NCBI GenBank assembly: GCA_937139335.1
Contig: CAKZPN010000007.1
Span: 1-61,195, forward strand
Reading direction: 5' to 3'
Source: an uncultured Roseicyclus sp.
GTDB taxonomy: Bacteria > Pseudomonadota > Alphaproteobacteria > Rhodobacterales > Rhodobacteraceae
DNA: 61,195 bases
Positions 1-61,195 of the stretch are shown here, piece after piece. A program made the position numbers and the translations under genes. The notes beneath the pieces were generated by a model. That model searched no databases. It was given only the letters and a program-made list of their open reading frames with translations, and was not told where the DNA came from. The number at the start of each line of letters is the position of its first letter. The first letter of the stretch is position 1.

Positions 1-316
1 GATAATCGTAAATTCTTTCATCCACAAACGAAAAGAGATCTGCATCTTTCAGAAGGTATCGAACATCTCCCGAGTGCATCGCCAGTATTTCGCGACCAAT
101 GCGAATGTCATTCGGCGAACTGGAACGGTCCGTAACCTCTTCGCTCAATTTAAATTCAGATGCGATCCAAATCACCAAGGCTGTTGTAAAGGCAAACATC
201 TGCCCAGGTTTTTGGAAGAGTTTCGCGAGGTCATCGGGCCATACCCAAATCGCCAAGGCAACAATTGCGGCTAAACCCAGCCCGATACGCCAGAGTGTCT
301 GCTGTAGTCGGCTCAC
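1..316 (-). CDS. Partial membrane protein, C-terminus cut by window edge
   Basis: An open frame of about 105 codons runs off the window's left end. It starts at a GTG that overlaps the TGA of the DUF2442 gene (GTGA), a typical translationally coupled arrangement. The N-terminus (VSRLQQTLWRIGLGLAAIVA) begins a first membrane helix at about residues 8-27. A second helix (MFAFTTALVIWIASEF) lies near residues 38-55. A soluble part containing EEVTDRSS and DIRIGREILAMHSGDVRYLL follows. Composition is visibly less GC-rich than lepA. I do not recognise the family. It looks like the third gene of an operon with the DUF4160 and DUF2442 genes. Confidence 0.6.
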   Translation of the reverse strand, partial: MSRLQQTLWRIGLGLAAIVALAIWVWPDDLAKLFQKPGQMFAFTTALVIWIASEFKLSEEVTDRSSSPNDIRIGREILAMHSGDVRYLLKDADLFSFVDERIYDY

Positions 317-549
317 TCAGCCGCAACGCCCGGCACATCCGCAGCCAGAAGCGCTGGCACCGAGATATCCTCATCCAGTCCCTCCCAGTGCAGCCCGAAC
401 GGTGTAATTTCCACCGCTGAACGCTCGTCGGCACTCGCTCCCATCAATCGCGGGAACCACGCCAGGGGAACACCTATGGTTCGCCCGTCCTCGAGCGAAA
501 CCCACATCGCGTCTTCATCGAACCGCACGTCAACCGCCGAAATGGCCAT
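313..549 (-). CDS. DUF2442 domain protein
   Basis: A 78-residue protein with the pattern of DUF2442 proteins: a short beta-rich start (DVRFDEDAMWVSLEDGRTIG) followed by VPLAWFPRL and a C-terminal IHWEGLDEDISVPALL-like segment (here LHWEGLDEDISVPALLAADV). The start ATG at 549 has GGAGG about 6 bases upstream and lies inside the end of the DUF4160 gene, which it overlaps by 20 bases. DUF2442 genes are commonly found next to DUF4160 genes. The pair resembles small toxin-antitoxin-type cassettes, but I know of no demonstrated activity for this pair and do not assign one. Confidence 0.8.
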   Translation of the reverse strand: MAISAVDVRFDEDAMWVSLEDGRTIGVPLAWFPRLMGASADERSAVEITPFGLHWEGLDEDISVPALLAADVPGVAAE

Positions 550-775
550 GCCATGCCTCCTTGATCCGCTCCCGGTTCACCGTCACAACTTCGGCCAACC
601 GTCGCAACGTGCGGGCCTCGAACCCCGCGGTGCGCTCCAGCCGAACTTCCGGCTCCACCCAGAATTTCGCTTCCGAACGGTCCTTCATCACGTGGACATG
701 CACCGGCTCACGCGGGTCGCCCTCGTTGGAATAGAAAAAGAAACGATATCCCTCGTGGCGAAAGACCGTCGGCAT
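530..775 (-). CDS. DUF4160 domain protein
   Basis: An 81-residue protein with the DUF4160 hallmarks: an N-terminal GYRFFFYSNEG segment, then EPVHVHVMKDRSEAKFWVEP, and a C-terminal helix with TVNRERIKEAWHGHF. It lies 28 bases downstream of lepA on the same strand and is first in an overlapping trio with DUF2442 and a membrane protein. The conserved histidines (VHVHV) suggest a nucleic-acid or metal site, but the function is unknown. It is usually paired with DUF2442 as here. Confidence 0.8.
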   Translation of the reverse strand: MPTVFRHEGYRFFFYSNEGDPREPVHVHVMKDRSEAKFWVEPEVRLERTAGFEARTLRRLAEVVTVNRERIKEAWHGHFGG

Positions 776-803
776 GGCAGGAGGTTAGCCTAAACAGCGC
801 GTG

Positions 804-2606
<1,803 letters not shown>

Positions 2607-2825
2607 GGGGCGCGGCCTGCTGAGAAAGGGTTCAGCGGGATGTAGCGGAAGGGGCGCGGCTGGGAAAGGGGGCGCGGGCGCCTGTCGCGGGGTCCGCGTG
2701 CGCCGGGAAATCGCCGCCGTGCGTCGGTTGCGGCCACGCGGCGACAGGTCGCGATCCGGCGGCGGCTCCGTCTGCTAGATAAGTGACATTGACAACCACC
2801 TGACCTGCCCCTGAAGGAGACCGCC

Positions 2826-3263
2826 ATGCGCCCCCTCAAGACCTTTGCCGCCGCCCTCGCCCTGTCCGTCGCCGCCGGTGCCGCCCTTGCGCAGGACGCC
2901 GCACCGCTGGTGACAATCGTCACCGCCGAACATCCGCAGACCCAGCTGATGGCGATGGTCCTGACCAGCCAGGCGGCGCAGCAGGGGCATGCGGTGCGCG
3001 TTCTTCTCTGCGGTCCCGGCGGCGACATGGCGTTGGCCGATGCGCCCGAAGGCGCGACCGCGCCGCAGCCGCCGATGGGGGCGAGCCCGCAGGCGCTGCT
3101 GACCCAGCTGATCGCGAACGGCGCGACGGTCGAGGTCTGCGCGATCTATCTGCCGGGCCTCGGCGCCGATGCCAGCGTGCTGATCGAGGGCGTCACCGTG
3201 GCGCAGCCGCCCGCGATGGCCGGCGCGATGGCGGCCGAGGGCAGCATCGTCTGGTCCTTCTGA
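2826..3263 (+). CDS. Secreted DsrE-like protein
   Basis: A 145-residue protein with a clear signal peptide (RPLKTFAAALALSVAAGAALA, cut after ALA at about residue 22). A DsrE/DsrF-like alpha/beta domain follows: LVTIVTAEHPQTQLMAMVLT, then VRVLLCGPGGDMAL, then the C-terminal VEVCAIYLPG with one cysteine. Start at 2826 with GGAG 6-7 bases upstream. DsrE proteins handle sulfur with conserved cysteines. Here the cysteines in LLCGPGG and VEVCAIY are candidates, and the signal peptide puts it in the periplasm. It stands alone and divergent from lepA. Confidence 0.7.
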   Translation: MRPLKTFAAALALSVAAGAALAQDAAPLVTIVTAEHPQTQLMAMVLTSQAAQQGHAVRVLLCGPGGDMALADAPEGATAPQPPMGASPQALLTQLIANGATVEVCAIYLPGLGADASVLIEGVTVAQPPAMAGAMAAEGSIVWSF

Positions 3264-3396
3264 GCGGAAACCGCGTCGCCGGGGCGGGCAGGGCATCGCC
3301 CCGGCATGGACAGACGCGCCGATTCGGAGCATTCTAGGGCAATGAGGCGGACATCAGATCCGCCCGTCGAGCAGTTCCGACTTATTGAGGCCTGAC

Positions 3397-3714
3397 ATGA
3401 TGAAACACTCCCTGAACCTGCCGGTGCTGGCTTTGGCCGTTGCCGGTGCGCTTGCGCCGCTCTCCGCCACCGCCAACCCGATCGAACGCGCCTGCCTGCA
3501 ATCGGGCCGGTCCGCGGCCAGCAGCACGCTTTGCGCCTGCATCGGCGCCGCTGCCGACCTGACGCTGACCGGACGGCAGATGCGCGACGGGTCGCGTTTC
3601 TTCCGCGATCCGCAGCGCGCGCAGGACGTGCGCCAGTCCGACCGCCGCAGCGACGAAGACCTGTGGCGCGCCTGGAACAGCTTCGGCCAGACCGCCGAGG
3701 CGATGTGCACCTGA
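3397..3714 (+). CDS. Small secreted cysteine-containing protein
   Basis: A 105-residue product with a signal peptide (MMKHSLNLPVLALAVAGALA, predicted cut after SATA near residue 28). The start ATG at 3397 has GAGG six bases upstream. The mature part has RACLQSGRSAASSTLCACIG and ends in EAMC, giving a conserved-looking C...CxC...C pattern that could form disulfides in the periplasm. I recall similar alphaproteobacterial proteins being labelled 'arginine transporter' in automatic annotation. Nothing in the sequence supports transport, since there are no membrane segments after the signal. Function unknown. Confidence 0.7.
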   Translation: MMKHSLNLPVLALAVAGALAPLSATANPIERACLQSGRSAASSTLCACIGAAADLTLTGRQMRDGSRFFRDPQRAQDVRQSDRRSDEDLWRAWNSFGQTAEAMCT

Positions 3715-3755
3715 GACCGGGCTGCCGGCTGGCGTCTCTTGCAAGGTCGTGACGG

Positions 3756-4442
3756 GTGGCGGGCGTGGTCATCCTCACCGGCGCGGGCGTGTCGGCCGAA
3801 AGCGGGCTCGGCACCTTCCGCGACGTGGGCGGGCTCTGGACGCGCTATGACCTGACCGAGGTGGCGACGCCCGAAGGGTTCGCCCGCAACCCCGCGCTGG
3901 TGCATGACTTCTACAACGCGCGCCGGGCCAATGCGCTCGACGCCGCGCCGAATGCCGCGCATCTCGCACTGGCGCGGCTGCTGGACGCGCGACCGGACGT
4001 GACGCTGGTGACGCAGAACATCGACGACCTGCACGAGCGCGGCGGCGCGCGCGCGGTCATCCACATGCATGGGCAGATCACCCGCGCGCGCTGTGCCGCC
4101 TGCGACCACCGCTGGGACGCGCCGCGGGTGATGGACCGGTCCGATGCTTGCCCCGCCTGCGCGCGACCCGCCACGCGGCCTGACATCGTGTGGTTTGGCG
4201 AAATGCCGTATCACATGGACCGCATCGCCGATGCGCTGGCCGCTTGCGATCTCTTCGTCGCCATCGGCACCAGCGGCGAGGTCTACCCGGCGGCGGGCTT
4301 CGTGGAGGAGGCAGCTGCCTTCGGCGCCGAGACGCTGGAAATCAACCTCGAACCCTCCGCCCCCGGCCGCTTCGACCGCGTGATCCAGGGCCCCGCGACC
4401 GAGGCCGTGCCGGCTTGGGTGGCCGAGGTGCTGGCGACGTAG
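3756..4442 (+). CDS. cobB: Sir2-family NAD-dependent protein deacylase
   Basis: A 228-residue sirtuin starting at GTG 3756. NAD-binding motifs are GAGVSAESGLGTFRD (about 8-22), TQNIDDLHERGG (about 87-98) and GTSGEVYPA near 170. The catalytic histidine is in HMHGQI near 107. A four-cysteine zinc site is visible (CAACDHRW then SDACPAC). A Y-x-x-R pair (YNAR in DFYNARRAN) matches the acyl-pocket pair of class III sirtuins, which prefer succinyl or malonyl lysine. The likely role is lysine deacylation with NAD+ in the cytoplasm. It lies 41 bases after the small secreted protein gene; co-transcription is possible but not obviously functional. Confidence 0.93.
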   Translation: MAGVVILTGAGVSAESGLGTFRDVGGLWTRYDLTEVATPEGFARNPALVHDFYNARRANALDAAPNAAHLALARLLDARPDVTLVTQNIDDLHERGGARAVIHMHGQITRARCAACDHRWDAPRVMDRSDACPACARPATRPDIVWFGEMPYHMDRIADALAACDLFVAIGTSGEVYPAAGFVEEAAAFGAETLEINLEPSAPGRFDRVIQGPATEAVPAWVAEVLAT

Positions 4443-4525
4443 GGGCTGGCACGCCCGCCCGTTGGATGGAACGGCGGACGTGCCGACAGGGCCAGATGAA
4501 AGGGACGATCCGGCCCTGTGTCGGG

Positions 4526-5014
4526 TCAGCCGCCGGTGCCGTGGTTGTGCTGCATCGCGCCGCCCATCGGCATCTCGGCGTCAGTCCGCTCCAGATCGAC
4601 GGGAACCTCGATGGTCACAGGATCGGAACTCTCGAACTCCAGCGTCAGCATGAAGCTGTCGCCATGCGCCAGCGACCGGGTCAGGCCCAGCAGCATGACA
4701 TGCATCCCGCCACGCTGAAGCATCACGGTCTCGTCGGCGGCAAGGGGAATGCCCTCTTCCATCTCGACCATGCGCATCACGCCGTCATCGGTCTGGATAT
4801 GGGTGTGCAGTTCCACCCGCGCGGCAATGTCGGAACTCGCGCCGATCACGACGTCGTCGTAATCGTTGTGGTTGTAGATCGACATGAAGGCCGCGCCCGA
4901 CTGCGCCACCGGGCTGCTGACGATGGCATAGGGGTCTTCCACCACGACATGGGCCGCGGCAAGGGTGGGAACTGCGGCAAGGATGCCGGCGAACAGAATG
5001 TGTTTCAGGGACAT
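4526..5014 (-). CDS. Periplasmic copper chaperone PCuAC family protein
   Basis: A 162-residue protein with a signal peptide (MSLKHILFAGILAAVPTLAA, cut before HVVVEDP). It then has a PCuAC fold whose copper-ligand pattern is visible: VELHTH, GVMRMVEM and GGMHVMLLGL (histidine and methionine ligands). It ends in a His-rich tail (MQHNHGTGG) that may hold extra Cu(II). Family knowledge: PCuAC carries Cu(I) to the CuA centre of cytochrome oxidase. It lies 47 bases downstream of a DUF2946 gene on the same strand, and such pairs recur near copper-delivery genes. Start ATG 5014 was chosen over upstream in-frame codons because it begins the signal peptide. Confidence 0.9.
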   Translation of the reverse strand: MSLKHILFAGILAAVPTLAAAHVVVEDPYAIVSSPVAQSGAAFMSIYNHNDYDDVVIGASSDIAARVELHTHIQTDDGVMRMVEMEEGIPLAADETVMLQRGGMHVMLLGLTRSLAHGDSFMLTLEFESSDPVTIEVPVDLERTDAEMPMGGAMQHNHGTGG

Positions 5015-5061
5015 GGGTCCGGTCTCCGTCTGGATTGGTCTGGCAGGTCTGGCTGTGCGGA

Positions 5062-5430
5062 TCACGCCGCGCGGGGCGGGGCGCGGGCCAGACCGCCGGG
5101 CTGGGCCCGGGCCGGTATCCAGTGGGACGAGGGGGGGAGGAGGATCGCAAGGGCCAATGTCGCCGGTGCCGGAGCAGTGACGGTCCGCTGCGGCAGATCC
5201 ACAACCGTCATCAGGCAATCGAGGCATTGGCTCCAGTCCAGCGTGACCGGCGCGCCGTCGCCGTCGAAGAGCGGCAGGCCGTCATGGGCGAGCACCACGG
5301 GCGACGGGCCGGTGACCGAGCAAAGCTGCCCATCGGCGGCCATCGCGCCCCGCGCCATGCCGACACCGATGCCGGTGGCGATCATCGCAACGGCGATCAG
5401 GGACAGGAACAAGGCGCGCAAGGGCTGCAT
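5062..5430 (-). CDS. DUF2946 family membrane-anchored protein
   Basis: A 122-residue product starting at ATG 5430 (MQPLRALFLSLIAVAMIATG). It has an N-terminal hydrophobic segment at about residues 5-25, a central CxxC (WSQCLDCLM) with an upstream cysteine in GQLCSVTG, and a second hydrophobic stretch (ATLALAILLPPSSHW). This matches DUF2946, short membrane proteins often encoded beside PCuAC and copper genes. The cysteines could bind copper. The most likely reading is an operon with the downstream PCuAC gene for copper handling at the cytoplasmic membrane or periplasm. Confidence 0.75.
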   Translation of the reverse strand: MQPLRALFLSLIAVAMIATGIGVGMARGAMAADGQLCSVTGPSPVVLAHDGLPLFDGDGAPVTLDWSQCLDCLMTVVDLPQRTVTAPAPATLALAILLPPSSHWIPARAQPGGLARAPPRAA

Positions 5431-5647
5431 GGGCCTAGTCCTAGCATACTCACCCGGCAGGACTTGCGACAAAACGACCGGTGGGGGCGGGGGACATATG
5501 TCAGAAATACCCATCGACGCTGCGATCCGACGGCCGCTTCGGGCGGACGCTTTGCGGAAGAAACGGACTATTGTGCTGAGTGCTGCAAATGTTGGGGTTA
5601 GACTCGGGCGTGCGTGTAAACGAGCAGCAGAAGGAACGCCGAGGGAT

Positions 5648-6148
5648 ATGACAACCTCCACCGAGATGGCAAAGTCCCTGAAGGACACCTGCGTGCCGCT
5701 TCTCAGGAAGATGGGCTTCAAGGGCTCTTTTCCGAATTTCTACCGGGATGACAACGGCTTCGTCTGCCTGGTGAACTTCCAGTTCAACACACTTGGTGAG
5801 AAGTTCTGCATAAACCTCGGCTTCGCCGATCCCGAGCGCAGGAATCTGGTGAGCCATTGCCGGGACATCGATGCACGAGATCTGAGGATATCCATGACCG
5901 GTGGCCTCATCGAGGGCGACAACCATCTCTCTGGCAGGTGGCGCGTGGGCAGCCAGCCCCTCGGAGATGGTCTCTATAGGGATTCCTGGTTTTCCTTTGC
6001 CCGCGGACCTTACGGCGGCGACCGAGCCGTGGAGGAGGTCGAGCCTGACGTGCTCGCACAGCAATGCGCAACACTGATCGAACAGGAGGCCGAGACGTGG
6101 TGGATGGGCCGGCGCGTTTTCGCGGCCTCGGTATCTGGTGGTGGCTGA
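5648..6148 (+). CDS. DUF4304 domain protein
   Basis: A 166-residue soluble protein. The order of features matches DUF4304: an N-terminal helix (LKDTCVPLLRKMGFKGSFPN), then FYRDDNGFVCLVNFQFN, KFCINLGF and WFSFA. The ATG at 5648 is preceded closely by GAGG. An in-frame extension upstream to about 5498 exists, but it lacks a good ribosome site and reads like non-coding sequence. Function unknown. It has no co-directional partner, sitting between the DUF2946 gene (divergent) and rpmB (convergent), and its composition is slightly less GC-biased than its neighbours. Confidence 0.75.
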   Translation: MTTSTEMAKSLKDTCVPLLRKMGFKGSFPNFYRDDNGFVCLVNFQFNTLGEKFCINLGFADPERRNLVSHCRDIDARDLRISMTGGLIEGDNHLSGRWRVGSQPLGDGLYRDSWFSFARGPYGGDRAVEEVEPDVLAQQCATLIEQEAETWWMGRRVFAASVSGGG

Positions 6149-6275
6149 GGCGCTTCTTGGAGCCGCGCCTATCGGACAACCACCAGACGTCCGACCGGAG
6201 TGCAGCATCGTCACGCAGGGCTCAAACCCGGTAGTCCCTGCTGGCCACTCGACCGTCGGCCAACCCCCAAACAGC

Positions 6276-6309
6276 AAACGCCCCGACGGGGCGATCCCGC
6301 GGGGCGTTT
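6276..6309 (-). terminator. Intrinsic terminator of rpmB
   Basis: Perfect 9-bp arms (AAACGCCCC at 6276-6284 and GGGGCGTTT at 6301-6309) lie 23 bases beyond the rpmB stop. On the minus strand the stem ends in GGGGCGTTT and is followed by GCTGTTT, a modest U-rich tail. It may also stop transcripts entering from the plus-strand DUF4304 gene. Confidence 0.75.
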
Positions 6310-6331
6310 GAAACCGGTCGGTCGGGCGGGA

Positions 6332-6622
6332 TCAGGCCTGTGCGGCCTGCGCCTTCTCGATCTCGCGCTTGATCTTCAGCGCCTTGTCCGACAGCTCGGC
6401 ATCCTTCGCCTTCGCCATGAACGCATCGAGACCACCACGGTGGTCGATGGTCCGCAGCGCGGCGTTGGAGATGCGCAGCTTGAAGCTGCGGTCCAGCACG
6501 TCGGAGCCGATGGTGACATCGGTCAGGTTCGGCAGGAAACGGCGCCGGGTCTTGTTGTTGGCGTGGCTGACATTGTTGCCAGTCATCGGGCCTTTGCCGG
6601 TCAGTTCGCAGACACGCGACAT
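6332..6622 (-). CDS. rpmB: 50S ribosomal protein L28
   Basis: A 96-residue basic protein with the L28 signature: [20 protein letters not shown], then [11 protein letters not shown] and [14 protein letters not shown]. It is the alphaproteobacterial long form with a C-terminal extension rich in K, E and A. Monocistronic, with its own promoter (TTGACA at 6715-6720), a short leader with a hairpin and a terminator. Structural protein of the large ribosomal subunit. Confidence 0.98.
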
Positions 6623-6653
6623 GGGGGGATCCTCGACAGCTCAGAAACGGAAA

Positions 6654-6677
6654 GGGCGTGTGGCATGGCCCACGCCC
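6654..6677 (-). promoter_or_regulatory. Hairpin in the rpmB 5' leader
   Basis: Seven-base perfect arms (GGGCGTG at 6654-6660 and CACGCCC at 6671-6677) with a near-palindromic centre lie about 32 bases upstream of the rpmB start, inside the leader predicted from the promoter at 6692-6720. It may be a ribosomal-protein autoregulatory structure or simply a chance stem in GC-rich DNA. Confidence 0.35.
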
Positions 6678-6691
6678 GCAAATCTGGCCGG

Positions 6692-6720
6692 GGGATACGG
6701 GCGCGCCTCGGCGGTGTCAA
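6692..6720 (-). promoter_or_regulatory. Sigma-70 type promoter of rpmB
   Basis: On the minus strand a perfect -35 hexamer TTGACA (6715-6720) is followed after exactly 17 bases by TATCCC (6692-6697). This would start transcription near 6685 and give a leader of about 60 bases before rpmB. Confidence 0.65.
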
Positions 6721-6817
6721 GAGGGGCAATCGCCCCCAGCGGCTTGTCCTCTGCACGGGCGCGCGGCAGGATGCGCGGACCCCGGACCGACATGGGGACT
6801 CGGCAGCGCAGGGCAAG

Positions 6818-7483
6818 ATGCAGGAAACCGAGCTTTACCCGGCCGTCAAGGCGTTTCTCGAGGCCGCGGGCTACACCGTGAAGGCCGAGATCGGGCCGGC
6901 CGACGTGATGGGCCTGCGCGACGGCGGTGAGCCGGTGCTGGTGGAGCTGAAGACGGGGTTTTCGCTGGCGCTGTTCCACCAGGGCATCGCGCGGCTCGCG
7001 ATCAGCGATCTCGTCTATGTCGCCGTGCCGCGCGGGCAGGGGCGGCGCTTTGTCAAGGCGCTGGCCGAGAACGTGCGGCTCGCCCGCCGCCTCGGCCTCG
7101 GTGTGCTCACGGTGCGGCTCAGCGACGGGCTGGTCGAGGTTCATTGCGACCCCGGCCCCTACGCGCCGCGCAAATCCGCCCACCGCCGCCGCGCGCTGCT
7201 GGCGGAATTCGAGCGCCGCCGCGGCGACCCGAACCTCGGCGGTCTCAGGGGCACGCGCGTCACCGCCTACCGGCAGGATGCGCTCGCCTGCGCGCGGCAT
7301 CTTCTGGCTACCGGCCCTTGCCGCGGCGCGCAAGTGAAGGCCGCGACGGGCGTCGATCGCGCCACGACCCTGATGCGCGACAACCACTACGGCTGGTTCG
7401 ACCGCATCGGGGCGGGGGTCTACGGGTTGACCGAGACCGGCCGCGCGATGCTGGAGGAGGCGACATGCAAAGAGAGTTCGTGA
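6818..7483 (+). CDS. DUF2161 family PD-(D/E)XK-like protein
   Basis: A 221-residue protein. The N-terminal half looks like a nuclease-type PD-(D/E)XK core: ETELYPAVKAFLEAAGY, then an acidic ADVMGL and VLVELKTGF (D...ExK pattern at about residues 29-48). The C-terminal third looks like a winged helix (RGAQVKAATGVDRATTLMRD then GVYGLTETGRAML). It matches DUF2161, annotated as a putative phosphodiesterase/nuclease-like family with no known substrate. The start ATG 6818 was chosen at the first conserved-looking residue. The stop lies 19 bases inside the next gene, so the two are probably translationally coupled. Confidence 0.75.
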   Translation: MQETELYPAVKAFLEAAGYTVKAEIGPADVMGLRDGGEPVLVELKTGFSLALFHQGIARLAISDLVYVAVPRGQGRRFVKALAENVRLARRLGLGVLTVRLSDGLVEVHCDPGPYAPRKSAHRRRALLAEFERRRGDPNLGGLRGTRVTAYRQDALACARHLLATGPCRGAQVKAATGVDRATTLMRDNHYGWFDRIGAGVYGLTETGRAMLEEATCKESS

Positions 7484-7884
7484 TCGAGACGCGCGGCCCC
7501 GGCCTGACCGAGATCACCGCCGAGGTGGCGCGCTGGCTGGCGGGCGCGGGCGACGGGCTGCTGACCCTGATGATCCGCCACACCTCCGCCAGCCTGCTGA
7601 TCCAGGAGAACGCGGACCCCGACGTGCAGGTGGACCTGACGGGCTGGCTCCACCGGATGGTGCCACGCGCCGATGATCCGTCGATGTCCTGGCTCCGCCA
7701 CACCGCCGAAGGCCCCGATGACATGCCCGCCCATATCAAGGCGGCGCTGCTGCCTGTCAGCCTGCAGATCCCGGTCGCGGGCGGGCGGATGCGGCTCGGC
7801 ACCTGGCAGGGGATTTACGTGGTGGAACATCGCGTTGCGCCACACCGACGCAGCGTTGCGGCCTTGTTTCAGCCCACGGGGTGA
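7465..7884 (+). CDS. YjbQ/UPF0047 family protein
   Basis: A 139-residue protein with the UPF0047 signature: LTLMIRHTSASLLIQENADP at residues 35-54, then GWLHRMVP, HIKAALL and a C-terminal GTWQGIYVVEHR. The histidines in RHTS, HRM and EHR are the family's conserved metal-site candidates. Homologues show weak thiamin-phosphate-synthase activity, but the physiological role is not settled. Start ATG 7465 has GGAGG five bases upstream and overlaps the DUF2161 gene by 19 bases. Confidence 0.9.
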   Translation: MQREFVIETRGPGLTEITAEVARWLAGAGDGLLTLMIRHTSASLLIQENADPDVQVDLTGWLHRMVPRADDPSMSWLRHTAEGPDDMPAHIKAALLPVSLQIPVAGGRMRLGTWQGIYVVEHRVAPHRRSVAALFQPTG

Positions 7885-8040
7885 GTCCCGAAAGACCCAC
7901 ATGCTGTGGGCGGCAAAAGCCATCTACCCAACCCCTGCCGGCTCGCCTATAGTGACTGTGGATAACAGGGGCGCCAGACCCCATGGATGAGGCAGGGGTG
8001 GGCTGATCGGGCCGCCCGAGGGACGAAGAGGGGGACGCCG

Positions 8041-8511
8041 ATGCGCTGCCCGTTTTGCGGTAACGTCGATACGCAGGTGAAGGATTCGCGCCCGGCCGAG
8101 GATCATGTCGCGATCCGGCGGCGGCGATTCTGTCCGGCCTGCGGCGGGCGGTTCACGACCTACGAGCGTGTGCAGCTGCGCGACCTCGTGGTGGTGAAAT
8201 CGAACGGCCGGCGCGAGGATTTCGACCGCGACAAGCTGGAACGCTCGGTGCGCATCGCGCTGCAGAAACGCCCGATCGAGCCCGAACGGATCGACCAGAT
8301 GGTCTCCGGCATAGTACGGCGGCTGGAAAGCATGGGTGAGACCGACATCGGGTCGAAGCAGATTGGCGAGATCGTGATGGAGCGCCTCGCGGCGATCGAC
8401 ACGGTGGCCTATGTGCGCTTCGCATCCGTCTACAAGAACTTCCAGGCGACCGACGATTTCGAGGATTTCCTGGCGGAGCTGGTCCCCCCGCAACCCAAGA
8501 CTGAACCCTGA
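8041..8511 (+). CDS. nrdR: Transcriptional repressor NrdR
   Basis: A 156-residue regulator, the usual length. The N-terminal zinc ribbon is [16 protein letters not shown] with a second CPAC pair in [18 protein letters not shown]. An ATP-cone domain follows from about residue 50 ([17 protein letters not shown]). NrdR senses ATP/dATP and represses ribonucleotide reductase genes. Its gene commonly precedes the rib cluster, and here ribD starts 3 bases after its stop. No nrd gene lies in the window. Confidence 0.97.
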
Positions 8512-8514
8512 GCG

Positions 8515-9615
8515 ATGACGCCCGGCGGCGAACACGCCCGCTGGATGCGGCTGGCGTTGACGCTGGGCGCGCGCGGACAGGGTCGTGTCTGGCCCAACCC
8601 CGCCGTCGGTTGCGTGATCGTGAAGGACGGGCGCGTGCTGGGGCGCGGCTGGACGCAGGACGGCGGTCGGCCCCATGCCGAGCCCGTTGCGCTGGCGCAG
8701 GCCGGCGCGGCCGCGCGGGGTGCCACCGCCTATGTCAGCCTCGAGCCCTGCAATCATCACGGGCAAACCCCGCCCTGTTCCGAGGCGCTGATCGTGGCGG
8801 GCGTGGCGCGGGTTGTGGTGGCGCTCACCGATCCCGATCCGCGCGTGTCGGGCGGCGGGCTGGACCGCCTGCGCGCGGCGGGCGTCGAGGTTGTCACCGG
8901 CGTGTGCGAGGCCGGGGCCATCGCGGCGCATCGCGGGTTCCTGAGCCGCGTGACGCGCGGCCGCCCGATGCTGACGCTGAAGCTCGCCACCTCGTCGGAT
9001 GGGCGGATTGCGACGGCAACCGGCGAAAGCCAGTGGATCACAGGGCCGGAGGCGCGGCGCTGGGTGCACGGGATGCGCGCCCGCCACGACGCGGTGCTGG
9101 TCGGCGCCGGCACGGCGCGGGCCGATGATCCCAGCCTGACCGTGCGGGGGCTGGGGATTAACCATCAGCCAGTGCGCGTGGTGCTGTCGCGCAGGCTGGA
9201 CCTGCCGCCGGGCAGCGCGCTGATGCGGAGCGCGCAGGAGGTGCCGGTCTGGCTCTGCCACGGTCCCGACGCGCCCGAGGCGGCCCGTGCCGCCTGGGAC
9301 GCCGCCGGCGCACGGCGGATCGAGGTGCCGACCGGTCTGGGCGGCCAGCTCGACCTCGCGCTGGTGATGCAGGCGCTGGGCGACGCCGGCCTGACGCGGG
9401 TGTTCTGCGAGGGCGGCGGCACTCTGGCCGCGAGCCTCCTGTCGGCCGACCTGGTGGACGACTTGGCGGTTGTCTCCGCCGGTATCGTGCTGGGGGCCGA
9501 GGGCACGCCGGCGGTCGGCGCGATGGGGATCGCGGTCTTGGCCGAAGCACCGCGCTTTTCCTTGCGCGAGACGCGCGCGCTTGGTGGGGACGTGCTGGGG
9601 CTGTGGTCGCGGTAG
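8515..9615 (+). CDS. ribD: Bifunctional riboflavin deaminase/reductase RibD
   Basis: A 366-residue enzyme. The N-terminal cytidine-deaminase-like domain carries the zinc site HAEPVAL plus PCNHHGQTPPC at about residues 55-90. The C-terminal reductase domain begins near 150 (TLKLATSSDGRIAT) and includes the NADPH-type CEGGGTLAASLL near 300. It deaminates the pyrimidine from GTP cyclohydrolase II and reduces the ribosyl chain, two successive steps of riboflavin synthesis. Coupled to nrdR (3-base gap). Its stop is only 3 bases from the stop of the convergent kpsC, so no terminator separates them. Confidence 0.97.
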   Translation: MTPGGEHARWMRLALTLGARGQGRVWPNPAVGCVIVKDGRVLGRGWTQDGGRPHAEPVALAQAGAAARGATAYVSLEPCNHHGQTPPCSEALIVAGVARVVVALTDPDPRVSGGGLDRLRAAGVEVVTGVCEAGAIAAHRGFLSRVTRGRPMLTLKLATSSDGRIATATGESQWITGPEARRWVHGMRARHDAVLVGAGTARADDPSLTVRGLGINHQPVRVVLSRRLDLPPGSALMRSAQEVPVWLCHGPDAPEAARAAWDAAGARRIEVPTGLGGQLDLALVMQALGDAGLTRVFCEGGGTLAASLLSADLVDDLAVVSAGIVLGAEGTPAVGAMGIAVLAEAPRFSLRETRALGGDVLGLWSR

Positions 9616-9618
9616 GGC

Positions 9619-11667
9619 TCAGCGCCGCCAGAGCCAGCTTTGCCCGGCAAACCAGCCCTGCAGCTTCGCCAACGCCCTCAGCGCCGGCTTGGCCCGCAGC
9701 CCGTCGCCCGAAGCCAGCCGGTCCAGCGCCACCTCGGGCGGGCAGGGCAGGCCCGTCACCGGGTCGTGGTAGCGCGGATAGGCGATGAGCGCGGCATGGG
9801 CGAGGGCGGCAAGGTTGGGCCGCGCCCGGCGATGCGCCGGGACCGGCCCCAGGTCGCGCGTCAGGCCCCAGCCGGCGTAGAAGGGCGCGCCCAGCGTCGT
9901 CACCGGCACGCCGCGCAGCAGCGCCTCGAACCCCAGCGCCGACGTCATGGTGACCACGCGATCGACCATCGGCAGCAGCGCGGCCGGGTCCACGTCGCGC
10001 AGCACGGTATCGGCGAGCGTGTCCAGCAGCTCTGCCGGCACGTCCCCGCTGCGCAATCCGGCCAGCACGTCGGGATGCGGTTTGTAGACGATCCAGGCGT
10101 CGGGGTGCAGCTTGCGCGCGGCCTTCAGCAGCCCCGCGTTCGTGCGCACCTCGCCCGCCCCGAGGCGGATCGAGGCGTCATCCTCGACCTGGCCCGGCAC
10201 CAGCACGATCTCGCGTCCCCGCGGTGCACCGAGGTCGGGCGCCGCGCCGCCGAGGTTGTATTTCGTCAATCCAAGCGCCACCAGCCGGTCCGCGAGCCGC
10301 TCGGCCCGGATCAACCGCGCTGGCTCCAGCGCCGCCGCCTCGGCGACGAGCCGGTCAAGCCGGCTTTCGCGGGTGGGGTCGTAGTAAATGCCGAGGTCGT
10401 CGCGCACGAGGCTCAGCGGCGGCACCAGGTCCGCCCCCAGCCCGCGCGAGCGCAGGAAGCCGTCCTCGACCCGGTGAAGCACTCGCTTCGCCGCCGCACA
10501 GGCGTCGCGCAAGGCCGGCGTCTCGCGCCCGGCCCAGACCATCACCGGGCGGCCGTCGGCGGCGGCTTTTTCGGCGTCATCCTCGAACCTTACCCGTCCG
10601 AAGAACCGGGTCAGGTGCCCGCGTTTCCAGGCCCGCATGCCGACCGCGACATGGCCGGTCCGGTCCTCGCGCCAGGCGCGCGCCTGCGCCTCCAGCGTGC
10701 CGATCACGTCTTCGACCTCGCAAAGCCGGTCGCGATAGGGATCGTACCAGGTCGGGTAGAGGATCAGCGCCGCGGCAGCCAGTTGCGCGCGGGTGAGGGT
10801 CCGTTGGCGACGCGCGGGCATCGCGCGGCGGTCGTCGGTCAGGCCCCAGCCGGCGTAGAAGGGCGTGCCGAAGGTGACGGGGTGGTGCCCGGCAAAGATC
10901 GCCTCGAACCCCAGCAGCGAGGTCACGCAATAGACCGCGCGGGCGCCTTCAAAGAGGCGGCGGGGCGCGATCGGCCGCTCCTCCAGCGTCACGCCCGGCG
11001 GCAGGGTGGCGGGGTCGAAATGACCGGGCCGGTGCCCTTGTCGGGTCTCGGGGTGGGTCTTGATGACGATGGGCGCGCCCGGATGATCCTCCTGCGCGTG
11101 GGCCAGCATCTCGGCGAAGCTGTCGGCGTTGGCCTGCCCGAGCCGGATCGAGGCATCGCCGCGGGTCTGGTCGATCAGCAGGACGTAGCCCGGCGCGGGC
11201 GGCTCCAGGTCGGGGTCCACGGCGGCGTATTTCGTCAGATGCGCATCCGCGATCCGGGCCAGCGCGTCGCGCGCGCGATCGAGCAACGCGGTGTCGTCGA
11301 GCGGATGCGTGGCAAGCAGCGTTTCGAGGTCCGAGGGGCCCGTGGCGTCGAAATACATCCCCTGCCGGTCGATCACGAGGCCCAGCGGCGGCTCGCCCGA
11401 ACGGCCGGGATGCAGCGAGCGCAGGAACGCATCCTCCACCCGGACCAGATGCGCGCCGGTCGCCTTGGCCACGGCCTCGCCGCGCGGAGCATAAGGCGAA
11501 TGGCCCCAGACCAGCACGTCGTCCTGGCGGCCGGGCTTGCCCAGTTTCAGGTCGTAGCCCGAGAGTTGCAGGATGCGGCGGACGCGGGCGTTGGTCAGAA
11601 AGCCCGCGTTGTAGTGATAGCCGCGCCGCGGCGCGCCCGATCCGGACGGGTCCGGGGCGCGCGCCAT
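9619..11667 (-). CDS. kpsC: Capsule beta-Kdo transferase KpsC
   Basis: About 682 residues, starting at ATG 11667, eight bases after the stop of the Wza-like gene. A longer in-frame start at 11709 overlaps that gene and is less likely. The protein is an internal duplication: each half has VED(A/G)FLRS, a DDASIR or GDASIR segment, and a C-terminal PFYAGWGLT block followed by an ALI.YP.(Y)DP segment (about residues 260-310 and 600-650). This is the KpsC architecture, two beta-Kdo transferase modules that build the poly-Kdo linker joining group 2 capsule to phosphatidylglycerol. It acts at the inner face of the membrane. Partners kpsS and an export lipoprotein are upstream; the ABC exporter genes are not in the window. 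Confidence 0.92.
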   Translation of the reverse strand: MARAPDPSGSGAPRRGYHYNAGFLTNARVRRILQLSGYDLKLGKPGRQDDVLVWGHSPYAPRGEAVAKATGAHLVRVEDAFLRSLHPGRSGEPPLGLVIDRQGMYFDATGPSDLETLLATHPLDDTALLDRARDALARIADAHLTKYAAVDPDLEPPAPGYVLLIDQTRGDASIRLGQANADSFAEMLAHAQEDHPGAPIVIKTHPETRQGHRPGHFDPATLPPGVTLEERPIAPRRLFEGARAVYCVTSLLGFEAIFAGHHPVTFGTPFYAGWGLTDDRRAMPARRQRTLTRAQLAAAALILYPTWYDPYRDRLCEVEDVIGTLEAQARAWREDRTGHVAVGMRAWKRGHLTRFFGRVRFEDDAEKAAADGRPVMVWAGRETPALRDACAAAKRVLHRVEDGFLRSRGLGADLVPPLSLVRDDLGIYYDPTRESRLDRLVAEAAALEPARLIRAERLADRLVALGLTKYNLGGAAPDLGAPRGREIVLVPGQVEDDASIRLGAGEVRTNAGLLKAARKLHPDAWIVYKPHPDVLAGLRSGDVPAELLDTLADTVLRDVDPAALLPMVDRVVTMTSALGFEALLRGVPVTTLGAPFYAGWGLTRDLGPVPAHRRARPNLAALAHAALIAYPRYHDPVTGLPCPPEVALDRLASGDGLRAKPALRALAKLQGWFAGQSWLWRR

Positions 11668-11674
11668 CGCGGGC

Positions 11675-12808
11675 TCAGCCCCCGGCGTTCGCGACGGTGT
11701 TGGCCGCACCCAGCGTGCCGGTGAGCGCCCCGATCGCGCTGTTCCACTGGGTCAGGGGCGCTGCGGTGACATAGACCGTGTCCTGGTCGCGGATGACGAA
11801 ATCGCGCGCCTCGAACATGCCGGTGGGGGCGGTCAGGTCGAGCACGTAGATCATGCGCTGCGCGCCCACCAGGTCGTTGCGGCCCAGAACCGCGCGGGCG
11901 ATTTCCTCGGGTTCGTTGCGCAGGACGAAGACGCCGGTCGGATCGGCCCGCTGCGGGTTCAGGCCGCCAACCGAGGCGATGGCCTCGATGGCCGAGATCA
12001 CCTGGCTTTCGAAAGGCACGATGGTCTGGGTGCCGGTCGCGCCCAGCGCGGTGAAGTTGCGGCTGTCTTCCTCGACAAGAATTCGGTCGCCACCGCGCAG
12101 CGCGATGTCGACGGACGCATCGCGGAACAGGTCCTGGAACCAGATCGTGCCCTGGTTCGCGCCGCGCACCAGCGTGACCTGCGCGATCTCGGGAGGCACG
12201 GTGACGCCGCCCGCCGCGGCCAGCATCGCCGAAAGCGTCCGGGTGGGCCGCTGGATCGGGTAGACGCCCTGCGCGCCGACCACGCCGGTCACGGTCACGG
12301 TCGAGCCATCGCCGGCGACGCGGCGCACGATGATCTGCGGGTCCGGGGTCTGTTCGTCGAGGTTGCGGGTGATGACACCGCGCAGCGCCTCGGGCGTGTT
12401 GCCGGCGGCGCGGATGCGTCCGGCATAGGGAATGAAGATGAAGCCCGCGCCGTCGACCTCGACCTCCTCGATCACGGCGGCGGCGGCGCCTTCGCCGGCC
12501 AGAAGCCCGTCGGTCACGTTTTCATAGATCGTGAAGGAAACGCGGTCGCCCGGCTGGATCACGTCGGTGTTCGAGATGCCGGCATTGACGAGCGCGCTGG
12601 GAAACCCGAGCGCGGGAACCACGGCGGTGGCCGCCGTCACGCGCTGGTTCACCTCGACCACGAAGGCGTCGCCCTGTCGCTGCACGGAGCCTGCGAAGAT
12701 CTCGTTGCGCGTGGGACCGGAACGGGGCAGCAGACCGCAGGCGCCGATCGCGGTCACAAGCACGCATAGCGCGGCCAAGCGCGCGCTACGATAAGCCATC
12801 GATGTCAC
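11675..12808 (-). CDS. Wza/KpsD-like polysaccharide export lipoprotein
   Basis: A 377-residue outer-membrane export protein. The N-terminus is a lipoprotein signal (ARLAALCVLVTAIGAC, lipobox IGAC with Cys near 24). A polysaccharide-export domain follows (VIQPGDRVSFTIYE near 82 and GAGFIFIPYAGRIRAAG) with SLBB-like repeats (VTVTGVVGAQGVYP and GGDRILVEE). Start GTG 12808 is supported by AAGGAG 7 bases upstream; an ATG nine bases further in is too far from it. It probably forms the outer-membrane or periplasmic channel of the capsule exporter with KpsC and KpsS products as linker builders. Confidence 0.88.
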   Translation of the reverse strand: MTSMAYRSARLAALCVLVTAIGACGLLPRSGPTRNEIFAGSVQRQGDAFVVEVNQRVTAATAVVPALGFPSALVNAGISNTDVIQPGDRVSFTIYENVTDGLLAGEGAAAAVIEEVEVDGAGFIFIPYAGRIRAAGNTPEALRGVITRNLDEQTPDPQIIVRRVAGDGSTVTVTGVVGAQGVYPIQRPTRTLSAMLAAAGGVTVPPEIAQVTLVRGANQGTIWFQDLFRDASVDIALRGGDRILVEEDSRNFTALGATGTQTIVPFESQVISAIEAIASVGGLNPQRADPTGVFVLRNEPEEIARAVLGRNDLVGAQRMIYVLDLTAPTGMFEARDFVIRDQDTVYVTAAPLTQWNSAIGALTGTLGAANTVANAGG

Positions 12809-12892
12809 GGGGTGGCTCCTTATTGCCTGAACTGCCTCAGTATTCTTTTTTTGTCATCCTAACGATTTTTGCCGTGTCACGCCAGTCCTTGT

Positions 12893-14182
12893 TCACGTCA
12901 CCAGCCGCAGGTGTTGCCGCGGTGCCGGATGGCCGGCCTCCAGCGCGTCGTAGGGGTCTTCGGGCGACAGCATCATGTCGACCACCTGGCGCAGCAATTG
13001 CCGCCGTCCGCGCGCGGAATAGAAGCTGCCGGTGATCTGCGAGGTTTCCAGCAGGAAATGGCGATAATCGCGATAGGCGCGGCTGTCGGGGCGGGTGGGG
13101 TTCTGGAAGAACGCATCCATCGGCTGCTCGGACACGAACTCGGGCTTCAGGTAGACGGCCTGCCCGAAGGCCTTGAGCGGCAATCCGCGCCAGAGTGCTT
13201 GTTGCGCGGCAGTCGAATTCACCGTCACCGCCGAGCGCGCGTCGTTCAGAAGCCGCGCCAGCTTGCCGCCGCGCACGTAATGCACCCGGTCCGCCACGCC
13301 CCTGGCGGCGGCGATGCGGCGGATGTTGCGGCGATGCGGCGTGCGCCCGTCCTCCAGCGGATGGGCCTTGAAGACGAGGTGGTGATGCGCGGGCGCGCCG
13401 CTGGCGAACCCGCCGATCAGCACCTCGAAGAACTCCTCCATCGTCGCGAAGGGGCCGTGGTCGCGGAAACTGGCGTCGTGTTCCAGTTGCAGCAGCGCGA
13501 GGTGGTAGGGGAAGCCGCCGGTCTTGATCCGTGTCGTCGCCTGCACCCGGTCGATCCAGTGGACCGGCATAAGGGCCAGCCGCCGCAGGTAGAGCACGAA
13601 TTCCTGCCGGACGCTCAGCGCGCGATGCGGGCGGAACTGCGCATAGGCCCCGTTTCTCAGGAACACGTAATAATGGTAGAGTGCGCCGTAGAAGATGTGC
13701 TGGCGCATGTCGCCCCAGCGCGCGGGCGCGTCCGGCAGGTCGAGGTCGAGCCCTTCGAGCGCGCGGCGCATGTCCTCCACCCCCAGGTCCATGATCCGCG
13801 AATGGCCGTTGGCGCCGCCGCGCTCATACGTCACCCAGTAGGGGCGCAGGTAGCCTTCCTCGAACACATGCACCGTCAGCCCGCGGTCCCGTGCGGCCTG
13901 GATCGCGGCGGCGTGGATCGGGCGGGTATCCCCGTAGAGCACCAGGTCGGTGATCTTCTTGTCATCCAGCAGCGATGTCACCGTGGCGGGCCAGTCATCG
14001 GCGGGGCCGGCAAAGGGGATGTAGCTGGCGGCATCTGACCAGAAGGCGTCATCGCCGCGGTTGAAGCCGACGCGCCAGGACGTCGCCCCCGCAGCGCCGA
14101 GCATCCGCGCCAGCTGGCCGAAGAACGGCCCGTGCGGGCCTTGGAGAAACAGGAAGACGCGGTTTGCGTGGCTGGGGGCCAT
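12893..14182 (-). CDS. kpsS: Capsule beta-Kdo transferase KpsS
   Basis: A 429-residue protein of the capsule polysaccharide biosynthesis family. Features are VFLFLQGPHGPFFGQLARML at the N-terminus, VFEEGYLRPYWVTYERGG near 105-125, FKAHPLEDGR near 270 and VTVNSTAAQQALWRGLPLKAFG near 320. KpsS adds the first beta-Kdo to lyso-phosphatidylglycerol. It is first in the minus-strand capsule block; 84 bases separate it from the export lipoprotein gene. The block sits between ribD and ribE, opposite in strand to both. Confidence 0.92.
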   Translation of the reverse strand: MAPSHANRVFLFLQGPHGPFFGQLARMLGAAGATSWRVGFNRGDDAFWSDAASYIPFAGPADDWPATVTSLLDDKKITDLVLYGDTRPIHAAAIQAARDRGLTVHVFEEGYLRPYWVTYERGGANGHSRIMDLGVEDMRRALEGLDLDLPDAPARWGDMRQHIFYGALYHYYVFLRNGAYAQFRPHRALSVRQEFVLYLRRLALMPVHWIDRVQATTRIKTGGFPYHLALLQLEHDASFRDHGPFATMEEFFEVLIGGFASGAPAHHHLVFKAHPLEDGRTPHRRNIRRIAAARGVADRVHYVRGGKLARLLNDARSAVTVNSTAAQQALWRGLPLKAFGQAVYLKPEFVSEQPMDAFFQNPTRPDSRAYRDYRHFLLETSQITGSFYSARGRRQLLRQVVDMMLSPEDPYDALEAGHPAPRQHLRLVT

Positions 14183-14279
14183 GGGATCGGGTACTCGCTA
14201 CGTGCCAACTCCTGTCGCTTTCGCAAGGTCTAATCAAGGGATGGCGGCGCGGCGGCGGCCAAAACCGGACCCTTCTGTG

Positions 14280-14311
14280 GCGGCGCCGCCTCTTGAAGCC
14301 GGCGGCGCCGC
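14280..14311. repeat. Two GCGGCGCCGC palindromes between kpsS and ribE
   Basis: The same 10-bp perfect palindrome occurs at 14280-14289 and 14302-14311, with centres 22 bp apart (two helical turns), in the divergent gap between kpsS and ribE. It could be a paired operator or a stem in the ribE leader. In DNA of this GC content chance is a real alternative. Confidence 0.35.
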
Positions 14312-14355
14312 ATGGTTCTGTCACCGCCAACGCAACCGCACGGAGACACGCAGCG

Positions 14356-14943
14356 ATGTTCACGGGAATCGTGACCGACCTGGGCGAGGTGCGGGCGCTG
14401 CGGCAGGCGGGCGACCTGCACGCGCGCATCGCCACGGGCTACGACACCAGCGGTATCGAAATCGGCGCCTCCATCGCCTGCGAGGGCGTGTGCCTGACCG
14501 TGACCGGGCTGGGCGAGGACTGGTTCGAGGTCGATATCTCGGCCGAGACGGTGTCGAAGACCAACCTGTCGGACTGGGCCGTTGGCAAGCCCCTGAACCT
14601 CGAACGCGCATTGCGGCTCGGGGACGAGCTGGGCGGGCACATCGTGTCGGGCCATGTCGACGGCGTGGCCGAGGTGGTCGGGATCGCGGACGAGGGCGAG
14701 TCGACCCGCATCACCTTTCGCGCGCCCGACGCGCTGGCCCGCTTCATCGCGCCGAAGGGCTCGGTGGCACTGAACGGCACGTCATTGACGGTAAACGAGG
14801 TGAACGGCGCGGAATTCGGGGTGAACCTGATCCCGCACACCAAGGCGGTGACGACCTGGGGCGGCGTCGCGGTGGGCGACCATGTGAACCTCGAGATCGA
14901 CACGCTCGCGCGCTACGTCGCGCGGTTGCAGGATTGGGCGTGA
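14356..14943 (+). CDS. ribE: Riboflavin synthase, alpha subunit
   Basis: A 195-residue protein starting with the invariant MFTGIV. Two lumazine-binding barrels are visible, each with a GxSIA/S...GVCLTV or GTSLTVNEV motif (about residues 38-60 and 135-150). It dismutates two 6,7-dimethyl-8-ribityllumazines into riboflavin and the ribitylamino-pyrimidine. Start ATG 14356 has GGAG nine bases upstream. The capsule block separates it from ribD. No FMN-riboswitch-like leader is visible upstream. Confidence 0.97.
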   Translation: MFTGIVTDLGEVRALRQAGDLHARIATGYDTSGIEIGASIACEGVCLTVTGLGEDWFEVDISAETVSKTNLSDWAVGKPLNLERALRLGDELGGHIVSGHVDGVAEVVGIADEGESTRITFRAPDALARFIAPKGSVALNGTSLTVNEVNGAEFGVNLIPHTKAVTTWGGVAVGDHVNLEIDTLARYVARLQDWA

Positions 14944-15007
14944 AACCGGCGCTGGCCCGCATCGGCTCGGTCGCGACGCCTCCGGCGGCCATATTTGAAG
15001 GATGAAG

Positions 15008-15253
15008 ATGGCAGGGGTCGGCGCGCGGGACGTGGTGATGCGCTCGGTCGAGGATGCGTCGGGGCAGCGTTGCGTCGACCTGATCCTGCTCGGCGCGGGC
15101 GGATGGGCCTTTGTCGAATGCCGCCGCGACCCCGAGGATGCGCATGGCTGGCGCCGGGCCGGCGTGCCCGAGGGCGGGTTCGACGACGCGGCGGCGGCAC
15201 TGGACGCGGCGCGGGGCAGGGTGGCATGGTTGGCCGAGGAGGGCACGGCATGA
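15008..15253 (+). CDS. Unknown small protein in rib cluster
   Basis: An 81-residue protein (MAGVGARDVVMRSVEDASGQ and on) of unknown family. The middle, CVDLILLGAGGWAFVECRRD, is a plausible beta-strand core, and the C-terminus is an alanine-rich helix (DDAAAALDAARGRVAWLAEE). Start at ATG 15008, five bases after AAGGA; another in-frame ATG at 15002 lies too close to that site. Its stop overlaps the next gene's start (ATGA), so the two are probably made together. Confidence 0.6.
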   Translation: MAGVGARDVVMRSVEDASGQRCVDLILLGAGGWAFVECRRDPEDAHGWRRAGVPEGGFDDAAAALDAARGRVAWLAEEGTA

Positions 15254-15828
15254 GCACGATCGGACATAACGGCGGCCCGACGATGGAGCCGGGGTTCGGC
15301 TTTCGCAAGCTGGCCTGGACCAAGGCGCGGCGCGAGCTGTTGCCGAACCTGCCGCTGGAAGTGGTGCGCATCCGCGTCGCCCGCGCCAAGCGGCTGGGAC
15401 TGCCCTACAAGACCTACGCCACGATCAGGGCGACGTCCGGGCAGGACATCGTGGCGTTCCTGTTTTCCGGCAACGCGCTGGAGTTGAAGGTGGGGCAGGT
15501 GGCGCTGACCGCGCCGGTGGCCGAGCGGATTGCGGCGCTGGAGGGCGCGGCGGGCCGGATCGCCGCCGTCTACGCGCCGACCCGGCCAGAGGCGGTGCTG
15601 GACGCGCACCCGGAGCTTTTCGAGGCGGCAGGGGCGGCACCCGGCTTCACCGCAAGCTGGCGCGAGACGCGGGATGCGCTGCGGGGCGCGCTCGCCGCCC
15701 GCCGCCTGCCGGCCGACACGGTGGTGCTGGTGGCGGCGACGAGCGTGGAGCGCGGCTGGAGCGCGGCGGCGGGGCTGGGCGGCGTGATCGACCGCGAATT
15801 GCTGTTCGCCGCAGGGGGCGCGGCCTAG
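15250..15828 (+). CDS. Unknown protein with IGHNGGP start motif
   Basis: A 192-residue protein coupled to the previous gene by an ATGA overlap. The N-terminus TIGHNGGPTMEPGFGFRK is a motif I have seen starting several alphaproteobacterial and phage-related proteins. A helical segment rich in W, K and R follows (AWTKARRELLPNLPLEVVRI) with the DNA-binding-like RAKRLGLPYKTYATIRATSG. The C-terminal part is alanine-rich. I do not recognise a named family. Its position between ribE and ribB hints at co-expression, not necessarily at a role in flavin synthesis. Confidence 0.6.
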   Translation: MSTIGHNGGPTMEPGFGFRKLAWTKARRELLPNLPLEVVRIRVARAKRLGLPYKTYATIRATSGQDIVAFLFSGNALELKVGQVALTAPVAERIAALEGAAGRIAAVYAPTRPEAVLDAHPELFEAAGAAPGFTASWRETRDALRGALAARRLPADTVVLVAATSVERGWSAAAGLGGVIDRELLFAAGGAA

Positions 15829-15885
15829 TCATCGCCGAAGTGATGGTCTATCTGCGCCCCTGACACGACGCGCGGAGACAGCGGC

Positions 15886-17016
15886 ATGACGCAACCCTAC
15901 GAACAGCCCGGCCCGGTCGAACAGGACTGGTCCGACGCGATCTCCTCCATCGAGGAAATCCTCGAGGAGGCCCGCAACGGCCATATCTTCATCCTCGTGG
16001 ACCACGAGGACCGCGAGAACGAGGGCGACCTCGTGATCCCCGCGCAATGGGCGACGCCAGACGTGATCAACTTCATGGCTACGCATGGCCGCGGGCTGAT
16101 CTGCCTGTCGCTGACCAGCGACCGCATCGACGAGCTGGGCCTGCCGCTCATGTCGACCAACAATTCCTCGCGCCACGAGACCGCCTTCACCCTGTCGATC
16201 GAGGCGCGCGAGGGCGTGACCACCGGCATTTCGGCGGCTGACCGCGCCCGCACGGTGCAGGTGGCGATCGACTCGGGCAAGGGCGCGCAGGACATCGCGA
16301 CGCCGGGCCATGTGTTTCCGCTGCGCGCCAAGACCGGCGGCGTTCTGGTGCGCGCGGGCCATACCGAGGCGGCGGTGGACATTTCGCGGCTGGCGGGCCT
16401 GAACCCGTCGGGCGTGATCTGCGAGATCATGAACGAGGACGGCTCGATGGCCCGCCTGCCCGATCTCGTCGCCTTCGCGCAGCGTCACAACCTCAAGATC
16501 GGCACGATCAGCGACCTGATTTCCTACCGCCGCCGGCACGACAACCTGGTGAAGGTGCGGCAGGAACAGACCATCACCAGCGAGTTCGGCGGCGACTGGA
16601 CGATGCGGATCTACACCGACGAGACCCAGGGCGCCGAACATATCGTGCTGGTGAAGGGCGATCTGTCCACGCGCGAGCCGGTGCTGGTCCGGATGCACGC
16701 GATGGACCCGCTGCTCGACGTGGTGGGGGCCGGGCCCAAGGGCCGCGCCGCCGAATTCGGCGATGCGATGAAGGTGATCGCCGCCGAAGGGCGTGGCGCA
16801 CTGGTGCTGCTGCGGGACCTGACCATGAAGCTGACGGTGGAGGGCGAACATTCGCCCCAGACGCTGCGGCAATACGGTCTCGGCGCGCAGATCCTGTCGT
16901 CGCTCGGGATCGGCGAGATGATCCTGCTGACGAATTCGCCAAAGCCCCGCGTGGTGGGGCTGGAAGCCTATGGCCTGTCCATCGTGGGCACGCGCAAGAT
17001 ATCGGAGCTTGGATGA
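15886..17016 (+). CDS. ribB: RibB with degenerate GTP cyclohydrolase II-like domain
   Basis: A 376-residue protein. Residues 20-225 form 3,4-dihydroxy-2-butanone-4-phosphate synthase: LVDHEDRENEGDLVIPA (metal and substrate site), STNNSSRHETAF, and GHTEAAVDISRLAGL with GVICEIMNEDGSMAR. It makes the four-carbon unit from ribulose 5-phosphate. The C-terminal half resembles cyclohydrolase II (VLVRMHAMDPLLDV), but the three zinc cysteines expected there are missing, so cyclohydrolase activity is unlikely. This matches RibBX-type fusions. Start ATG 15886 with GGAG eight bases upstream; its stop overlaps ribH (ATGA). Confidence 0.95.
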   Translation: MTQPYEQPGPVEQDWSDAISSIEEILEEARNGHIFILVDHEDRENEGDLVIPAQWATPDVINFMATHGRGLICLSLTSDRIDELGLPLMSTNNSSRHETAFTLSIEAREGVTTGISAADRARTVQVAIDSGKGAQDIATPGHVFPLRAKTGGVLVRAGHTEAAVDISRLAGLNPSGVICEIMNEDGSMARLPDLVAFAQRHNLKIGTISDLISYRRRHDNLVKVRQEQTITSEFGGDWTMRIYTDETQGAEHIVLVKGDLSTREPVLVRMHAMDPLLDVVGAGPKGRAAEFGDAMKVIAAEGRGALVLLRDLTMKLTVEGEHSPQTLRQYGLGAQILSSLGIGEMILLTNSPKPRVVGLEAYGLSIVGTRKISELG

Positions 17017-17564
17017 TGGCCGGACATTCCGACAACGAGATGGACCTGCCGCGCTTCGACAAGCCGGTGAAACTGGCCATCGTGATCGCCCCCTACTACA
17101 CCGCCATCGCCGAGGCGCAGCTGGCCGGCGCGCGCGCGGTGCTGGACGCCGTCGGCGCGGCGCACGAGACGATCGAGGTGCCCGGTTCGCTCGAGATCGC
17201 GACCGCCATCGGCATCACCCACCGGCTGAGCAACTTCGACGGATATGTCGCGCTCGGCTGCGTGATCCGGGGCGCGACCTCGCATTACGACGTGGTGGTG
17301 AGCGAAAGCGCACGCGCCCTGACGATGCTGGGGTTGCAGGGCGTCTGCGTCGGCAACGGGATCATCACGGTGGAGAACCGTGACCAGGCCGAGGAACGGG
17401 CGGATGCGGCGCGGCAGAATACGGCCGGCGGCGCGGCGCAGGCGGCGCTCCACCTCATCGCGTTGACGCGCCGGTTCGGGCAGCCTAAAGGCGGCGTCGG
17501 TTTCAAGCCGCGCCCCGACGTGATCGAGGTCGCGGGCGACAGCGAAGGCCCCCGGAACGCATGA
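17013..17564 (+). CDS. ribH: 6,7-dimethyl-8-ribityllumazine synthase
   Basis: A 183-residue lumazine synthase. Visible motifs are KLAIVIAPYYTAIAE, EVPGSLEIATAIG (substrate site), GYVALGCVIRGATSHYD and GVCVGNGIITVEN. The C-terminal extension after about residue 155 is longer than in many homologues. It condenses RibB's butanone phosphate with RibD's pyrimidine. It overlaps both ribB (ATGA at 17013-17016) and nusB (ATGA at 17561-17564), so the three are tightly coupled. Confidence 0.96.
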   Translation: MMAGHSDNEMDLPRFDKPVKLAIVIAPYYTAIAEAQLAGARAVLDAVGAAHETIEVPGSLEIATAIGITHRLSNFDGYVALGCVIRGATSHYDVVVSESARALTMLGLQGVCVGNGIITVENRDQAEERADAARQNTAGGAAQAALHLIALTRRFGQPKGGVGFKPRPDVIEVAGDSEGPRNA

Positions 17565-18061
17565 CCGACGACCCTGCCCCGACCCCGCGCCCCAAGGGCC
17601 CGAGCCGCGAGGAACGCCGCCAGATGAAATCGGCCGCGCGGCTCTATGCCGTGCAGGCGCTGTTCCAGATGGAAGTGTCGGGCCAGACCCGCGACGCAGT
17701 GCGGCGCGAGTTCGAGACGCACCGGTTCGGCGCGATCTACGAGGGCGAGGAGATGGCGGAGGGCGATCCCGACCTGTTCGGCAAGACGCTGGAGGACGCG
17801 GTGAACTGGCAGGCGAAGATCGACCAGATGACCGACCGTGCGCTGGTCGCGAAATGGCCGATCCACCGCATCGACCCTACGTTGCGCGCGCTGTTCCGCG
17901 CCGCGGGCGCCGAACTGGTCGAGGGTGCCGCCCCGCCCAAGGTGGTCATCACCGAATACGTCGATGTCGCCCGCGCCTTCTTTCCCGAGGGCAAGGAGCC
18001 GAGCTTCGTGAACGCCGTGCTCGACCACATGGCGCGCGAAGCGAAGCCCGAGGCGTTCTGA
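17561..18061 (+). CDS. nusB: Transcription antitermination factor NusB
   Basis: A 166-residue all-helical protein. The NusB pattern is visible: ARLYAVQALFQMEVSG near 27-42, HRIDPTLRALFRAAGAEL near 105, and VITEYVDVARAFF with FVNAVLDHMAR near the end. It has an N-terminal proline-rich extension (TDDPAPTPRPKGPSREER). It binds boxA RNA with NusE for rRNA antitermination. Translationally coupled to ribH, the common ribH-nusB arrangement. Confidence 0.97.
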   Translation: MTDDPAPTPRPKGPSREERRQMKSAARLYAVQALFQMEVSGQTRDAVRREFETHRFGAIYEGEEMAEGDPDLFGKTLEDAVNWQAKIDQMTDRALVAKWPIHRIDPTLRALFRAAGAELVEGAAPPKVVITEYVDVARAFFPEGKEPSFVNAVLDHMAREAKPEAF

Positions 18062-18206
18062 CCACCGGCCAGTGCCGGCCACTCGGCGCCACACATTGCC
18101 TGTTTCTTGAGCATCCCGCCCCGCCGGCCGCCCCGCGACGTCGCGTGCTCTTGCAACGCCAGCCGCCGGCAGCCACCTTGTCCGGATCAGCCACAGGGAG
18201 GCCGCC

Positions 18207-18521
18207 ATGCCCGATCACATCCGTTTCATCCTGCGTCACGCGGCCTATGGCTTCGTCATCGCGTTGAGCTTTGTCGGCATGCTGCTGGCCTTCGATGTGG
18301 CGGGGCTCTGGCATCTGGTGACCCACACCGCCGAGGGGCCGATCGCGGTGGTGATGCTGGTGGTGTTCTGTACCATCACCTTCGGCTCGGCGCAGATCGG
18401 CTACAAGATCATGACCATGGGCGACGACGACGATGACCATCGCGGTCGCCGCGACCCGGTGTTCTCGCTGACGGCGGTGCCGCGCCCTGTCCGCATCCGC
18501 ACGACCGACGCGCGCCGCTGA
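18207..18521 (+). CDS. Small conserved-looking membrane protein
   Basis: A 104-residue protein with two predicted transmembrane helices: about 12-32 (AAYGFVIALSFVGMLLAFDV) and about 44-66 (PIAVVMLVVFCTITFGSAQI). An acidic DDDDD loop and a basic tail (PRPVRIRTTDARR) follow. GGGAGG six bases before ATG 18207 is a strong ribosome site, and a strong terminator follows the gene, so it appears to be a monocistronic unit. Function unknown. Confidence 0.7.
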   Translation: MPDHIRFILRHAAYGFVIALSFVGMLLAFDVAGLWHLVTHTAEGPIAVVMLVVFCTITFGSAQIGYKIMTMGDDDDDHRGRRDPVFSLTAVPRPVRIRTTDARR

Positions 18522-18546
18522 CCCGTCGACCCCGCGAAACGAAAAA

Positions 18547-18568
18547 CGCCGCCCCTCTCGGGGCGGCG
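18547..18568 (+). terminator. Intrinsic terminator after small membrane protein gene
   Basis: Nine-base perfect arms CGCCGCCCC (18547-18555) and GGGGCGGCG (18560-18568) close a TCTC loop and are followed by CTTTC. A-rich sequence precedes the stem. Confidence 0.75.
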
Positions 18569-18619
18569 CTTTCATGTGACGGGGACCGCAGCAACCGTGG
18601 AGGCGTTCAATTCCCGAGG

Positions 18620-18635
18620 ACCTGTGTATACAGGT
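18620..18635. repeat. Inverted repeat ACCTGT-N4-ACAGGT
   Basis: Perfect 6-bp arms at 18620-18625 and 18630-18635 around GTAT, in the gene-free stretch before mmcB. A related half (CCAGGT) follows at about 18641. It is operator-like in size, but no adjacent regulator gene is seen. Confidence 0.3.
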
Positions 18636-18816
18636 GGGCACCAGGTAACCGGACCAGGATCCGATCAGAGCCAGCTCCCTCGAAAATGCTTAAGGCCACC
18701 GGAATTTTGCCACAGGCACGGGAAGAGCAGATCCGTCACCGAGTCAGATAGGCGGGCGCGGGGGTTCTGGCAAGCCCCGCGCAGGCCCGGGACAGGCAGC
18801 ACGCGGGCTTGCCTTC

Positions 18817-18831
18817 GTTCCCCAAATGTTC
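18817..18831 (+). promoter_or_regulatory. LexA (SOS) box upstream of mmcB
   Basis: GTTC at 18817-18820 and GTTC at 18828-18831 are separated by 7 bases, the GTTC-N7-GTTC direct repeat bound by alphaproteobacterial LexA. It ends 13 bases before the mmcB start codon and lies between a TTGCCT -35-like hexamer (18809-18814) and the gene, so LexA bound here would block the promoter. Confidence 0.75.
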
Positions 18832-18844
18832 CATCCTCGCGCCC

Positions 18845-19300
18845 ATGTCCGACCTTGCGCCCAATCCGATGGACGTGCGCCCCGGCCAGCTTCTGGCGCG
18901 GGGGGTGTGCCGCCACCTGCGCGGCCACGACTTCGTCACGCTGGAGGAATTCACCCCCGAACGCGGCAAGCGGCTCGACGTCATGGCGATGGGGCCCAAG
19001 GGCGAGCTCTGGGTGATCGAGTGCAAATCCTGCCGCGCCGATTTCACCTCGGACGGAAAATGGGAAGGCTACCTGGAATGGGGCGACCGCTATTTCTGGG
19101 CGGTGGACGAGGCGTTTCCGACCGACCTCTTGCCCGAGGGCACCGGCCTCATCATCGCCGACGCCTATGATGCGGAGATCCTGCGGATGCCGCCCGAGGT
19201 GAAACTGCCGCCCGCGCGCCGCAAGGCCGTGACGCAGCGGTTCGCGCGCCACGCGGCGCTGAGGTTGCAGAGCTTGCGCGACCCCGGCCTGATCCTCTAG
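18845..19300 (+). CDS. mmcB: MmcB family DNA repair protein
   Basis: A 151-residue protein. A PD-(D/E)XK-type core is visible: EEFTPERGKRLDVMAMGPKG then LWVIECKSCRADF (D...ExK near residues 46-62). DGKWEGYLEWGDRYFWAV and a helical C-terminus follow. This matches MmcB (formerly DUF1052), shown in Caulobacter to be SOS-regulated and needed for mitomycin C resistance. ATG 18845 was chosen; an upstream in-frame TTG at 18809 would place the SOS box inside the gene. There is no Shine-Dalgarno sequence, so a leaderless transcript is possible. Confidence 0.85.
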   Translation: MSDLAPNPMDVRPGQLLARGVCRHLRGHDFVTLEEFTPERGKRLDVMAMGPKGELWVIECKSCRADFTSDGKWEGYLEWGDRYFWAVDEAFPTDLLPEGTGLIIADAYDAEILRMPPEVKLPPARRKAVTQRFARHAALRLQSLRDPGLIL

Positions 19301-19304
19301 CCGT

Positions 19305-19502
19305 TCAGCGCTTCTTCTTGCCCATCTTGCGGGCGAGGGCGGCGGCGGCGCGCAGTTCCTCGGCGATATCCTCGGCCTCGTCAGGGTCGAAATCCAGCGG
19401 CAGGTCGATGCCGTCGCCCTCGACATAGATCCGCACCATGCCAAGGGTCGTCGGCCCGATCTGCAAGTTCGCCGCCACGTCGTTTTCGCTGTTGATGCCC
19501 AT
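19305..19502 (-). CDS. DUF6324-like small acidic protein
   Basis: A 65-residue protein (MGINSENDVAANLQIGPTTL and on). The middle is GMVRIYVEGDGIDLPLDFDPDEAEDIAEEL, with acidic residues spaced along a helix, and the end is basic (KMGKKKR). It resembles a short conserved family (DUF6324, from memory) of Rhodobacteraceae. It converges with mmcB (4-base gap) and diverges from the GNAT gene. Function unknown. Confidence 0.7.
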   Translation of the reverse strand: MGINSENDVAANLQIGPTTLGMVRIYVEGDGIDLPLDFDPDEAEDIAEELRAAAALARKMGKKKR

Positions 19503-19541
19503 CGGTCCCGTCTCCAAAGCTGTAGCGGGAGGTAGCGGGTG

Positions 19542-20048
19542 ATGGGTCTTTCTGCAAGCGAGGTGGTTCTGGATGACCTGCGCATCGGCGATGCCGGATG
19601 GCTGATCCAGCGCCACGCGGAGCTTTACGCCGAGGAGGCGGGGTTCGACGCCAGTTTCGAGCCGCTTGTCGCGCGCATCCTCGCGGATTTCCTTGAGAAC
19701 CATGACCCGACCCGCGAACGCGGCTGGATCGCGCGGGCGGGGGAACAGCGGCTGGGGTCGATCTTCTGCGTGAAGGGGCCGGAGGCGGGGATGGCGAAGC
19801 TCAGGCTGTTCCTGCTGGTGCCCGAGGCGCGGGGGTTGCGGCTGGGGCAGCGGATGCTGACCACCTGCATGGAGTTTGCGCAGGCGGCGGGCTATGATCG
19901 CCTCACGCTCTGGACCCACGAAAGCCATGTCGCCGCCTGCAGGCTCTATGCGGCCAACGGCTTTTCCTGCACGGTTTCCAAACCTGTCCACAGTTTCGGC
20001 GTGGATCTCGTGGAGCAGGAATGGCTGCGTGATTTCCGAGGCGCTTGA
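19542..20048 (+). CDS. GNAT-family N-acetyltransferase
   Basis: A 168-residue acetyltransferase of the kind often linked to MarR-type regulators. Features are ARAGEQRLGSIFCVKG (strand 4), AKLRLFLLVPEARGLRLGQRML (the acetyl-CoA-binding R/Q-x-x-G-x-G/A site is LRLGQR) and a C-terminal LWTHESHVAACRLYAANGFS typical of GNAT strand 6. Start ATG 19542 or GTG 19539; GGAGG at 19528-19532 fits either. Substrate not predictable. Confidence 0.85.
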   Translation: MGLSASEVVLDDLRIGDAGWLIQRHAELYAEEAGFDASFEPLVARILADFLENHDPTRERGWIARAGEQRLGSIFCVKGPEAGMAKLRLFLLVPEARGLRLGQRMLTTCMEFAQAAGYDRLTLWTHESHVAACRLYAANGFSCTVSKPVHSFGVDLVEQEWLRDFRGA

Positions 20049-20090
20049 CCTCTTGCAATCACGCGACCCCGACGCTATCCCACGCCACGT

Positions 20091-20167
20091 GCCGGCGTAG
20101 CTCAGTTGGTTAGAGCGCCTGATTGTGGATCAGGAGGTCCCCCGTTCGAGCCGGGGCGCTGGTACCA
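20091..20167 (+). tRNA. tRNA-His (anticodon GTG)
   Basis: A complete cloverleaf. The acceptor GCCGGCG pairs with CGCTGGT and the anticodon loop is TTGTGGA within a CCTGA/TCAGG stem. The T arm is CCCCG-TTCGAGC-CGGGG, followed by discriminator A73 and encoded CCA. The base before position 1 is T, so there is no encoded G-1. Together with A73 this is the alphaproteobacterial tRNA-His type that HisRS recognises without G-1. Confidence 0.97.
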
Positions 20168-20214
20168 CTCCCCCGACCTCGGAACCGCGATGGATGCCGC
20201 CGCGTTGCAGCACC

Positions 20215-21243
20215 ATGTTCGCGGACCTCTCCCTTCCGGTGTTGCTGGCGCTGATCGTGCTGGCGGCCGTCGTGATCCTTGTGAGTGGTCTGCGGATCAC
20301 GCCGCTGGCCGACCGGCTGGCCGACCAGACGGGCTTGGGCGAGGCGATCATCGGCGGCGTGCTGCTGGGTGCCGCCACCTCGGTCGCGGGTCTCGCCGTC
20401 ACCGTCACCTCGGCACTGGATGGCTACCCCTCACTGTCGTTCTCCAACGCGGTCGGCGGCATCGCGGCGCAGACGGCATTTCTGGCGCTGGCCGATGTCG
20501 TCTACCGCAAGGCCAACCTCGAACATGCCGCCGCCGAGATCGCCAATGTCTTCCAGGCCGGCGTTCTGGTCGTGCTCCTGTCCATCGCGATCCTCGGGAC
20601 CACCGGGCCGGAGGGTGCCGTTCTCGGCGTCCACCCGGCCTCGCTGATCCTCGTCATCGGCTACGGGGCAGGGGTCGTGCTGTCGCGGCAGGTGCGTCAG
20701 GACCCGATGTGGAAACCGGTCGAGACCGACGCGACCAAGCTCGACACGCCGGACGAGGATGAGTCCACCGGCCGCCGGCTGATGCTGACCCTCATGGTTT
20801 TCGGCGGGCTGATGCTGGTGATGGCGCTGGCCGGTTGGGTCCTGTCGCGCAGCGCCAGCACGCTCATCAACCGGTTCGACCTGTCGCAGTCGCTGGTCGG
20901 CGCGCTGATGACGGCGGTTCTCACTTCGCTGCCCGAGCTTGTCACCACGCTTGCCGCCGTGCGCCGCGGCGCGCTGCAATTGGCGGTGGGCGGCATCATC
21001 GGCGGCAACATGTTCGACACGCTGTTCCTGTTCGCCGCCGACGCGGCCTATCGCGACGGCTCGATCTACCACGCCGTCACGCCGGGTGACGTGTTCTGGC
21101 TCGGCACCGGGCTGACGATGACCGCCGTGCTGCTTCTGGGCCTCGTCCTGCGGCAACGCAACGGGCCGGGGCGGATCGGCTGGGAAAGCGTGACGCTCCT
21201 GTGCCTCTACGCCGGCGCGATCGCCGTGCAGGCCATGACCTGA
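20215..21243 (+). CDS. Sodium/calcium exchanger family (CaCA) antiporter
   Basis: A 342-residue membrane protein with about ten hydrophobic segments in two inverted halves. The alpha repeats are visible as GEAIIGGVLLGAATSVAGLAV (about 40-62) and SLVGALMTAVLTSLPELVTT (about 230-250). The second carries the T-S-LPE motif of CaCA proteins; the first has TS without the usual PE. A loop of about 30 charged residues (TDATKLDTPDEDESTGRR) joins the halves. The likely role is cation/proton or cation/sodium exchange in the inner membrane. Start ATG 20215 is 48 bases after tRNA-His with no clear Shine-Dalgarno sequence. Confidence 0.85.
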   Translation: MFADLSLPVLLALIVLAAVVILVSGLRITPLADRLADQTGLGEAIIGGVLLGAATSVAGLAVTVTSALDGYPSLSFSNAVGGIAAQTAFLALADVVYRKANLEHAAAEIANVFQAGVLVVLLSIAILGTTGPEGAVLGVHPASLILVIGYGAGVVLSRQVRQDPMWKPVETDATKLDTPDEDESTGRRLMLTLMVFGGLMLVMALAGWVLSRSASTLINRFDLSQSLVGALMTAVLTSLPELVTTLAAVRRGALQLAVGGIIGGNMFDTLFLFAADAAYRDGSIYHAVTPGDVFWLGTGLTMTAVLLLGLVLRQRNGPGRIGWESVTLLCLYAGAIAVQAMT

Positions 21244-21248
21244 GCCGG

Positions 21249-21572
21249 TCAGTCGAGGGCGATTTCCTGCAACAACGCGTGGCTCTCGCTGTCGTAGACG
21301 CGGATCGTCCCGTCGTCGCCCACCACGACCGTGCGCCCGTCGATCACGCTGAGTCCCACAAGACCCACGCCCTCGGGCAGCGTGAAATCCCCCGGCGCGA
21401 TCACCACCGGCGCGCGATCCGCGCCGAGGCGGATGACAAGCAGCCCGGTGATCGTTATGACCCCTGCGATCATCGTCAGGGTCAGCACCGTCACCAGAAG
21501 CCGCAGCCGCTTCAGGTGCGGGGGCAGGTCGCCCTCGGCGTGCGAGGTTTCAGGAGGTTCGGCCACACCCAT
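21249..21572 (-). CDS. DUF6476-like membrane protein
   Basis: About 107 residues. An acidic N-terminus (MGVAEPPETSHAEGDLPPHL) leads into one transmembrane helix (LLVTVLTLTMIAGVITITGLL). A periplasmic beta-rich tail follows (GVGLVGLSVIDGRTVVVGDD, then DGTIRVYD). It resembles a short Rhodobacteraceae family (DUF6476, from memory). Two in-frame ATGs exist (21578 and 21572). The second shares the palindrome CATG with the start of the divergent rluD, so the two start codons overlap. Confidence 0.7.
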   Translation of the reverse strand: MGVAEPPETSHAEGDLPPHLKRLRLLVTVLTLTMIAGVITITGLLVIRLGADRAPVVIAPGDFTLPEGVGLVGLSVIDGRTVVVGDDGTIRVYDSESHALLQEIALD

Positions 21573-22590
21573 GTCCATCCGTATCGTGACGGTCGAAATC
21601 GGGCCGGACCCGGCCCCGCGCCTTGATAAGGCACTGGCCCGCGATGTGCCAGAGGAGGCGCACCTGAGCCGCTCGCGCCTGATGCGCCTGATCGACGAGG
21701 GCGCGGTGAGCCTGAACGGCGCACCCGTCAGCGACGCCCGCGCCAAGGTTGCCGAGGGCGACGTGGTCGAGATCACCGTGGCCGAAGCGGAGGAGGTCGC
21801 GACCGCGCCGGAAGAGATCGCGCTCGACATCCGCTACGAGGATGCGGACCTCATCGTGGTGAACAAGCCCGCCGGCATGGTCGTCCATCCCGCGCCCGGC
21901 TCGCCCGGCGGCACGCTGGTCAACGCGCTCCTGCACCATTTCGGCGGCAACCTGTCGGGCGTGGGCGGCGAAAAGCGGCCGGGGATCGTGCACCGGATCG
22001 ACAAGGATACGTCAGGCCTGCTGGTGGTCGCGAAATCGGACGCCGCCCATCACGGACTTGCCGACCAGTTCGCGGCCCACACGGTCGAGCGGGAATATAC
22101 CGCGATCTGCCACGGGCTGCCCGACCAGGCCGATCCACGGCTGAACGGCATCCGCGGCGTGAATTTCGAGCCGGGGGGCGTGCTTAAGATCACCACGCAT
22201 CTCGCGCGCCACAAGACCGACCGCCAGCGCCAGGCGGTGCTGTTCCAGGGCGGCCGCCACGCCGTCACGCGGGTGAAGGTGGAAGAACCGCTCGGCCCCG
22301 TCACCCGCGTGTCCTGCCGGCTGGAAACCGGGCGCACCCACCAGATCCGGGTGCACATGGCCCATGTCGGCCATGCGCTGGTGGGCGATCCGGTCTATGG
22401 CGGGCGGCGGCGCGTGTCCGAGAAACAGCTGGGCGCGGCGCTGGCCGATGCGCTGAACGGCTTTCCCCGGCAGGCGCTGCACGCCGCCCGGCTCGGCTTC
22501 GTCCACCCGGTCAGCGGCGAGTCGATGGAATTCGAGGCCGACCTGCCCGAGGACATGGCGGTGCTGCTGGACGCCCTGCGGTTGGTCTAA
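21571..22590 (+). CDS. rluD: RluA-family 23S rRNA pseudouridine synthase (RluD-like)
   Basis: A 339-residue protein. An N-terminal S4 domain is visible (LSRSRLMRLIDEGAVSLNGA, about 31-50). The catalytic domain holds IVVNKPAGMVVHPAPG and the catalytic GIVHRIDKDTSGLLVVAK (Asp in RIDKDT), then LETGRTHQIRVHM near 252. It isomerises uridines in helix 69 of 23S rRNA if it is a true RluD. Start ATG 21571 overlaps the start of the divergent DUF6476-like gene; GGAGG lies at 21553-21557, rather far (13 bases). Its stop overlaps the stop of the convergent DUF4386 gene. Confidence 0.93.
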   Translation: MSIRIVTVEIGPDPAPRLDKALARDVPEEAHLSRSRLMRLIDEGAVSLNGAPVSDARAKVAEGDVVEITVAEAEEVATAPEEIALDIRYEDADLIVVNKPAGMVVHPAPGSPGGTLVNALLHHFGGNLSGVGGEKRPGIVHRIDKDTSGLLVVAKSDAAHHGLADQFAAHTVEREYTAICHGLPDQADPRLNGIRGVNFEPGGVLKITTHLARHKTDRQRQAVLFQGGRHAVTRVKVEEPLGPVTRVSCRLETGRTHQIRVHMAHVGHALVGDPVYGGRRRVSEKQLGAALADALNGFPRQALHAARLGFVHPVSGESMEFEADLPEDMAVLLDALRLV

Positions 22591-23249
22591 CCCGCCGCCG
22601 CGCGCATCCGGCGTCCGAAGATGAGCGTCAGCGCCAGCCAGGTCTCCGCGATCAGCGGCAGGGTGTAGGCGGCCTGGATCGCCGCATTCAGCTCCGGCGC
22701 GGCGATCCGCGTGACGCTGCCGGCAAGGTAGACAGCCGCCGCGATGCCCAGAAGCCAGAGCAACCCGCGCGGCAGCAACCCCGAGCGTGCGAACAACCAT
22801 GTGACGAGGCCGGTGTTCACGGCGAAGAAGATCAGGCCGACATCATACCCGATCCCGTGCAGCAGCATCAGCGACTGGACCTGCTCGGGCGTCGCCGTGC
22901 CCTGCCGCAGCGCGACGATATCCACCGCGACCAGCGCCAGAAGCCCCGCGGCGATGGTGGCGGCCTGCAAAAGGCGGAACGCCATCGCCATCAGCGCCGT
23001 TGTTTCATTGACCGTGCGCAACAGCCGGAACAGCAGGACCGCGACCGCCACGTCGGCGGCGATCATGACCGCGTCGAGCAGGATCGCACCGCGCAGCGCA
23101 CCGGGCGCGGCCAGCACGGCGGCCAGGGTTGCGGCGGCATCGTCTGGATGGATCAGCGGCCCGCGCAGGAACAGCTCCGCGCTCATCCCGCACAGGATGA
23201 TGACCAGGTAGAGGAGGCCGGCCATGCGAGGCACAAAGAGAGAAGACAT
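22587..23249 (-). CDS. DUF4386 family membrane protein
   Basis: A 220-residue protein with about six transmembrane segments (for example LLYLVIILCGMSAELFLRGP, ILLDAVMIAADVAVAVLLFR, AATIAAGLLALVAVDIVALR, GLLWLLGIAAAVYLAGSVTR and a final TWLALTLIFGRRM). The order and the LHGIGYDVGLIFF segment near residue 130 match DUF4386. Function unknown. It converges with rluD, sharing 4 bases at the stops, and diverges from rpoH. Confidence 0.85.
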   Translation of the reverse strand: MSSLFVPRMAGLLYLVIILCGMSAELFLRGPLIHPDDAAATLAAVLAAPGALRGAILLDAVMIAADVAVAVLLFRLLRTVNETTALMAMAFRLLQAATIAAGLLALVAVDIVALRQGTATPEQVQSLMLLHGIGYDVGLIFFAVNTGLVTWLFARSGLLPRGLLWLLGIAAAVYLAGSVTRIAAPELNAAIQAAYTLPLIAETWLALTLIFGRRMRAAAG

Positions 23250-23414
23250 GGCGCGATCCTTTCCGTCTTTCGTCCGGCCCTGCCGAATCGTGCGAAATTA
23301 CATAGCTGCGTGCAAGTTAGCCGAGGTGTCTCCGCAGATCAGCAGGGCAGACCTCTTCAGACGGCCTGCGGACTGTGCACACGCGCACGTGATATCAATG
23401 AAATGCGGGTTGCT

Positions 23415-23424
23415 GTTCATGAAC
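23415..23424. repeat. GTTCATGAAC palindrome upstream of rpoH
   Basis: A perfect 10-bp palindrome about 100 bases upstream of rpoH. A looser GAAC...GTTC pair follows at 23441-23454. It could be an operator, but it does not fit the LexA GTTC-N7-GTTC spacing. Confidence 0.3.
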
Positions 23425-23454
23425 GCGAGGTGCAATATCTGAACGAAGGAGTTC

Positions 23455-23475
23455 ACTTTGCGCTTGACGCAAAGT
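23455..23475. promoter_or_regulatory. Dyad over the rpoH -35 element
   Basis: Perfect 8-bp arms ACTTTGCG (23455-23462) and CGCAAAGT (23468-23475) flank CTTGA. The -35 hexamer TTGACG (23464-23469) lies between and partly in the arms. The position makes it a strong candidate operator for a dimeric regulator controlling rpoH. Confidence 0.55.
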
Positions 23476-23493
23476 TAATCTCGTTTACATTAT
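23464..23493 (+). promoter_or_regulatory. Promoter of rpoH
   Basis: TTGACG (23464-23469), 18 bases, then CATTAT (23488-23493). CTTGACG plus CATTAT also resembles a heat-shock-sigma promoter (CTTG... CCAT), so autoregulation is possible. A TATGCT at 23491-23496 is an alternative -10 with a less usual spacing. Confidence 0.5.
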
Positions 23494-23525
23494 GCTGCAA
23501 CGGAGCCTAACAGGGGGTCCATCCC

Positions 23526-24422
23526 ATGTCGACTTATGCAAATCTTCCGGCACCGTCGCCGGAACAGGGCCTGAACCGCTACCTTCAGGAAATCCGCAAG
23601 TTCCCGATGCTGGAACCGGAACAGGAATACATGCTCGCCAAGCGTTGGGTCGAGGATCAGGATACCGCGGCCGCGCACCAGCTTGTCACCAGCCACCTGC
23701 GCCTCGCCGCCAAGCTCGCGATGGGTTATCGCGGCTACGGGCTGCCGCAGGCCGAGGTGATCTCCGAAGCCAATGTCGGCCTGATGCAGGCGGTCAAACG
23801 CTTCGATCCCGAAAAGGGCTTTCGCCTCGCGACCTACGCGATGTGGTGGATCCGCGCCTCGATCCAGGAATACATCCTGCGCTCCTGGAGCCTGGTAAAA
23901 CTCGGCACCACCTCGGCGCAGAAGAAGCTGTTCTTCAACCTGCGCAAGGCCAAGGCCCGCATCGGCGCACTGGAAGACGGCGACATGCGCCCCGAAAACG
24001 TCGCGCGGATCGCCCATGACCTCGGCGTGACCGAGGCCGAAGTGATCTCGATGAACCGGCGGCTGTCGGGCGGCGATGCCTCGCTCAACGCCACTGTCGG
24101 GTCCGAGGATGACAGTTCCACCCAGTGGCAGGACTGGCTCGAGGACGAGGGTGCCAACCAGGCGTCGGATTATGCCGAGCGCGACGAGTATACCCAGCGC
24201 ATGGCCCTGATGACCGAGGCAATGGACGTGTTGAACGAGCGCGAGCGCGACATCCTCACCCAGCGCCGTCTGCAGGACGATCCGGTGACGCTGGAGGATC
24301 TTTCGGGCACCTACAACGTCAGCCGCGAACGCATCCGCCAGATCGAGGTGCGCGCCTTCGAGAAGCTGCAAAAACGGATGCGCGATCTGGCGAAAGAGCA
24401 AGGCATGCTCGCCACCGCCTGA
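23526..24422 (+). CDS. rpoH: RNA polymerase heat-shock sigma factor RpoH (sigma-32)
   Basis: A 298-residue group 3 sigma factor. Region 2 is VTSHLRLAAKLAMGYRGYGL then ATYAMWWIRASIQEYILRSW. The RpoH-specific RpoH box appears as QKKLFFNLRKAKARI near 135-150. Region 4.2 ends with LEDLSGTYNVSRERIRQIEVRAFEKLQ. It directs transcription of chaperones and proteases, and of oxidative-stress genes in many alphaproteobacteria. GGGGG lies eight bases before ATG 23526. The gene has its own promoter with a dyad and its own terminator. Confidence 0.98.
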   Translation: MSTYANLPAPSPEQGLNRYLQEIRKFPMLEPEQEYMLAKRWVEDQDTAAAHQLVTSHLRLAAKLAMGYRGYGLPQAEVISEANVGLMQAVKRFDPEKGFRLATYAMWWIRASIQEYILRSWSLVKLGTTSAQKKLFFNLRKAKARIGALEDGDMRPENVARIAHDLGVTEAEVISMNRRLSGGDASLNATVGSEDDSSTQWQDWLEDEGANQASDYAERDEYTQRMALMTEAMDVLNERERDILTQRRLQDDPVTLEDLSGTYNVSRERIRQIEVRAFEKLQKRMRDLAKEQGMLATA

Positions 24423-24442
24423 TCCCCGCAGGCAGGACAGAA

Positions 24443-24475
24443 AACCGCCGCCCCGGACCCCCGCGGGCGGCGGTT
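24443..24475 (+). terminator. Intrinsic terminator of rpoH
   Basis: Eleven-base perfect arms AACCGCCGCCC (24443-24453) and GGGCGGCGGTT (24465-24475) around CGGACCCCCGC, followed by CCGCATTTAT. Confidence 0.75.
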
Positions 24476-24522
24476 CCGCATTTATCCTTCCGCCGGAGCC
24501 GCCGTCGCGCTACCCCTTCGAC

Positions 24523-25512
24523 ATGACACAAGATCACATCCGCTGGGGCGTGCTGGGCGCCTCGGGCTTCGCCCGCAAGACAATGGCCCCCGCCATCAAC
24601 GAGGCGCGCCGCACGCGCCTTGCCGCCATCGCCACCCGCGACCCCGCCCGCGCCGCGCCCTTCGCCGAACTTGCGCCGGGCCTTGTCGTGCATGACAGCT
24701 ACGAGGCCTTGTTGGCCGACCCCGGCATCGACGCGGTCTACATCCCGCTGCCGAACGCGCTGCATGTCGAATGGTCGATCCGCGCCGCCGAGGCCGGCAA
24801 GGCCGTGCTCTGCGAAAAGCCCATCGCGCTCCATGCCCGCGACTTCGACCAGCTCATCGCCGCGCGCGACGCCACCGGCCGGCTCATCGCCGAGGCCTGG
24901 ATGCCCGGCCACCATCCGCAATGGCACGCCGCGCGCGACATGGTCGCGGGTGGCACGCTGGGCAATCTCCACACCGTCACCGGCGTCTTCACCTATGGCC
25001 TCGGCGACCCCACCAACATCCGGCTGTCGGCACAGCTTGCCGGCGGCGCGCTGCGCGACATCGGCGTCTACCCGATCGGCGCCTTCCGCTTCGCCACCGG
25101 CCTCGAGCCCGAGATCGCCTGGGTCGACGCGGTGGTGGAAGACGGCGTCGACACCTCCACCTGGGTGCAGGCACGTGCGGGGGACGTGCGCTTCGGCTTC
25201 CACGTGTCGATGCGCACGAAACAGCGCCAGGAGATGGTGTTCGAGGGCGACCGCGCGACACTCACCGTCGCAGCCCCCTTCAACGCCGGGAAATACGGGC
25301 AGGCCGACCTGATCCTGTCCCGCGACGGCGGCGCGACCGAGACCCTGTCCTTCGCCGAGCCGCGGCAATACGTCTTGCAGGTCGAAGCGGTCGCGGCGCA
25401 TCTTCTCGACGGGGTGGAATTCCCCTATCCTCTCGAGGCCGCGCGCGGCACTCAGGTCGCAATCGACGCGGTGTTTGACCGATTGGGGATGTGGCATGGA
25501 CCGCAACAATGA
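24523..25512 (+). CDS. Gfo/Idh/MocA family NAD(P)-dependent oxidoreductase
   Basis: A 329-residue protein. The N-terminal Rossmann domain has IRWGVLGASGFARKTM (GxxGxxxR-type, about 6-21) and AVYIPLPNALH, then the family's CEKPIALHA with the catalytic lysine near residue 99. The C-terminal beta-sheet domain includes GGALRDIGVYPI, the substrate-site GxxxDxGxY motif near 180. It oxidises or reduces a sugar or related polyol; the substrate cannot be read from the sequence. No Shine-Dalgarno sequence at ATG 24523. It overlaps the DUF4389 gene by 17 bases. Confidence 0.9.
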   Translation: MTQDHIRWGVLGASGFARKTMAPAINEARRTRLAAIATRDPARAAPFAELAPGLVVHDSYEALLADPGIDAVYIPLPNALHVEWSIRAAEAGKAVLCEKPIALHARDFDQLIAARDATGRLIAEAWMPGHHPQWHAARDMVAGGTLGNLHTVTGVFTYGLGDPTNIRLSAQLAGGALRDIGVYPIGAFRFATGLEPEIAWVDAVVEDGVDTSTWVQARAGDVRFGFHVSMRTKQRQEMVFEGDRATLTVAAPFNAGKYGQADLILSRDGGATETLSFAEPRQYVLQVEAVAAHLLDGVEFPYPLEAARGTQVAIDAVFDRLGMWHGPQQ

Positions 25513-25801
25513 CGACAGTCTCGATGGCCGCCTGAACGGCGACCAGCCCGAGCCGGAAAAGGGCAACATGGGCTACCGGCTGCTCTACATGGTGCTGATC
25601 TGGATCATGCTGAGCCTCAGCCAGACCATCCTGACGCTCGTCACCGTGGTGCAGTTCATCGTCATGCTGGTGAACACCGGCCAAAGGAACCAGCGCCTCG
25701 CCGATTTCGGCACCGATCTGGGCATCTGGATGGCCAAGGCGGCGCGCTACCAGTCGGCCGCCTCCGAGGTGAAACCCTGGCCCTGGACCGATCTGGATTG
25801 A
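25496..25801 (+). CDS. DUF4389 family membrane protein
   Basis: A 101-residue protein. A charged N-terminus (MDRNNDDSLDGRLNGDQPEP) is followed by a long hydrophobic region at about 28-62 (YRLLYMVLIWIMLSLSQTIL and LVTVVQFIVMLVNTG) and then RLADFGTDLGIWMAKAARYQSA with a final PWPW. This matches DUF4389. It starts inside the end of the oxidoreductase gene, so it is probably coupled to it. Function unknown. Confidence 0.8.
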   Translation: MDRNNDDSLDGRLNGDQPEPEKGNMGYRLLYMVLIWIMLSLSQTILTLVTVVQFIVMLVNTGQRNQRLADFGTDLGIWMAKAARYQSAASEVKPWPWTDLD

Positions 25802-26054
25802 TCGCAAGACCCCCGTGCGCCGCGACGCAAGCGGCGCGCGCCTGCGGAAGCATTGACATTTCCGAGTGAATTTCTCAGGTTTGCGGCGTGATCCGCAGCC
25901 AGAGAGACACCGGCATGTCTTCCGCTCCGCCCCTTCATCCGCCCGTGCCTCGGACTCCGCCCGGCTTTTCAAGCCCTTGGCGCAGCCTTTGCGGTCGCGG
26001 CACCGACCGTTTCATCCCCGATTTCCCCGACTCGCTCCCCCTCGGAGGTCGCCC

Positions 26055-26300
26055 ATGATCGTCTGCCAATGTACCGGCATCACCGACGCCGACATCCATG
26101 CCGCAATCGACTGGATGCGCGCCGCCGATACCGATACGATCATCACTCCGGGCAAGCTTTATCGCGCGCTCGGTAAAAAGGCCGATTGTGGCGGCTGCCT
26201 GCCGCTGGTCCTGGCGACCATGGCATCTTCCCCCAGCCTTGGGGTGCCGGCCGAACTGGTCGGGCTCCGGGCCAGACCAACGAGAAGGAGCACCCGATGA
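26055..26300 (+). CDS. Bacterioferritin-associated [2Fe-2S] ferredoxin-like protein
   Basis: An 81-residue protein. The BFD-like fold shows its four cysteine ligands: CQC at residues 4-6 and CGGC near 45-48 ([12 protein letters not shown]). The C-terminal tail ([12 protein letters not shown]) is basic and unusual. Bfd reduces the heme of bacterioferritin to release stored iron. Start ATG 26055 with GGAGG six bases upstream; its TGA overlaps the bfr ATG (ATGA). A TTGACA lies at 25854-25859 upstream, without a convincing -10 at normal spacing, and I see no clear iron-regulator box. Confidence 0.88.
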
Positions 26301-26782
26301 AGGGCGACGCAAAGGTTATCGAGTATCTCAACGCAGCCCTTCGCAGCGAATTGACCGCGGTTAGCCAGTACTGGCTGCACTACCGCCTGCAGGACGACTG
26401 GGGCTATGGCCGCATCGCCGACAAGTCGCGCGAAGAGAGCATCGAGGAGATGCACCATGCCGACAAGCTGATCACGCGGATCATCTTTCTCGGCGGGCAC
26501 CCGAACCTGCAAAAGCTCGACCCGCTGCGCATCGGCCAGACGCTGAAGGAAACGCTCGAGGCGGATCTGGCCGCCGAACACGACGCCCGCACGCTCTACA
26601 TCGAGGCGCGCGACCATTGCGAAAGCGTGAAGGATTACGTGTCCAAGGTGCTGTTCGAAGAGCTGATCGCGGACGAGGAAGGCCATATCGACTACCTCGA
26701 AACCCAGATCGAGCTGCATGCCAGCCTCGGCGACGCCAACTACGGGTTGCTTCAGGCGAAACCGGCGAACGAGGCCGAGTAA
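26297..26782 (+). CDS. bfr: Bacterioferritin
   Basis: A 161-residue four-helix ferritin. It starts [20 protein letters not shown] with a ferroxidase glutamate, then [38 protein letters not shown] near 50-67 carries the heme-ligand methionine and di-iron residues. The end is [20 protein letters not shown] with ExxH metal ligands. It stores iron as ferric mineral and binds heme b at subunit interfaces. Translationally coupled to the Bfd-like gene. AAGGAG lies seven bases upstream. Confidence 0.97.
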
Positions 26783-26791
26783 TTTCGCGAC

Positions 26792-26813
26792 GGGTGGGCC
26801 GCCTGGCCCGCCC
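26792..26813. terminator. Hairpin between bfr and convergent gene
   Basis: GGGTGGGCC (26792-26800) and GGCCCGCCC (26805-26813) form a 9-bp stem with one G-U pair around GCCT, just past the bfr stop and touching the stop of the minus-strand gene. It has no strong T tract on either side. Likely a shared weak terminator. Confidence 0.4.
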
Positions 26814-27061
26814 TATCGCCGCCTTTTACGCCGTTGCAGCCATTGCCGGATCGAGCGGATATCGAGCGCCGCAACCGCAAAGCCGAGCGGCAGCATCCAC
26901 AGCCCCAGAACCGGCAGCACGGCGAACACGCCGCCGATCATCAGAACAATTCCCAAAAGCAGCCGCAGGCCCGGCGGCACGCGCTGCCTGACCCGAACGA
27001 GGATGCGCCTGGCGCGCGCCTTCCAGCGGCTCCAATCCAGCCGCGCGAGCGTGACGTTCAC
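26813..27061 (-). CDS. Small basic membrane protein
   Basis: An 82-residue protein. The start is basic (RLDWSRWKARARRILVRVRQ), then two close hydrophobic segments (LRLLLGIVLMIGGVFAVLPV and LGLWMLPLGFAVAALDI) and a basic end (QWLQRRKRRR). It starts at a GTG that overlaps the pepF stop (GTGA), so it is coupled to pepF. The type with LLGIVLMIGGVFAVLPVLGLWMLPLG is shared by short conserved proteins in this group. Function unknown. Confidence 0.65.
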   Translation of the reverse strand: MNVTLARLDWSRWKARARRILVRVRQRVPPGLRLLLGIVLMIGGVFAVLPVLGLWMLPLGFAVAALDIRSIRQWLQRRKRRR

Positions 27062-28884
27062 TCCTCCATCGCCTCCAGCTCGTCGATCAGCCCCTCGATC
27101 ATGCCGAGCCCCTTGTCCCAGAACGCAGGGTCCGAGGCGTCGAGGCCGAAGGGCGCGAGAAGCTCCTTGTGGTGCTTCGAACCGCCGGCCTTCAGCATGT
27201 CGAAATACTTTTCCTGGAAGCCGGGCGTGCCGTCCTCGTAAACGGCATAAAGCGCGTTCACCAGCCCGTCGCCGAAGGCGTAGGCGTAGACGTAGAAGGG
27301 CGAATGGACGAAATGCGGGATATAGGCCCAGAAGGTCTCGTAGCCGTCCATGTACTCGAACACCGGCCCGAGGCTTTCGGCCTGCACGCTCATCCACAGC
27401 GCGTTGATGTCGTCGGGCGTCAGCTCGCCTTCGCGCCGCGCGTCGTGCAGCTTGCACTCGAAATCGTAAAAGGCGATCTGGCGCACCACGGTGTTGATCA
27501 TGTCCTCGACCTTGCCGGCCAGCAGCACCTTCTTCGCCTTGTCGTCCTTGGCCTCGGCCAGCATCTTGCGGAAGGTGAGCATCTCGCCAAAGACCGAGGC
27601 GGTTTCGGCCAAGGTGAGGGGGGTTGAGGACAAAAATTCGCCTTGGCCCGCCGCCAGCCGCTGGTGCACGCCGTGGCCCAGTTCATGCGCCAACGTCATC
27701 ACGTCGCGCGGTTTGCCGAGGTAGTTCAGCATTACGTAAGGGTGCACGTCCACGACCGTCGGATGCGCGAAGGCGCCCGGCGCCTTGCCCTCCTTCACGC
27801 CGGCGTCGATCCAGCCGTCGGTGAAGAACGGCTCGGCCAGCTCCGCCATGCGCGGGTCGAACCCGGCATAGGCGTCGGTCACGACCTGCCGCGCCTCGTC
27901 CCAGCCGAAGGTCTTGGTCTGCTCCATCGGCAGCGGCGCGTTGCGGTCCCAGACCTGCAGCGTCTCCAGCCCCAGCCATTTCGCCTTCAGCGCGTAGTAG
28001 CGGTGCGACAGGCGCGGGTAGGCGGCGACGACCGCGTTGCGCAGCGCCTCGACCACCTCGGGCTCGACATGGTTGGCAAGGTGGCGGCCCATCTGCGGGG
28101 TGGGCAGCTTGCGCCAGCGATCGGAGATTTCCTTTTCCTTCGCCAGCGTGTTGTGGACCCGTGCGAACAGCGGCAACTTTTCCCCAAAGGCCTCGGCCAG
28201 CGCCCGCGCGCCCGCCTCGCGGCGGCTCCGGTCGGGGTCGGTCAGCAGGTTCAGCGTCGCCTCGATGCCGAGCGAGTCGCCGTCGACCTCGAAGCTCATC
28301 CCCGCGATGGTCTCGTCGAACAGCTTGTTCCAGGCCGATGCGCCGACAACCGACTGATCGTGGAGGAATTTTTCCAACTCGTCGGACAGCTGGTAGGGCT
28401 TCATCGCTCGCATCCGGTCGAACACCGGCTTGTAGCGTGCCAGTTCGGGCGAGCCGTCGAAGACCGCCGCGTAGCGATCATCGGGGATGCGGTTGAACTC
28501 GAGGCTGAAGAACACGAGGCCGGTGGTGTAGGTGGTGATCCTGTCCTGCATGTCGGACATGAATTTCGCCCGGCCCGCGTCGGTGGTGTGCTGGTAGTAG
28601 CGCAGCCCGGCAAAGGACATGATCCGCCCCGCCACCACGTCGATGCGTTCGTAGCGGATGATGCACTCCAGCATCCCCGCGCTGTCGAGGTCCGCCAGCT
28701 TGCCCTCGTAGTCCGCGGCGAAACCGGCGCACTCTTCCTTGAGCCAGTCGAGATCGCGGGTCAGCTCCGGCGCGTCCTGCGCGGTGTAGAGGTCCGACAG
28801 GTCCCACTCCGGCAAGGCCCCCAAGGGTGCGCCTCCGGTCTCGGCGGCGTCACGGGGCAGGGCGGCGGGAAAGCGCAGGGTCAT
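27058..28884 (-). CDS. pepF: Oligoendopeptidase F (M3 family)
   Basis: A 608-residue zinc metallopeptidase. The active-site HExxH is in MTLAHELGHGVHQ near residue 400, with the third ligand region SVFGEML about 30 residues later. SPFYVYAYAFGDGLVNALY near 540 is the family's C-terminal substrate-site motif. It cleaves short peptides in the cytoplasm. Family members range from about 560 to 620 residues. The small membrane protein gene is coupled downstream. Confidence 0.95.
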   Translation of the reverse strand: MTLRFPAALPRDAAETGGAPLGALPEWDLSDLYTAQDAPELTRDLDWLKEECAGFAADYEGKLADLDSAGMLECIIRYERIDVVAGRIMSFAGLRYYQHTTDAGRAKFMSDMQDRITTYTTGLVFFSLEFNRIPDDRYAAVFDGSPELARYKPVFDRMRAMKPYQLSDELEKFLHDQSVVGASAWNKLFDETIAGMSFEVDGDSLGIEATLNLLTDPDRSRREAGARALAEAFGEKLPLFARVHNTLAKEKEISDRWRKLPTPQMGRHLANHVEPEVVEALRNAVVAAYPRLSHRYYALKAKWLGLETLQVWDRNAPLPMEQTKTFGWDEARQVVTDAYAGFDPRMAELAEPFFTDGWIDAGVKEGKAPGAFAHPTVVDVHPYVMLNYLGKPRDVMTLAHELGHGVHQRLAAGQGEFLSSTPLTLAETASVFGEMLTFRKMLAEAKDDKAKKVLLAGKVEDMINTVVRQIAFYDFECKLHDARREGELTPDDINALWMSVQAESLGPVFEYMDGYETFWAYIPHFVHSPFYVYAYAFGDGLVNALYAVYEDGTPGFQEKYFDMLKAGGSKHHKELLAPFGLDASDPAFWDKGLGMIEGLIDELEAMEE

Positions 28885-28995
28885 GTGGAACCTCTAGGAA
28901 CTGGATTTCCCCAGATATGGCGCGTCCGCCCCCCGGCCTCAACCCGCGCAGGCAGCGCACCCCGTCTTTGCGTCGCAAATACCCCGGCGTTTGCC

Positions 28996-29352
28996 CTACA
29001 GTTCCACCTCTCCGTCCGGCCCGACCTCGGGCAGCGGCTCCTCGCCCCAGTCCGGCGCGTCGGGCGAGCGGCGGATGATGATGTCGCCGTTGGGCAGCCG
29101 CTCGGGCAGTTCGTAATAGGCGAGGTCGTCCACGATCTCGACCAGCCGCTCCAGCACCGGCATCACCTCTTCCTCGAAGAATGGCCGCATCTCCTCGAGC
29201 ATCGGGCGCATGTCGTCCATCAGCCCGTCGAGGATCATCCGCGAGCCTTCGCCCAGCAGGCCGAGCCCGTCGCGCACGCCGCCGTCCTCGTCCTGCGCCG
29301 CGGCAGGGGTCGACAGCGCCAGCATGGCGGTCAGAATAATGACGTTTCGCAT
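28996..29352 (-). CDS. Secreted acidic small protein
   Basis: A 118-residue product with a signal peptide (MRNVIILTAMLALSTPAAAQ). The mature part is an acidic, leucine/methionine-rich helix (MILDGLMDDMRPMLEEMRPF, then EEVMPVLERLVEIVDDLAYY). The conserved-looking end is ERLPNGDIIIRR. ATG 29352 has GGAGGG seven bases upstream and begins the signal peptide; an upstream in-frame start is less likely. I recall relatives labelled 'AAA+ ATPase' in databases, which the sequence does not support because there is no Walker motif. Function unknown. Confidence 0.7.
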   Translation of the reverse strand: MRNVIILTAMLALSTPAAAQDEDGGVRDGLGLLGEGSRMILDGLMDDMRPMLEEMRPFFEEEVMPVLERLVEIVDDLAYYELPERLPNGDIIIRRSPDAPDWGEEPLPEVGPDGEVEL

Positions 29353-29404
29353 GGTCACACCCTCCAACTGTCGCATCCAGACATAGGCATTGCCGCGCCC
29401 GGTT

Positions 29405-30430
29405 TCACCCCGGAGCCTCGAGGTCGAGCGTGACGGGAAAATGATCCGACGCCATCAGCAGGGCATCGCGGAGCGCGTCGTTCTCCCAGCAGGTCGGGTC
29501 CTCGAACGGGTGCCAGACCTTCCAGCGCCGCGCCGCGGGCCGCAGGTCGGGCGAGACCAGGATGTAATCCAGCAGCGCCGACAGGTAGCGCCCCTCCGAC
29601 GAAACGTAGAACCGCGCCGTCGTGGGGGCTGCCATGATCCGGCGTTCCAGCGCCTTGGCGGCATGCGGGTCGAACATCATCCGGTCCGCGTCACCGTCCC
29701 AGCCCATCACGATCTCCACGCCCGAGCGGCCGAACAGTTCCTCGTAGACGTCGAGGCCGGGGCCGTCGTTCAGGTCGCCCAGCACGATCAGCGGCACCCC
29801 CTCGGCCAGATGCGCGTCGATCCGGCGGCGCAGCCAGATGCATTGCGCCAATTGCTTGCGCCGGTTGGTGATCGCAATCCGCATCGCGTGGTCGTCGTCG
29901 CGCGCGCCGTGCGGCGCTTTGGATTTCACATGCGCCCCGATCATCCGCATCACGCCCAGCGGCGTGTCGAGCCGCAGTTCCAGCGGCGGCTTCGAAAAGA
30001 TCACCACATCCTCGGTCGCGTCGAAATCAAGGTCGATGCGCAGCGTCTCGTCAAAGCGCGGCGCGCCGAGGTCGACGGGGTCATGCGTGGCGCGCACCAC
30101 GTCGGGGTCGAACAGTAGCATGATCTCCTGCTGGGTGTCGTTCACGAAGCCGAACCGCACCTCGCGCGCCCGCAGCCCGGCAAACTTTGCGAAATTCGAC
30201 AGCGCGACCGCGCCGTTGCGCCGGCGCGAGATGTCGGGCGCCTCGACCACCAGCACCGCGTCGGCATCCATCGCGCGGAACACCGTCACCAGTCCCGCGA
30301 TCTGCTCGGCCCGCGTCACGTTCTGGCGGCCCGACCAGGCGTTGGTGTCCATCAGGTGCCCGTCATCGTCGAAAAGCGCGTCGAACCATTCCACGTTGTA
30401 GGTCGCGAGGCGCAGGCGGCGGGGCGTCAC
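29405..30430 (-). CDS. Endonuclease/exonuclease/phosphatase (EEP) family protein
   Basis: A 341-residue protein with the EEP motifs. RLATYNVEWFDALF (N of the first motif) is at 6-19. VLVVEAPD near 60 stands where the usual metal-binding Q/E lies. VLGDLNDGPG (the D-x-N pair) is near 200, and the C-terminal SDHFPVTLDLE holds the catalytic histidine. Likely a metal-dependent phosphodiesterase; the substrate (DNA, RNA, inositol phosphate or nucleotide) is unknown. Its start is 3 bases after the stop of the TerB/DnaJ gene. Confidence 0.88.
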   Translation of the reverse strand: MTPRRLRLATYNVEWFDALFDDDGHLMDTNAWSGRQNVTRAEQIAGLVTVFRAMDADAVLVVEAPDISRRRNGAVALSNFAKFAGLRAREVRFGFVNDTQQEIMLLFDPDVVRATHDPVDLGAPRFDETLRIDLDFDATEDVVIFSKPPLELRLDTPLGVMRMIGAHVKSKAPHGARDDDHAMRIAITNRRKQLAQCIWLRRRIDAHLAEGVPLIVLGDLNDGPGLDVYEELFGRSGVEIVMGWDGDADRMMFDPHAAKALERRIMAAPTTARFYVSSEGRYLSALLDYILVSPDLRPAARRWKVWHPFEDPTCWENDALRDALLMASDHFPVTLDLEAPG

Positions 30431-30433
30431 CTC

Positions 30434-31141
30434 TCAGGCCTGTTCCGCCGCCCGGGCCGAGATTTCCTCCCACGCCCGGTTCACCGCGATTAGCCGCCGC
30501 TCGGCCAGTTTCACCGCCTCCTCGGGCACGCCGCGCGCGATCATCGTGTCGGGGTGGGTCAGGCGCACCTCGGCCCGCCAGGCGGCGCGGATCTGGTCGA
30601 TCGGCGCCTCCGGGCTCACGCCCAGCACGGCGAACGGGTCGGGCGCGGCATCGGGCACGTAGCGCGCGCGCAGGCGGCGAAACTGCCCCTCCTCCATCCC
30701 GAAGATCTCGGCCACGCGGGTCAGGAAGGCGTCTTCCGCCGGGTGGTAGTCGCCGTCGGCGGTGGCGATGTGGAACAGCCCCTCCATCAGGTCGCACAGC
30801 ACGCTGTCGATGCCGCAGGGCTTGCCCTCGGCGCGGAACATGCGCGCGATGCGGGTGGCGTAATCCTCGAACCCGGCCACGTCCTCGCGCGCCATGTTGA
30901 AGACGCGGGCGGCGGCGCGTTCATCGGCGGGCAGGATCTGGAACACCTGCCGGAAGGCCGTGACCTCGTTGCGCGTCACCAGCCCGTCGGCCTTGGCCAT
31001 CTTGGCCGACAGCGCGATCACCGCGATGGTAAAGGCCACCGACCGCTCGGGCGGCGAGCGGAGCCTGTCGAACACTGCCGACAGCCCCTCGCCCTTGGCG
31101 AGTGCGGCCAGCGCGTCGGTGATGCGGGACCAGAGCGACAT
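30434..31141 (-). CDS. TerB-DnaJ fusion protein (DjlA-like)
   Basis: A 235-residue protein with two domains. Residues about 30-145 are a helical TerB-like domain (VAFTIAVIALSAKMAKADGL, then VTRNEVTAFRQVFQI with paired acidic metal-site candidates). Residues about 165-230 are a J domain with the essential HPD (RLTHPDTMIA). This is the soluble part of DjlA-type co-chaperones without their membrane anchor. It should stimulate an Hsp70 partner. First in a tight pair with the EEP gene. Confidence 0.88.
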   Translation of the reverse strand: MSLWSRITDALAALAKGEGLSAVFDRLRSPPERSVAFTIAVIALSAKMAKADGLVTRNEVTAFRQVFQILPADERAAARVFNMAREDVAGFEDYATRIARMFRAEGKPCGIDSVLCDLMEGLFHIATADGDYHPAEDAFLTRVAEIFGMEEGQFRRLRARYVPDAAPDPFAVLGVSPEAPIDQIRAAWRAEVRLTHPDTMIARGVPEEAVKLAERRLIAVNRAWEEISARAAEQA

Positions 31142-31192
31142 GCCCCTGTCTACCCCGAAACCTCCGGACGTGTCAGGGGAAACCGCGCCGCA

Positions 31193-31663
31193 TCACAGCA
31201 TTTTCTGCATCAGCACAAGATCGTGCCAACGCCCGAATTTCCACCCCACCTCGGGCAGTCGCGCGACCTCCCGGTATCCCAGCGCGGCGTGAAACGCGAC
31301 GCCGCCCGCGTTCTCGCCCGCCACCCCCGCGATCATCGAATGCAAACCAGTCGCCCGCGCCCGGTCCTCGGCCGCCGCCATCAGCGCGCGCCCCACGCCC
31401 CGTCCCCGGCCCGAGGTGGCGACATGGACCGAATGCTCGACCGTGTGGGCATAGCCGGTGCCGCTGCGAAACTGCGTCCAGGTGACGAAACCCAGAACCC
31501 CGACGCCCTCGTCCGCCACGAACCAGGGCTGCGCGCCGATCTGGTCGGCCAACGCGGTGGCGTCCTTCTCCAGCGTGTTGAAGGTTTGCGTCGTCTCGCG
31601 GATGACCTGGTTCCAGATCGCCGCGATGGCCTCGGCATCCTCGGGGCGGCCGGCGCGGATCAC
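31193..31663 (-). CDS. GNAT acetyltransferase, phosphinothricin-acetyltransferase type
   Basis: A 156-residue enzyme starting at GTG 31663 (GTGA overlap with the VOC gene stop). MIRAGRPEDAEAIAAIWNQV is at the N-terminus, HTVEHSVHVATSGRGRGVGR near 75-95 includes the acetyl-CoA loop RGRGVG, and FHAALGYREVARLPEVGWKF with HDLVLMQK closes the protein. This pattern matches the PAT/Bar-like group, which acetylates the amino group of small amino-acid analogues such as methionine sulfoximine. Coupled to the VOC gene. Confidence 0.88.
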   Translation of the reverse strand: MIRAGRPEDAEAIAAIWNQVIRETTQTFNTLEKDATALADQIGAQPWFVADEGVGVLGFVTWTQFRSGTGYAHTVEHSVHVATSGRGRGVGRALMAAAEDRARATGLHSMIAGVAGENAGGVAFHAALGYREVARLPEVGWKFGRWHDLVLMQKML

Positions 31664-32271
31664 AGCACCACCTCGCCCGTGGGGGTGGAGATCACCGCCT
31701 CCATGCGCGGGGCAGGGGCGGTGATCACCTCCACCCGCGCGTCCTCGATCAGCGGCGCGAGCGCCGCGCGCAGCGCCGCCGCCTCGGGCGAGAACAGCCG
31801 CAGCCCGACCAGCCGCGCGCCCAGGTCGGTCAGCCGCGGGGCAGGGTGCGCTGGCCCCTGCCATTCGATCAGCGCAGGAAACAGCCCGCCCAAGGGCAGC
31901 TTGCCATCCACCGGCACCGCCATCCGCCAGCTCAATTCGCCCCGCGCCAGGTCCCAGGGCACGCCCGCCCCCTCGGGCGCCGCCGCCAGTGCCGCCTCCA
32001 GATCGTCGCAGCGGCAAATCCAGGTGGTCGCCCGCGTCTGTCCGGCAAAGGAATCGAGGTCGAACCAGCGCGGCTGCGCCGGCGCAGACCCCTCCGGGTC
32101 GATGGCGATGACCTCGAGGTAATCCGGCCCCAGCGACAGCAGCCGGTTGTGCGTCCCCATCGCGGCGTGCTGCCCGCCGCCCTGCAGCGGCAGGCCCAAC
32201 GCGCGCTCCACCTCCGCCGCGCCGGCCTCCAGCCGCTCCGCCGAGATCGCGATGTGATCGAGTGTCAGCAT
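31660..32271 (-). CDS. VOC/glyoxalase-like domain protein
   Basis: A 203-residue protein. It starts MLTLDHIAISAERLEAGAAE and continues HAAMGTHNRLLSLGPDYLEVIAI near 35-57. This is the glyoxalase-like arrangement (metal histidine in LDH and glutamate in YLEV) of the larger VOC proteins. GVPWDLARGELSW and a divergent second beta-alpha-beta unit follow. Substrate unknown. Divergent from the folate cyclo-ligase gene (75-base gap) and coupled to the GNAT gene. Confidence 0.8.
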   Translation of the reverse strand: MLTLDHIAISAERLEAGAAEVERALGLPLQGGGQHAAMGTHNRLLSLGPDYLEVIAIDPEGSAPAQPRWFDLDSFAGQTRATTWICRCDDLEAALAAAPEGAGVPWDLARGELSWRMAVPVDGKLPLGGLFPALIEWQGPAHPAPRLTDLGARLVGLRLFSPEAAALRAALAPLIEDARVEVITAPAPRMEAVISTPTGEVVL

Positions 32272-32346
32272 GTCCTGTCGCCCCCCGCGCGCAACCCGTC
32301 GCAGCCTGCCTTGCGCAACCTGTCGAAAGGGTTTTGGGTCCCGCCC

Positions 32347-32913
32347 ATGTCCGACGTCAAGGCCACCCTGCGCAAGTCCGCCTTCGCCGCCCGCAGCGGG
32401 GTCTTCGCCACGCGTGCGGAGATGGGCAGCGTTGCCGCCGCCACGACGCACCTGTTGGCCGAGATCGGGCCGGCGGCGGGCCGTGTCATCGCGGGCTACA
32501 TGCCGATCCGGACCGAGATTGACCCGATCCCCGCCATGTCCGCGCTCCACGCCGACGGCGCGCGCCTCTGCGTGCCGGTGATCGCGGGCAAGGGCCTGCC
32601 GCTCGACTTCCGCGCCTGGGTGCCCGGCGCGCGGCTCATCGACGGCCCGTTCGGCGCGCTCATCCCCGAAGACGGCGACTGGTTGGTGCCGGACACGCTC
32701 ATCGTGCCGCTCGTCGCCTTCGATGCGCGCTGTCACCGGCTCGGCTACGGCGGCGGCTTCTACGACCGGACGCTCGCCCGGCTCAAGGCGCGCGGACCCG
32801 TCCGCGCCATCGGCTTCGCCTTCGCCGCACAGGCCCTGCCCGAACTTCCCGCCGAGCCCACCGACATCGCCCTCGATTGCATCGTGACCGACAGCGGCGT
32901 CATTCGGCCCTAG
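32347..32913 (+). CDS. fau: 5-formyltetrahydrofolate cyclo-ligase
   Basis: A 188-residue enzyme. KATLRKSAFAAR at the start carries the nucleotide-binding basic residues. VIAGYMPIRTEIDP and LCVPVIAGKGLPL are in the middle. The ATP loop LGYGGGFYDRTLARL near 135-150 is the family signature. It converts 5-formyl-THF to 5,10-methenyl-THF with ATP. The gene is 57 bases before the phosphoesterase gene and may be co-transcribed with it. Confidence 0.95.
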   Translation: MSDVKATLRKSAFAARSGVFATRAEMGSVAAATTHLLAEIGPAAGRVIAGYMPIRTEIDPIPAMSALHADGARLCVPVIAGKGLPLDFRAWVPGARLIDGPFGALIPEDGDWLVPDTLIVPLVAFDARCHRLGYGGGFYDRTLARLKARGPVRAIGFAFAAQALPELPAEPTDIALDCIVTDSGVIRP

Positions 32914-32969
32914 CGGGTCGCGCGATTTCCGCCTTGTCCCACCGGCCCGCGCCGCCTAAGCCCACCCCC

Positions 32970-33794
32970 ATGCGTATTCTGTTCCTTGGCGATGTGATGG
33001 GCCGCGCCGGCCGTTCGGCGATCACCGAAACCCTGCCGCGGCTGCGCGCCGACTGGCGGCTCGATTTCGTCGTGGTGAACGCCGAGAACGCGACCGCCGG
33101 CGCGGGCCTCTCCGCCGGCCACGCGCGCGGGGTGCTCGACGCCGGGGCCGATTGCATCACGCTCGGCGATCACGCCTTCGACCAGCGCGACATGCTGCAG
33201 TTCATCACCGAGGAGCCGCGCATCCTGCGCCCGCTGAACTTCGCCAAGGATGCGCCGGGCGTCGGCGCGCGCGTGTTCAAGGCCACCAACGGGCGGCAGG
33301 TTCTGGTCGCGCAGGCGCTGGGGCAGGTGTTCATGAAGCGCCCCTTCGACGATCCGTTCTCGGCGCTCGACGTGGTGCTGCGCAAATTCCCGCGCGGCGG
33401 CACGGTGCAGGCGGCGCTCATCGACATCCATGCCGAGGCGACGTCGGAAAAGATGGCGACCGGCCATTATTGCGACGGCCGCGCCAGCCTCGTCGTCGGC
33501 ACCCACACCCATGTGCCGACCGCTGACACGATGATCCTGCCCGGCGGCACCGCCTATCAGACCGATGCCGGGATGTGCGGCGACTACCATTCCGTCATCG
33601 GCATGGAAAAATCCGAGCCGCTGCGCCGCTTCATCACCGGCATGCCCAAGGAGCGTTTCACCCCCGCCGAGGGGCCGGCAACCCTGTCCGGCGTCTACCT
33701 CGAAACCGACGACCGGACCGGCGCCGCCACCGCCGTCAAGGCGGTTCGCCTGGGCGGGCGGCTCTCGCCCGAAGGCCCGCCGGATGCGCCGTAG
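32970..33794 (+). CDS. YmdB-like metallophosphoesterase (TIGR00282 type)
   Basis: A 274-residue protein. The metal motifs are ILFLGDVMGRAGR (GD-x, 3-15), VVNAENATAGAG (N-E-N near 38), TLGDHAFDQRD (usually G-N-H; here GDH) near 65 and VGTHTHVPTAD near 175. Family knowledge: YmdB-type enzymes are dimetal phosphodiesterases acting on cyclic nucleotides or other phosphodiesters. The N-to-D change in the GNH motif also occurs, as far as I recall, in other alphaproteobacterial members. Its end overlaps the DMT transporter gene by 11 bases. Confidence 0.9.
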   Translation: MRILFLGDVMGRAGRSAITETLPRLRADWRLDFVVVNAENATAGAGLSAGHARGVLDAGADCITLGDHAFDQRDMLQFITEEPRILRPLNFAKDAPGVGARVFKATNGRQVLVAQALGQVFMKRPFDDPFSALDVVLRKFPRGGTVQAALIDIHAEATSEKMATGHYCDGRASLVVGTHTHVPTADTMILPGGTAYQTDAGMCGDYHSVIGMEKSEPLRRFITGMPKERFTPAEGPATLSGVYLETDDRTGAATAVKAVRLGGRLSPEGPPDAP

Positions 33795-34713
33795 CCGGAC
33801 CCGTGACTGGAATCGAGAGTGGGCCGGCTACGCGCTGATCCTGGTCTTCTGCGGCGCGGCCTGGGGCCTCGGCCAGCCCTTCGCCAAGATCGCGGTCAGT
33901 GCGGGTTACCGCCATTTCGGCATCATCTTCTGGCAGTTCGCCATCGGCGCGGCGATTCTGGGCGCGATCAATGCCGCGCGTGGCGGCCGCCTGCCGCGCG
34001 CGCCGCGCCACCTCGCCTTCTACGCCATCATCGCGCTGATCGGCACGCTGCTGCCCAATTCCGCCAGCTACACCGCCGCGATCCATCTGCCCTCGGGCAT
34101 CTTGTCGATCGTGCTGTCGCTTATCCCGATGATCGCCTTTCCCATCGCGCTCGCCTGGGGGATGGACCGGTTTTCCGCCACGCGCCTCCTGGGCCTGCTG
34201 CTCGGCCTTGCCGCCATCATCCTGATTGCCGCGCCCGAGACGAGCCTGCCCGACCGCGCGATGGTCTGGTGGCTGCCGATGGCGCTGGTCGCGCCGGTGT
34301 TCTACGCCATCGAGGGCAATTTCGTCGCCCGCTACGGGACCGAGGGGCTGGACGCGGTGCAGGTGCTTCTCGGCGCCTCGCTGGTGGGCATGGTCCTGGC
34401 CGCGCCGCTCGCGGTCATGACCGGGCAATTCATCTCGCCCCTTCCGCCCTGGGGCGCGGCTGATCTTGCGGTGGTCGGCTCGTCCACGGCCCACGCGCTC
34501 TCCTACACCGCCTATGTCTGGCTGGTGACGCGCGCGGGCTCCGTCTTCGCCGCGCAGGTGTCCTACCTCGTCACCGGATTCGGCATCCTCTGGGCCAAGC
34601 TTTTCCTCGCTGAAACCTACTCGCCCTGGATCTGGGCGGCGATGGCGCTGATGATGGCTGGCCTGTTCCTGGTGCAGCCGCGCAAACCGGTCGAGCCGCT
34701 GCCTGCCGAATGA
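33784..34713 (+). CDS. DMT-superfamily (EamA) transporter
   Basis: A 309-residue protein with about ten transmembrane helices in two EamA halves. The first runs from AGYALILVFCGAAWGLGQPF to about 145 and the second from AMVWWLPMALVAPVFYAIEG to the end. Each half has the family's proline/glycine-rich helices (SASYTAAIHLPSGILSIVLS and SSTAHALSYTAYVWLVTRAG). Likely exports or imports a small metabolite in the inner membrane. Start ATG 33784 lies inside the end of the phosphoesterase gene, so expression is coupled. Confidence 0.88.
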   Translation: MRRSRTRDWNREWAGYALILVFCGAAWGLGQPFAKIAVSAGYRHFGIIFWQFAIGAAILGAINAARGGRLPRAPRHLAFYAIIALIGTLLPNSASYTAAIHLPSGILSIVLSLIPMIAFPIALAWGMDRFSATRLLGLLLGLAAIILIAAPETSLPDRAMVWWLPMALVAPVFYAIEGNFVARYGTEGLDAVQVLLGASLVGMVLAAPLAVMTGQFISPLPPWGAADLAVVGSSTAHALSYTAYVWLVTRAGSVFAAQVSYLVTGFGILWAKLFLAETYSPWIWAAMALMMAGLFLVQPRKPVEPLPAE

Positions 34714-34754
34714 GCAGCGCCACACGTCCCGCATCTGTCGGGGTTCGAGGGCGC

Positions 34755-34782
34755 TTGCCCCGCCGCCCGGCATCGCTACAAT
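34755..34782 (+). promoter_or_regulatory. Promoter of the SLC13 permease gene
   Basis: TTGCCC (34755-34760), 16 bases, then TACAAT (34777-34782), about 36 bases upstream of the start codon. Confidence 0.5.
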
Positions 34783-34818
34783 CGGGCTTCGTCGCGCAGC
34801 CCGCGCGAAGGGACCAGA

Positions 34819-36600
34819 ATGATCGACCTCCCCCTTTCGGCTGCCGGTGAAGGCCTGCTCACGCTCGGCATGTTGCTGGCCATGTTCGTCCTCTTCCTGC
34901 GGGAACGCTGGCCCACCGAGGTCGTCGCCATCGGCGGTGTCGCGGTCCTGCTGGTCCTCGGCCTGCTGCCCGCCGATCGCGCCACCGAGGTGCTGTCGAA
35001 CCCCGCCCCCTGGACCATCGCGGCGATGTTCATCGTCATGGGCGCGCTGGTACGCACCGGCTCGCTCGACCGCCTCACCAAGTTCGCCGAGGCCAAGGCC
35101 GCCTCGCACCCGGCCGTTGCCGTGACAGCGCTGCTGGGCGTCGTGGCGCTGGCCTCGGCCTTCATGAACAACACGCCCATCGTGGTCATCATGATCCCGG
35201 TCTTCGTGCAGATCTCGCGCATCCTCGAGACCTCCACCTCCAAGCTCTTGATCCCGCTCAGCTATGCCGCGATCATGGGCGGCACGCTGACGCTGATCGG
35301 CACCTCGACCAACCTGCTGGTCGACGGCGTTGCCCGCGCCCGCGGACTGGAGCCCTTCACCATCTTCGAGATCACGCCGATCGGCCTCGTCGTCGTCGTC
35401 TGGGGGATGATCTACCTGACCTTCATCGGCCGCCACCTGCTGCCCGACCGCGCCTCGATGGCCGCGCTGCTCAGTTCCGGGCGGTCGCGCGCCAAGTTCT
35501 TCACCGAATTCGCCGTGCCCGAGGATTCGGCCCTGATCGGCCAGCCCGTGACCGAGGTGGACCTGTTCCGCCGCGACGGTATGCGCCTGATCGACGTGTT
35601 GCGCGGCGATGCCTCGCTGCGCCGCGACATGGCGGCCGTGGTCCTGCAGGCCGGCGACCGCGTCGTGCTGCGCACCGAGATGTCCGAGGTGCTGGGGCTG
35701 CAGGCCTCGAAGGACCTGAAGACCGTCGAAAAGCTCGGTTCCGTCCGCACCACCACGGTCGAGGTGCTCATCACCCCCGGCGCGCGCATGGTCGGCCGCA
35801 CTCTCGGCAGCCTGCGCCTGCGCCGCCGCTACGGCGTCTACCCGCTGGCCGTGCACCGCCGGAACCAGAACATCGGCAGCCAGCTCGACAACCTCACCGT
35901 CCGCGTCGGCGACACGCTGCTGCTGGAGGGTGACGCGGCCGACATCCAGCGCCTGGCCGCCGACATGGACCTCGTCGATGTGGCCCAGCCCTCGGAACGC
36001 GCCTACCGCCGCACCAAGGCGCCCATCGCCATCGCCGCCATGGCCGGCATCGTGATCCTCGCCGCCTTCGACGTCGCCCCGATCCTCGTGCTGGCGGTCA
36101 TCGCCGTCGCCGTGGTGCTGCTCACCGGCTGCATCGACGCGGACGAGGCGTTTTCCTTCGTCGAGGGGCGGTTGCTCGCGCTGATCTTCGCCATGCTCGC
36201 CGTCGGCGCCGCGCTGGAACATACCGGCGCGATCGCGCTCATCGTGGAGCCCATCGCCCCGATCCTGATGCAGATGCCGCCCTGGGTGCTGGTCTGGGCA
36301 GTCTATTTCATCACCACCACCCTGACCGAGCTGGTGTCCAACAACGCCATCGCCGTCATCATGGCCCCCATCGCCATCGCGCTGGCGCAGGCCACCGGCG
36401 TCGATCCGCGCCCGCTGGTCGTGGCGGTGATGATCGCCGCCTCCGCCTGTTTCGCGACGCCCATCGGCTACCAGACCAACATGCTGGTCTACGGGCCGGG
36501 CGGCTATCGCTTTACCGACTTCATGCGGATCGGTATTCCCCTGAACCTGAGCCTTGGCGTGGTGGTCTGCCTGACGATCCCGCTCTTCTGGCCGCTCTGA
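34819..36600 (+). CDS. SLC13-type anion permease with two TrkA-C domains
   Basis: A 593-residue protein. Residues 1-205 and 400-593 are membrane halves with about 11-12 helices. They carry the SLC13/DASS signatures FMNNTPIVVIMIPVF and TLIGTSTNLLVDG (ion/substrate loop SNT-like), mirrored later by ELVSNNAIAVIMAPI and ATPIGYQTNMLVY. Between them lie two TrkA-C (RCK-C) modules at about 215-290 and 310-385 (GMRLIDVLRGDASLRRDMAA, RVGDTLLLEGDAAD). It probably moves a dicarboxylate or sulfate with Na+, gated by a ligand bound to the RCK modules. AAGGGA lies close to ATG 34819. Confidence 0.93.
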   Translation: MIDLPLSAAGEGLLTLGMLLAMFVLFLRERWPTEVVAIGGVAVLLVLGLLPADRATEVLSNPAPWTIAAMFIVMGALVRTGSLDRLTKFAEAKAASHPAVAVTALLGVVALASAFMNNTPIVVIMIPVFVQISRILETSTSKLLIPLSYAAIMGGTLTLIGTSTNLLVDGVARARGLEPFTIFEITPIGLVVVVWGMIYLTFIGRHLLPDRASMAALLSSGRSRAKFFTEFAVPEDSALIGQPVTEVDLFRRDGMRLIDVLRGDASLRRDMAAVVLQAGDRVVLRTEMSEVLGLQASKDLKTVEKLGSVRTTTVEVLITPGARMVGRTLGSLRLRRRYGVYPLAVHRRNQNIGSQLDNLTVRVGDTLLLEGDAADIQRLAADMDLVDVAQPSERAYRRTKAPIAIAAMAGIVILAAFDVAPILVLAVIAVAVVLLTGCIDADEAFSFVEGRLLALIFAMLAVGAALEHTGAIALIVEPIAPILMQMPPWVLVWAVYFITTTLTELVSNNAIAVIMAPIAIALAQATGVDPRPLVVAVMIAASACFATPIGYQTNMLVYGPGGYRFTDFMRIGIPLNLSLGVVVCLTIPLFWPL

Positions 36601-36624
36601 CACCTGTCCCGAAAGGCAAACGCC

Positions 36625-36987
36625 ATGCGCCGCGCCATCGCCACCAGTCTGACCCTCGCCGCGCTCGGCGCCTGCGCCACCGGCCCCGCGACGCCCACCG
36701 ACGTCTCGCTTGACCGCAGCCTTCTGACCGTCGCCATGTCCGACGCCAGCACCTGCCGCGGCCCCGCGCCCGCGCAAGGCGCCGAGACCGGCTGGTCCGG
36801 CACGCTCACCGGCTGCCCCTGGCCCTATGCCTACACGGTCGAGATCGACCCGCGCACCAACCCGCTCCGCTTCGTGCTGGAGGAGGTTTTCGGCGACAGC
36901 ATCATCGCGCCCGTCGCCACCGTCACGATCACCGACGCCACCGGACGCGCCCGCACCTTCCAGTCGCCCGAGCCGGTCGACGAATAG
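36625..36987 (+). CDS. Small lipoprotein of unknown function
   Basis: A 120-residue product. The start MRRAIATSLTLAALGACATG is a lipoprotein signal with lipobox LGAC (Cys 17). The mature domain has two more cysteines (STCRGPAP and TGCPWPYAY) that may form a disulfide, and a beta-rich tail. It follows the SLC13 permease gene by 24 bases with AAAGG before its start, so the two may be an operon. I do not recognise the family. Confidence 0.7.
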   Translation: MRRAIATSLTLAALGACATGPATPTDVSLDRSLLTVAMSDASTCRGPAPAQGAETGWSGTLTGCPWPYAYTVEIDPRTNPLRFVLEEVFGDSIIAPVATVTITDATGRARTFQSPEPVDE

Positions 36988-37144
36988 GCCCCGCCGGTGC
37001 GCATGCGGCGCCTCCGACAGCGCCAGCCCCTTCCGATACGAACCAAGCTTCTGCAGCTTCTGCGGAACCCTTCCCTCTCGGCGGAATTTATGTAGGATAT
37101 TCAACGCAGGTTTCGGCAGGCCATCAACGCGAAGGAATACCGCG

Positions 37145-38371
37145 ATGTGGGACCGAGTTCTTGATGTCATGATTCGCCAGCTTTTCGTGACTGGCGCCCT
37201 GGATATGACCTACCCCGACGGCACGACCCGGCGTTACGGACCGGCGGAAACGCCGGATGCGCACCTGATCCTCCACGACCCCGACCTGCCGCGCCGGCTG
37301 GTGCTGTCGACCGAGCTTGCGCTGGGCGAGGCCTACATGGATCAAACCGCCACGATCGCGGGCGACGACCTCGACGCCTTCTTCTCGGTGGTCGTGCGCA
37401 ACGTCGCGCAATCCGGTGTCTGGTGGCGGCGCTGGGGATCGCGCCTGCGCAAGTGGAAACGCTGGGCCGACCAGTACAACCCGGCGCCGCGCGCCCGGGA
37501 GAACGTGGCGCATCACTACGACCTCTCGGGCGAGCTCTACGATCTCTTCCTTGATACCGACCGGCAGTATTCCTGCGCCTATTTCACCGACCCCTCGATG
37601 AGCCTCGAGGCCGCGCAGGAGGCGAAAAAACACCACATCGCCGCCAAGCTCCGCCTCACCCCCGACATGGAGGTGTTCGAAATCGGCTGCGGCTGGGGCG
37701 GCATGGCGCTGACGCTGGCGCGTGACTACGGCGCGCAGGTGCTGGGCGTGACGCTCTCCGAGGAGCAGCACAAGATCGCGACCGAGCGTGCCGCGCGCGC
37801 CGGGTTGTCGGACCGCGTGCGCTTCGAGCTGAAGGATTACCGCGCCGTCGAGGGCCAGTTCGACCGGATCGTGTCGATCGGCATGTTCGAGCATGTCGGC
37901 GTGCCGCATTACGACGAGTATTTCGACACCGTGCGCGAGCGGCTGAAGCCCGACGGCATCGCGCTGATCCACACCATCGGCCGCGTCGCGCCGCCCGGCG
38001 CCACCAGCCCGTGGATCGCGAAATACATCTTTCCGGGCGGTTACGTCCCCTCGATGTCGGAAATGGCCTCGGCGGTGGAGCGGTCCAACCTCTACCCGAC
38101 CGACCTGGAAATCTGGCGCCTGCACTACGCCGAGACGCTGCGGCACTGGCATGATCGCTTCAAGGCGAACGAGGACCGCGCCCGCGCGCTTTATGACGCG
38201 CGGTTCTGCCGCATGTGGCGCTACTATCTCAAGGCCGCCGAACACACCTTTCGCCACAACCGGCAATGCGTGTTCCAGATGCAGATGGCGCGCCGGCAGG
38301 ACGCCGTGCCGCTCACGCGCGACTACCTTCACCCGGTGGAGACCACCGGCCAGATGCGCGCGGCGGAATAG
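37145..38371 (+). CDS. Cyclopropane-fatty-acyl-phospholipid synthase family protein
   Basis: A 408-residue SAM-dependent enzyme. An N-terminal domain (HLILHDPDLPRRLVLSTELA, GEAYMD) precedes the methyltransferase domain. NVAHHYDLSGELYDLFLD is near 120-137, the SAM loop FEIGCGWGGMALTLAR near 180, SIGMFEHVGVPHYDEYF near 240 and a C-terminal YLKAAEHTFRHNRQCVFQMQ. It methylates a double bond of membrane lipids, or makes a related methylated fatty acid. GAAGGA before ATG 37145. A tandem 9-base repeat (AGCTTCTGC twice, 37046-37063) and a GGAACC (37064-37069) precede it, but no clear promoter pair. Confidence 0.92.
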   Translation: MWDRVLDVMIRQLFVTGALDMTYPDGTTRRYGPAETPDAHLILHDPDLPRRLVLSTELALGEAYMDQTATIAGDDLDAFFSVVVRNVAQSGVWWRRWGSRLRKWKRWADQYNPAPRARENVAHHYDLSGELYDLFLDTDRQYSCAYFTDPSMSLEAAQEAKKHHIAAKLRLTPDMEVFEIGCGWGGMALTLARDYGAQVLGVTLSEEQHKIATERAARAGLSDRVRFELKDYRAVEGQFDRIVSIGMFEHVGVPHYDEYFDTVRERLKPDGIALIHTIGRVAPPGATSPWIAKYIFPGGYVPSMSEMASAVERSNLYPTDLEIWRLHYAETLRHWHDRFKANEDRARALYDARFCRMWRYYLKAAEHTFRHNRQCVFQMQMARRQDAVPLTRDYLHPVETTGQMRAAE

Positions 38372-38431
38372 CTGGCCTGCGGGGCGCCTCGTCCGGCGCA
38401 GCCTCCGCCCCCAGACCCCGCCATTCCCACC

Positions 38432-38459
38432 TTGCGCCCCGACTGTCCCTGTCTATAAC
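38432..38459 (+). promoter_or_regulatory. Promoter of carB
   Basis: TTGCGC (38432-38437), 16 bases, then TATAAC (38454-38459), giving a leader of about 60 bases before carB. Confidence 0.5.
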
Positions 38460-38524
38460 GCAGACAATTTGCGCAGGGCCGGCGCGACGGTCGGCCTGCC
38501 ACGCACCGTCTGCCGGGGGATCCC

Positions 38525-41854
<3,330 letters not shown>

Positions 41855-41869
41855 GGGAGTAAGAGGACG

Positions 41870-42121
41870 ATGTTCTTCACAACTATTGGACGGTTCGCGG
41901 CGTCGCTGTTTATGGTTTTCGGCGTTCTTCGAATTGGTATGGGTTTCATGGTGGCTTCGATTGCTGATGATGCACAACGTGCCGCGGCAACCGCACGGTA
42001 CTTCGGTGCTGGGGACACCAGCGGTGAAGCAATCGACGGCGGGTTTACTGTCATCGGTCTAGCCATTGCTCTCGGTGTTCTTTGCGAAATCAGCCGGAAC
42101 ACCCGCGCCTCGCGGCAGTAA
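41870..42121 (+). CDS. Small membrane protein of unknown family
   Basis: An 83-residue protein with two hydrophobic helices (TIGRFAASLFMVFGVLRIGM at 5-27 and GGFTVIGLAIALGVLCEISR near 57-76) and a short polar loop (ASIADDAQRAAATARYFGAG). AGAGGA lies just before ATG 41870, 15 bases after the carB stop. Base composition drops relative to carB from about here, which may mark the left edge of an acquired patch. Function unknown. Confidence 0.6.
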   Translation: MFFTTIGRFAASLFMVFGVLRIGMGFMVASIADDAQRAAATARYFGAGDTSGEAIDGGFTVIGLAIALGVLCEISRNTRASRQ

Positions 42122-42336
42122 ATCTGAGTTCGTACCGACCGTTGTCGGACACTAAGTAGGCCACCCTTCCAGCTACCACGCCCACCCAATACGAGGCCTC
42201 CGACGCATCTCGTGAGCGCTGAAACAGCCCGGTGCGCGCCGAAGGCGCTCCGCCACCCGCGCGCTACGTTCGAGCAAATGTAGGCTAGGGCTCAAAATGC
42301 TTTCCGCTTCAGCAAGCTTCGATTAGGTTACATGGC

Positions 42337-43086
42337 ATGCATTTATGTTTCATTGATGAGAGCGGCACGCCAGCAAAGCTAGGAAAGAACAATCCTAGGT
42401 TCTTTGTTATTGCCGCAGCAATTATCCCTGATGGCATCTGGCATGGTGTAAGGGAAAAACTAGTAGGCCTTAAGCGAGAGAAGAAATATTTTGGCGAGGT
42501 TAAGTGGAGATTTTTTGCTCCCAATAACAAAGATGAAGGCAATCCAATGAAGGATTGGGATCAAGCAGCGAAGGATGATTTTCGGGAGAGGGTATTTCGT
42601 ATAATCAGCGAGCAAAGATCAATTAAATTGATTGCATGCGCAACTAAGTGTGAAGATGCTTACAATGTTCCTAGCATCAATAATCAAGACGACATTTATT
42701 TCCGAACCTACAAACCTGTGACTGAGCGGTTCCAGTATTTTTTGCAAGATCTCAGTCGAGAAGTGGGGCCAAAGATATCTGGCCTGATTGTTGCTGACCA
42801 TCGAGGGAGTAAAGACGACAACAAGATGCGAACCCAACATGAGCGCTTGGTGCGTGAAAACCAACGCTACACCTCGACCTATACGCACTTCGTTGAAGGT
42901 TTGTTCTTTGCTCCATCCCACATGAGCGTCGGTATTCAGCTAGCCGACATGGTTGCGGGAGCAACATGGCGGTACTTCGAACGAGATGACGATAGGTTCT
43001 TCAACAAAATCAGAGGCTCATTTCGAGCAAAGCCCGACGGAGAAATCCGTGGCTACGGTCTCGTGAAGTTTCCGCAAGGTTGGTGA
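42337..43086 (+). CDS. DUF3800 domain protein, low-GC and probably acquired
   Basis: A 249-residue protein. It starts MHLCFIDESGTPAKLG, with the acidic FIDESG of DUF3800. DHRG (LIVADHRGSKDDN near 148) follows, and then the C-terminal MSVGIQLADMVAGATWRYF, the family's QLAD-x-VAG motif. The spaced acidic residues suggest a metal-dependent, RNase-H-like fold, but no activity is established. Codon use is clearly AT-richer than all flanking genes (many AAA, ATT, TTT), which points to horizontal transfer. No tRNA, integrase or direct repeats flank it. Confidence 0.8.
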   Translation: MHLCFIDESGTPAKLGKNNPRFFVIAAAIIPDGIWHGVREKLVGLKREKKYFGEVKWRFFAPNNKDEGNPMKDWDQAAKDDFRERVFRIISEQRSIKLIACATKCEDAYNVPSINNQDDIYFRTYKPVTERFQYFLQDLSREVGPKISGLIVADHRGSKDDNKMRTQHERLVRENQRYTSTYTHFVEGLFFAPSHMSVGIQLADMVAGATWRYFERDDDRFFNKIRGSFRAKPDGEIRGYGLVKFPQGW

Positions 43087-43281
43087 CGTCGGGTGGGACC
43101 GTAGCCCCAACGTGCAGTGTGACGCACTCCCGACACTGCCAACATAGGTGAGTTCCGTTGCCAAAGCAATAACGACACCTCTGTTCTATCCGGCGCGAAC
43201 ATCACGATGTCGCCATGCTTCTCTTGGCACTGCAGTAGACCAACTTCCGGCCCTCCCCCTCACCTCTCCCCCGGCCTCCCC

Positions 43282-43647
43282 TCACTCCCCCCACTTCGGC
43301 ACGTCCATCCGTGACTGCCAGCTCTCTCGGAACGGCTCGATCGTGTCGTCGCCGTGCAGCAACCCGGCCAGTTTCGCGTGCATGAAGGCCGACAGCACGT
43401 CGTTCATCCGAGGCTGGTAGCCCGGCCCCATCGAGCGGAACCATTTCACCACGTCCGCGTCCAGCCGCACCGTGACCCGCGTCTTGGCGCTGTCGCGGCG
43501 CGTGGCGATCTCGTGCCAGTCCGGCGGGATGCGGTTGTCGAGCCAGATCTTCGAATGCATCTCGAATTCGAAGCGCCGCAGCGCGTCGGCCATGTAGTGG
43601 TGATGCCGCCGCTGGGCGCGGCCCAGCGGTCTGTCCTCGGTGCCCAT
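43282..43647 (-). CDS. Orphan BrnA-like antitoxin
   Basis: A 121-residue protein. The C-terminal half is BrnA-like: RVTVRLDADVVKWFRSMGPG (beta-strand of a ribbon-helix-helix domain), then YQPRMNDVLSAFMHAKLAGL. The N-terminal half (RRHHHYMADALRRFEFEMHS and DWHEIATRRDSAKT) is longer than in typical BrnA. BrnA normally represses its own operon and neutralises the ribonuclease toxin BrnT, whose gene lies just upstream. None is found here: 43648-43767 has no coding frame and holds 11-bp direct repeats. It may regulate other genes or be a relic. Confidence 0.75.
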   Translation of the reverse strand: MGTEDRPLGRAQRRHHHYMADALRRFEFEMHSKIWLDNRIPPDWHEIATRRDSAKTRVTVRLDADVVKWFRSMGPGYQPRMNDVLSAFMHAKLAGLLHGDDTIEPFRESWQSRMDVPKWGE

Positions 43648-43715
43648 GCCCGCCCCCTGTGATGGAACGGGGACAGTCTCGGGCGGAAAGGTGAAGAAAT
43701 CCCTGACGCCCTGCC

Positions 43716-43748
43716 GGTGTACGGGGTGTGTACGCGCCGTGTACGCGC
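43716..43748. repeat. 11-bp tandem repeats upstream of brnA-like gene
   Basis: Three consecutive 11-mers share GTGTACG: GGTGTACGGGG, TGTGTACGCGC and CGTGTACGCGC. A degenerate fourth begins TGTGCGG. The period is about one helical turn. They lie 69 to 101 bases upstream of the BrnA-like start and 20 bases past the proS stop. The arrangement suits side-by-side binding of a ribbon-helix-helix repressor. Confidence 0.6.
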
Positions 43749-43767
43749 TGTGCGGCAGGGGGTCCTA

Positions 43768-45108
43768 CTACATGTGGGGGGCGTAGATTTCCGCCACGCG
43801 GGCCACCACGGCCTCGAGCGGCAGCTCCTCGCTCTCGCCGGTCCGGCGGCTGGTCAGCTCCACCACGCCATTGCCGAGCCCGCGCGGGCCGACGGTGACG
43901 CGCCAGGGCAGGCCGATCAGGTCCATGCTGGCGAATTTCGCGCCGGCGCGTTCGCTGCGGTCGTCGTAGAGCGGCTCCAACCCCTTGGCGGTGAAGGCTT
44001 TATACAGGTCCTCGCAGGCCCCGTCGCACGCCGCGTCGCCCTGCTTCAGGTTCACGATCCCGACGTGGAAGGGGGTGACGCCCTCGGGCCAGATGATGCC
44101 CTTGTCGTCGTGGCTCGCCTCGATGATCGCGCCCACCAGGCGGCTGACGCCGATGCCGTGCGAGCCCATGTGGACGGGCACGCGGCCGCCCTGGCCGTCG
44201 TCGACCAATGCCCCCAGCGGCACGGAATACTTGGTGCCGAAATAGAAGATCTGACCCACCTCGATGCCCCGCGCAACCCTTTGACGATCCTCGGGAATGT
44301 CCGCGAAGATCGCGGCGTCGTGGGTCTCGTCGGTGCGGGCGTAGCGGGAGGTGAATTCCTCCAGCACGGCCTGGCATTGCTCGCGCGAGTCGTAGTCGAT
44401 CTCGCGGTCGCCAAAGCGCAGCTCGGTGATCTCGCTGTCGTAGAATACCTCGCTCTCGCCGGTCTCGGCCAGCACGAGGAATTCGTGGGTGTCGTCGCCG
44501 CCGATCGGCCCTGAGTCCGCGCGCATCGGGATCGCCTGCAGGCCCATCCGCTCGTAGGTGCGCAGGTAGCTGACGAGGTGGCGGTTGTAGGCGTGCAGCG
44601 CGTCTTCCTTGGTCAGGTCGAAATTGTAGCCGTCCTTCATGAGGAATTCGCGGCCCCGCATCACGCCGAAGCGCGGGCGGATCTCGTCGCGGAACTTCCA
44701 CTGGATGTGGTAGAGCGTCAGCGGCAGATCCTTGTAGCTGGTCACATGCGCACGGAAGATGTCGGTGATCATCTCCTCGTTCGTCGGACCATAGAGCATG
44801 TCGCGGTCATGCCGGTCGCGGATGCGCAGCATTTCCGGTCCGTAGGCGTCGTAACGCCCTGATTCCCGCCACAGATCGGCCGGTTGCAGCGTGGGCATCA
44901 GCATCGGGATATGGCCCGCGCGGATCTGCTCCTCATGCACGATCTGCTCGATCCGCTTCAGCACCTTATAGCCCAGCGGCAGCCAGGAATAGATCCCGGC
45001 GCTCGCCTGCTTGATCATCCCTGCGCGCAGCATCAGCCGGTGGCTGACGATCTGCGCCTCGGACGGCGTTTCCTTGAGGACGGGCAGGAAATAGCGGCTG
45101 AGGCGCAT
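43768..45108 (-). CDS. proS: Prolyl-tRNA synthetase (short alphaproteobacterial type)
   Basis: A 446-residue class II synthetase. [20 protein letters not shown] is at the start, and motif 1 is [19 protein letters not shown] with MLMPTLQP. Motif 2 ([20 protein letters not shown]) is near 138-157, and motif 3 ([17 protein letters not shown]) near 310. The roughly 180-residue editing insertion between motifs 2 and 3 found in E. coli ProS is absent, as is usual in alphaproteobacteria. The C-terminal anticodon domain follows. Its ribosome binding site is buried in a hairpin (45117-45155). It lies 81 bases downstream of a 46-residue peptide gene. Confidence 0.98.
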
Positions 45109-45116
45109 GGAGAAAC

Positions 45117-45155
45117 CCTTTGGCGAGACACGTCCCGCGACGCATACGCCAAAGG
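45117..45155 (-). promoter_or_regulatory. Hairpin sequestering the proS ribosome binding site
   Basis: On the minus strand CCTTTGGCG (45147-45155) pairs perfectly with CGCCAAAGG (45117-45125), extendable by a U-G pair. The 3' arm contains the proS Shine-Dalgarno AAAGG(G), seven bases before ATG 45108. Inside, CGTC-GCGG-GACG forms a second short stem, leaving internal loops TATG and TGTCT. No U run follows, so it suggests translational control rather than termination. Confidence 0.6.
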
Positions 45156-45189
45156 AAATCGCCTCACAAGCCGGGGTTCGGCGGGCGAC

Positions 45190-45330
45190 TCAGAGGGCGG
45201 GCAGGGCGAGCGCGCCGGTCGCGGGGGCAAGCTCTGCGGCGTTGGCGGCATGAAGCGCGCTCGCCAGAACGATGCAGGCGGCGAGGATCAGAACCAAAAG
45301 CGCGGCAGACAGGATGTTGAAGAGCGACAA
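45190..45330 (-). CDS. 46-residue membrane peptide
   Basis: A short frame starting at TTG 45330 with AGGGA about nine bases upstream. The product begins SLFNILSAALLVLILAACIV, a single transmembrane helix, and ends with a small polar/alanine tail (ATGALALPAL). It matches the neighbouring 32-residue peptide in the first 25 positions (SLxN.L...L..LIL....VL), so the two look like paralogues. It lies 81 bases upstream of proS. The function is unknown and translation is unproven. Confidence 0.5.
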   Translation of the reverse strand: MSLFNILSAALLVLILAACIVLASALHAANAAELAPATGALALPAL

Positions 45331-45418
45331 GGCAGCTGTCCCTGATGATGAAGCTTCAAGATAGGGCTGCACGGGGCGAGGCAACAGTCCGGCTTTCCCT
45401 ACCCCGCCGCATCGGCGG

Positions 45419-45446
45419 AAAAAGGCCCCCGGGGGCACCGGGGGCC
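45419..45446 (-). terminator. Intrinsic terminator of the 32-residue peptide gene
   Basis: Eight-base arms GGCCCCCG (45424-45431) and CGGGGGCC (45439-45446). On the minus strand the stem is followed by TTTTT (45423-45419). It lies 26 bases past the stop of the small gene. Confidence 0.8.
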
Positions 45447-45472
45447 AGTCCAACAGGGAGGGATAGACAGGG

Positions 45473-45571
45473 TTACGCCGCCGTCAGGACCCCGGTGCCG
45501 AAGATCAGAACCGTGAACGTCACGAGGATCAGGAAGACAAGGGACACGGCGAGAGTGTTCAGCAGGGACAT
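45473..45571 (-). CDS. 32-residue membrane peptide
   Basis: ATG 45571 with GGAG about nine bases upstream opens a 32-codon frame (MSLLNTLAVSLVFLILVTFT and on, ending GTGVLTAA). It is almost entirely one transmembrane helix. The coding start, ribosome site and the adjacent terminator make it a complete mini-transcription unit. It is similar to the 46-residue peptide downstream. I know of no named family; it could be a stress-related or complex-stabilising small membrane protein. Confidence 0.6.
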   Translation of the reverse strand: MSLLNTLAVSLVFLILVTFTVLIFGTGVLTAA

Positions 45572-45662
45572 GGCAGTATCTCCGGACGGTCAGACGACGG
45601 CGATGACCCGAACCTAGTCCAAGCCGCGCCCCGACCCTAGTCAGGGAATCCCTACCGGAAGG

Positions 45663-47240
45663 TTACGCCGCGCCTTCGACGATCGCCTCGACCCCCATGG
45701 CCGAGGCCAGCGCCTTGAAGCGTGCCTGCGCGACCTCGCCGAACAGGTCGCGGCCCGCGTCCGTGTGCAGCGTCAGGATCAACTCCTTGCGCTTGGGCCG
45801 AAACACCAGCGTGCCGTGCTGCGACGGGTTGGCCACCGCGAACATGGCGCCGAAGCGCATCGCGCGCCCGAGGATTTCGGCCTCGCGCACCTGGCTTTCG
45901 GGCAGGAGCGTGAGCAGGTCGGGGTCAAATCCGGTGCCGGTCCGGGTCGACTTGTATCGGTGCAGGAGCGCGAGACCAAGATAGACGCGCTCGCCATGCG
46001 TCATGCCGCCGAGGTTGGCGCGCGTCGCGTTGTCGAAGCACACCTCGGCCCGGTAATCGGGATGCGCGCGCCAGCTCACGTCGTGCAGCAGGCAGGCAGC
46101 GCGGATCAGGCGTTTGCGCTCGGGACGGGCGCGCGCGAACAGCGGGTCCACGAAAGTGTAGAGCTGCCGGCCGAAACCGGGCATCCGCGCCGATTGCGCC
46201 TCGGAATGGCGGGCGGCCTCGATCAGCGGGTCGCGCTTGCGCAGCGTTTCCGACATCTGTTCGTAGAGCAGCCCCTCGCGGATGCCGTAGGACGACACGG
46301 CGATCTCGCGCGGCCTGAGCTTGCGGACCAGCACCTTCAGCACCTCGGCGGCGTGCGGCACCAGGCGCATCCGGTCGCCGCTGGTGCCGGTCGCGGCGCG
46401 CAACTCGTCGATGCCGGTCTTGCCAATGTACTTGATCGTGTCGAGGATGCCCTGCGGCGTCATCCGGTATTCGTGCAGCACCTTGAGCGGGTAGCCGCGG
46501 CGCTCCATGTCGATGCGCGCGATCGCGCGCCACGAGCCGCCGACCAGGAACAGCCGCTCGGAACGTTCGGCGAAATCCTGCGCCAGCACGTTCACCTCGG
46601 CCTTGATATGGCTGCGAAGCGCCTTCTTGCCGCCCTTGAGCCCCATCAGTTTCAGCGGCCCGAGGTCCGAGGTGGCGCGATGCCCGACGGTGCCCTCGCC
46701 CTTCAGCTCGGCCAGTTCCATCGACGAGCCGCCGATGTCACAGATCACGCCCTCGGCCCCCGGCCAGCCCAGAAGCACGCCCTGCGCCGACAGCCGCGCC
46801 TCTTCCGAGCCGTCGATGACGCGGATCTCTAGACCGGCCTCGGCGCGCACCGCGTCGCGAAACTCGGGCCCGTCCTCGGCGTCCCGGATCGCAGCGGTGG
46901 CCACGGCCAGAAGCGGCGCGACCTCGGCCGCCTCTGCCAGGCGGGCAAAGCGTTTCAGCGCCGCCATCGCGCGGACCTTGCCCTGTGGGTTCAGCCGGCC
47001 GGTCTCGGAAAACCCTGCGCCAAGGCCGCACAGGATCTTTTCGTTGAAGAAATATGCCGGGCTGCGCGCCGCGCCGTCGAAGATCACCATGCGGACGGAA
47101 TTCGAGCCGATGTCGATGACCCCGACGCGGGCCAGCGCCTGCGCCTCGGGTCCATCGAAGAGCGGCACACCGAAGGGTCCCCACTCGGGATGGTGCTCGG
47201 GGCCGTCCGGCGGGGTGTCGGCGCGCATCTGCCTCGTCAT
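45663..47240 (-). CDS. ppx: Exopolyphosphatase (Ppx/GppA family)
   Basis: A 525-residue protein. The actin-like ATPase/phosphatase fold shows GVIDIGSNSVRMVIFD near 40-55, LLAVATAAIRDAEDG near 108, CDIGGSSMELAEL near 165 and a C-terminal HD-like segment (LIRAACLLHDVSWRAHPDYR). It removes terminal phosphates from polyphosphate, or pppGpp in GppA-like members. It follows ppk1 by 55 bases on the same strand, forming a polyphosphate turnover pair. Confidence 0.95.
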   Translation of the reverse strand: MTRQMRADTPPDGPEHHPEWGPFGVPLFDGPEAQALARVGVIDIGSNSVRMVIFDGAARSPAYFFNEKILCGLGAGFSETGRLNPQGKVRAMAALKRFARLAEAAEVAPLLAVATAAIRDAEDGPEFRDAVRAEAGLEIRVIDGSEEARLSAQGVLLGWPGAEGVICDIGGSSMELAELKGEGTVGHRATSDLGPLKLMGLKGGKKALRSHIKAEVNVLAQDFAERSERLFLVGGSWRAIARIDMERRGYPLKVLHEYRMTPQGILDTIKYIGKTGIDELRAATGTSGDRMRLVPHAAEVLKVLVRKLRPREIAVSSYGIREGLLYEQMSETLRKRDPLIEAARHSEAQSARMPGFGRQLYTFVDPLFARARPERKRLIRAACLLHDVSWRAHPDYRAEVCFDNATRANLGGMTHGERVYLGLALLHRYKSTRTGTGFDPDLLTLLPESQVREAEILGRAMRFGAMFAVANPSQHGTLVFRPKRKELILTLHTDAGRDLFGEVAQARFKALASAMGVEAIVEGAA

Positions 47241-47295
47241 GGAGTGACGTTGTGCACAGGCGCCGGGCGGGCGTCAATCGCGCAACGTCCTCGCA

Positions 47296-49470
47296 TCAGT
47301 CGTGACTGTGCGTCAGGTCCGGTACGTCCTTGGCCCCGGCCGAGCCGCGACCGGAGAGCGACGGGTTCTCCATGAAGAAGCGGTGGCACGAGAACGGGTT
47401 CTCGATCTCCGACAGGTCGGGGCGCAGGAAACTGCCGTCGGGCTGCAACACCCAGCTCTGCGCCACGTCGGCCAGGTTCGCCGCCATGATCTGGCTGACG
47501 ATCTGCGCCTTCACGGTGGCGTTGCGGCATTCGACCAGCGTCTCGACCCGGCGGTTCAGGTTGCGGCCCATCCAGTCGGCGGAGCTGATGTAGACCCGCG
47601 CCTTCTTCGACGGCAGCCCGTGGCCATTGCCGAAACACACGATCCGCGAGTGTTCGAGGAAGCGGCCGACGATGGATTTCACCCGGATGTTTTCGGATAG
47701 GCCCTTCACGCCGGGACGCAGCCCGCAGATGCCGCGGATTATGAGGTCGATCTTCACCCCGGCCTGTGACGCGGCGTAGAGCGCGTCGATAACGTCGGGG
47801 TCGATGACCGAGTTCATCTTGACCCAGACCATCGCGGGCTGGCCGGCCTTGGCATGTTCCATCTCGGCCTTGAGGCTGTCGAGGATCGTGGATTTCAGGT
47901 TCAAGGGCGAGATGGCGAGGTTTTCCAGCCCCTCGGGTTCGGCGTAGCCGCCGACGTAGTTGAACACCTTGGTCGCATCGCGCCCCAGCGCGTCATCGCA
48001 GGTGAAGAGGCTGAGGTCGGTGTAGATGCGCGCGGTGATCGGATGGTAGTTGCCGGTGCCGTAATGCGTGTAGGTCACCAGCCGGTCACCCTCGCGGCGC
48101 ACCACTGTCGAGATCTTGGCGTGGGTCTTGTAGCTGATGAAGCCGTAGGTCACATGCGCGCCGGATCGTTCCAGCTTGCGCGACTGGCGGATATTGGCGG
48201 CCTCGTCGAAGCGGGCCTTCAGCTCGACCAGCGCGGTGACGGATTTCCCGTTTTCCGCCGCTTCGCACAGCGCGTCGACGATCGGGGATTCGTGCGAGGT
48301 GCGGTAGAGCGTCTGCTTGATCGCCACGACATTGGGGTCGCGCGCCGCCTGGCTGAGAAAGCGGATGACCATGTCGAAGGTCTCGTAGGGGTGGTGCAGC
48401 AGCATGTCCTTCTGCCGGATCGCGGCGAACATGTCGCCGTCGTGGTCCTGCACCCGCTCGGGCACGCGCGGGGAGAAGCTGGGCCACATGAGGTCCGGGC
48501 GTTCGTCGATCACCAGCTCCTTCAGCCGGACAAGGCCGATCATGCCCTTGACCTCGACGATCTCCTCCTCGCGGACGTTCAGCTTGTCCACGATCTCGGC
48601 CTTCAGGTCGGCGGGGGCGCCGGCGCTGATCTGCAGGCGCACGACCTCTCCGCGGCGGCGGCGCTTCAGCGCGGTCTCGAATTCGCGCACCAGGTCCTCT
48701 GCCTCTTCCTCGACTTCGAGGTCGCTGTCGCGCAGCACGCGGAACATGCACGAGCCGGTCAGCTTGTAGCCCGGGAAAAGCGCGCCGATGTGCAGGCGCA
48801 GCAGTTCTTCCAGCGGCAGGAACCGGACCTGCCCTTCGGGGGCGGGCAGGCGCATGAAGCGGTCGATCTGGCCCGGGATCGGCAGGAGCGCCTGCAAGAC
48901 CCTCCCGTCGCGTTCGCGGGTCATCTGCAGCGCCAGCGCGATGCCTTCGTTCGGAATGAAGGGGAAGGGGTGGGCGGGGTCGATCGCCAGCGGCGACAGC
49001 ACCGGAAACACGCGGGCCAGGAATTCCTGCTCGAGGTGCTTCTTGTCGGCGGCGCTGAGCTTGGAGGTGGTGACGACGCTGAGACCCTCGGCCTCCATCT
49101 CGGCCTTCAGAACGTTCCAGGCGGCCTGCTGGTGCTGCATCAGGCGGCGCGCGTCGGCGTTGATGAGCTTGAGCTGTTCGGCCGGCGAGCGTCCGTCGGC
49201 CGCGGGCGTCAGGTTGCCCGCTTGCGCAAGCTCGCGCAGACCGGCCACCCGGACGGTGTAGAACTCGTCGAGGTTGCCCGCCGAGATCGAGGCGAAGCGC
49301 ACCCGTTCCAGCAGCGGAACGCGGGGGTTGCCCGCCTCTTCCAGCACGCGCCAGTTGAACGCGAGCCACGACAGCTCGCGGTTGAAAAATCGTTGGGGGC
49401 CGGTGATCTGCGCCTCGGGCAGGGCGACAGGTTCGGGCAGCGGGGCGGTGAGGAAATCTGCGAAGCTCAT
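47296..49470 (-). CDS. ppk1: Polyphosphate kinase 1
   Basis: A 724-residue enzyme with the PPK1 layout. The N-terminal domain is [20 protein letters not shown] near 28-47. Two phospholipase-D-like catalytic domains follow. [20 protein letters not shown] near 455-475 holds the autophosphorylated histidine, and [20 protein letters not shown] and [17 protein letters not shown] lie on either side. It transfers ATP gamma-phosphate to growing polyphosphate. Lies between hdaA (upstream) and ppx (downstream) on the minus strand. Confidence 0.97.
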
Positions 49471-49563
49471 GTGCGCGGACCTAGTCTGGTTCGGTGACGG
49501 TTACGTGACAGCGAACGCCATCTTGCGGTGCGGTTGAGGCGGCGTCGAGAGGGCGGGCGCGGG

Positions 49564-50241
49564 TCACTCCGCGCGGCGGGCCAGAACCGCCTTCACATGC
49601 CGTGTGCCGGGCTTCCGCTTGCTCGCCAGCGCCTCGGCATCCAGCGCACTCACGAAGTCCCGCACGAAGGCAAGCGAGCGGTCGATTCGCGGCAGGATGT
49701 AGCTCAGCAGGGCGGGTGTCAGCGCCATCTGCCGGTCCGCCGCCAGCTTCACCAGCACGGCGGCGATCAGGGCATCGTCGGGCGCGGACAGCGTCAGGTG
49801 CCCCGCCTGCTGCATCCGGCTTTGCAGGTCGGGCAGGCCGAGGCCCCAGCGTTGCGGCGGCCCGCCCGCGGTCAGGAGTAGCGCGGTACCGCGACCGGCG
49901 GCGGCATTGTGGAGATGGAACAGCGCCTCTTCCCCGCGCGCTTCGCCCGCGACCCGGTCCGCATCCTCCACCACCAGCGCCGGCGCCTCGGCCAGCGCGG
50001 CGGGGTCGGCCGTGGGCAGCTCGGCGGCGGTGAGGATGCGCGCCCCGGTCTGTGCGGCAAAGACATGGGCGAGATGGGTCTTGCCCGACCCCGGCGGCCC
50101 GACCAGCAGCATCTTGCCTCCGGGCCAGTCGCGCCAGGTGTCGATGCCGGCGACGGCAGCGGCATTGGCCGCCGAGACGAAGAAATCGTCGCGCCCCATC
50201 GCGGCGCGAAACGGCAGGTCGAGCACCAGTTGCTCGGCCAT
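49564..50241 (-). CDS. hdaA: DnaA regulatory inactivator HdaA
   Basis: A 225-residue DnaA-related AAA+ protein lacking the DNA-binding domain IV. The N-terminal clamp-binding motif QLVLDLPFR is at residues 4-12. Walker A is GPPGSGKTHLAH near 49-60, and the Walker-B-like segment is LVVEDAD near 90. It binds the replication clamp and promotes ATP hydrolysis on DnaA, preventing over-initiation. It starts on the last base of the upstream permease gene (TGATG), the perM-hdaA arrangement I recall from Caulobacter. Confidence 0.93.
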   Translation of the reverse strand: MAEQLVLDLPFRAAMGRDDFFVSAANAAAVAGIDTWRDWPGGKMLLVGPPGSGKTHLAHVFAAQTGARILTAAELPTADPAALAEAPALVVEDADRVAGEARGEEALFHLHNAAAGRGTALLLTAGGPPQRWGLGLPDLQSRMQQAGHLTLSAPDDALIAAVLVKLAADRQMALTPALLSYILPRIDRSLAFVRDFVSALDAEALASKRKPGTRHVKAVLARRAE

Positions 50242-51326
50242 CAAGCCTCGTCCTCGGGCCGCTCGACGGTGCCGCTCGATACGCCGCGATAGAGCAGCCC
50301 GCTCTTGTATTCGGCGATGACGAAGCGGACGATGACGCCGAGTGCTGCAGCGACGGGCACCGCGACCAGCATGCCCACGAAGCCGAAGAGCGTGCCGAAG
50401 GCCGTCAGCGCGAAGATCAGCCAGACCGGGTGCAGCCCGACCGAGGACCCGACGAGCTTGGGCGTCAGGATGTTGCCCTCGATCAACTGGCCGAACTGGA
50501 AGATCGCGGCGACCGCCACGATCATCCACCACTCGCCCCAGAACTGGAACAGCGCGAGGCCAATCGACAAGGCCCCGCCGACCAGCGCGCCGACATAGGG
50601 GATGAAGGTCAAGATCCCCGCGATCAGCCCGACGACGAGGCCGAACTGCAGCCCCACCACCATCAGCGCCACCGCGTAGAAGGTGCCGAGAATCAGGCAG
50701 ACCGTGCCTTGGCCCCGCACGAAGCTGGCCAGCGTGCGGTCGATTTCGGCCGCCAGTCGGCGGATCGTTTCGGCATGGTCGCGCGGCAGCAGGTCGTCGA
50801 CGCGCGCGACCAGCCGGTCCCAGTCGAGCAGCAGGTAGAAGGAGACAACGGGAACCACGACGAGAAAGACCAGCACGCTCACCACGCCCATGGCCGAGCT
50901 CAGCACCTGTTGCACCAGCTCGCCGCCGCGTTCCTGGATCGTCGTGCCGATGGACACCAGCGATTGGCGCAGCGGCGAACCCTCTTCCATCACGTTCGGA
51001 AACTGTTCCGTCAGCCAGCCGCGCAACTGGTTGAACAGGTCCGGTGCGGCCTGGATCAGCCCGTTGGTCTGCTGGATAAGAAGCGGGATGACCACCAACA
51101 GGGACACGACCACCACGCCCACAAGGACGACGGAAATCAGGACCGTGGCCATGACGCGGCTCATGCCGGCGCGCTCCAGCCGGTCGGCGACGGGGTCGAG
51201 GAAATAGGCGATCGCGCCGCCCACGACGAAGGGCAGGATGACGTTGCCGAGCGCCCAGAGAATGAACAGGAAGCCCGCCGTGGCGAGGCCCCAGTAGGTG
51301 AGTTGCTGGCGGACGGGCAGAGCCAT
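50241..51326 (-). CDS. AI-2E/PerM family membrane transporter
   Basis: A 361-residue protein with about seven to eight helices. TYWGLATAGFLFILWALGNV is the first helix and PFVVGGAIAYFLDPVADRLE follows. A hydrophilic region spans about 100-170, with LVFLVVVPVVSFYLLLDWDR near 160. GLVVGLIAGILTFIPYVGAL and LVGSSVGLHPVWLIFALTAF are the conserved C-terminal segments of the AI-2E/PerM family. ATG 51326 is used; GGAG lies five bases before it. Role uncertain (permease or ion exchanger). Confidence 0.9.
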   Translation of the reverse strand: MALPVRQQLTYWGLATAGFLFILWALGNVILPFVVGGAIAYFLDPVADRLERAGMSRVMATVLISVVLVGVVVVSLLVVIPLLIQQTNGLIQAAPDLFNQLRGWLTEQFPNVMEEGSPLRQSLVSIGTTIQERGGELVQQVLSSAMGVVSVLVFLVVVPVVSFYLLLDWDRLVARVDDLLPRDHAETIRRLAAEIDRTLASFVRGQGTVCLILGTFYAVALMVVGLQFGLVVGLIAGILTFIPYVGALVGGALSIGLALFQFWGEWWMIVAVAAIFQFGQLIEGNILTPKLVGSSVGLHPVWLIFALTAFGTLFGFVGMLVAVPVAAALGVIVRFVIAEYKSGLLYRGVSSGTVERPEDEA

Positions 51327-51408
51327 GATCACTCCTGTTGCTCACCCGTAAATGCGGCAGCGGACGACACAGGGCAAGGGGGAAAGGCCGGGGTCCGATC
51401 CCCCGGCG

Positions 51409-51897
51409 TCAGGCGACGAAGGCCACGGCCGCCGCTATGAGAAACAGGATCGTGGGGTAGAAGCCGGCCGCGAAGCCGAAGCCGCGCAGCGGCGGCGACA
51501 GGTGGTAGCCGCCCCAGAACACCACGCGCGTCACGCCGAAGGATAACCCGAGCGCCAGCGGCGCGCCGGGGCCGAGGGCCAGCCCGATCACCGGCCAGAG
51601 GCAGGTGGCCAGCACGAGTTGTTCTACGGTGTTGGTCAGCACGCTCTGGTCGATCCCGGCCGCGCTAGTGGGCGGGACGGGTTGCCCGTCGATCAGCGCG
51701 TCATCGAAGAAGCGGCGCTGCGCGATCCGGGCGATCAGGAGCAGGAGGATAATGCCGCCGGGCGCGAGCGACAGCGCCATGAGGCCGAAGAGGTCGAGCC
51801 CCGGCACCGGGTTCCAGCCGCGTGACCAGAGGAGCAGGACGACGGCCCAGAGCGCGCCGCCCGCCATGCCCGTGAGGATCGCGGGGCGCTTGCTCAT
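51409..51897 (-). CDS. MAPEG family membrane protein
   Basis: A 162-residue protein with four predicted helices (ILTGMAGGALWAVVLLLWSR, GLMALSLAPGGIILLLLIAR, LVLATCLWPVIGLALGPGAP and a final ILFLIAAAVAFVA). NTVEQLVLATCLW near 89-101 is the N-x-x-E motif of MAPEG proteins (glutathione-dependent membrane enzymes and relatives). It starts on the last base of the scpA gene (TGATG), so it is coupled to it. Its substrate is unknown. Confidence 0.8.
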   Translation of the reverse strand: MSKRPAILTGMAGGALWAVVLLLWSRGWNPVPGLDLFGLMALSLAPGGIILLLLIARIAQRRFFDDALIDGQPVPPTSAAGIDQSVLTNTVEQLVLATCLWPVIGLALGPGAPLALGLSFGVTRVVFWGGYHLSPPLRGFGFAAGFYPTILFLIAAAVAFVA

Positions 51898-54032
51898 CAC
51901 GCCGTCCGCGTCTTCCGGATCAGCGCGAGGATGTCGCGCGCCGCCATCGGGATATTGGTGCCGGGCCCGAAGATCGCCTTCACCCCGGCCTTTTTCAGGA
52001 ACTCGTAATCCTGCTGCGGGATAACCCCGCCGCAGATCACGAGGATGTCGCCCGCCCCCTCGGCCTTCAGCGCCGCGATCAGCTTGGGCGCGAGGGTCTT
52101 GTGCCCCGCCGCCTGCGAACTGATGCCGATCACGTGCACGTCGTTGTCGATCGCGTCCTGCGCGGCCTCTTCCGGGGTCTGGAACAGCGGGCCCACGTCC
52201 ACGTCGAAGCCGATGTCGGCGAAGGCCGTGGCGATCACCTTGGCGCCGCGGTCGTGGCCGTCCTGGCCCATCTTGACGACGAGCATCCGGGGGCGGCGTC
52301 CCTCCTCCTCGGCGAATTTCTCCACATCCGCCTGGATCGCGGCAAAGCCCTCGTCGCCGTCGTAGGCCGCACCGTAGACCCCGGCCAGCGTCTTGACCTC
52401 GGCCCGGTGACGGCCGAATACCTTTTCCATCGCCATGCTGATCTCTCCCACGCTGGCCCGGGCGCGCGCGGCGTCGACCGCCGCCTCGAGCAGGTTGCCA
52501 CCGTCCTTCGCGCGCCGTTCCAGTTCCTCCAGCGCGGCCTGGCAGGCGGTCTCGTCCCGGCCGGCGCGCACGCGCTCCAGCCGCGCGATCTGGCTGTCGC
52601 GCACCTTCACGTTGTCGATGTCGAGGATGTCGATCGGGTCCTCGGTCTCCTTGCGGTACTTGTTGACGCCGACGATCACGTCTTCGCCGCGGTCGATCTT
52701 GGCCTGACGACGCGCGGCGGATTCCTCGATGCGGAGCTTCGGCATGCCGGTGGCGACGGCCTTGGTCATGCCGCCCATCTCCTCCACCTCCTGCATCAGC
52801 GCCCAGGCCTGGTCGATCAGGTCGCCGGTCAGCGCCTCGACGTAGTAGGAGCCCGCCAGCGGGTCGACCACCTTGGTCACGCCGGTTTCTTCCTGCAAGA
52901 TCAGCTGGGTGTTGCGCGCGATGCGGGCCGAGAACTCCGTCGGCAGCGCGATCGCCTCGTCCAGCGCGTTCGTGTGCAACGACTGTGTGCCGCCCAGGAC
53001 CGCGCTCATCGCCTCGTAGGCGGTGCGGATGACGTTGTTGTAGGGGTCCTGTTCCTGAAGCGACACGCCCGAGGTCTGGCAGTGGGTGCGCAGCATCTTG
53101 GAGCGCTCGTCCTTTGCCCCGAACTCCGTCATCACACGGTGCCAGAGCGTGCGCGCGGCCCGCAGCTTGGCGGCCTCCATGAAGAAATTCATCCCGATGG
53201 CGAAGAAGAAGGACAGCCGACCGGCGAAGCTGTCGACGTCCATCCCGGCCTTGGTCGCGGCGCGCACGTATTCGCGCCCGTCGGCCAGCGTGTAGGCCAG
53301 CTCCTGCACCAGGTTCGCGCCGGCCTCCTGCATGTGGTAGCCGGAGATCGAGATCGAGTTGAACCGTGGCATGTTGTCGGAGGTGTAGGCGATGATGTCA
53401 GAGATGATCCGCATCGAGGGTTCGGGCGGATAGATGTAGGTGTTGCGGACCATGAACTCCTTGAGGATGTCGTTCTGGATCGTGCCCGACAGCACCGAGC
53501 GGTCGTGCCCCTGTTCCTCGCCGGTGACGATGAAATTGGCCAGCACCGGGATCACCGCGCCGTTCATCGTCATCGACACGCTGACCTGATCGAGCGGGAT
53601 GCCGTCGAACAGGATCTTCATGTCCTCGACGCTGTCGATGGCGACGCCCGCCTTGCCGACATCGCCCTCTACGCGGGGATGGTCGCTGTCATAGCCGCGA
53701 TGCGTAGCGAGGTCGAAGGCGACGGACACGCCCTGCTGACCGGCGGCCAGCGCCTTGCGGTAGAAATTGTTGCTTTCCTCGGCGGTGGAAAAACCCGCGT
53801 ATTGCCGGATCGTCCAGGGGCGACCGGCGTACATCGTGGCCTTCACCCCGCGGGTGAAGGGGCCGATGCCCGGCAGGCTGCCGATATGGTCCAGGCCCGC
53901 GACATCCTCCGCGGTGTAGAGCGGCTTGATCCTGATGCCCTCCAGCGTCTCCCAGGTGAGGGTTTCGGGATCGCGTCCGCGCAGTTCCTTTTCAGCCAGA
54001 GTGCGCCAGTCGCCAAGCGGTGTCTGCGTCAT
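51897..54032 (-). CDS. scpA: Methylmalonyl-CoA mutase
   Basis: A 711-residue single-chain mutase. The N-terminal TIM-barrel domain carries [13 protein letters not shown] near 70 (substrate channel), [20 protein letters not shown] and [20 protein letters not shown]. The C-terminal B12 domain from about 580 has the cobalamin motif [10 protein letters not shown] (D-x-H-x-x-G) and [11 protein letters not shown]. It isomerises (R)-methylmalonyl-CoA to succinyl-CoA. The start ATG 54032 has GAGG upstream and lies 41 bases inside the sulfotransferase-like gene. Works with PccA/PccB in propionyl-CoA use. Confidence 0.98.
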
Positions 54033-54921
54033 CGGAGGATCCTCTTCCTTGTCCTTTCGGGCGCAGGGGGTGTGCCCCGGCCGCGTCGATATAATCCGCC
54101 AGCCCCCCGGCCCCTTCGGCAAGCCAAGCGAGGTCTTGGGCATATTGCGCGCGCATCGCGGCGCGCTGATGGGGGTCGAAGGGCATGAACCGCCCGCCCG
54201 CGCCGCGCGCCAGCGCCGGGTCGGCGCCGATGTCGTCGAGATAGGCGCGAAACTCGGCCAGCGGCGCGGCGGGGTTGCACCAGCGGTCGGCCCCCCGCAG
54301 CGTCAGGCGACAGCCGGTCAGGCGCGCGATCAGCTCGGCCGGAAGGCCCGCCATCGCCTCGTGGGTCCAGACGGTGACGCGCGCCTCGGGCAGGGTCTGG
54401 GCGAGGTCTGCGATCACGTGGCGCCAGCGCCGGGGTTGCGTCACCAGCCGGTCGCAGAGTGCCGGCAGCGGCAGGGGCCCGCCGCGCCGCATGCGCCAGC
54501 CAAGGACAGAGGCCCAGAAGGCATCGTAGCAGCGGATCGACAGGCCCAGCGTCAGCTCATGCCCGCCGAACCCCTCCGCAAACCGGGCGACGCGCGCGCC
54601 GGCGTCCGGGTAGAGCCGCTGCGCCCGGGTGATCAGCCGCATTGTGCCGAGCATGTTTTCCTCGCTGACGAAAACAAACGCTGCGCCGAACTGCGCTGCC
54701 GCTTCGAGCTGCAACGCGACCCGCCGCGCGGCCCTCCCGTGTTGTCGGGGCGGCAGCGTGGGGCCACCGCCGTAGAGCCCGTCAAAGAGCCCCGCGCGCA
54801 GCCGTTTCGGACCCCAATAGGCCAGCCCGACCTCCTGCAGCGCGACGTGGCTGTCGCCGAGCATGCCTTGCAGGCTCGTCGTGGCGGTGCGATGCGCACC
54901 AAGGTGAAGCACGATCTGCAT
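53992..54921 (-). CDS. Sulfotransferase-like protein
   Basis: A 309-residue protein starting [20 protein letters not shown], with the PAPS phosphate loop pattern (H-x-G-x-x-R-T-x-T-T-S-L-Q) at residues 6-18. A later [11 protein letters not shown] near 88 matches the sulfotransferase 3'-phosphate region. The rest is divergent, with many arginines and tryptophans. Substrate unknown. Its last 41 bases overlap the start of scpA in another frame, an unusually long overlap. Recurrent in this position between pccA and scpA in relatives, as far as I recall. Confidence 0.75.
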
Positions 54922-55081
54922 GGCGCCGTCCCCCGTCGCCCCTTGCACGGGACGCGGGGCAGAGTGGCGGGGCAGGGGTGAAGAACGGATGAAGACGGTG
55001 GCGCGATATCGGTGCGACAAACCCTCTAAACCCTTCGCTTTCGCCTTGATCCTGACTATATGCAGCGGGAACGGAGACCGA

Positions 55082-55582
55082 ATGCGACCGATTTTTCCTG
55101 CACTTGCACTATCTCTCTCGCTGAGCCTCACGCTGACCGCCATGGCCGGGGCCCAGGCGGCCGGCGAGGACGTGTCGGTTGCCGCGAGCGAAAGCGGCGC
55201 GACCGAGATGGAGGCCGTCGACCCGATGGAGCCGCGCGATGCGGGTGAGTTGACGCTGGACGAGTTTCTCTGGATCGCGCGTCCGGTGATCGTCTTCGCC
55301 GACACGCCCGCCGATCCGCGGTTCATCGAGCAGATGGAGCTGCTGGCCGCACGCCCCGACCCGCTGATCGAGCGCGACGTGGTGATCATCATCGACACCG
55401 ACCCCTCGGCGCGGTCGGCGATCCGAACCGCGCTGCGCCCGCGCGGCTTCTCGCTGGTGGTGCTGCAAAAAGATGGCGCCGTCGGGTTCCGCCGGCCCAG
55501 CCCCCGCGACGTGCGCGAGATCATCCGCGGCATCGACAATTTCTCGTACCGGCAGGAAGAGCTGCGCAGCGGCGGGCAGTAG
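55082..55582 (+). CDS. DUF4174 domain secreted protein
   Basis: A 166-residue product with a signal peptide (MRPIFPALALSLSLSLTLTA). The DUF4174 core follows near 60: LDEFLWIARPVIVFADTPAD, then RFIEQMELLAARPDPLIERD and VVIIIDTDPSA, ending GFSLVVLQKDGAVGFRRPSP. The fold is thioredoxin-like without the CxxC. It is the only plus-strand gene inside the minus-strand pcc-scp block. A TATATG lies about 30 bases upstream. Function unknown. Confidence 0.8.
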   Translation: MRPIFPALALSLSLSLTLTAMAGAQAAGEDVSVAASESGATEMEAVDPMEPRDAGELTLDEFLWIARPVIVFADTPADPRFIEQMELLAARPDPLIERDVVIIIDTDPSARSAIRTALRPRGFSLVVLQKDGAVGFRRPSPRDVREIIRGIDNFSYRQEELRSGGQ

Positions 55583-55621
55583 GGCCTCGCGATCGTATGC
55601 GGCAGGGCGCAGGTCACGGCG

Positions 55622-57667
<2,046 letters not shown>

Positions 57668-57711
57668 GGTTGCTGTCCCTTTGTCGCGGGGTTCAGGCCC
57701 CGTTCAAACGC

Positions 57712-57746
57712 AAAAAAAGCCACCGGGGGCTGGATGCCCCGGTGGC
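57712..57746 (-). terminator. Intrinsic terminator of the glycine-zipper lipoprotein gene
   Basis: On the minus strand GCCACCGGGGC (57746-57736) pairs with GCCCCCGGTGGC (57730-57719) and is followed by seven T (57718-57712). It lies between the lipoprotein gene stop (57800) and the pccA start, so pccA needs its own promoter. Confidence 0.85.
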
Positions 57747-57799
57747 CCTTGATCGTGGTGATGTGGTCCGCCCCGCGCGCGCAGGGCGAGCCTGCGCCG

Positions 57800-58012
57800 T
57801 TACCGGCGGCAGATGCCCGCGTCGTCGCAGAGCGCCCCGCCGGCCGCGCCGATGAGAACGCCCGTGGCGATGTTGCCGTCGAGAGCAGCCGCGGCAACGC
57901 CGCCGGCTGCCGCGCCGATCCCGGCGCGCTCGAGGTCAGAGGTAACGCAGCCCGAAAGCGTGAGGGCCGCAGCAAAGAGGGTGGCGATGAATGTGGTCTT
58001 GGTGGCGCGCAT
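57800..58012 (-). CDS. Small glycine-zipper lipoprotein
   Basis: A 70-residue product. MRATKTTFIATLFAAALTLS plus GC gives a lipoprotein signal with lipobox LSGC (Cys 22). A glycine-zipper-like helix follows (GIGAAAGGVAAAALDGNIAT, then VLIGAAGGALCDD). Glycine-zipper lipoproteins associate with the outer membrane or insert as oligomers. AGGAG lies about ten bases before ATG 58012, and a strong terminator follows the gene. Function unknown. Confidence 0.75.
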   Translation of the reverse strand: MRATKTTFIATLFAAALTLSGCVTSDLERAGIGAAAGGVAAAALDGNIATGVLIGAAGGALCDDAGICRR

Positions 58013-58109
58013 TTTGCGTCTGCTCCTGTCGATGTGCCTTGTACCGCAAAGTATACAGGCATTTCCCGCGGGGGGATAGCGAGGCTTTCCAGACCCTTCC
58101 GATGGGCGG

Positions 58110-58144
58110 AAAAAGGCGGCCGGCACAGCAAGCTGGCCGGCCGC
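58110..58144 (-). terminator. Intrinsic terminator, minus strand
   Basis: Nine-base arms (GCGGCCGGC at 58116-58124 and GCCGGCCGC at 58136-58144) followed on the minus strand by TTTTT (58114-58110). It lies 167 bases past the stop of the gene at 58311 and upstream of the lipoprotein gene; I see no other gene in between. Confidence 0.7.
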
Positions 58145-58310
58145 ATCGAAGGGGAAGGGTAACACGTCTTGTCGTAACCGGCCAAAATTGGGTTGGGGAC
58201 ATTGGCCGACTGGCTCACCATGCCACGGAAATTTCGCGGCGAAAGCGGCTTGTGATGGCGTGCCTGAGCTTGCGCATGAAACCGCGCAAGACGGGTGATC
58301 GCTGGCAAGA

Positions 58311-58685
58311 TCATGCCGATGCCCCCTCCCAGATCCCGGAGCCGTCGAAGGCCTCGGGAAAGGCGGCGCGGGCGCGGGCCTCGTCGATGACCAGAAGGGC
58401 CTCGTAGCTTTCGGGATCGAAGGGGTCTTCGGCCGCGACCACCTCTCGGCCAAAGAGCCAGCTGAGCCGCCCGGCGTCCAGATTGCCGCGCTCAAACGGC
58501 TGGTCGCCAAAGAACAGCCACAGCGCCTCCATGAAGGCGGCATCGGCGCGGCGGTCGGCGGGCCTGCGGTCGGCGAAGCGCTCGCGCGCGACCAGCTTCG
58601 ACGCGCCCTCCTTCGCCGCCCGGCGGATGGTGAACTGGTAATCGGTGCCCGGAAGCCGCCCCGGAAAGCCGCGATGCTTTATCAT
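58311..58685 (-). CDS. Conserved-looking protein of unknown family
   Basis: A 124-residue soluble protein (MIKHRGFPGRLPGTDYQFTI and on). The first half is basic (RRAAKEGASKLVARERFADR). The second half is acidic and aromatic (FMEALWLFFGDQPFERGNLD, then EDPFDPESYEALLVID). A run of five G lies upstream as a possible ribosome site. I do not recognise the family. It sits within the pcc block between DUF6497-like and lipoprotein genes on the same strand. Confidence 0.55.
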   Translation of the reverse strand: MIKHRGFPGRLPGTDYQFTIRRAAKEGASKLVARERFADRRPADRRADAAFMEALWLFFGDQPFERGNLDAGRLSWLFGREVVAAEDPFDPESYEALLVIDEARARAAFPEAFDGSGIWEGASA

Positions 58686-58902
58686 CGTTGCGCCCCCCGC
58701 ACGACGGGTGCGGCGCGGCCCGTGACCGGGCGCGAACGCCCGGCCACGACCAGAGGTACAACTGCGCAAGGGCAGTCGAGGTCGAGGGTACTGCGAGACG
58801 CAGTTGGCCCACAGGGGGCGTCACAGACAATGGGGGCCTGTGGCCGACTTGCATCAATCCGCCATCCGCATGAATGTCGAGCCGCAACATGTTGTGGATG
58901 CA

Positions 58903-59313
58903 TCAAAACAGCTCCCAGATGCAGACCGGCCCCTCGAGCCGGTATTGTTCGAAGACCTGATGCACGCCGGGCGTGGCGACGCCGCGCTCGAGCGGTGCGG
59001 CCATCATTTCCACCACCACGAAATCGGGCGGGGCCGACAGTGTCCCGGCGGCCGGCAGGCCCCAGGTCTCGCAAGCCCAGTCCATGTCTTCGCGCATCGT
59101 GCTCGTGGTCGCACCGCCGTCCTCTAGCGTCGGAGCCAGAAGGCGCACCACGACCAGCATCTCGCCCGACCAGGGGTTCTCCTCGAAGATCACCTCGTCG
59201 AGCGTGAGCCGCAGGCCCGACGGCGCCGCGATCTCCGCAAGCGGCCAATCCTCCGCTGCCGCGGCCAAGGGCGCGAGGGCGAGAAGGCCAGCGAGGGGGA
59301 GCGCGGTCGCCAT
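58903..59313 (-). CDS. DUF6497-like secreted protein
   Basis: A 136-residue product with a signal peptide (MATALPLAGLLALAPLAAAA). A beta-rich domain follows (GLRLTLDEVIFEENPWSGEM, LVVVRLLAPTL) with cysteines in DWACETWGLP and PVCIWELF that probably form a disulfide. Start ATG 59313 shares its A with the stop of the RidA-family gene (TGATG), so the two are coupled. The family name is from memory. Function unknown. Confidence 0.65.
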   Translation of the reverse strand: MATALPLAGLLALAPLAAAAEDWPLAEIAAPSGLRLTLDEVIFEENPWSGEMLVVVRLLAPTLEDGGATTSTMREDMDWACETWGLPAAGTLSAPPDFVVVEMMAAPLERGVATPGVHQVFEQYRLEGPVCIWELF

Positions 59314-59723
59314 CACGATGCGGCGCCCTCCGGCCGGCGGGCGATGCAGTCGATCTCGACCAGCGCGCCGACGGCCAGTGCCGTGACGCCCACGGTGGTG
59401 CGGGCGGGCAGGCGGTCAGGCGGGAAGAACCCGCGGTAGGTTTCGTTGAACGCGGCGTAGTCCCGCTCGAACGCGGTCAGGTAGGCGCGCATCTGGACGA
59501 CGTGGTCGAGGTCGAGACCGACGCCCTCGAGCACGATCCGCAGGTTCTCCATCACCGCCCGTGTCTGCGCCGCGATCCCGTCGGGCAGGGGCGCGTCGGG
59601 GGCCGCCGGGTCGGTCGGCATCTGGCCGGTCAGGATCACCCAGCCGTCCGCCTCCACCGCATGGCTGGACGGCGCGACCGGGCGGGGGCCGCCTTGGATC
59701 ATGTGGAAGAGGGGGTCGCTCAT
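59313..59723 (-). CDS. RidA-family protein
   Basis: A 136-residue protein. VILTGQMPTDPAAPDAPLPD near 28 and AQTRAVMENLRIVLEGVGLD near 51-70 are RidA features, and the end is RTTVGVTALAVGALVEIDCI, where the R-x-T...VEID pattern matches the family's active-site arginine region. RidA proteins hydrolyse reactive enamine/imine intermediates, and the arginine is present. It may belong to the pcc operon and lies 63 bases after the pccB fragment. GAGG lies seven bases before ATG 59723. Confidence 0.9.
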   Translation of the reverse strand: MSDPLFHMIQGGPRPVAPSSHAVEADGWVILTGQMPTDPAAPDAPLPDGIAAQTRAVMENLRIVLEGVGLDLDHVVQMRAYLTAFERDYAAFNETYRGFFPPDRLPARTTVGVTALAVGALVEIDCIARRPEGAAS

Positions 59724-59737
59724 GCGGGGCCTCGAAG

Positions 59738-59756
59738 GGTGGGCGCTTGGCCCACC
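59738..59756. repeat. GGTGGGC/GCCCACC hairpin between pccB and RidA gene
   Basis: Seven-base perfect arms (59738-59744 and 59750-59756) around GCTTG, with another GCCCACC copy at about 59779-59785. It resembles the hairpin at 26792-26813. It may be a REP-like intergenic element. Confidence 0.4.
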
Positions 59757-59786
59757 GTGCGGGTCATGGTCGGCAGATTGCCCACC

Positions 59787-60314
59787 CTACAGCGGAATGT
59801 TGTCGTGTTTCTTCCACGGCATCTGCTTGCGCTTGGTGCGCAGTTGGGCGAAAGCCCGGCAGACCCGCTTGCGGGTCGACCGCGGCTGGATCACCTCGTC
59901 GATGAAGCCGCGTTCGGCGGCGACGAAGGGGTTGGCGAAGGCATCCTCGTAGTCCTTCGTGCGCGCCGCGATCTTCTCCGCGTCGCCCAGTTCCGAGCGA
60001 TACAGGATCTCGGTCGCGCCCTTGGCCCCCATCACCGCGATTTCCGATGTCGGCCAGGCATAGTTGATGTCGCCGCGCAGGTGCTTCGACGACATCACCA
60101 CATAGGCCCCGCCATAGGCCTTTCGCGTGATCACCGTCACCTTGGGCACCGTCGCCTCGCCATAGGCGAAGAGCAGCTTCGCACCATGCTTGATGACGCC
60201 GCTGTATTCCTGCCCCGTGCCCGGCAGGAAGCCCGGCACGTCGACGAAGGTCAGCAGCGGGATCTCGAAGCAGTCGCAGAACCGCACGAAGCGCGCGGCC
60301 TTGCGCGACGCATC
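59787..60314 (-). pseudogene. pccB: Propionyl-CoA carboxylase beta subunit, C-terminal fragment
   Basis: About 176 codons of unmistakable PccB end: [20 protein letters not shown], then [53 protein letters not shown] and a final [10 protein letters not shown]. Complete PccB proteins have about 510 residues, so roughly the first two thirds, including the biotin-binding half of the carboxyltransferase site, are missing. Homology stops at the D of DASRK (60314), where the reverse strand turns into an aldo/keto reductase. Downstream order (RidA gene, pccA, scpA) is as expected for a pcc cluster. Confidence 0.9.
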
Positions 60315-60737
60315 GGCGTGTCGAACTTTCCCATCGCCCACCTAAAGCGCGCCATCGCAGTGACGGGGCCGGGCGTCATCGTCAACAATCAGGTCGAAGT
60401 GCATCCCTTCCTGCAGAACCGAAAGCTCCGCGCGTTCTGCGACGCGGCAGGGATCGCCGTGACATGCTACATGCCGCTGGCAAGCGGCGCGGTAAACCGT
60501 GACCTGGAGCTCGCGCAGATCGGCCGCTCGATCGGTGCGACGCCTGGCCAGATTGCACTCGCGTTCCTCATGCAGAGCGGAATGATCGTCATTCCCTCGT
60601 CCACGAGCTCCGAGCACCTCGCAGAGAACATATCTGCCCGCGAACTGGTCCTCGACGAATCAATGATGAAACGTATCGAAGCGCTCGATCGCGGAGAGCG
60701 GATCATCGTTCGCGAGTGGGGCCCGGTGTTCGACTGA
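60303..60737 (+). pseudogene. Aldo/keto reductase, C-terminal fragment
   Basis: An open frame from the junction to TGA 60737. It reads [18 protein letters not shown], then VNNQVEVHPFLQNRKLRAFC, YMPLASGAVNRDLELAQIG, ATPGQIALAFLMQSGMIVIP and SSTSSEHLAENI, ending EWGPVF. These are the second half of a DkgA/DkgB-type reductase (IGVSNF is normally near residue 125-130). The half with the catalytic Asp-Tyr-Lys-His is absent and there is no start codon with a ribosome site, so it is not expected to work. It shares 60303-60314 with the pccB fragment. Confidence 0.85.
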
Positions 60738-60893
60738 ATTGCCGGCTCGGGCAGTTCGAACTTGACGGTCGGTAGGGCGTTCTCAGTCCATGATTTTAGG
60801 TTTCGTCGGGAAGCGTCGAACCGGCGCGGATCGGCGGTTGTCGCAAGCCGCTGCTGGCCTCTCACGAGGCAATGATCCGGGTTTTGGCGGCGG

Positions 60894-61195
60894 CTCGCTG
60901 AAGTGAGGGCGGCCATCATCGCGCGTGGTGGCCCGGCGGTCTCTCTGTCGACGGTCTGGTCGATGCTGCAGCGGCTCGGGCTCAGGCACAAAAAGTCGCT
61001 GAGGGCGGCCGAACAGAACCGCCCCGACGTTGCGGAGGCGCGCCAGCGCTAGCGGACCTTCCAGGCCTTCATGGATCCGGACCGCTTCGTACTCATCGAC
61101 GAGACCGGGGCTTCCACCAACATGATCCGCCGGACGGCTGGGCGCCGCAGTCCAGGCGGCTCGTCGATCACACCCCGCATGGACATTGGCCCACG
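60894..61195 (+). pseudogene. IS630-type transposase remnant, cut by window edge
   Basis: The frame from 60894 reads LAEVRAAIIARGGPAVSLST, VWSMLQRLGLRHKKSLRAAE and NRPDVAEARQR. A TAG then stands where W is usual, and RTFQAFMDPDRFVLIDETGA and STNMIRR follow, with the DE catalytic pair in FVLIDETG. After NMIRR the coding moves to another frame (RRLVDHTPHGHWPT), explained by a missing base near 61133. One nonsense change and one frameshift make it inactive. The element's start and terminal repeats are not seen. Confidence 0.8.

What the first reader, a model, noticed from the sequence alone, without database searches (positions are those of the whole stretch)
45109..45160. Hairpin burying the Shine-Dalgarno of proS: candidate RNA switch
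A perfect 9-bp stem (10 with a U-G pair) in the proS leader uses the Shine-Dalgarno AAAGG as part of its 3' arm, and an inner CGTC/GACG stem gives it a compact two-stem form with internal loops. Such exact pairing of the ribosome site is unlikely by chance and there is no U run, so translational control of prolyl-tRNA synthetase by temperature, a ligand, tRNA or a protein is a reasonable idea. T-box control of synthetases is a feature of other phyla; I know of no described proS leader of this kind in alphaproteobacteria.
Basis: partly seen in the sequence, partly recalled or inferred. Interest (0 to 1): 0.7.

Follow-up and report, generated by a model that had tools for sequence, protein, structure and literature searches.

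The report
Gene promoter nested in masking hairpin
The hairpin that overlaps the ribosome site of a bacterial prolyl-tRNA synthetase gene also spans that gene's predicted promoter, so the gene's normal message likely starts inside the hairpin and lacks it, and only RNA running in from neighbouring genes would fold it and likely be muted.

Summary
The stem is real: CCTTTGGCG/CGCCAAAGG covers the proS Shine-Dalgarno (SD). Alone it is not improbable: such stems (9 bp or more) occur in 2 of 423 leaders sampled from this genome and in 2 of 423 shuffled ones. The decisive point is that its 5' arm is the spacer of proS's own predicted promoter: TTG-17/18-TA in 89 of 93 Rhodobacterales proS leaders, against 4-5 of 93 in control stretches, with a conserved A near the expected start. 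The start is predicted at 45133-45134, so the main mRNA would lack the 5' arm; a sensor switch there is not supported. Yet spacer-leader complementarity marks this genus (mean z -4 in 13 loci, -0.2 in 74 others), and variable leader bases favour pairing (P 0.005-0.01; both arms 0.007-0.044; spacer alone 0.05-0.15). RNA reading in from upstream is predicted to hide the SD in 11 of 13 species. Best reading: a start-site gate like that of phage T4 gene e, with proS translated only from its own promoter. The promoter part is strong, the gate moderate; an inherited coincidence is the main rival.

The parts
43768..45108 (-). proS, prolyl-tRNA synthetase, 446 aa
   Evidence: ORF; Pfam PF00587 and PF03129 over cut-off
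45147..45155 (-). 5' arm of the stem, CCTTTGGCG; part of the 17-bp promoter spacer
   Evidence: sequence, fold
45117..45125 (-). 3' arm of the stem, CGCCAAAGG
   Evidence: sequence, fold
45116..45121 (-). Shine-Dalgarno AAAGGG, 7 nt before ATG
   Evidence: sequence
45164..45169 (-). -35 element TTGTGA (C at 45170 conserved too)
   Evidence: TTG-17/18-TA in 89 of 93 Rhodobacterales proS leaders; CTTGTGAGGCG invariant in 15 of 15 genus rows
45147..45163 (-). 17-bp promoter spacer GGCGATTTCCTTTGGCG, complementary to the leader
45141..45146 (-). -10 element TATGCG (no T at -7, as in most alphaproteobacterial promoters)
   Evidence: PMC8407463 section 5
45133..45134 (-). predicted transcription start (conserved A at 45133)
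   Evidence: A in 59 of 70 promoters from other genera at this offset; inferred, not measured
45190..45330 (-). small membrane-protein-like ORF2 (46 aa, TTG start), no terminator detected between it and proS
   Evidence: no Pfam match
45424..45446 (-). intrinsic-terminator-like site after small ORF1
45473..45571 (-). small membrane-protein-like ORF1 (32 aa)
   Evidence: no Pfam match
45663..47240 (-). ppx/gppA, codirectional upstream gene
   Evidence: Pfam PF02541 and PF21697

Best explanation
The 5' arm of the hairpin is the spacer of the conserved, predicted sigma-70 promoter of proS, so the main proS mRNA likely starts inside the hairpin (about 45133-45134) without that arm, while RNA reading in from the upstream genes would carry both arms and is predicted to hide the Shine-Dalgarno, so that proS would be translated only from its own promoter. 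Shown by sequence: the promoter pattern and its conservation, the arms, the complementarity across most of the genus, and the absence of a detected terminator before the proS promoter in 11 of 13 species. Predicted: the start site, and SD exposure in own-promoter RNA against burial in read-through RNA. Untested: that read-through RNA exists in the cell, and that burial lowers ProRS synthesis. It would work like the leader of phage T4 gene e, where late promoters within the 5' strand of the helix give mRNA free of the masking structure.
For: Promoter: TTG-17/18-TA in 89 of 93 leaders against 5 and 4 of 93 in two upstream control stretches and 4.5 on average in shuffles; C before TTG (55 of 70), T at -17 (42 of 70) and A near the start (59 of 70) are conserved in other genera. 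The genus-conserved block begins at CTTG: upstream is 0.61 conserved, -35 1.00, spacer 0.91, -10 0.94, leader 0.71. The same promoter type, present before three genes chosen for it in the own genome, is kept in the genus: hisS 13 of 13 loci, cox15 12 of 12, trmJ 12 of 12. Mapped alphaproteobacterial promoters most often have a 17-bp spacer and a start 6 bp after the -10, and mostly no -7T (PMC8407463 section 5). Gate: spacer-leader duplex mean z -3.97 in 13 genus loci against -0.20 in 74 others, and -4.12 against -0.25, 0.11 and 0.24 for the three control genes. Own spacer-leader pairs are more stable than relabelled ones (-20.6 against -18.8; 3 of 5000 as low; relatedness not corrected). Remapping minority bases of variable leader columns gives P 0.005-0.010, both sides 0.007-0.044. 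Covariation score of the 12-pair consensus 0.259 against 0.178 shuffled, 0 of 500. Predicted SD exposure 0.34-0.72 in own-promoter RNA against 0.00-0.19 in read-through RNA in 11 of 13. The sense-strand duplex is stronger than the antisense in 10 of 13. ppx codirectional upstream in 13 of 13; no terminator by a simple scan before the promoter in 11 of 13.
Against: No transcript data. L093 and L095 show no masking difference. The two species with a terminator at -134/-133 (L086, L087) keep the stem, L087 the most stable of the 13, while the four with ppx only 77-84 nt upstream have the weakest complementarity by z (by energy L086 is as weak): opposite to a simple read-through story. Litoreibacter (L067, L080) has ppx close upstream but no stem; codirectional and other neighbours do not differ in complementarity outside the genus (26 against 48, P 0.44). 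Swapped spacer/leader pairs from different clades often pair as well as own pairs or better. Remapping the spacer columns alone is not significant (P 0.05-0.15). In the plain 9-bp count, paired cells barely exceed shuffles (35 of 500 reach the observed value), and a +1 slide of the 12-pair structure has more double changes than the structure itself. The whole block folds better on the sense strand in only 8 of 13. thrS in the same genus does not fit the TTG-17-TA pattern.
Confidence: 0.45

Rival explanations
1. Ordinary promoter plus ordinary SD: a chance complementarity between spacer and SD arose in the ancestor of the genus and has been carried along because both stretches are held by their own jobs. 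The hairpin has no function.
For: SD stems of this size occur at chance frequency (2 of 423 leaders, 2 of 423 shuffled). Own and swapped pairs often pair equally well. Stem strength does not follow read-through opportunity. Other promoter spacers in the genus are also fairly conserved (hisS and cox15 0.82, trmJ 0.67).
Against: The leader diverges (last 15 nt 0.61 identity) yet variable leader bases favour pairing (P 0.005-0.01; both sides 0.007-0.044), the outer stem is built differently in different clades, and the proS spacer is the most conserved of four (0.91).
Confidence: 0.35
2. A sensor switch (temperature, ligand, tRNA or protein) in a long main proS leader that contains the whole hairpin.
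For: Stable fold over the SD, z -4.1.
Against: The predicted promoter lies inside the hairpin, and its pattern holds across the order; no Rfam match there; element not found in the 119 other family genomes searched (strict filters) and no complementarity on average in 74 other Rhodobacterales leaders; loop region variable in the genus.
Confidence: 0.07
3. A DNA operator: the two arms are half-sites, about 30 bp apart centre to centre, for a regulator that covers the proS start site.
For: The arms flank the predicted start; the spacer is unusually conserved (0.91).
Against: The exact inverted repeat occurs once each in 2 of 13 genus genomes, at proS, and nowhere else in those 13; CTTTGGCGTATG is unique in the genome; several species keep the pairing through G-U pairs, which break DNA symmetry, and the sense duplex is stronger in 10 of 13.
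Confidence: 0.1

Closest known systems
Phage T4 gene e (lysozyme) leader, also soc, 49 and I-TevI (PMC3014915, passages read)
   Same: A helix sequesters the ribosome site in longer transcripts; promoters lying in the 5' strand of the helix give shorter mRNA without it (gene e).
   Different: Here a chromosomal housekeeping gene with a sigma-70-type promoter; read-through RNA and repression are not demonstrated; no early/late programme.
Alphaproteobacterial sigma-70 promoters without -7T (PMC8407463; abstract, sections 5, 10 and 11, and passages read)
   Same: TTG -35, 17-bp spacer, -10 ending in another base than T, start about 6 nt downstream; translation genes among their typical targets.
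   Different: The spacer is complementary to the gene's own leader.
T-box, riboswitch and RNA-thermometer leaders (recalled; Rfam families searched)
   Same: SD occlusion as the proposed output.
   Different: No family match; the 5' arm is predicted not to be in the main mRNA; no sensor part seen.

Membership tests
Alphaproteobacterial sigma-70 promoter | TTG -35, 17-bp spacer, TA-starting -10 | tested here: met
   89 of 93 proS leaders (85 at 17 bp, 4 at 18), controls 4-5 of 93; window TTGTGA-17-TATGCG
Alphaproteobacterial sigma-70 promoter | mostly no T at -7 | tested here: met
   window G at -7; 0 of 89 have T at the last -10 position
Alphaproteobacterial sigma-70 promoter | transcription start about 6 nt after the -10 | tested here: inconclusive
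   conserved A at the 8th base after the -10, next to the expected +1, in 59 of 70; no mapped 5' end
T4 gene e-type start-site gate | promoter lies within or over the 5' arm of the masking helix | tested here: met
   as a predicted promoter: 5' arm 45147-45155 inside the spacer 45147-45163
T4 gene e-type start-site gate | SD hidden in long RNA, exposed in short RNA | tested here: inconclusive
   by folding prediction only: 11 of 13 species yes, L093 and L095 no
T4 gene e-type start-site gate | long transcripts exist and are poorly translated | not testable with these tools
   needs RNA and reporter data; no terminator detected in 11 of 13
Riboswitch / RNA thermometer in the proS leader | whole hairpin in the main mRNA | tested here: not met
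   by prediction: start 45133-45134 is downstream of the 5' arm; no mapped end
Riboswitch / RNA thermometer in the proS leader | structure conserved among relatives | tested here: inconclusive
   kept in most of the genus, not found in 119 other family genomes
T-box leader | match to the T-box family model | tested here: not met
   no T-box match in the window at gathering score, nor at E up to 5 in 44900-45700
Intrinsic terminator | stem followed by a U run | tested here: not met
   one search lists only 45446-45424 in 45000-45700

The most novel reading that the evidence does not exclude
A bacterial housekeeping gene whose promoter spacer doubles as an anti-Shine-Dalgarno: every message that does not start at proS's own promoter carries its own mute button, so ProRS output is insulated from read-through of the upstream ppx and small-membrane-protein genes. 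A T4 gene e-type gate in a chromosome, readable from promoter-leader complementarity.
Probability: 0.35. Interest if true: 0.6.

Novelty: new variant of a known kind. Interest (0 to 1): 0.38.

Why it matters
It turns a supposed sensor switch into a testable case of translation depending on where a message starts. If the gate is real, promoter spacers can carry a second, RNA-level code, and adjacent bacterial genes can be insulated from each other without a terminator. It also shows a pitfall: hairpins over ribosome sites in short leaders should be checked against the promoter before being called riboswitches.

Tried and rejected
Rejected: a sensor switch in the main leader (predicted promoter inside the hairpin); a T-box or other Rfam family; a terminator (no U run); a regulon-wide DNA operator (exact inverted repeat only at proS in 2 of 13 genomes).

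Led nowhere or flawed: one search aligned several loci in the wrong orientation and is not used; one search replaces it. One search used a pattern with one N too many (it missed even the own genome) and is not used; the covariance-model searches replace it: the element is found once at proS in 13 of 13 genus genomes (plus one weak match in G012, E 0.52) and in 1 of 120 family genomes, that one being G000 itself (whose stricter filters lose some weak matches). The covariation count on the 9-bp stem alone is weak. The read-through association outside the genus is null. Neighbour calls use long ORFs only and are crude. The scan allows spacings 16-19 and prefers those near 17-18, so the spacing tally is partly built in; the presence or absence counts are not. 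L004/L090 and L005/L096 have identical leaders and are probably the same species. Control genes: 3 of the 5 other hits were used. In thrS, 11 of 12 loci tried gave a leader, and its promoter does not fit TTG-17-TA. Paper searches that ran; no proS leader of this kind was seen in those listings, which is not proof that none is in print. Start-site data for R. sphaeroides exist (PMC7471390; outline and abstract only seen), but I did not see the tables.

Full report
WHAT IS THERE. proS (446 aa; Pfam class II core and anticodon domains) lies at 45108..43768 on the minus strand. Its leader contains CCTTTGGCG (45155-45147) and CGCCAAAGG (45125-45117), which overlaps the SD AAAGGG. The 51-nt piece folds at -24.9 kcal/mol, z -4.1, with 0 of 200 shuffles as stable.

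CHANCE. In 589 kb of the same genome (window plus 27 stretches), perfect stems of 9 bp or more whose 3' arm covers the SD region occur in 2 of 423 leaders (proS is one) and in 2 of 423 shuffled leaders. Gene starts there were called by a simple rule, so the count is approximate. One such stem in a 61-kb window picked by eye is not remarkable in itself.

THE PROMOTER. Fetching 80 named Rhodobacterales proS loci (the best 80 of a capped list) and the 13 genomes of the genus changes the picture. 89 of 93 leaders have TTG-N3, 17 or 18 bases, then TA, with the TA 33-45 nt before the start codon, against 5 and 4 of 93 in two stretches further upstream and 4.5 on average in shuffles. In 70 promoters of other genera with a 17-bp spacer, a C before TTG (55 of 70), T at -17 (42 of 70) and an A next to the expected start (59 of 70) are also conserved; TTG and TA themselves are fixed there by selection of the rows. 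The window reads TTGTGA-17-TATGCG. In mapped alphaproteobacterial promoters the most frequent spacer is 17 bp and the most frequent distance from -10 to start 6 bp, and most lack T at -7 (PMC8407463, section 5); translation genes are among their typical targets (passages; section 10). In the genus, conservation begins at CTTG: upstream 0.61, -35 1.00, spacer 0.91, -10 0.94, leader 0.71. Three other genes, taken from the hits of a search for this pattern in part of the own genome, keep it across the genus: hisS 13 of 13 loci, cox15 12 of 12, trmJ 12 of 12 (one genome lacked a match for the last two). thrS does not fit it. So the predicted start is 45133-45134, the leader is 25-26 nt, and the 5' arm (45155-45147) is spacer DNA, not part of the main mRNA.

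THE COMPLEMENTARITY. It is nonetheless not a one-off. Spacer and leader pair with mean z -3.97 in 13 genus loci but -0.20 in 74 other Rhodobacterales loci, of which 4 are below -2. For hisS, cox15 and trmJ the mean z is -0.25, 0.11 and 0.24 in the same genus, for proS -4.12. A covariance model finds the element once at proS in 13 of 13 genus genomes and in none of 119 other family genomes (strict filters). The outer stem differs by clade, for example GAAACCCTTTGGC with GCCAAAGGGTTTC in L087 and GGCGTTTTCCTTTGGCG with TGCCAGAGGGATGCGCC in L091. When the minority bases of variable leader columns are reassigned at random with the pattern across species kept, the observed pairing is reached in 0.5-1.0% of trials (leader only), 0.7-4.4% (both sides) or 5-15% (spacer only), for transition weights 1 to 8. 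The 12-pair consensus has covariation 0.259 against 0.178 shuffled, 0 of 500; that structure was derived from the same rows, and its +1 slide has more double changes, so I give this little weight. The plain 9-bp count is weak (88.0% against 86.1% of cells paired, 35 of 500). The sense duplex is stronger than the antisense in 10 of 13, which favours RNA over DNA, though the whole block folds better on the sense strand in only 8 of 13.

WHAT IT WOULD DO. Folded from its own start, the SD is 0.34-0.72 unpaired; in read-through RNA 0.00-0.19 in 11 of 13 species, with no difference in L093 and L095. With a fixed SD window, a difference above 0.25 is seen in 10 of 13 genus loci against 4 of 74 others. 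ppx lies upstream in the same direction in 13 of 13, and in 11 of 13 a simple scan found no terminator between the last upstream ORF and the proS promoter; in the window the terminator-like site at 45446-45424 precedes small ORF2, not proS. This anatomy is that of phage T4 gene e, whose longer early transcripts hide the ribosome site while late promoters in the 5' strand of the helix give free mRNA (PMC3014915, passages read).

AGAINST THE GATE. L086 and L087 have a terminator at -134/-133 and keep the stem; the four species with ppx only 77-84 nt away have the weakest complementarity by z, although by energy L086 is as weak. Litoreibacter has ppx next to proS without the stem, and neighbour direction does not predict complementarity outside the genus (26 against 48 loci, P 0.44). 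Swapped spacers and leaders often pair equally well. Thirteen related sequences cannot settle selection on pairing.

VERDICT. Promoter reading: about 0.85. Gate with a function: about 0.35-0.45. Inherited coincidence: about 0.35. Sensor switch in the main leader: below 0.1. The genus is probably Roseicyclus, since the records L004 and L005 so titled have leaders identical to those of two genus genomes.

Noticed in passing
45473-45571 and 45190-45330 (-): Two small membrane-protein-like ORFs (MSLLNTLAVSL..., MSLFNILSAAL...) between ppx and proS, no Pfam match; ORF2 relatives, found by a short N-terminal pattern, in 4 of 13 genus genomes including this one.
   Followed up: partly
45384-45403 and 45637-45656 (-): Both small ORFs are preceded by a GGTAGGGAWWNCC block; with up to 2 mismatches the 20-nt pattern occurs only at these two places in the genome, and GTAGGGA lies upstream of ORF2 in all four genomes in which I found ORF2. 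It looks like a shared activator site.
   Followed up: partly
45419-45474 (-): Weak Rfam match to the R. sphaeroides sRNA SorX (32.2 bits, E 8.8e-6, below the gathering score of 46.6) just after small ORF1, including its terminator: a possible 3'-UTR-derived sRNA, or just a strong terminator hairpin.
   Followed up: no
L097-L102, L104, L106-L109 (thrS upstream regions): About 45 nt of the thrS leader are nearly invariant in the 11 genus leaders extracted (11 of 12 loci tried), while the promoter spacer varies; a GGCG...CGCC loop holds CGT, a Thr anticodon, as in the E. coli thrS operator (recalled). No Rfam match in three loci and the fold of one is not special (z 0.07).
   Followed up: partly
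L168-L179 (RNA-methyltransferase-like gene, called trmJ here from recall): Its conserved CTTG-17-TA promoter puts the predicted start within a few bases of an upstream ATG that is in frame in the rows I checked, so the mRNA may be leaderless, and the start used in my search is too far downstream.
   Followed up: no
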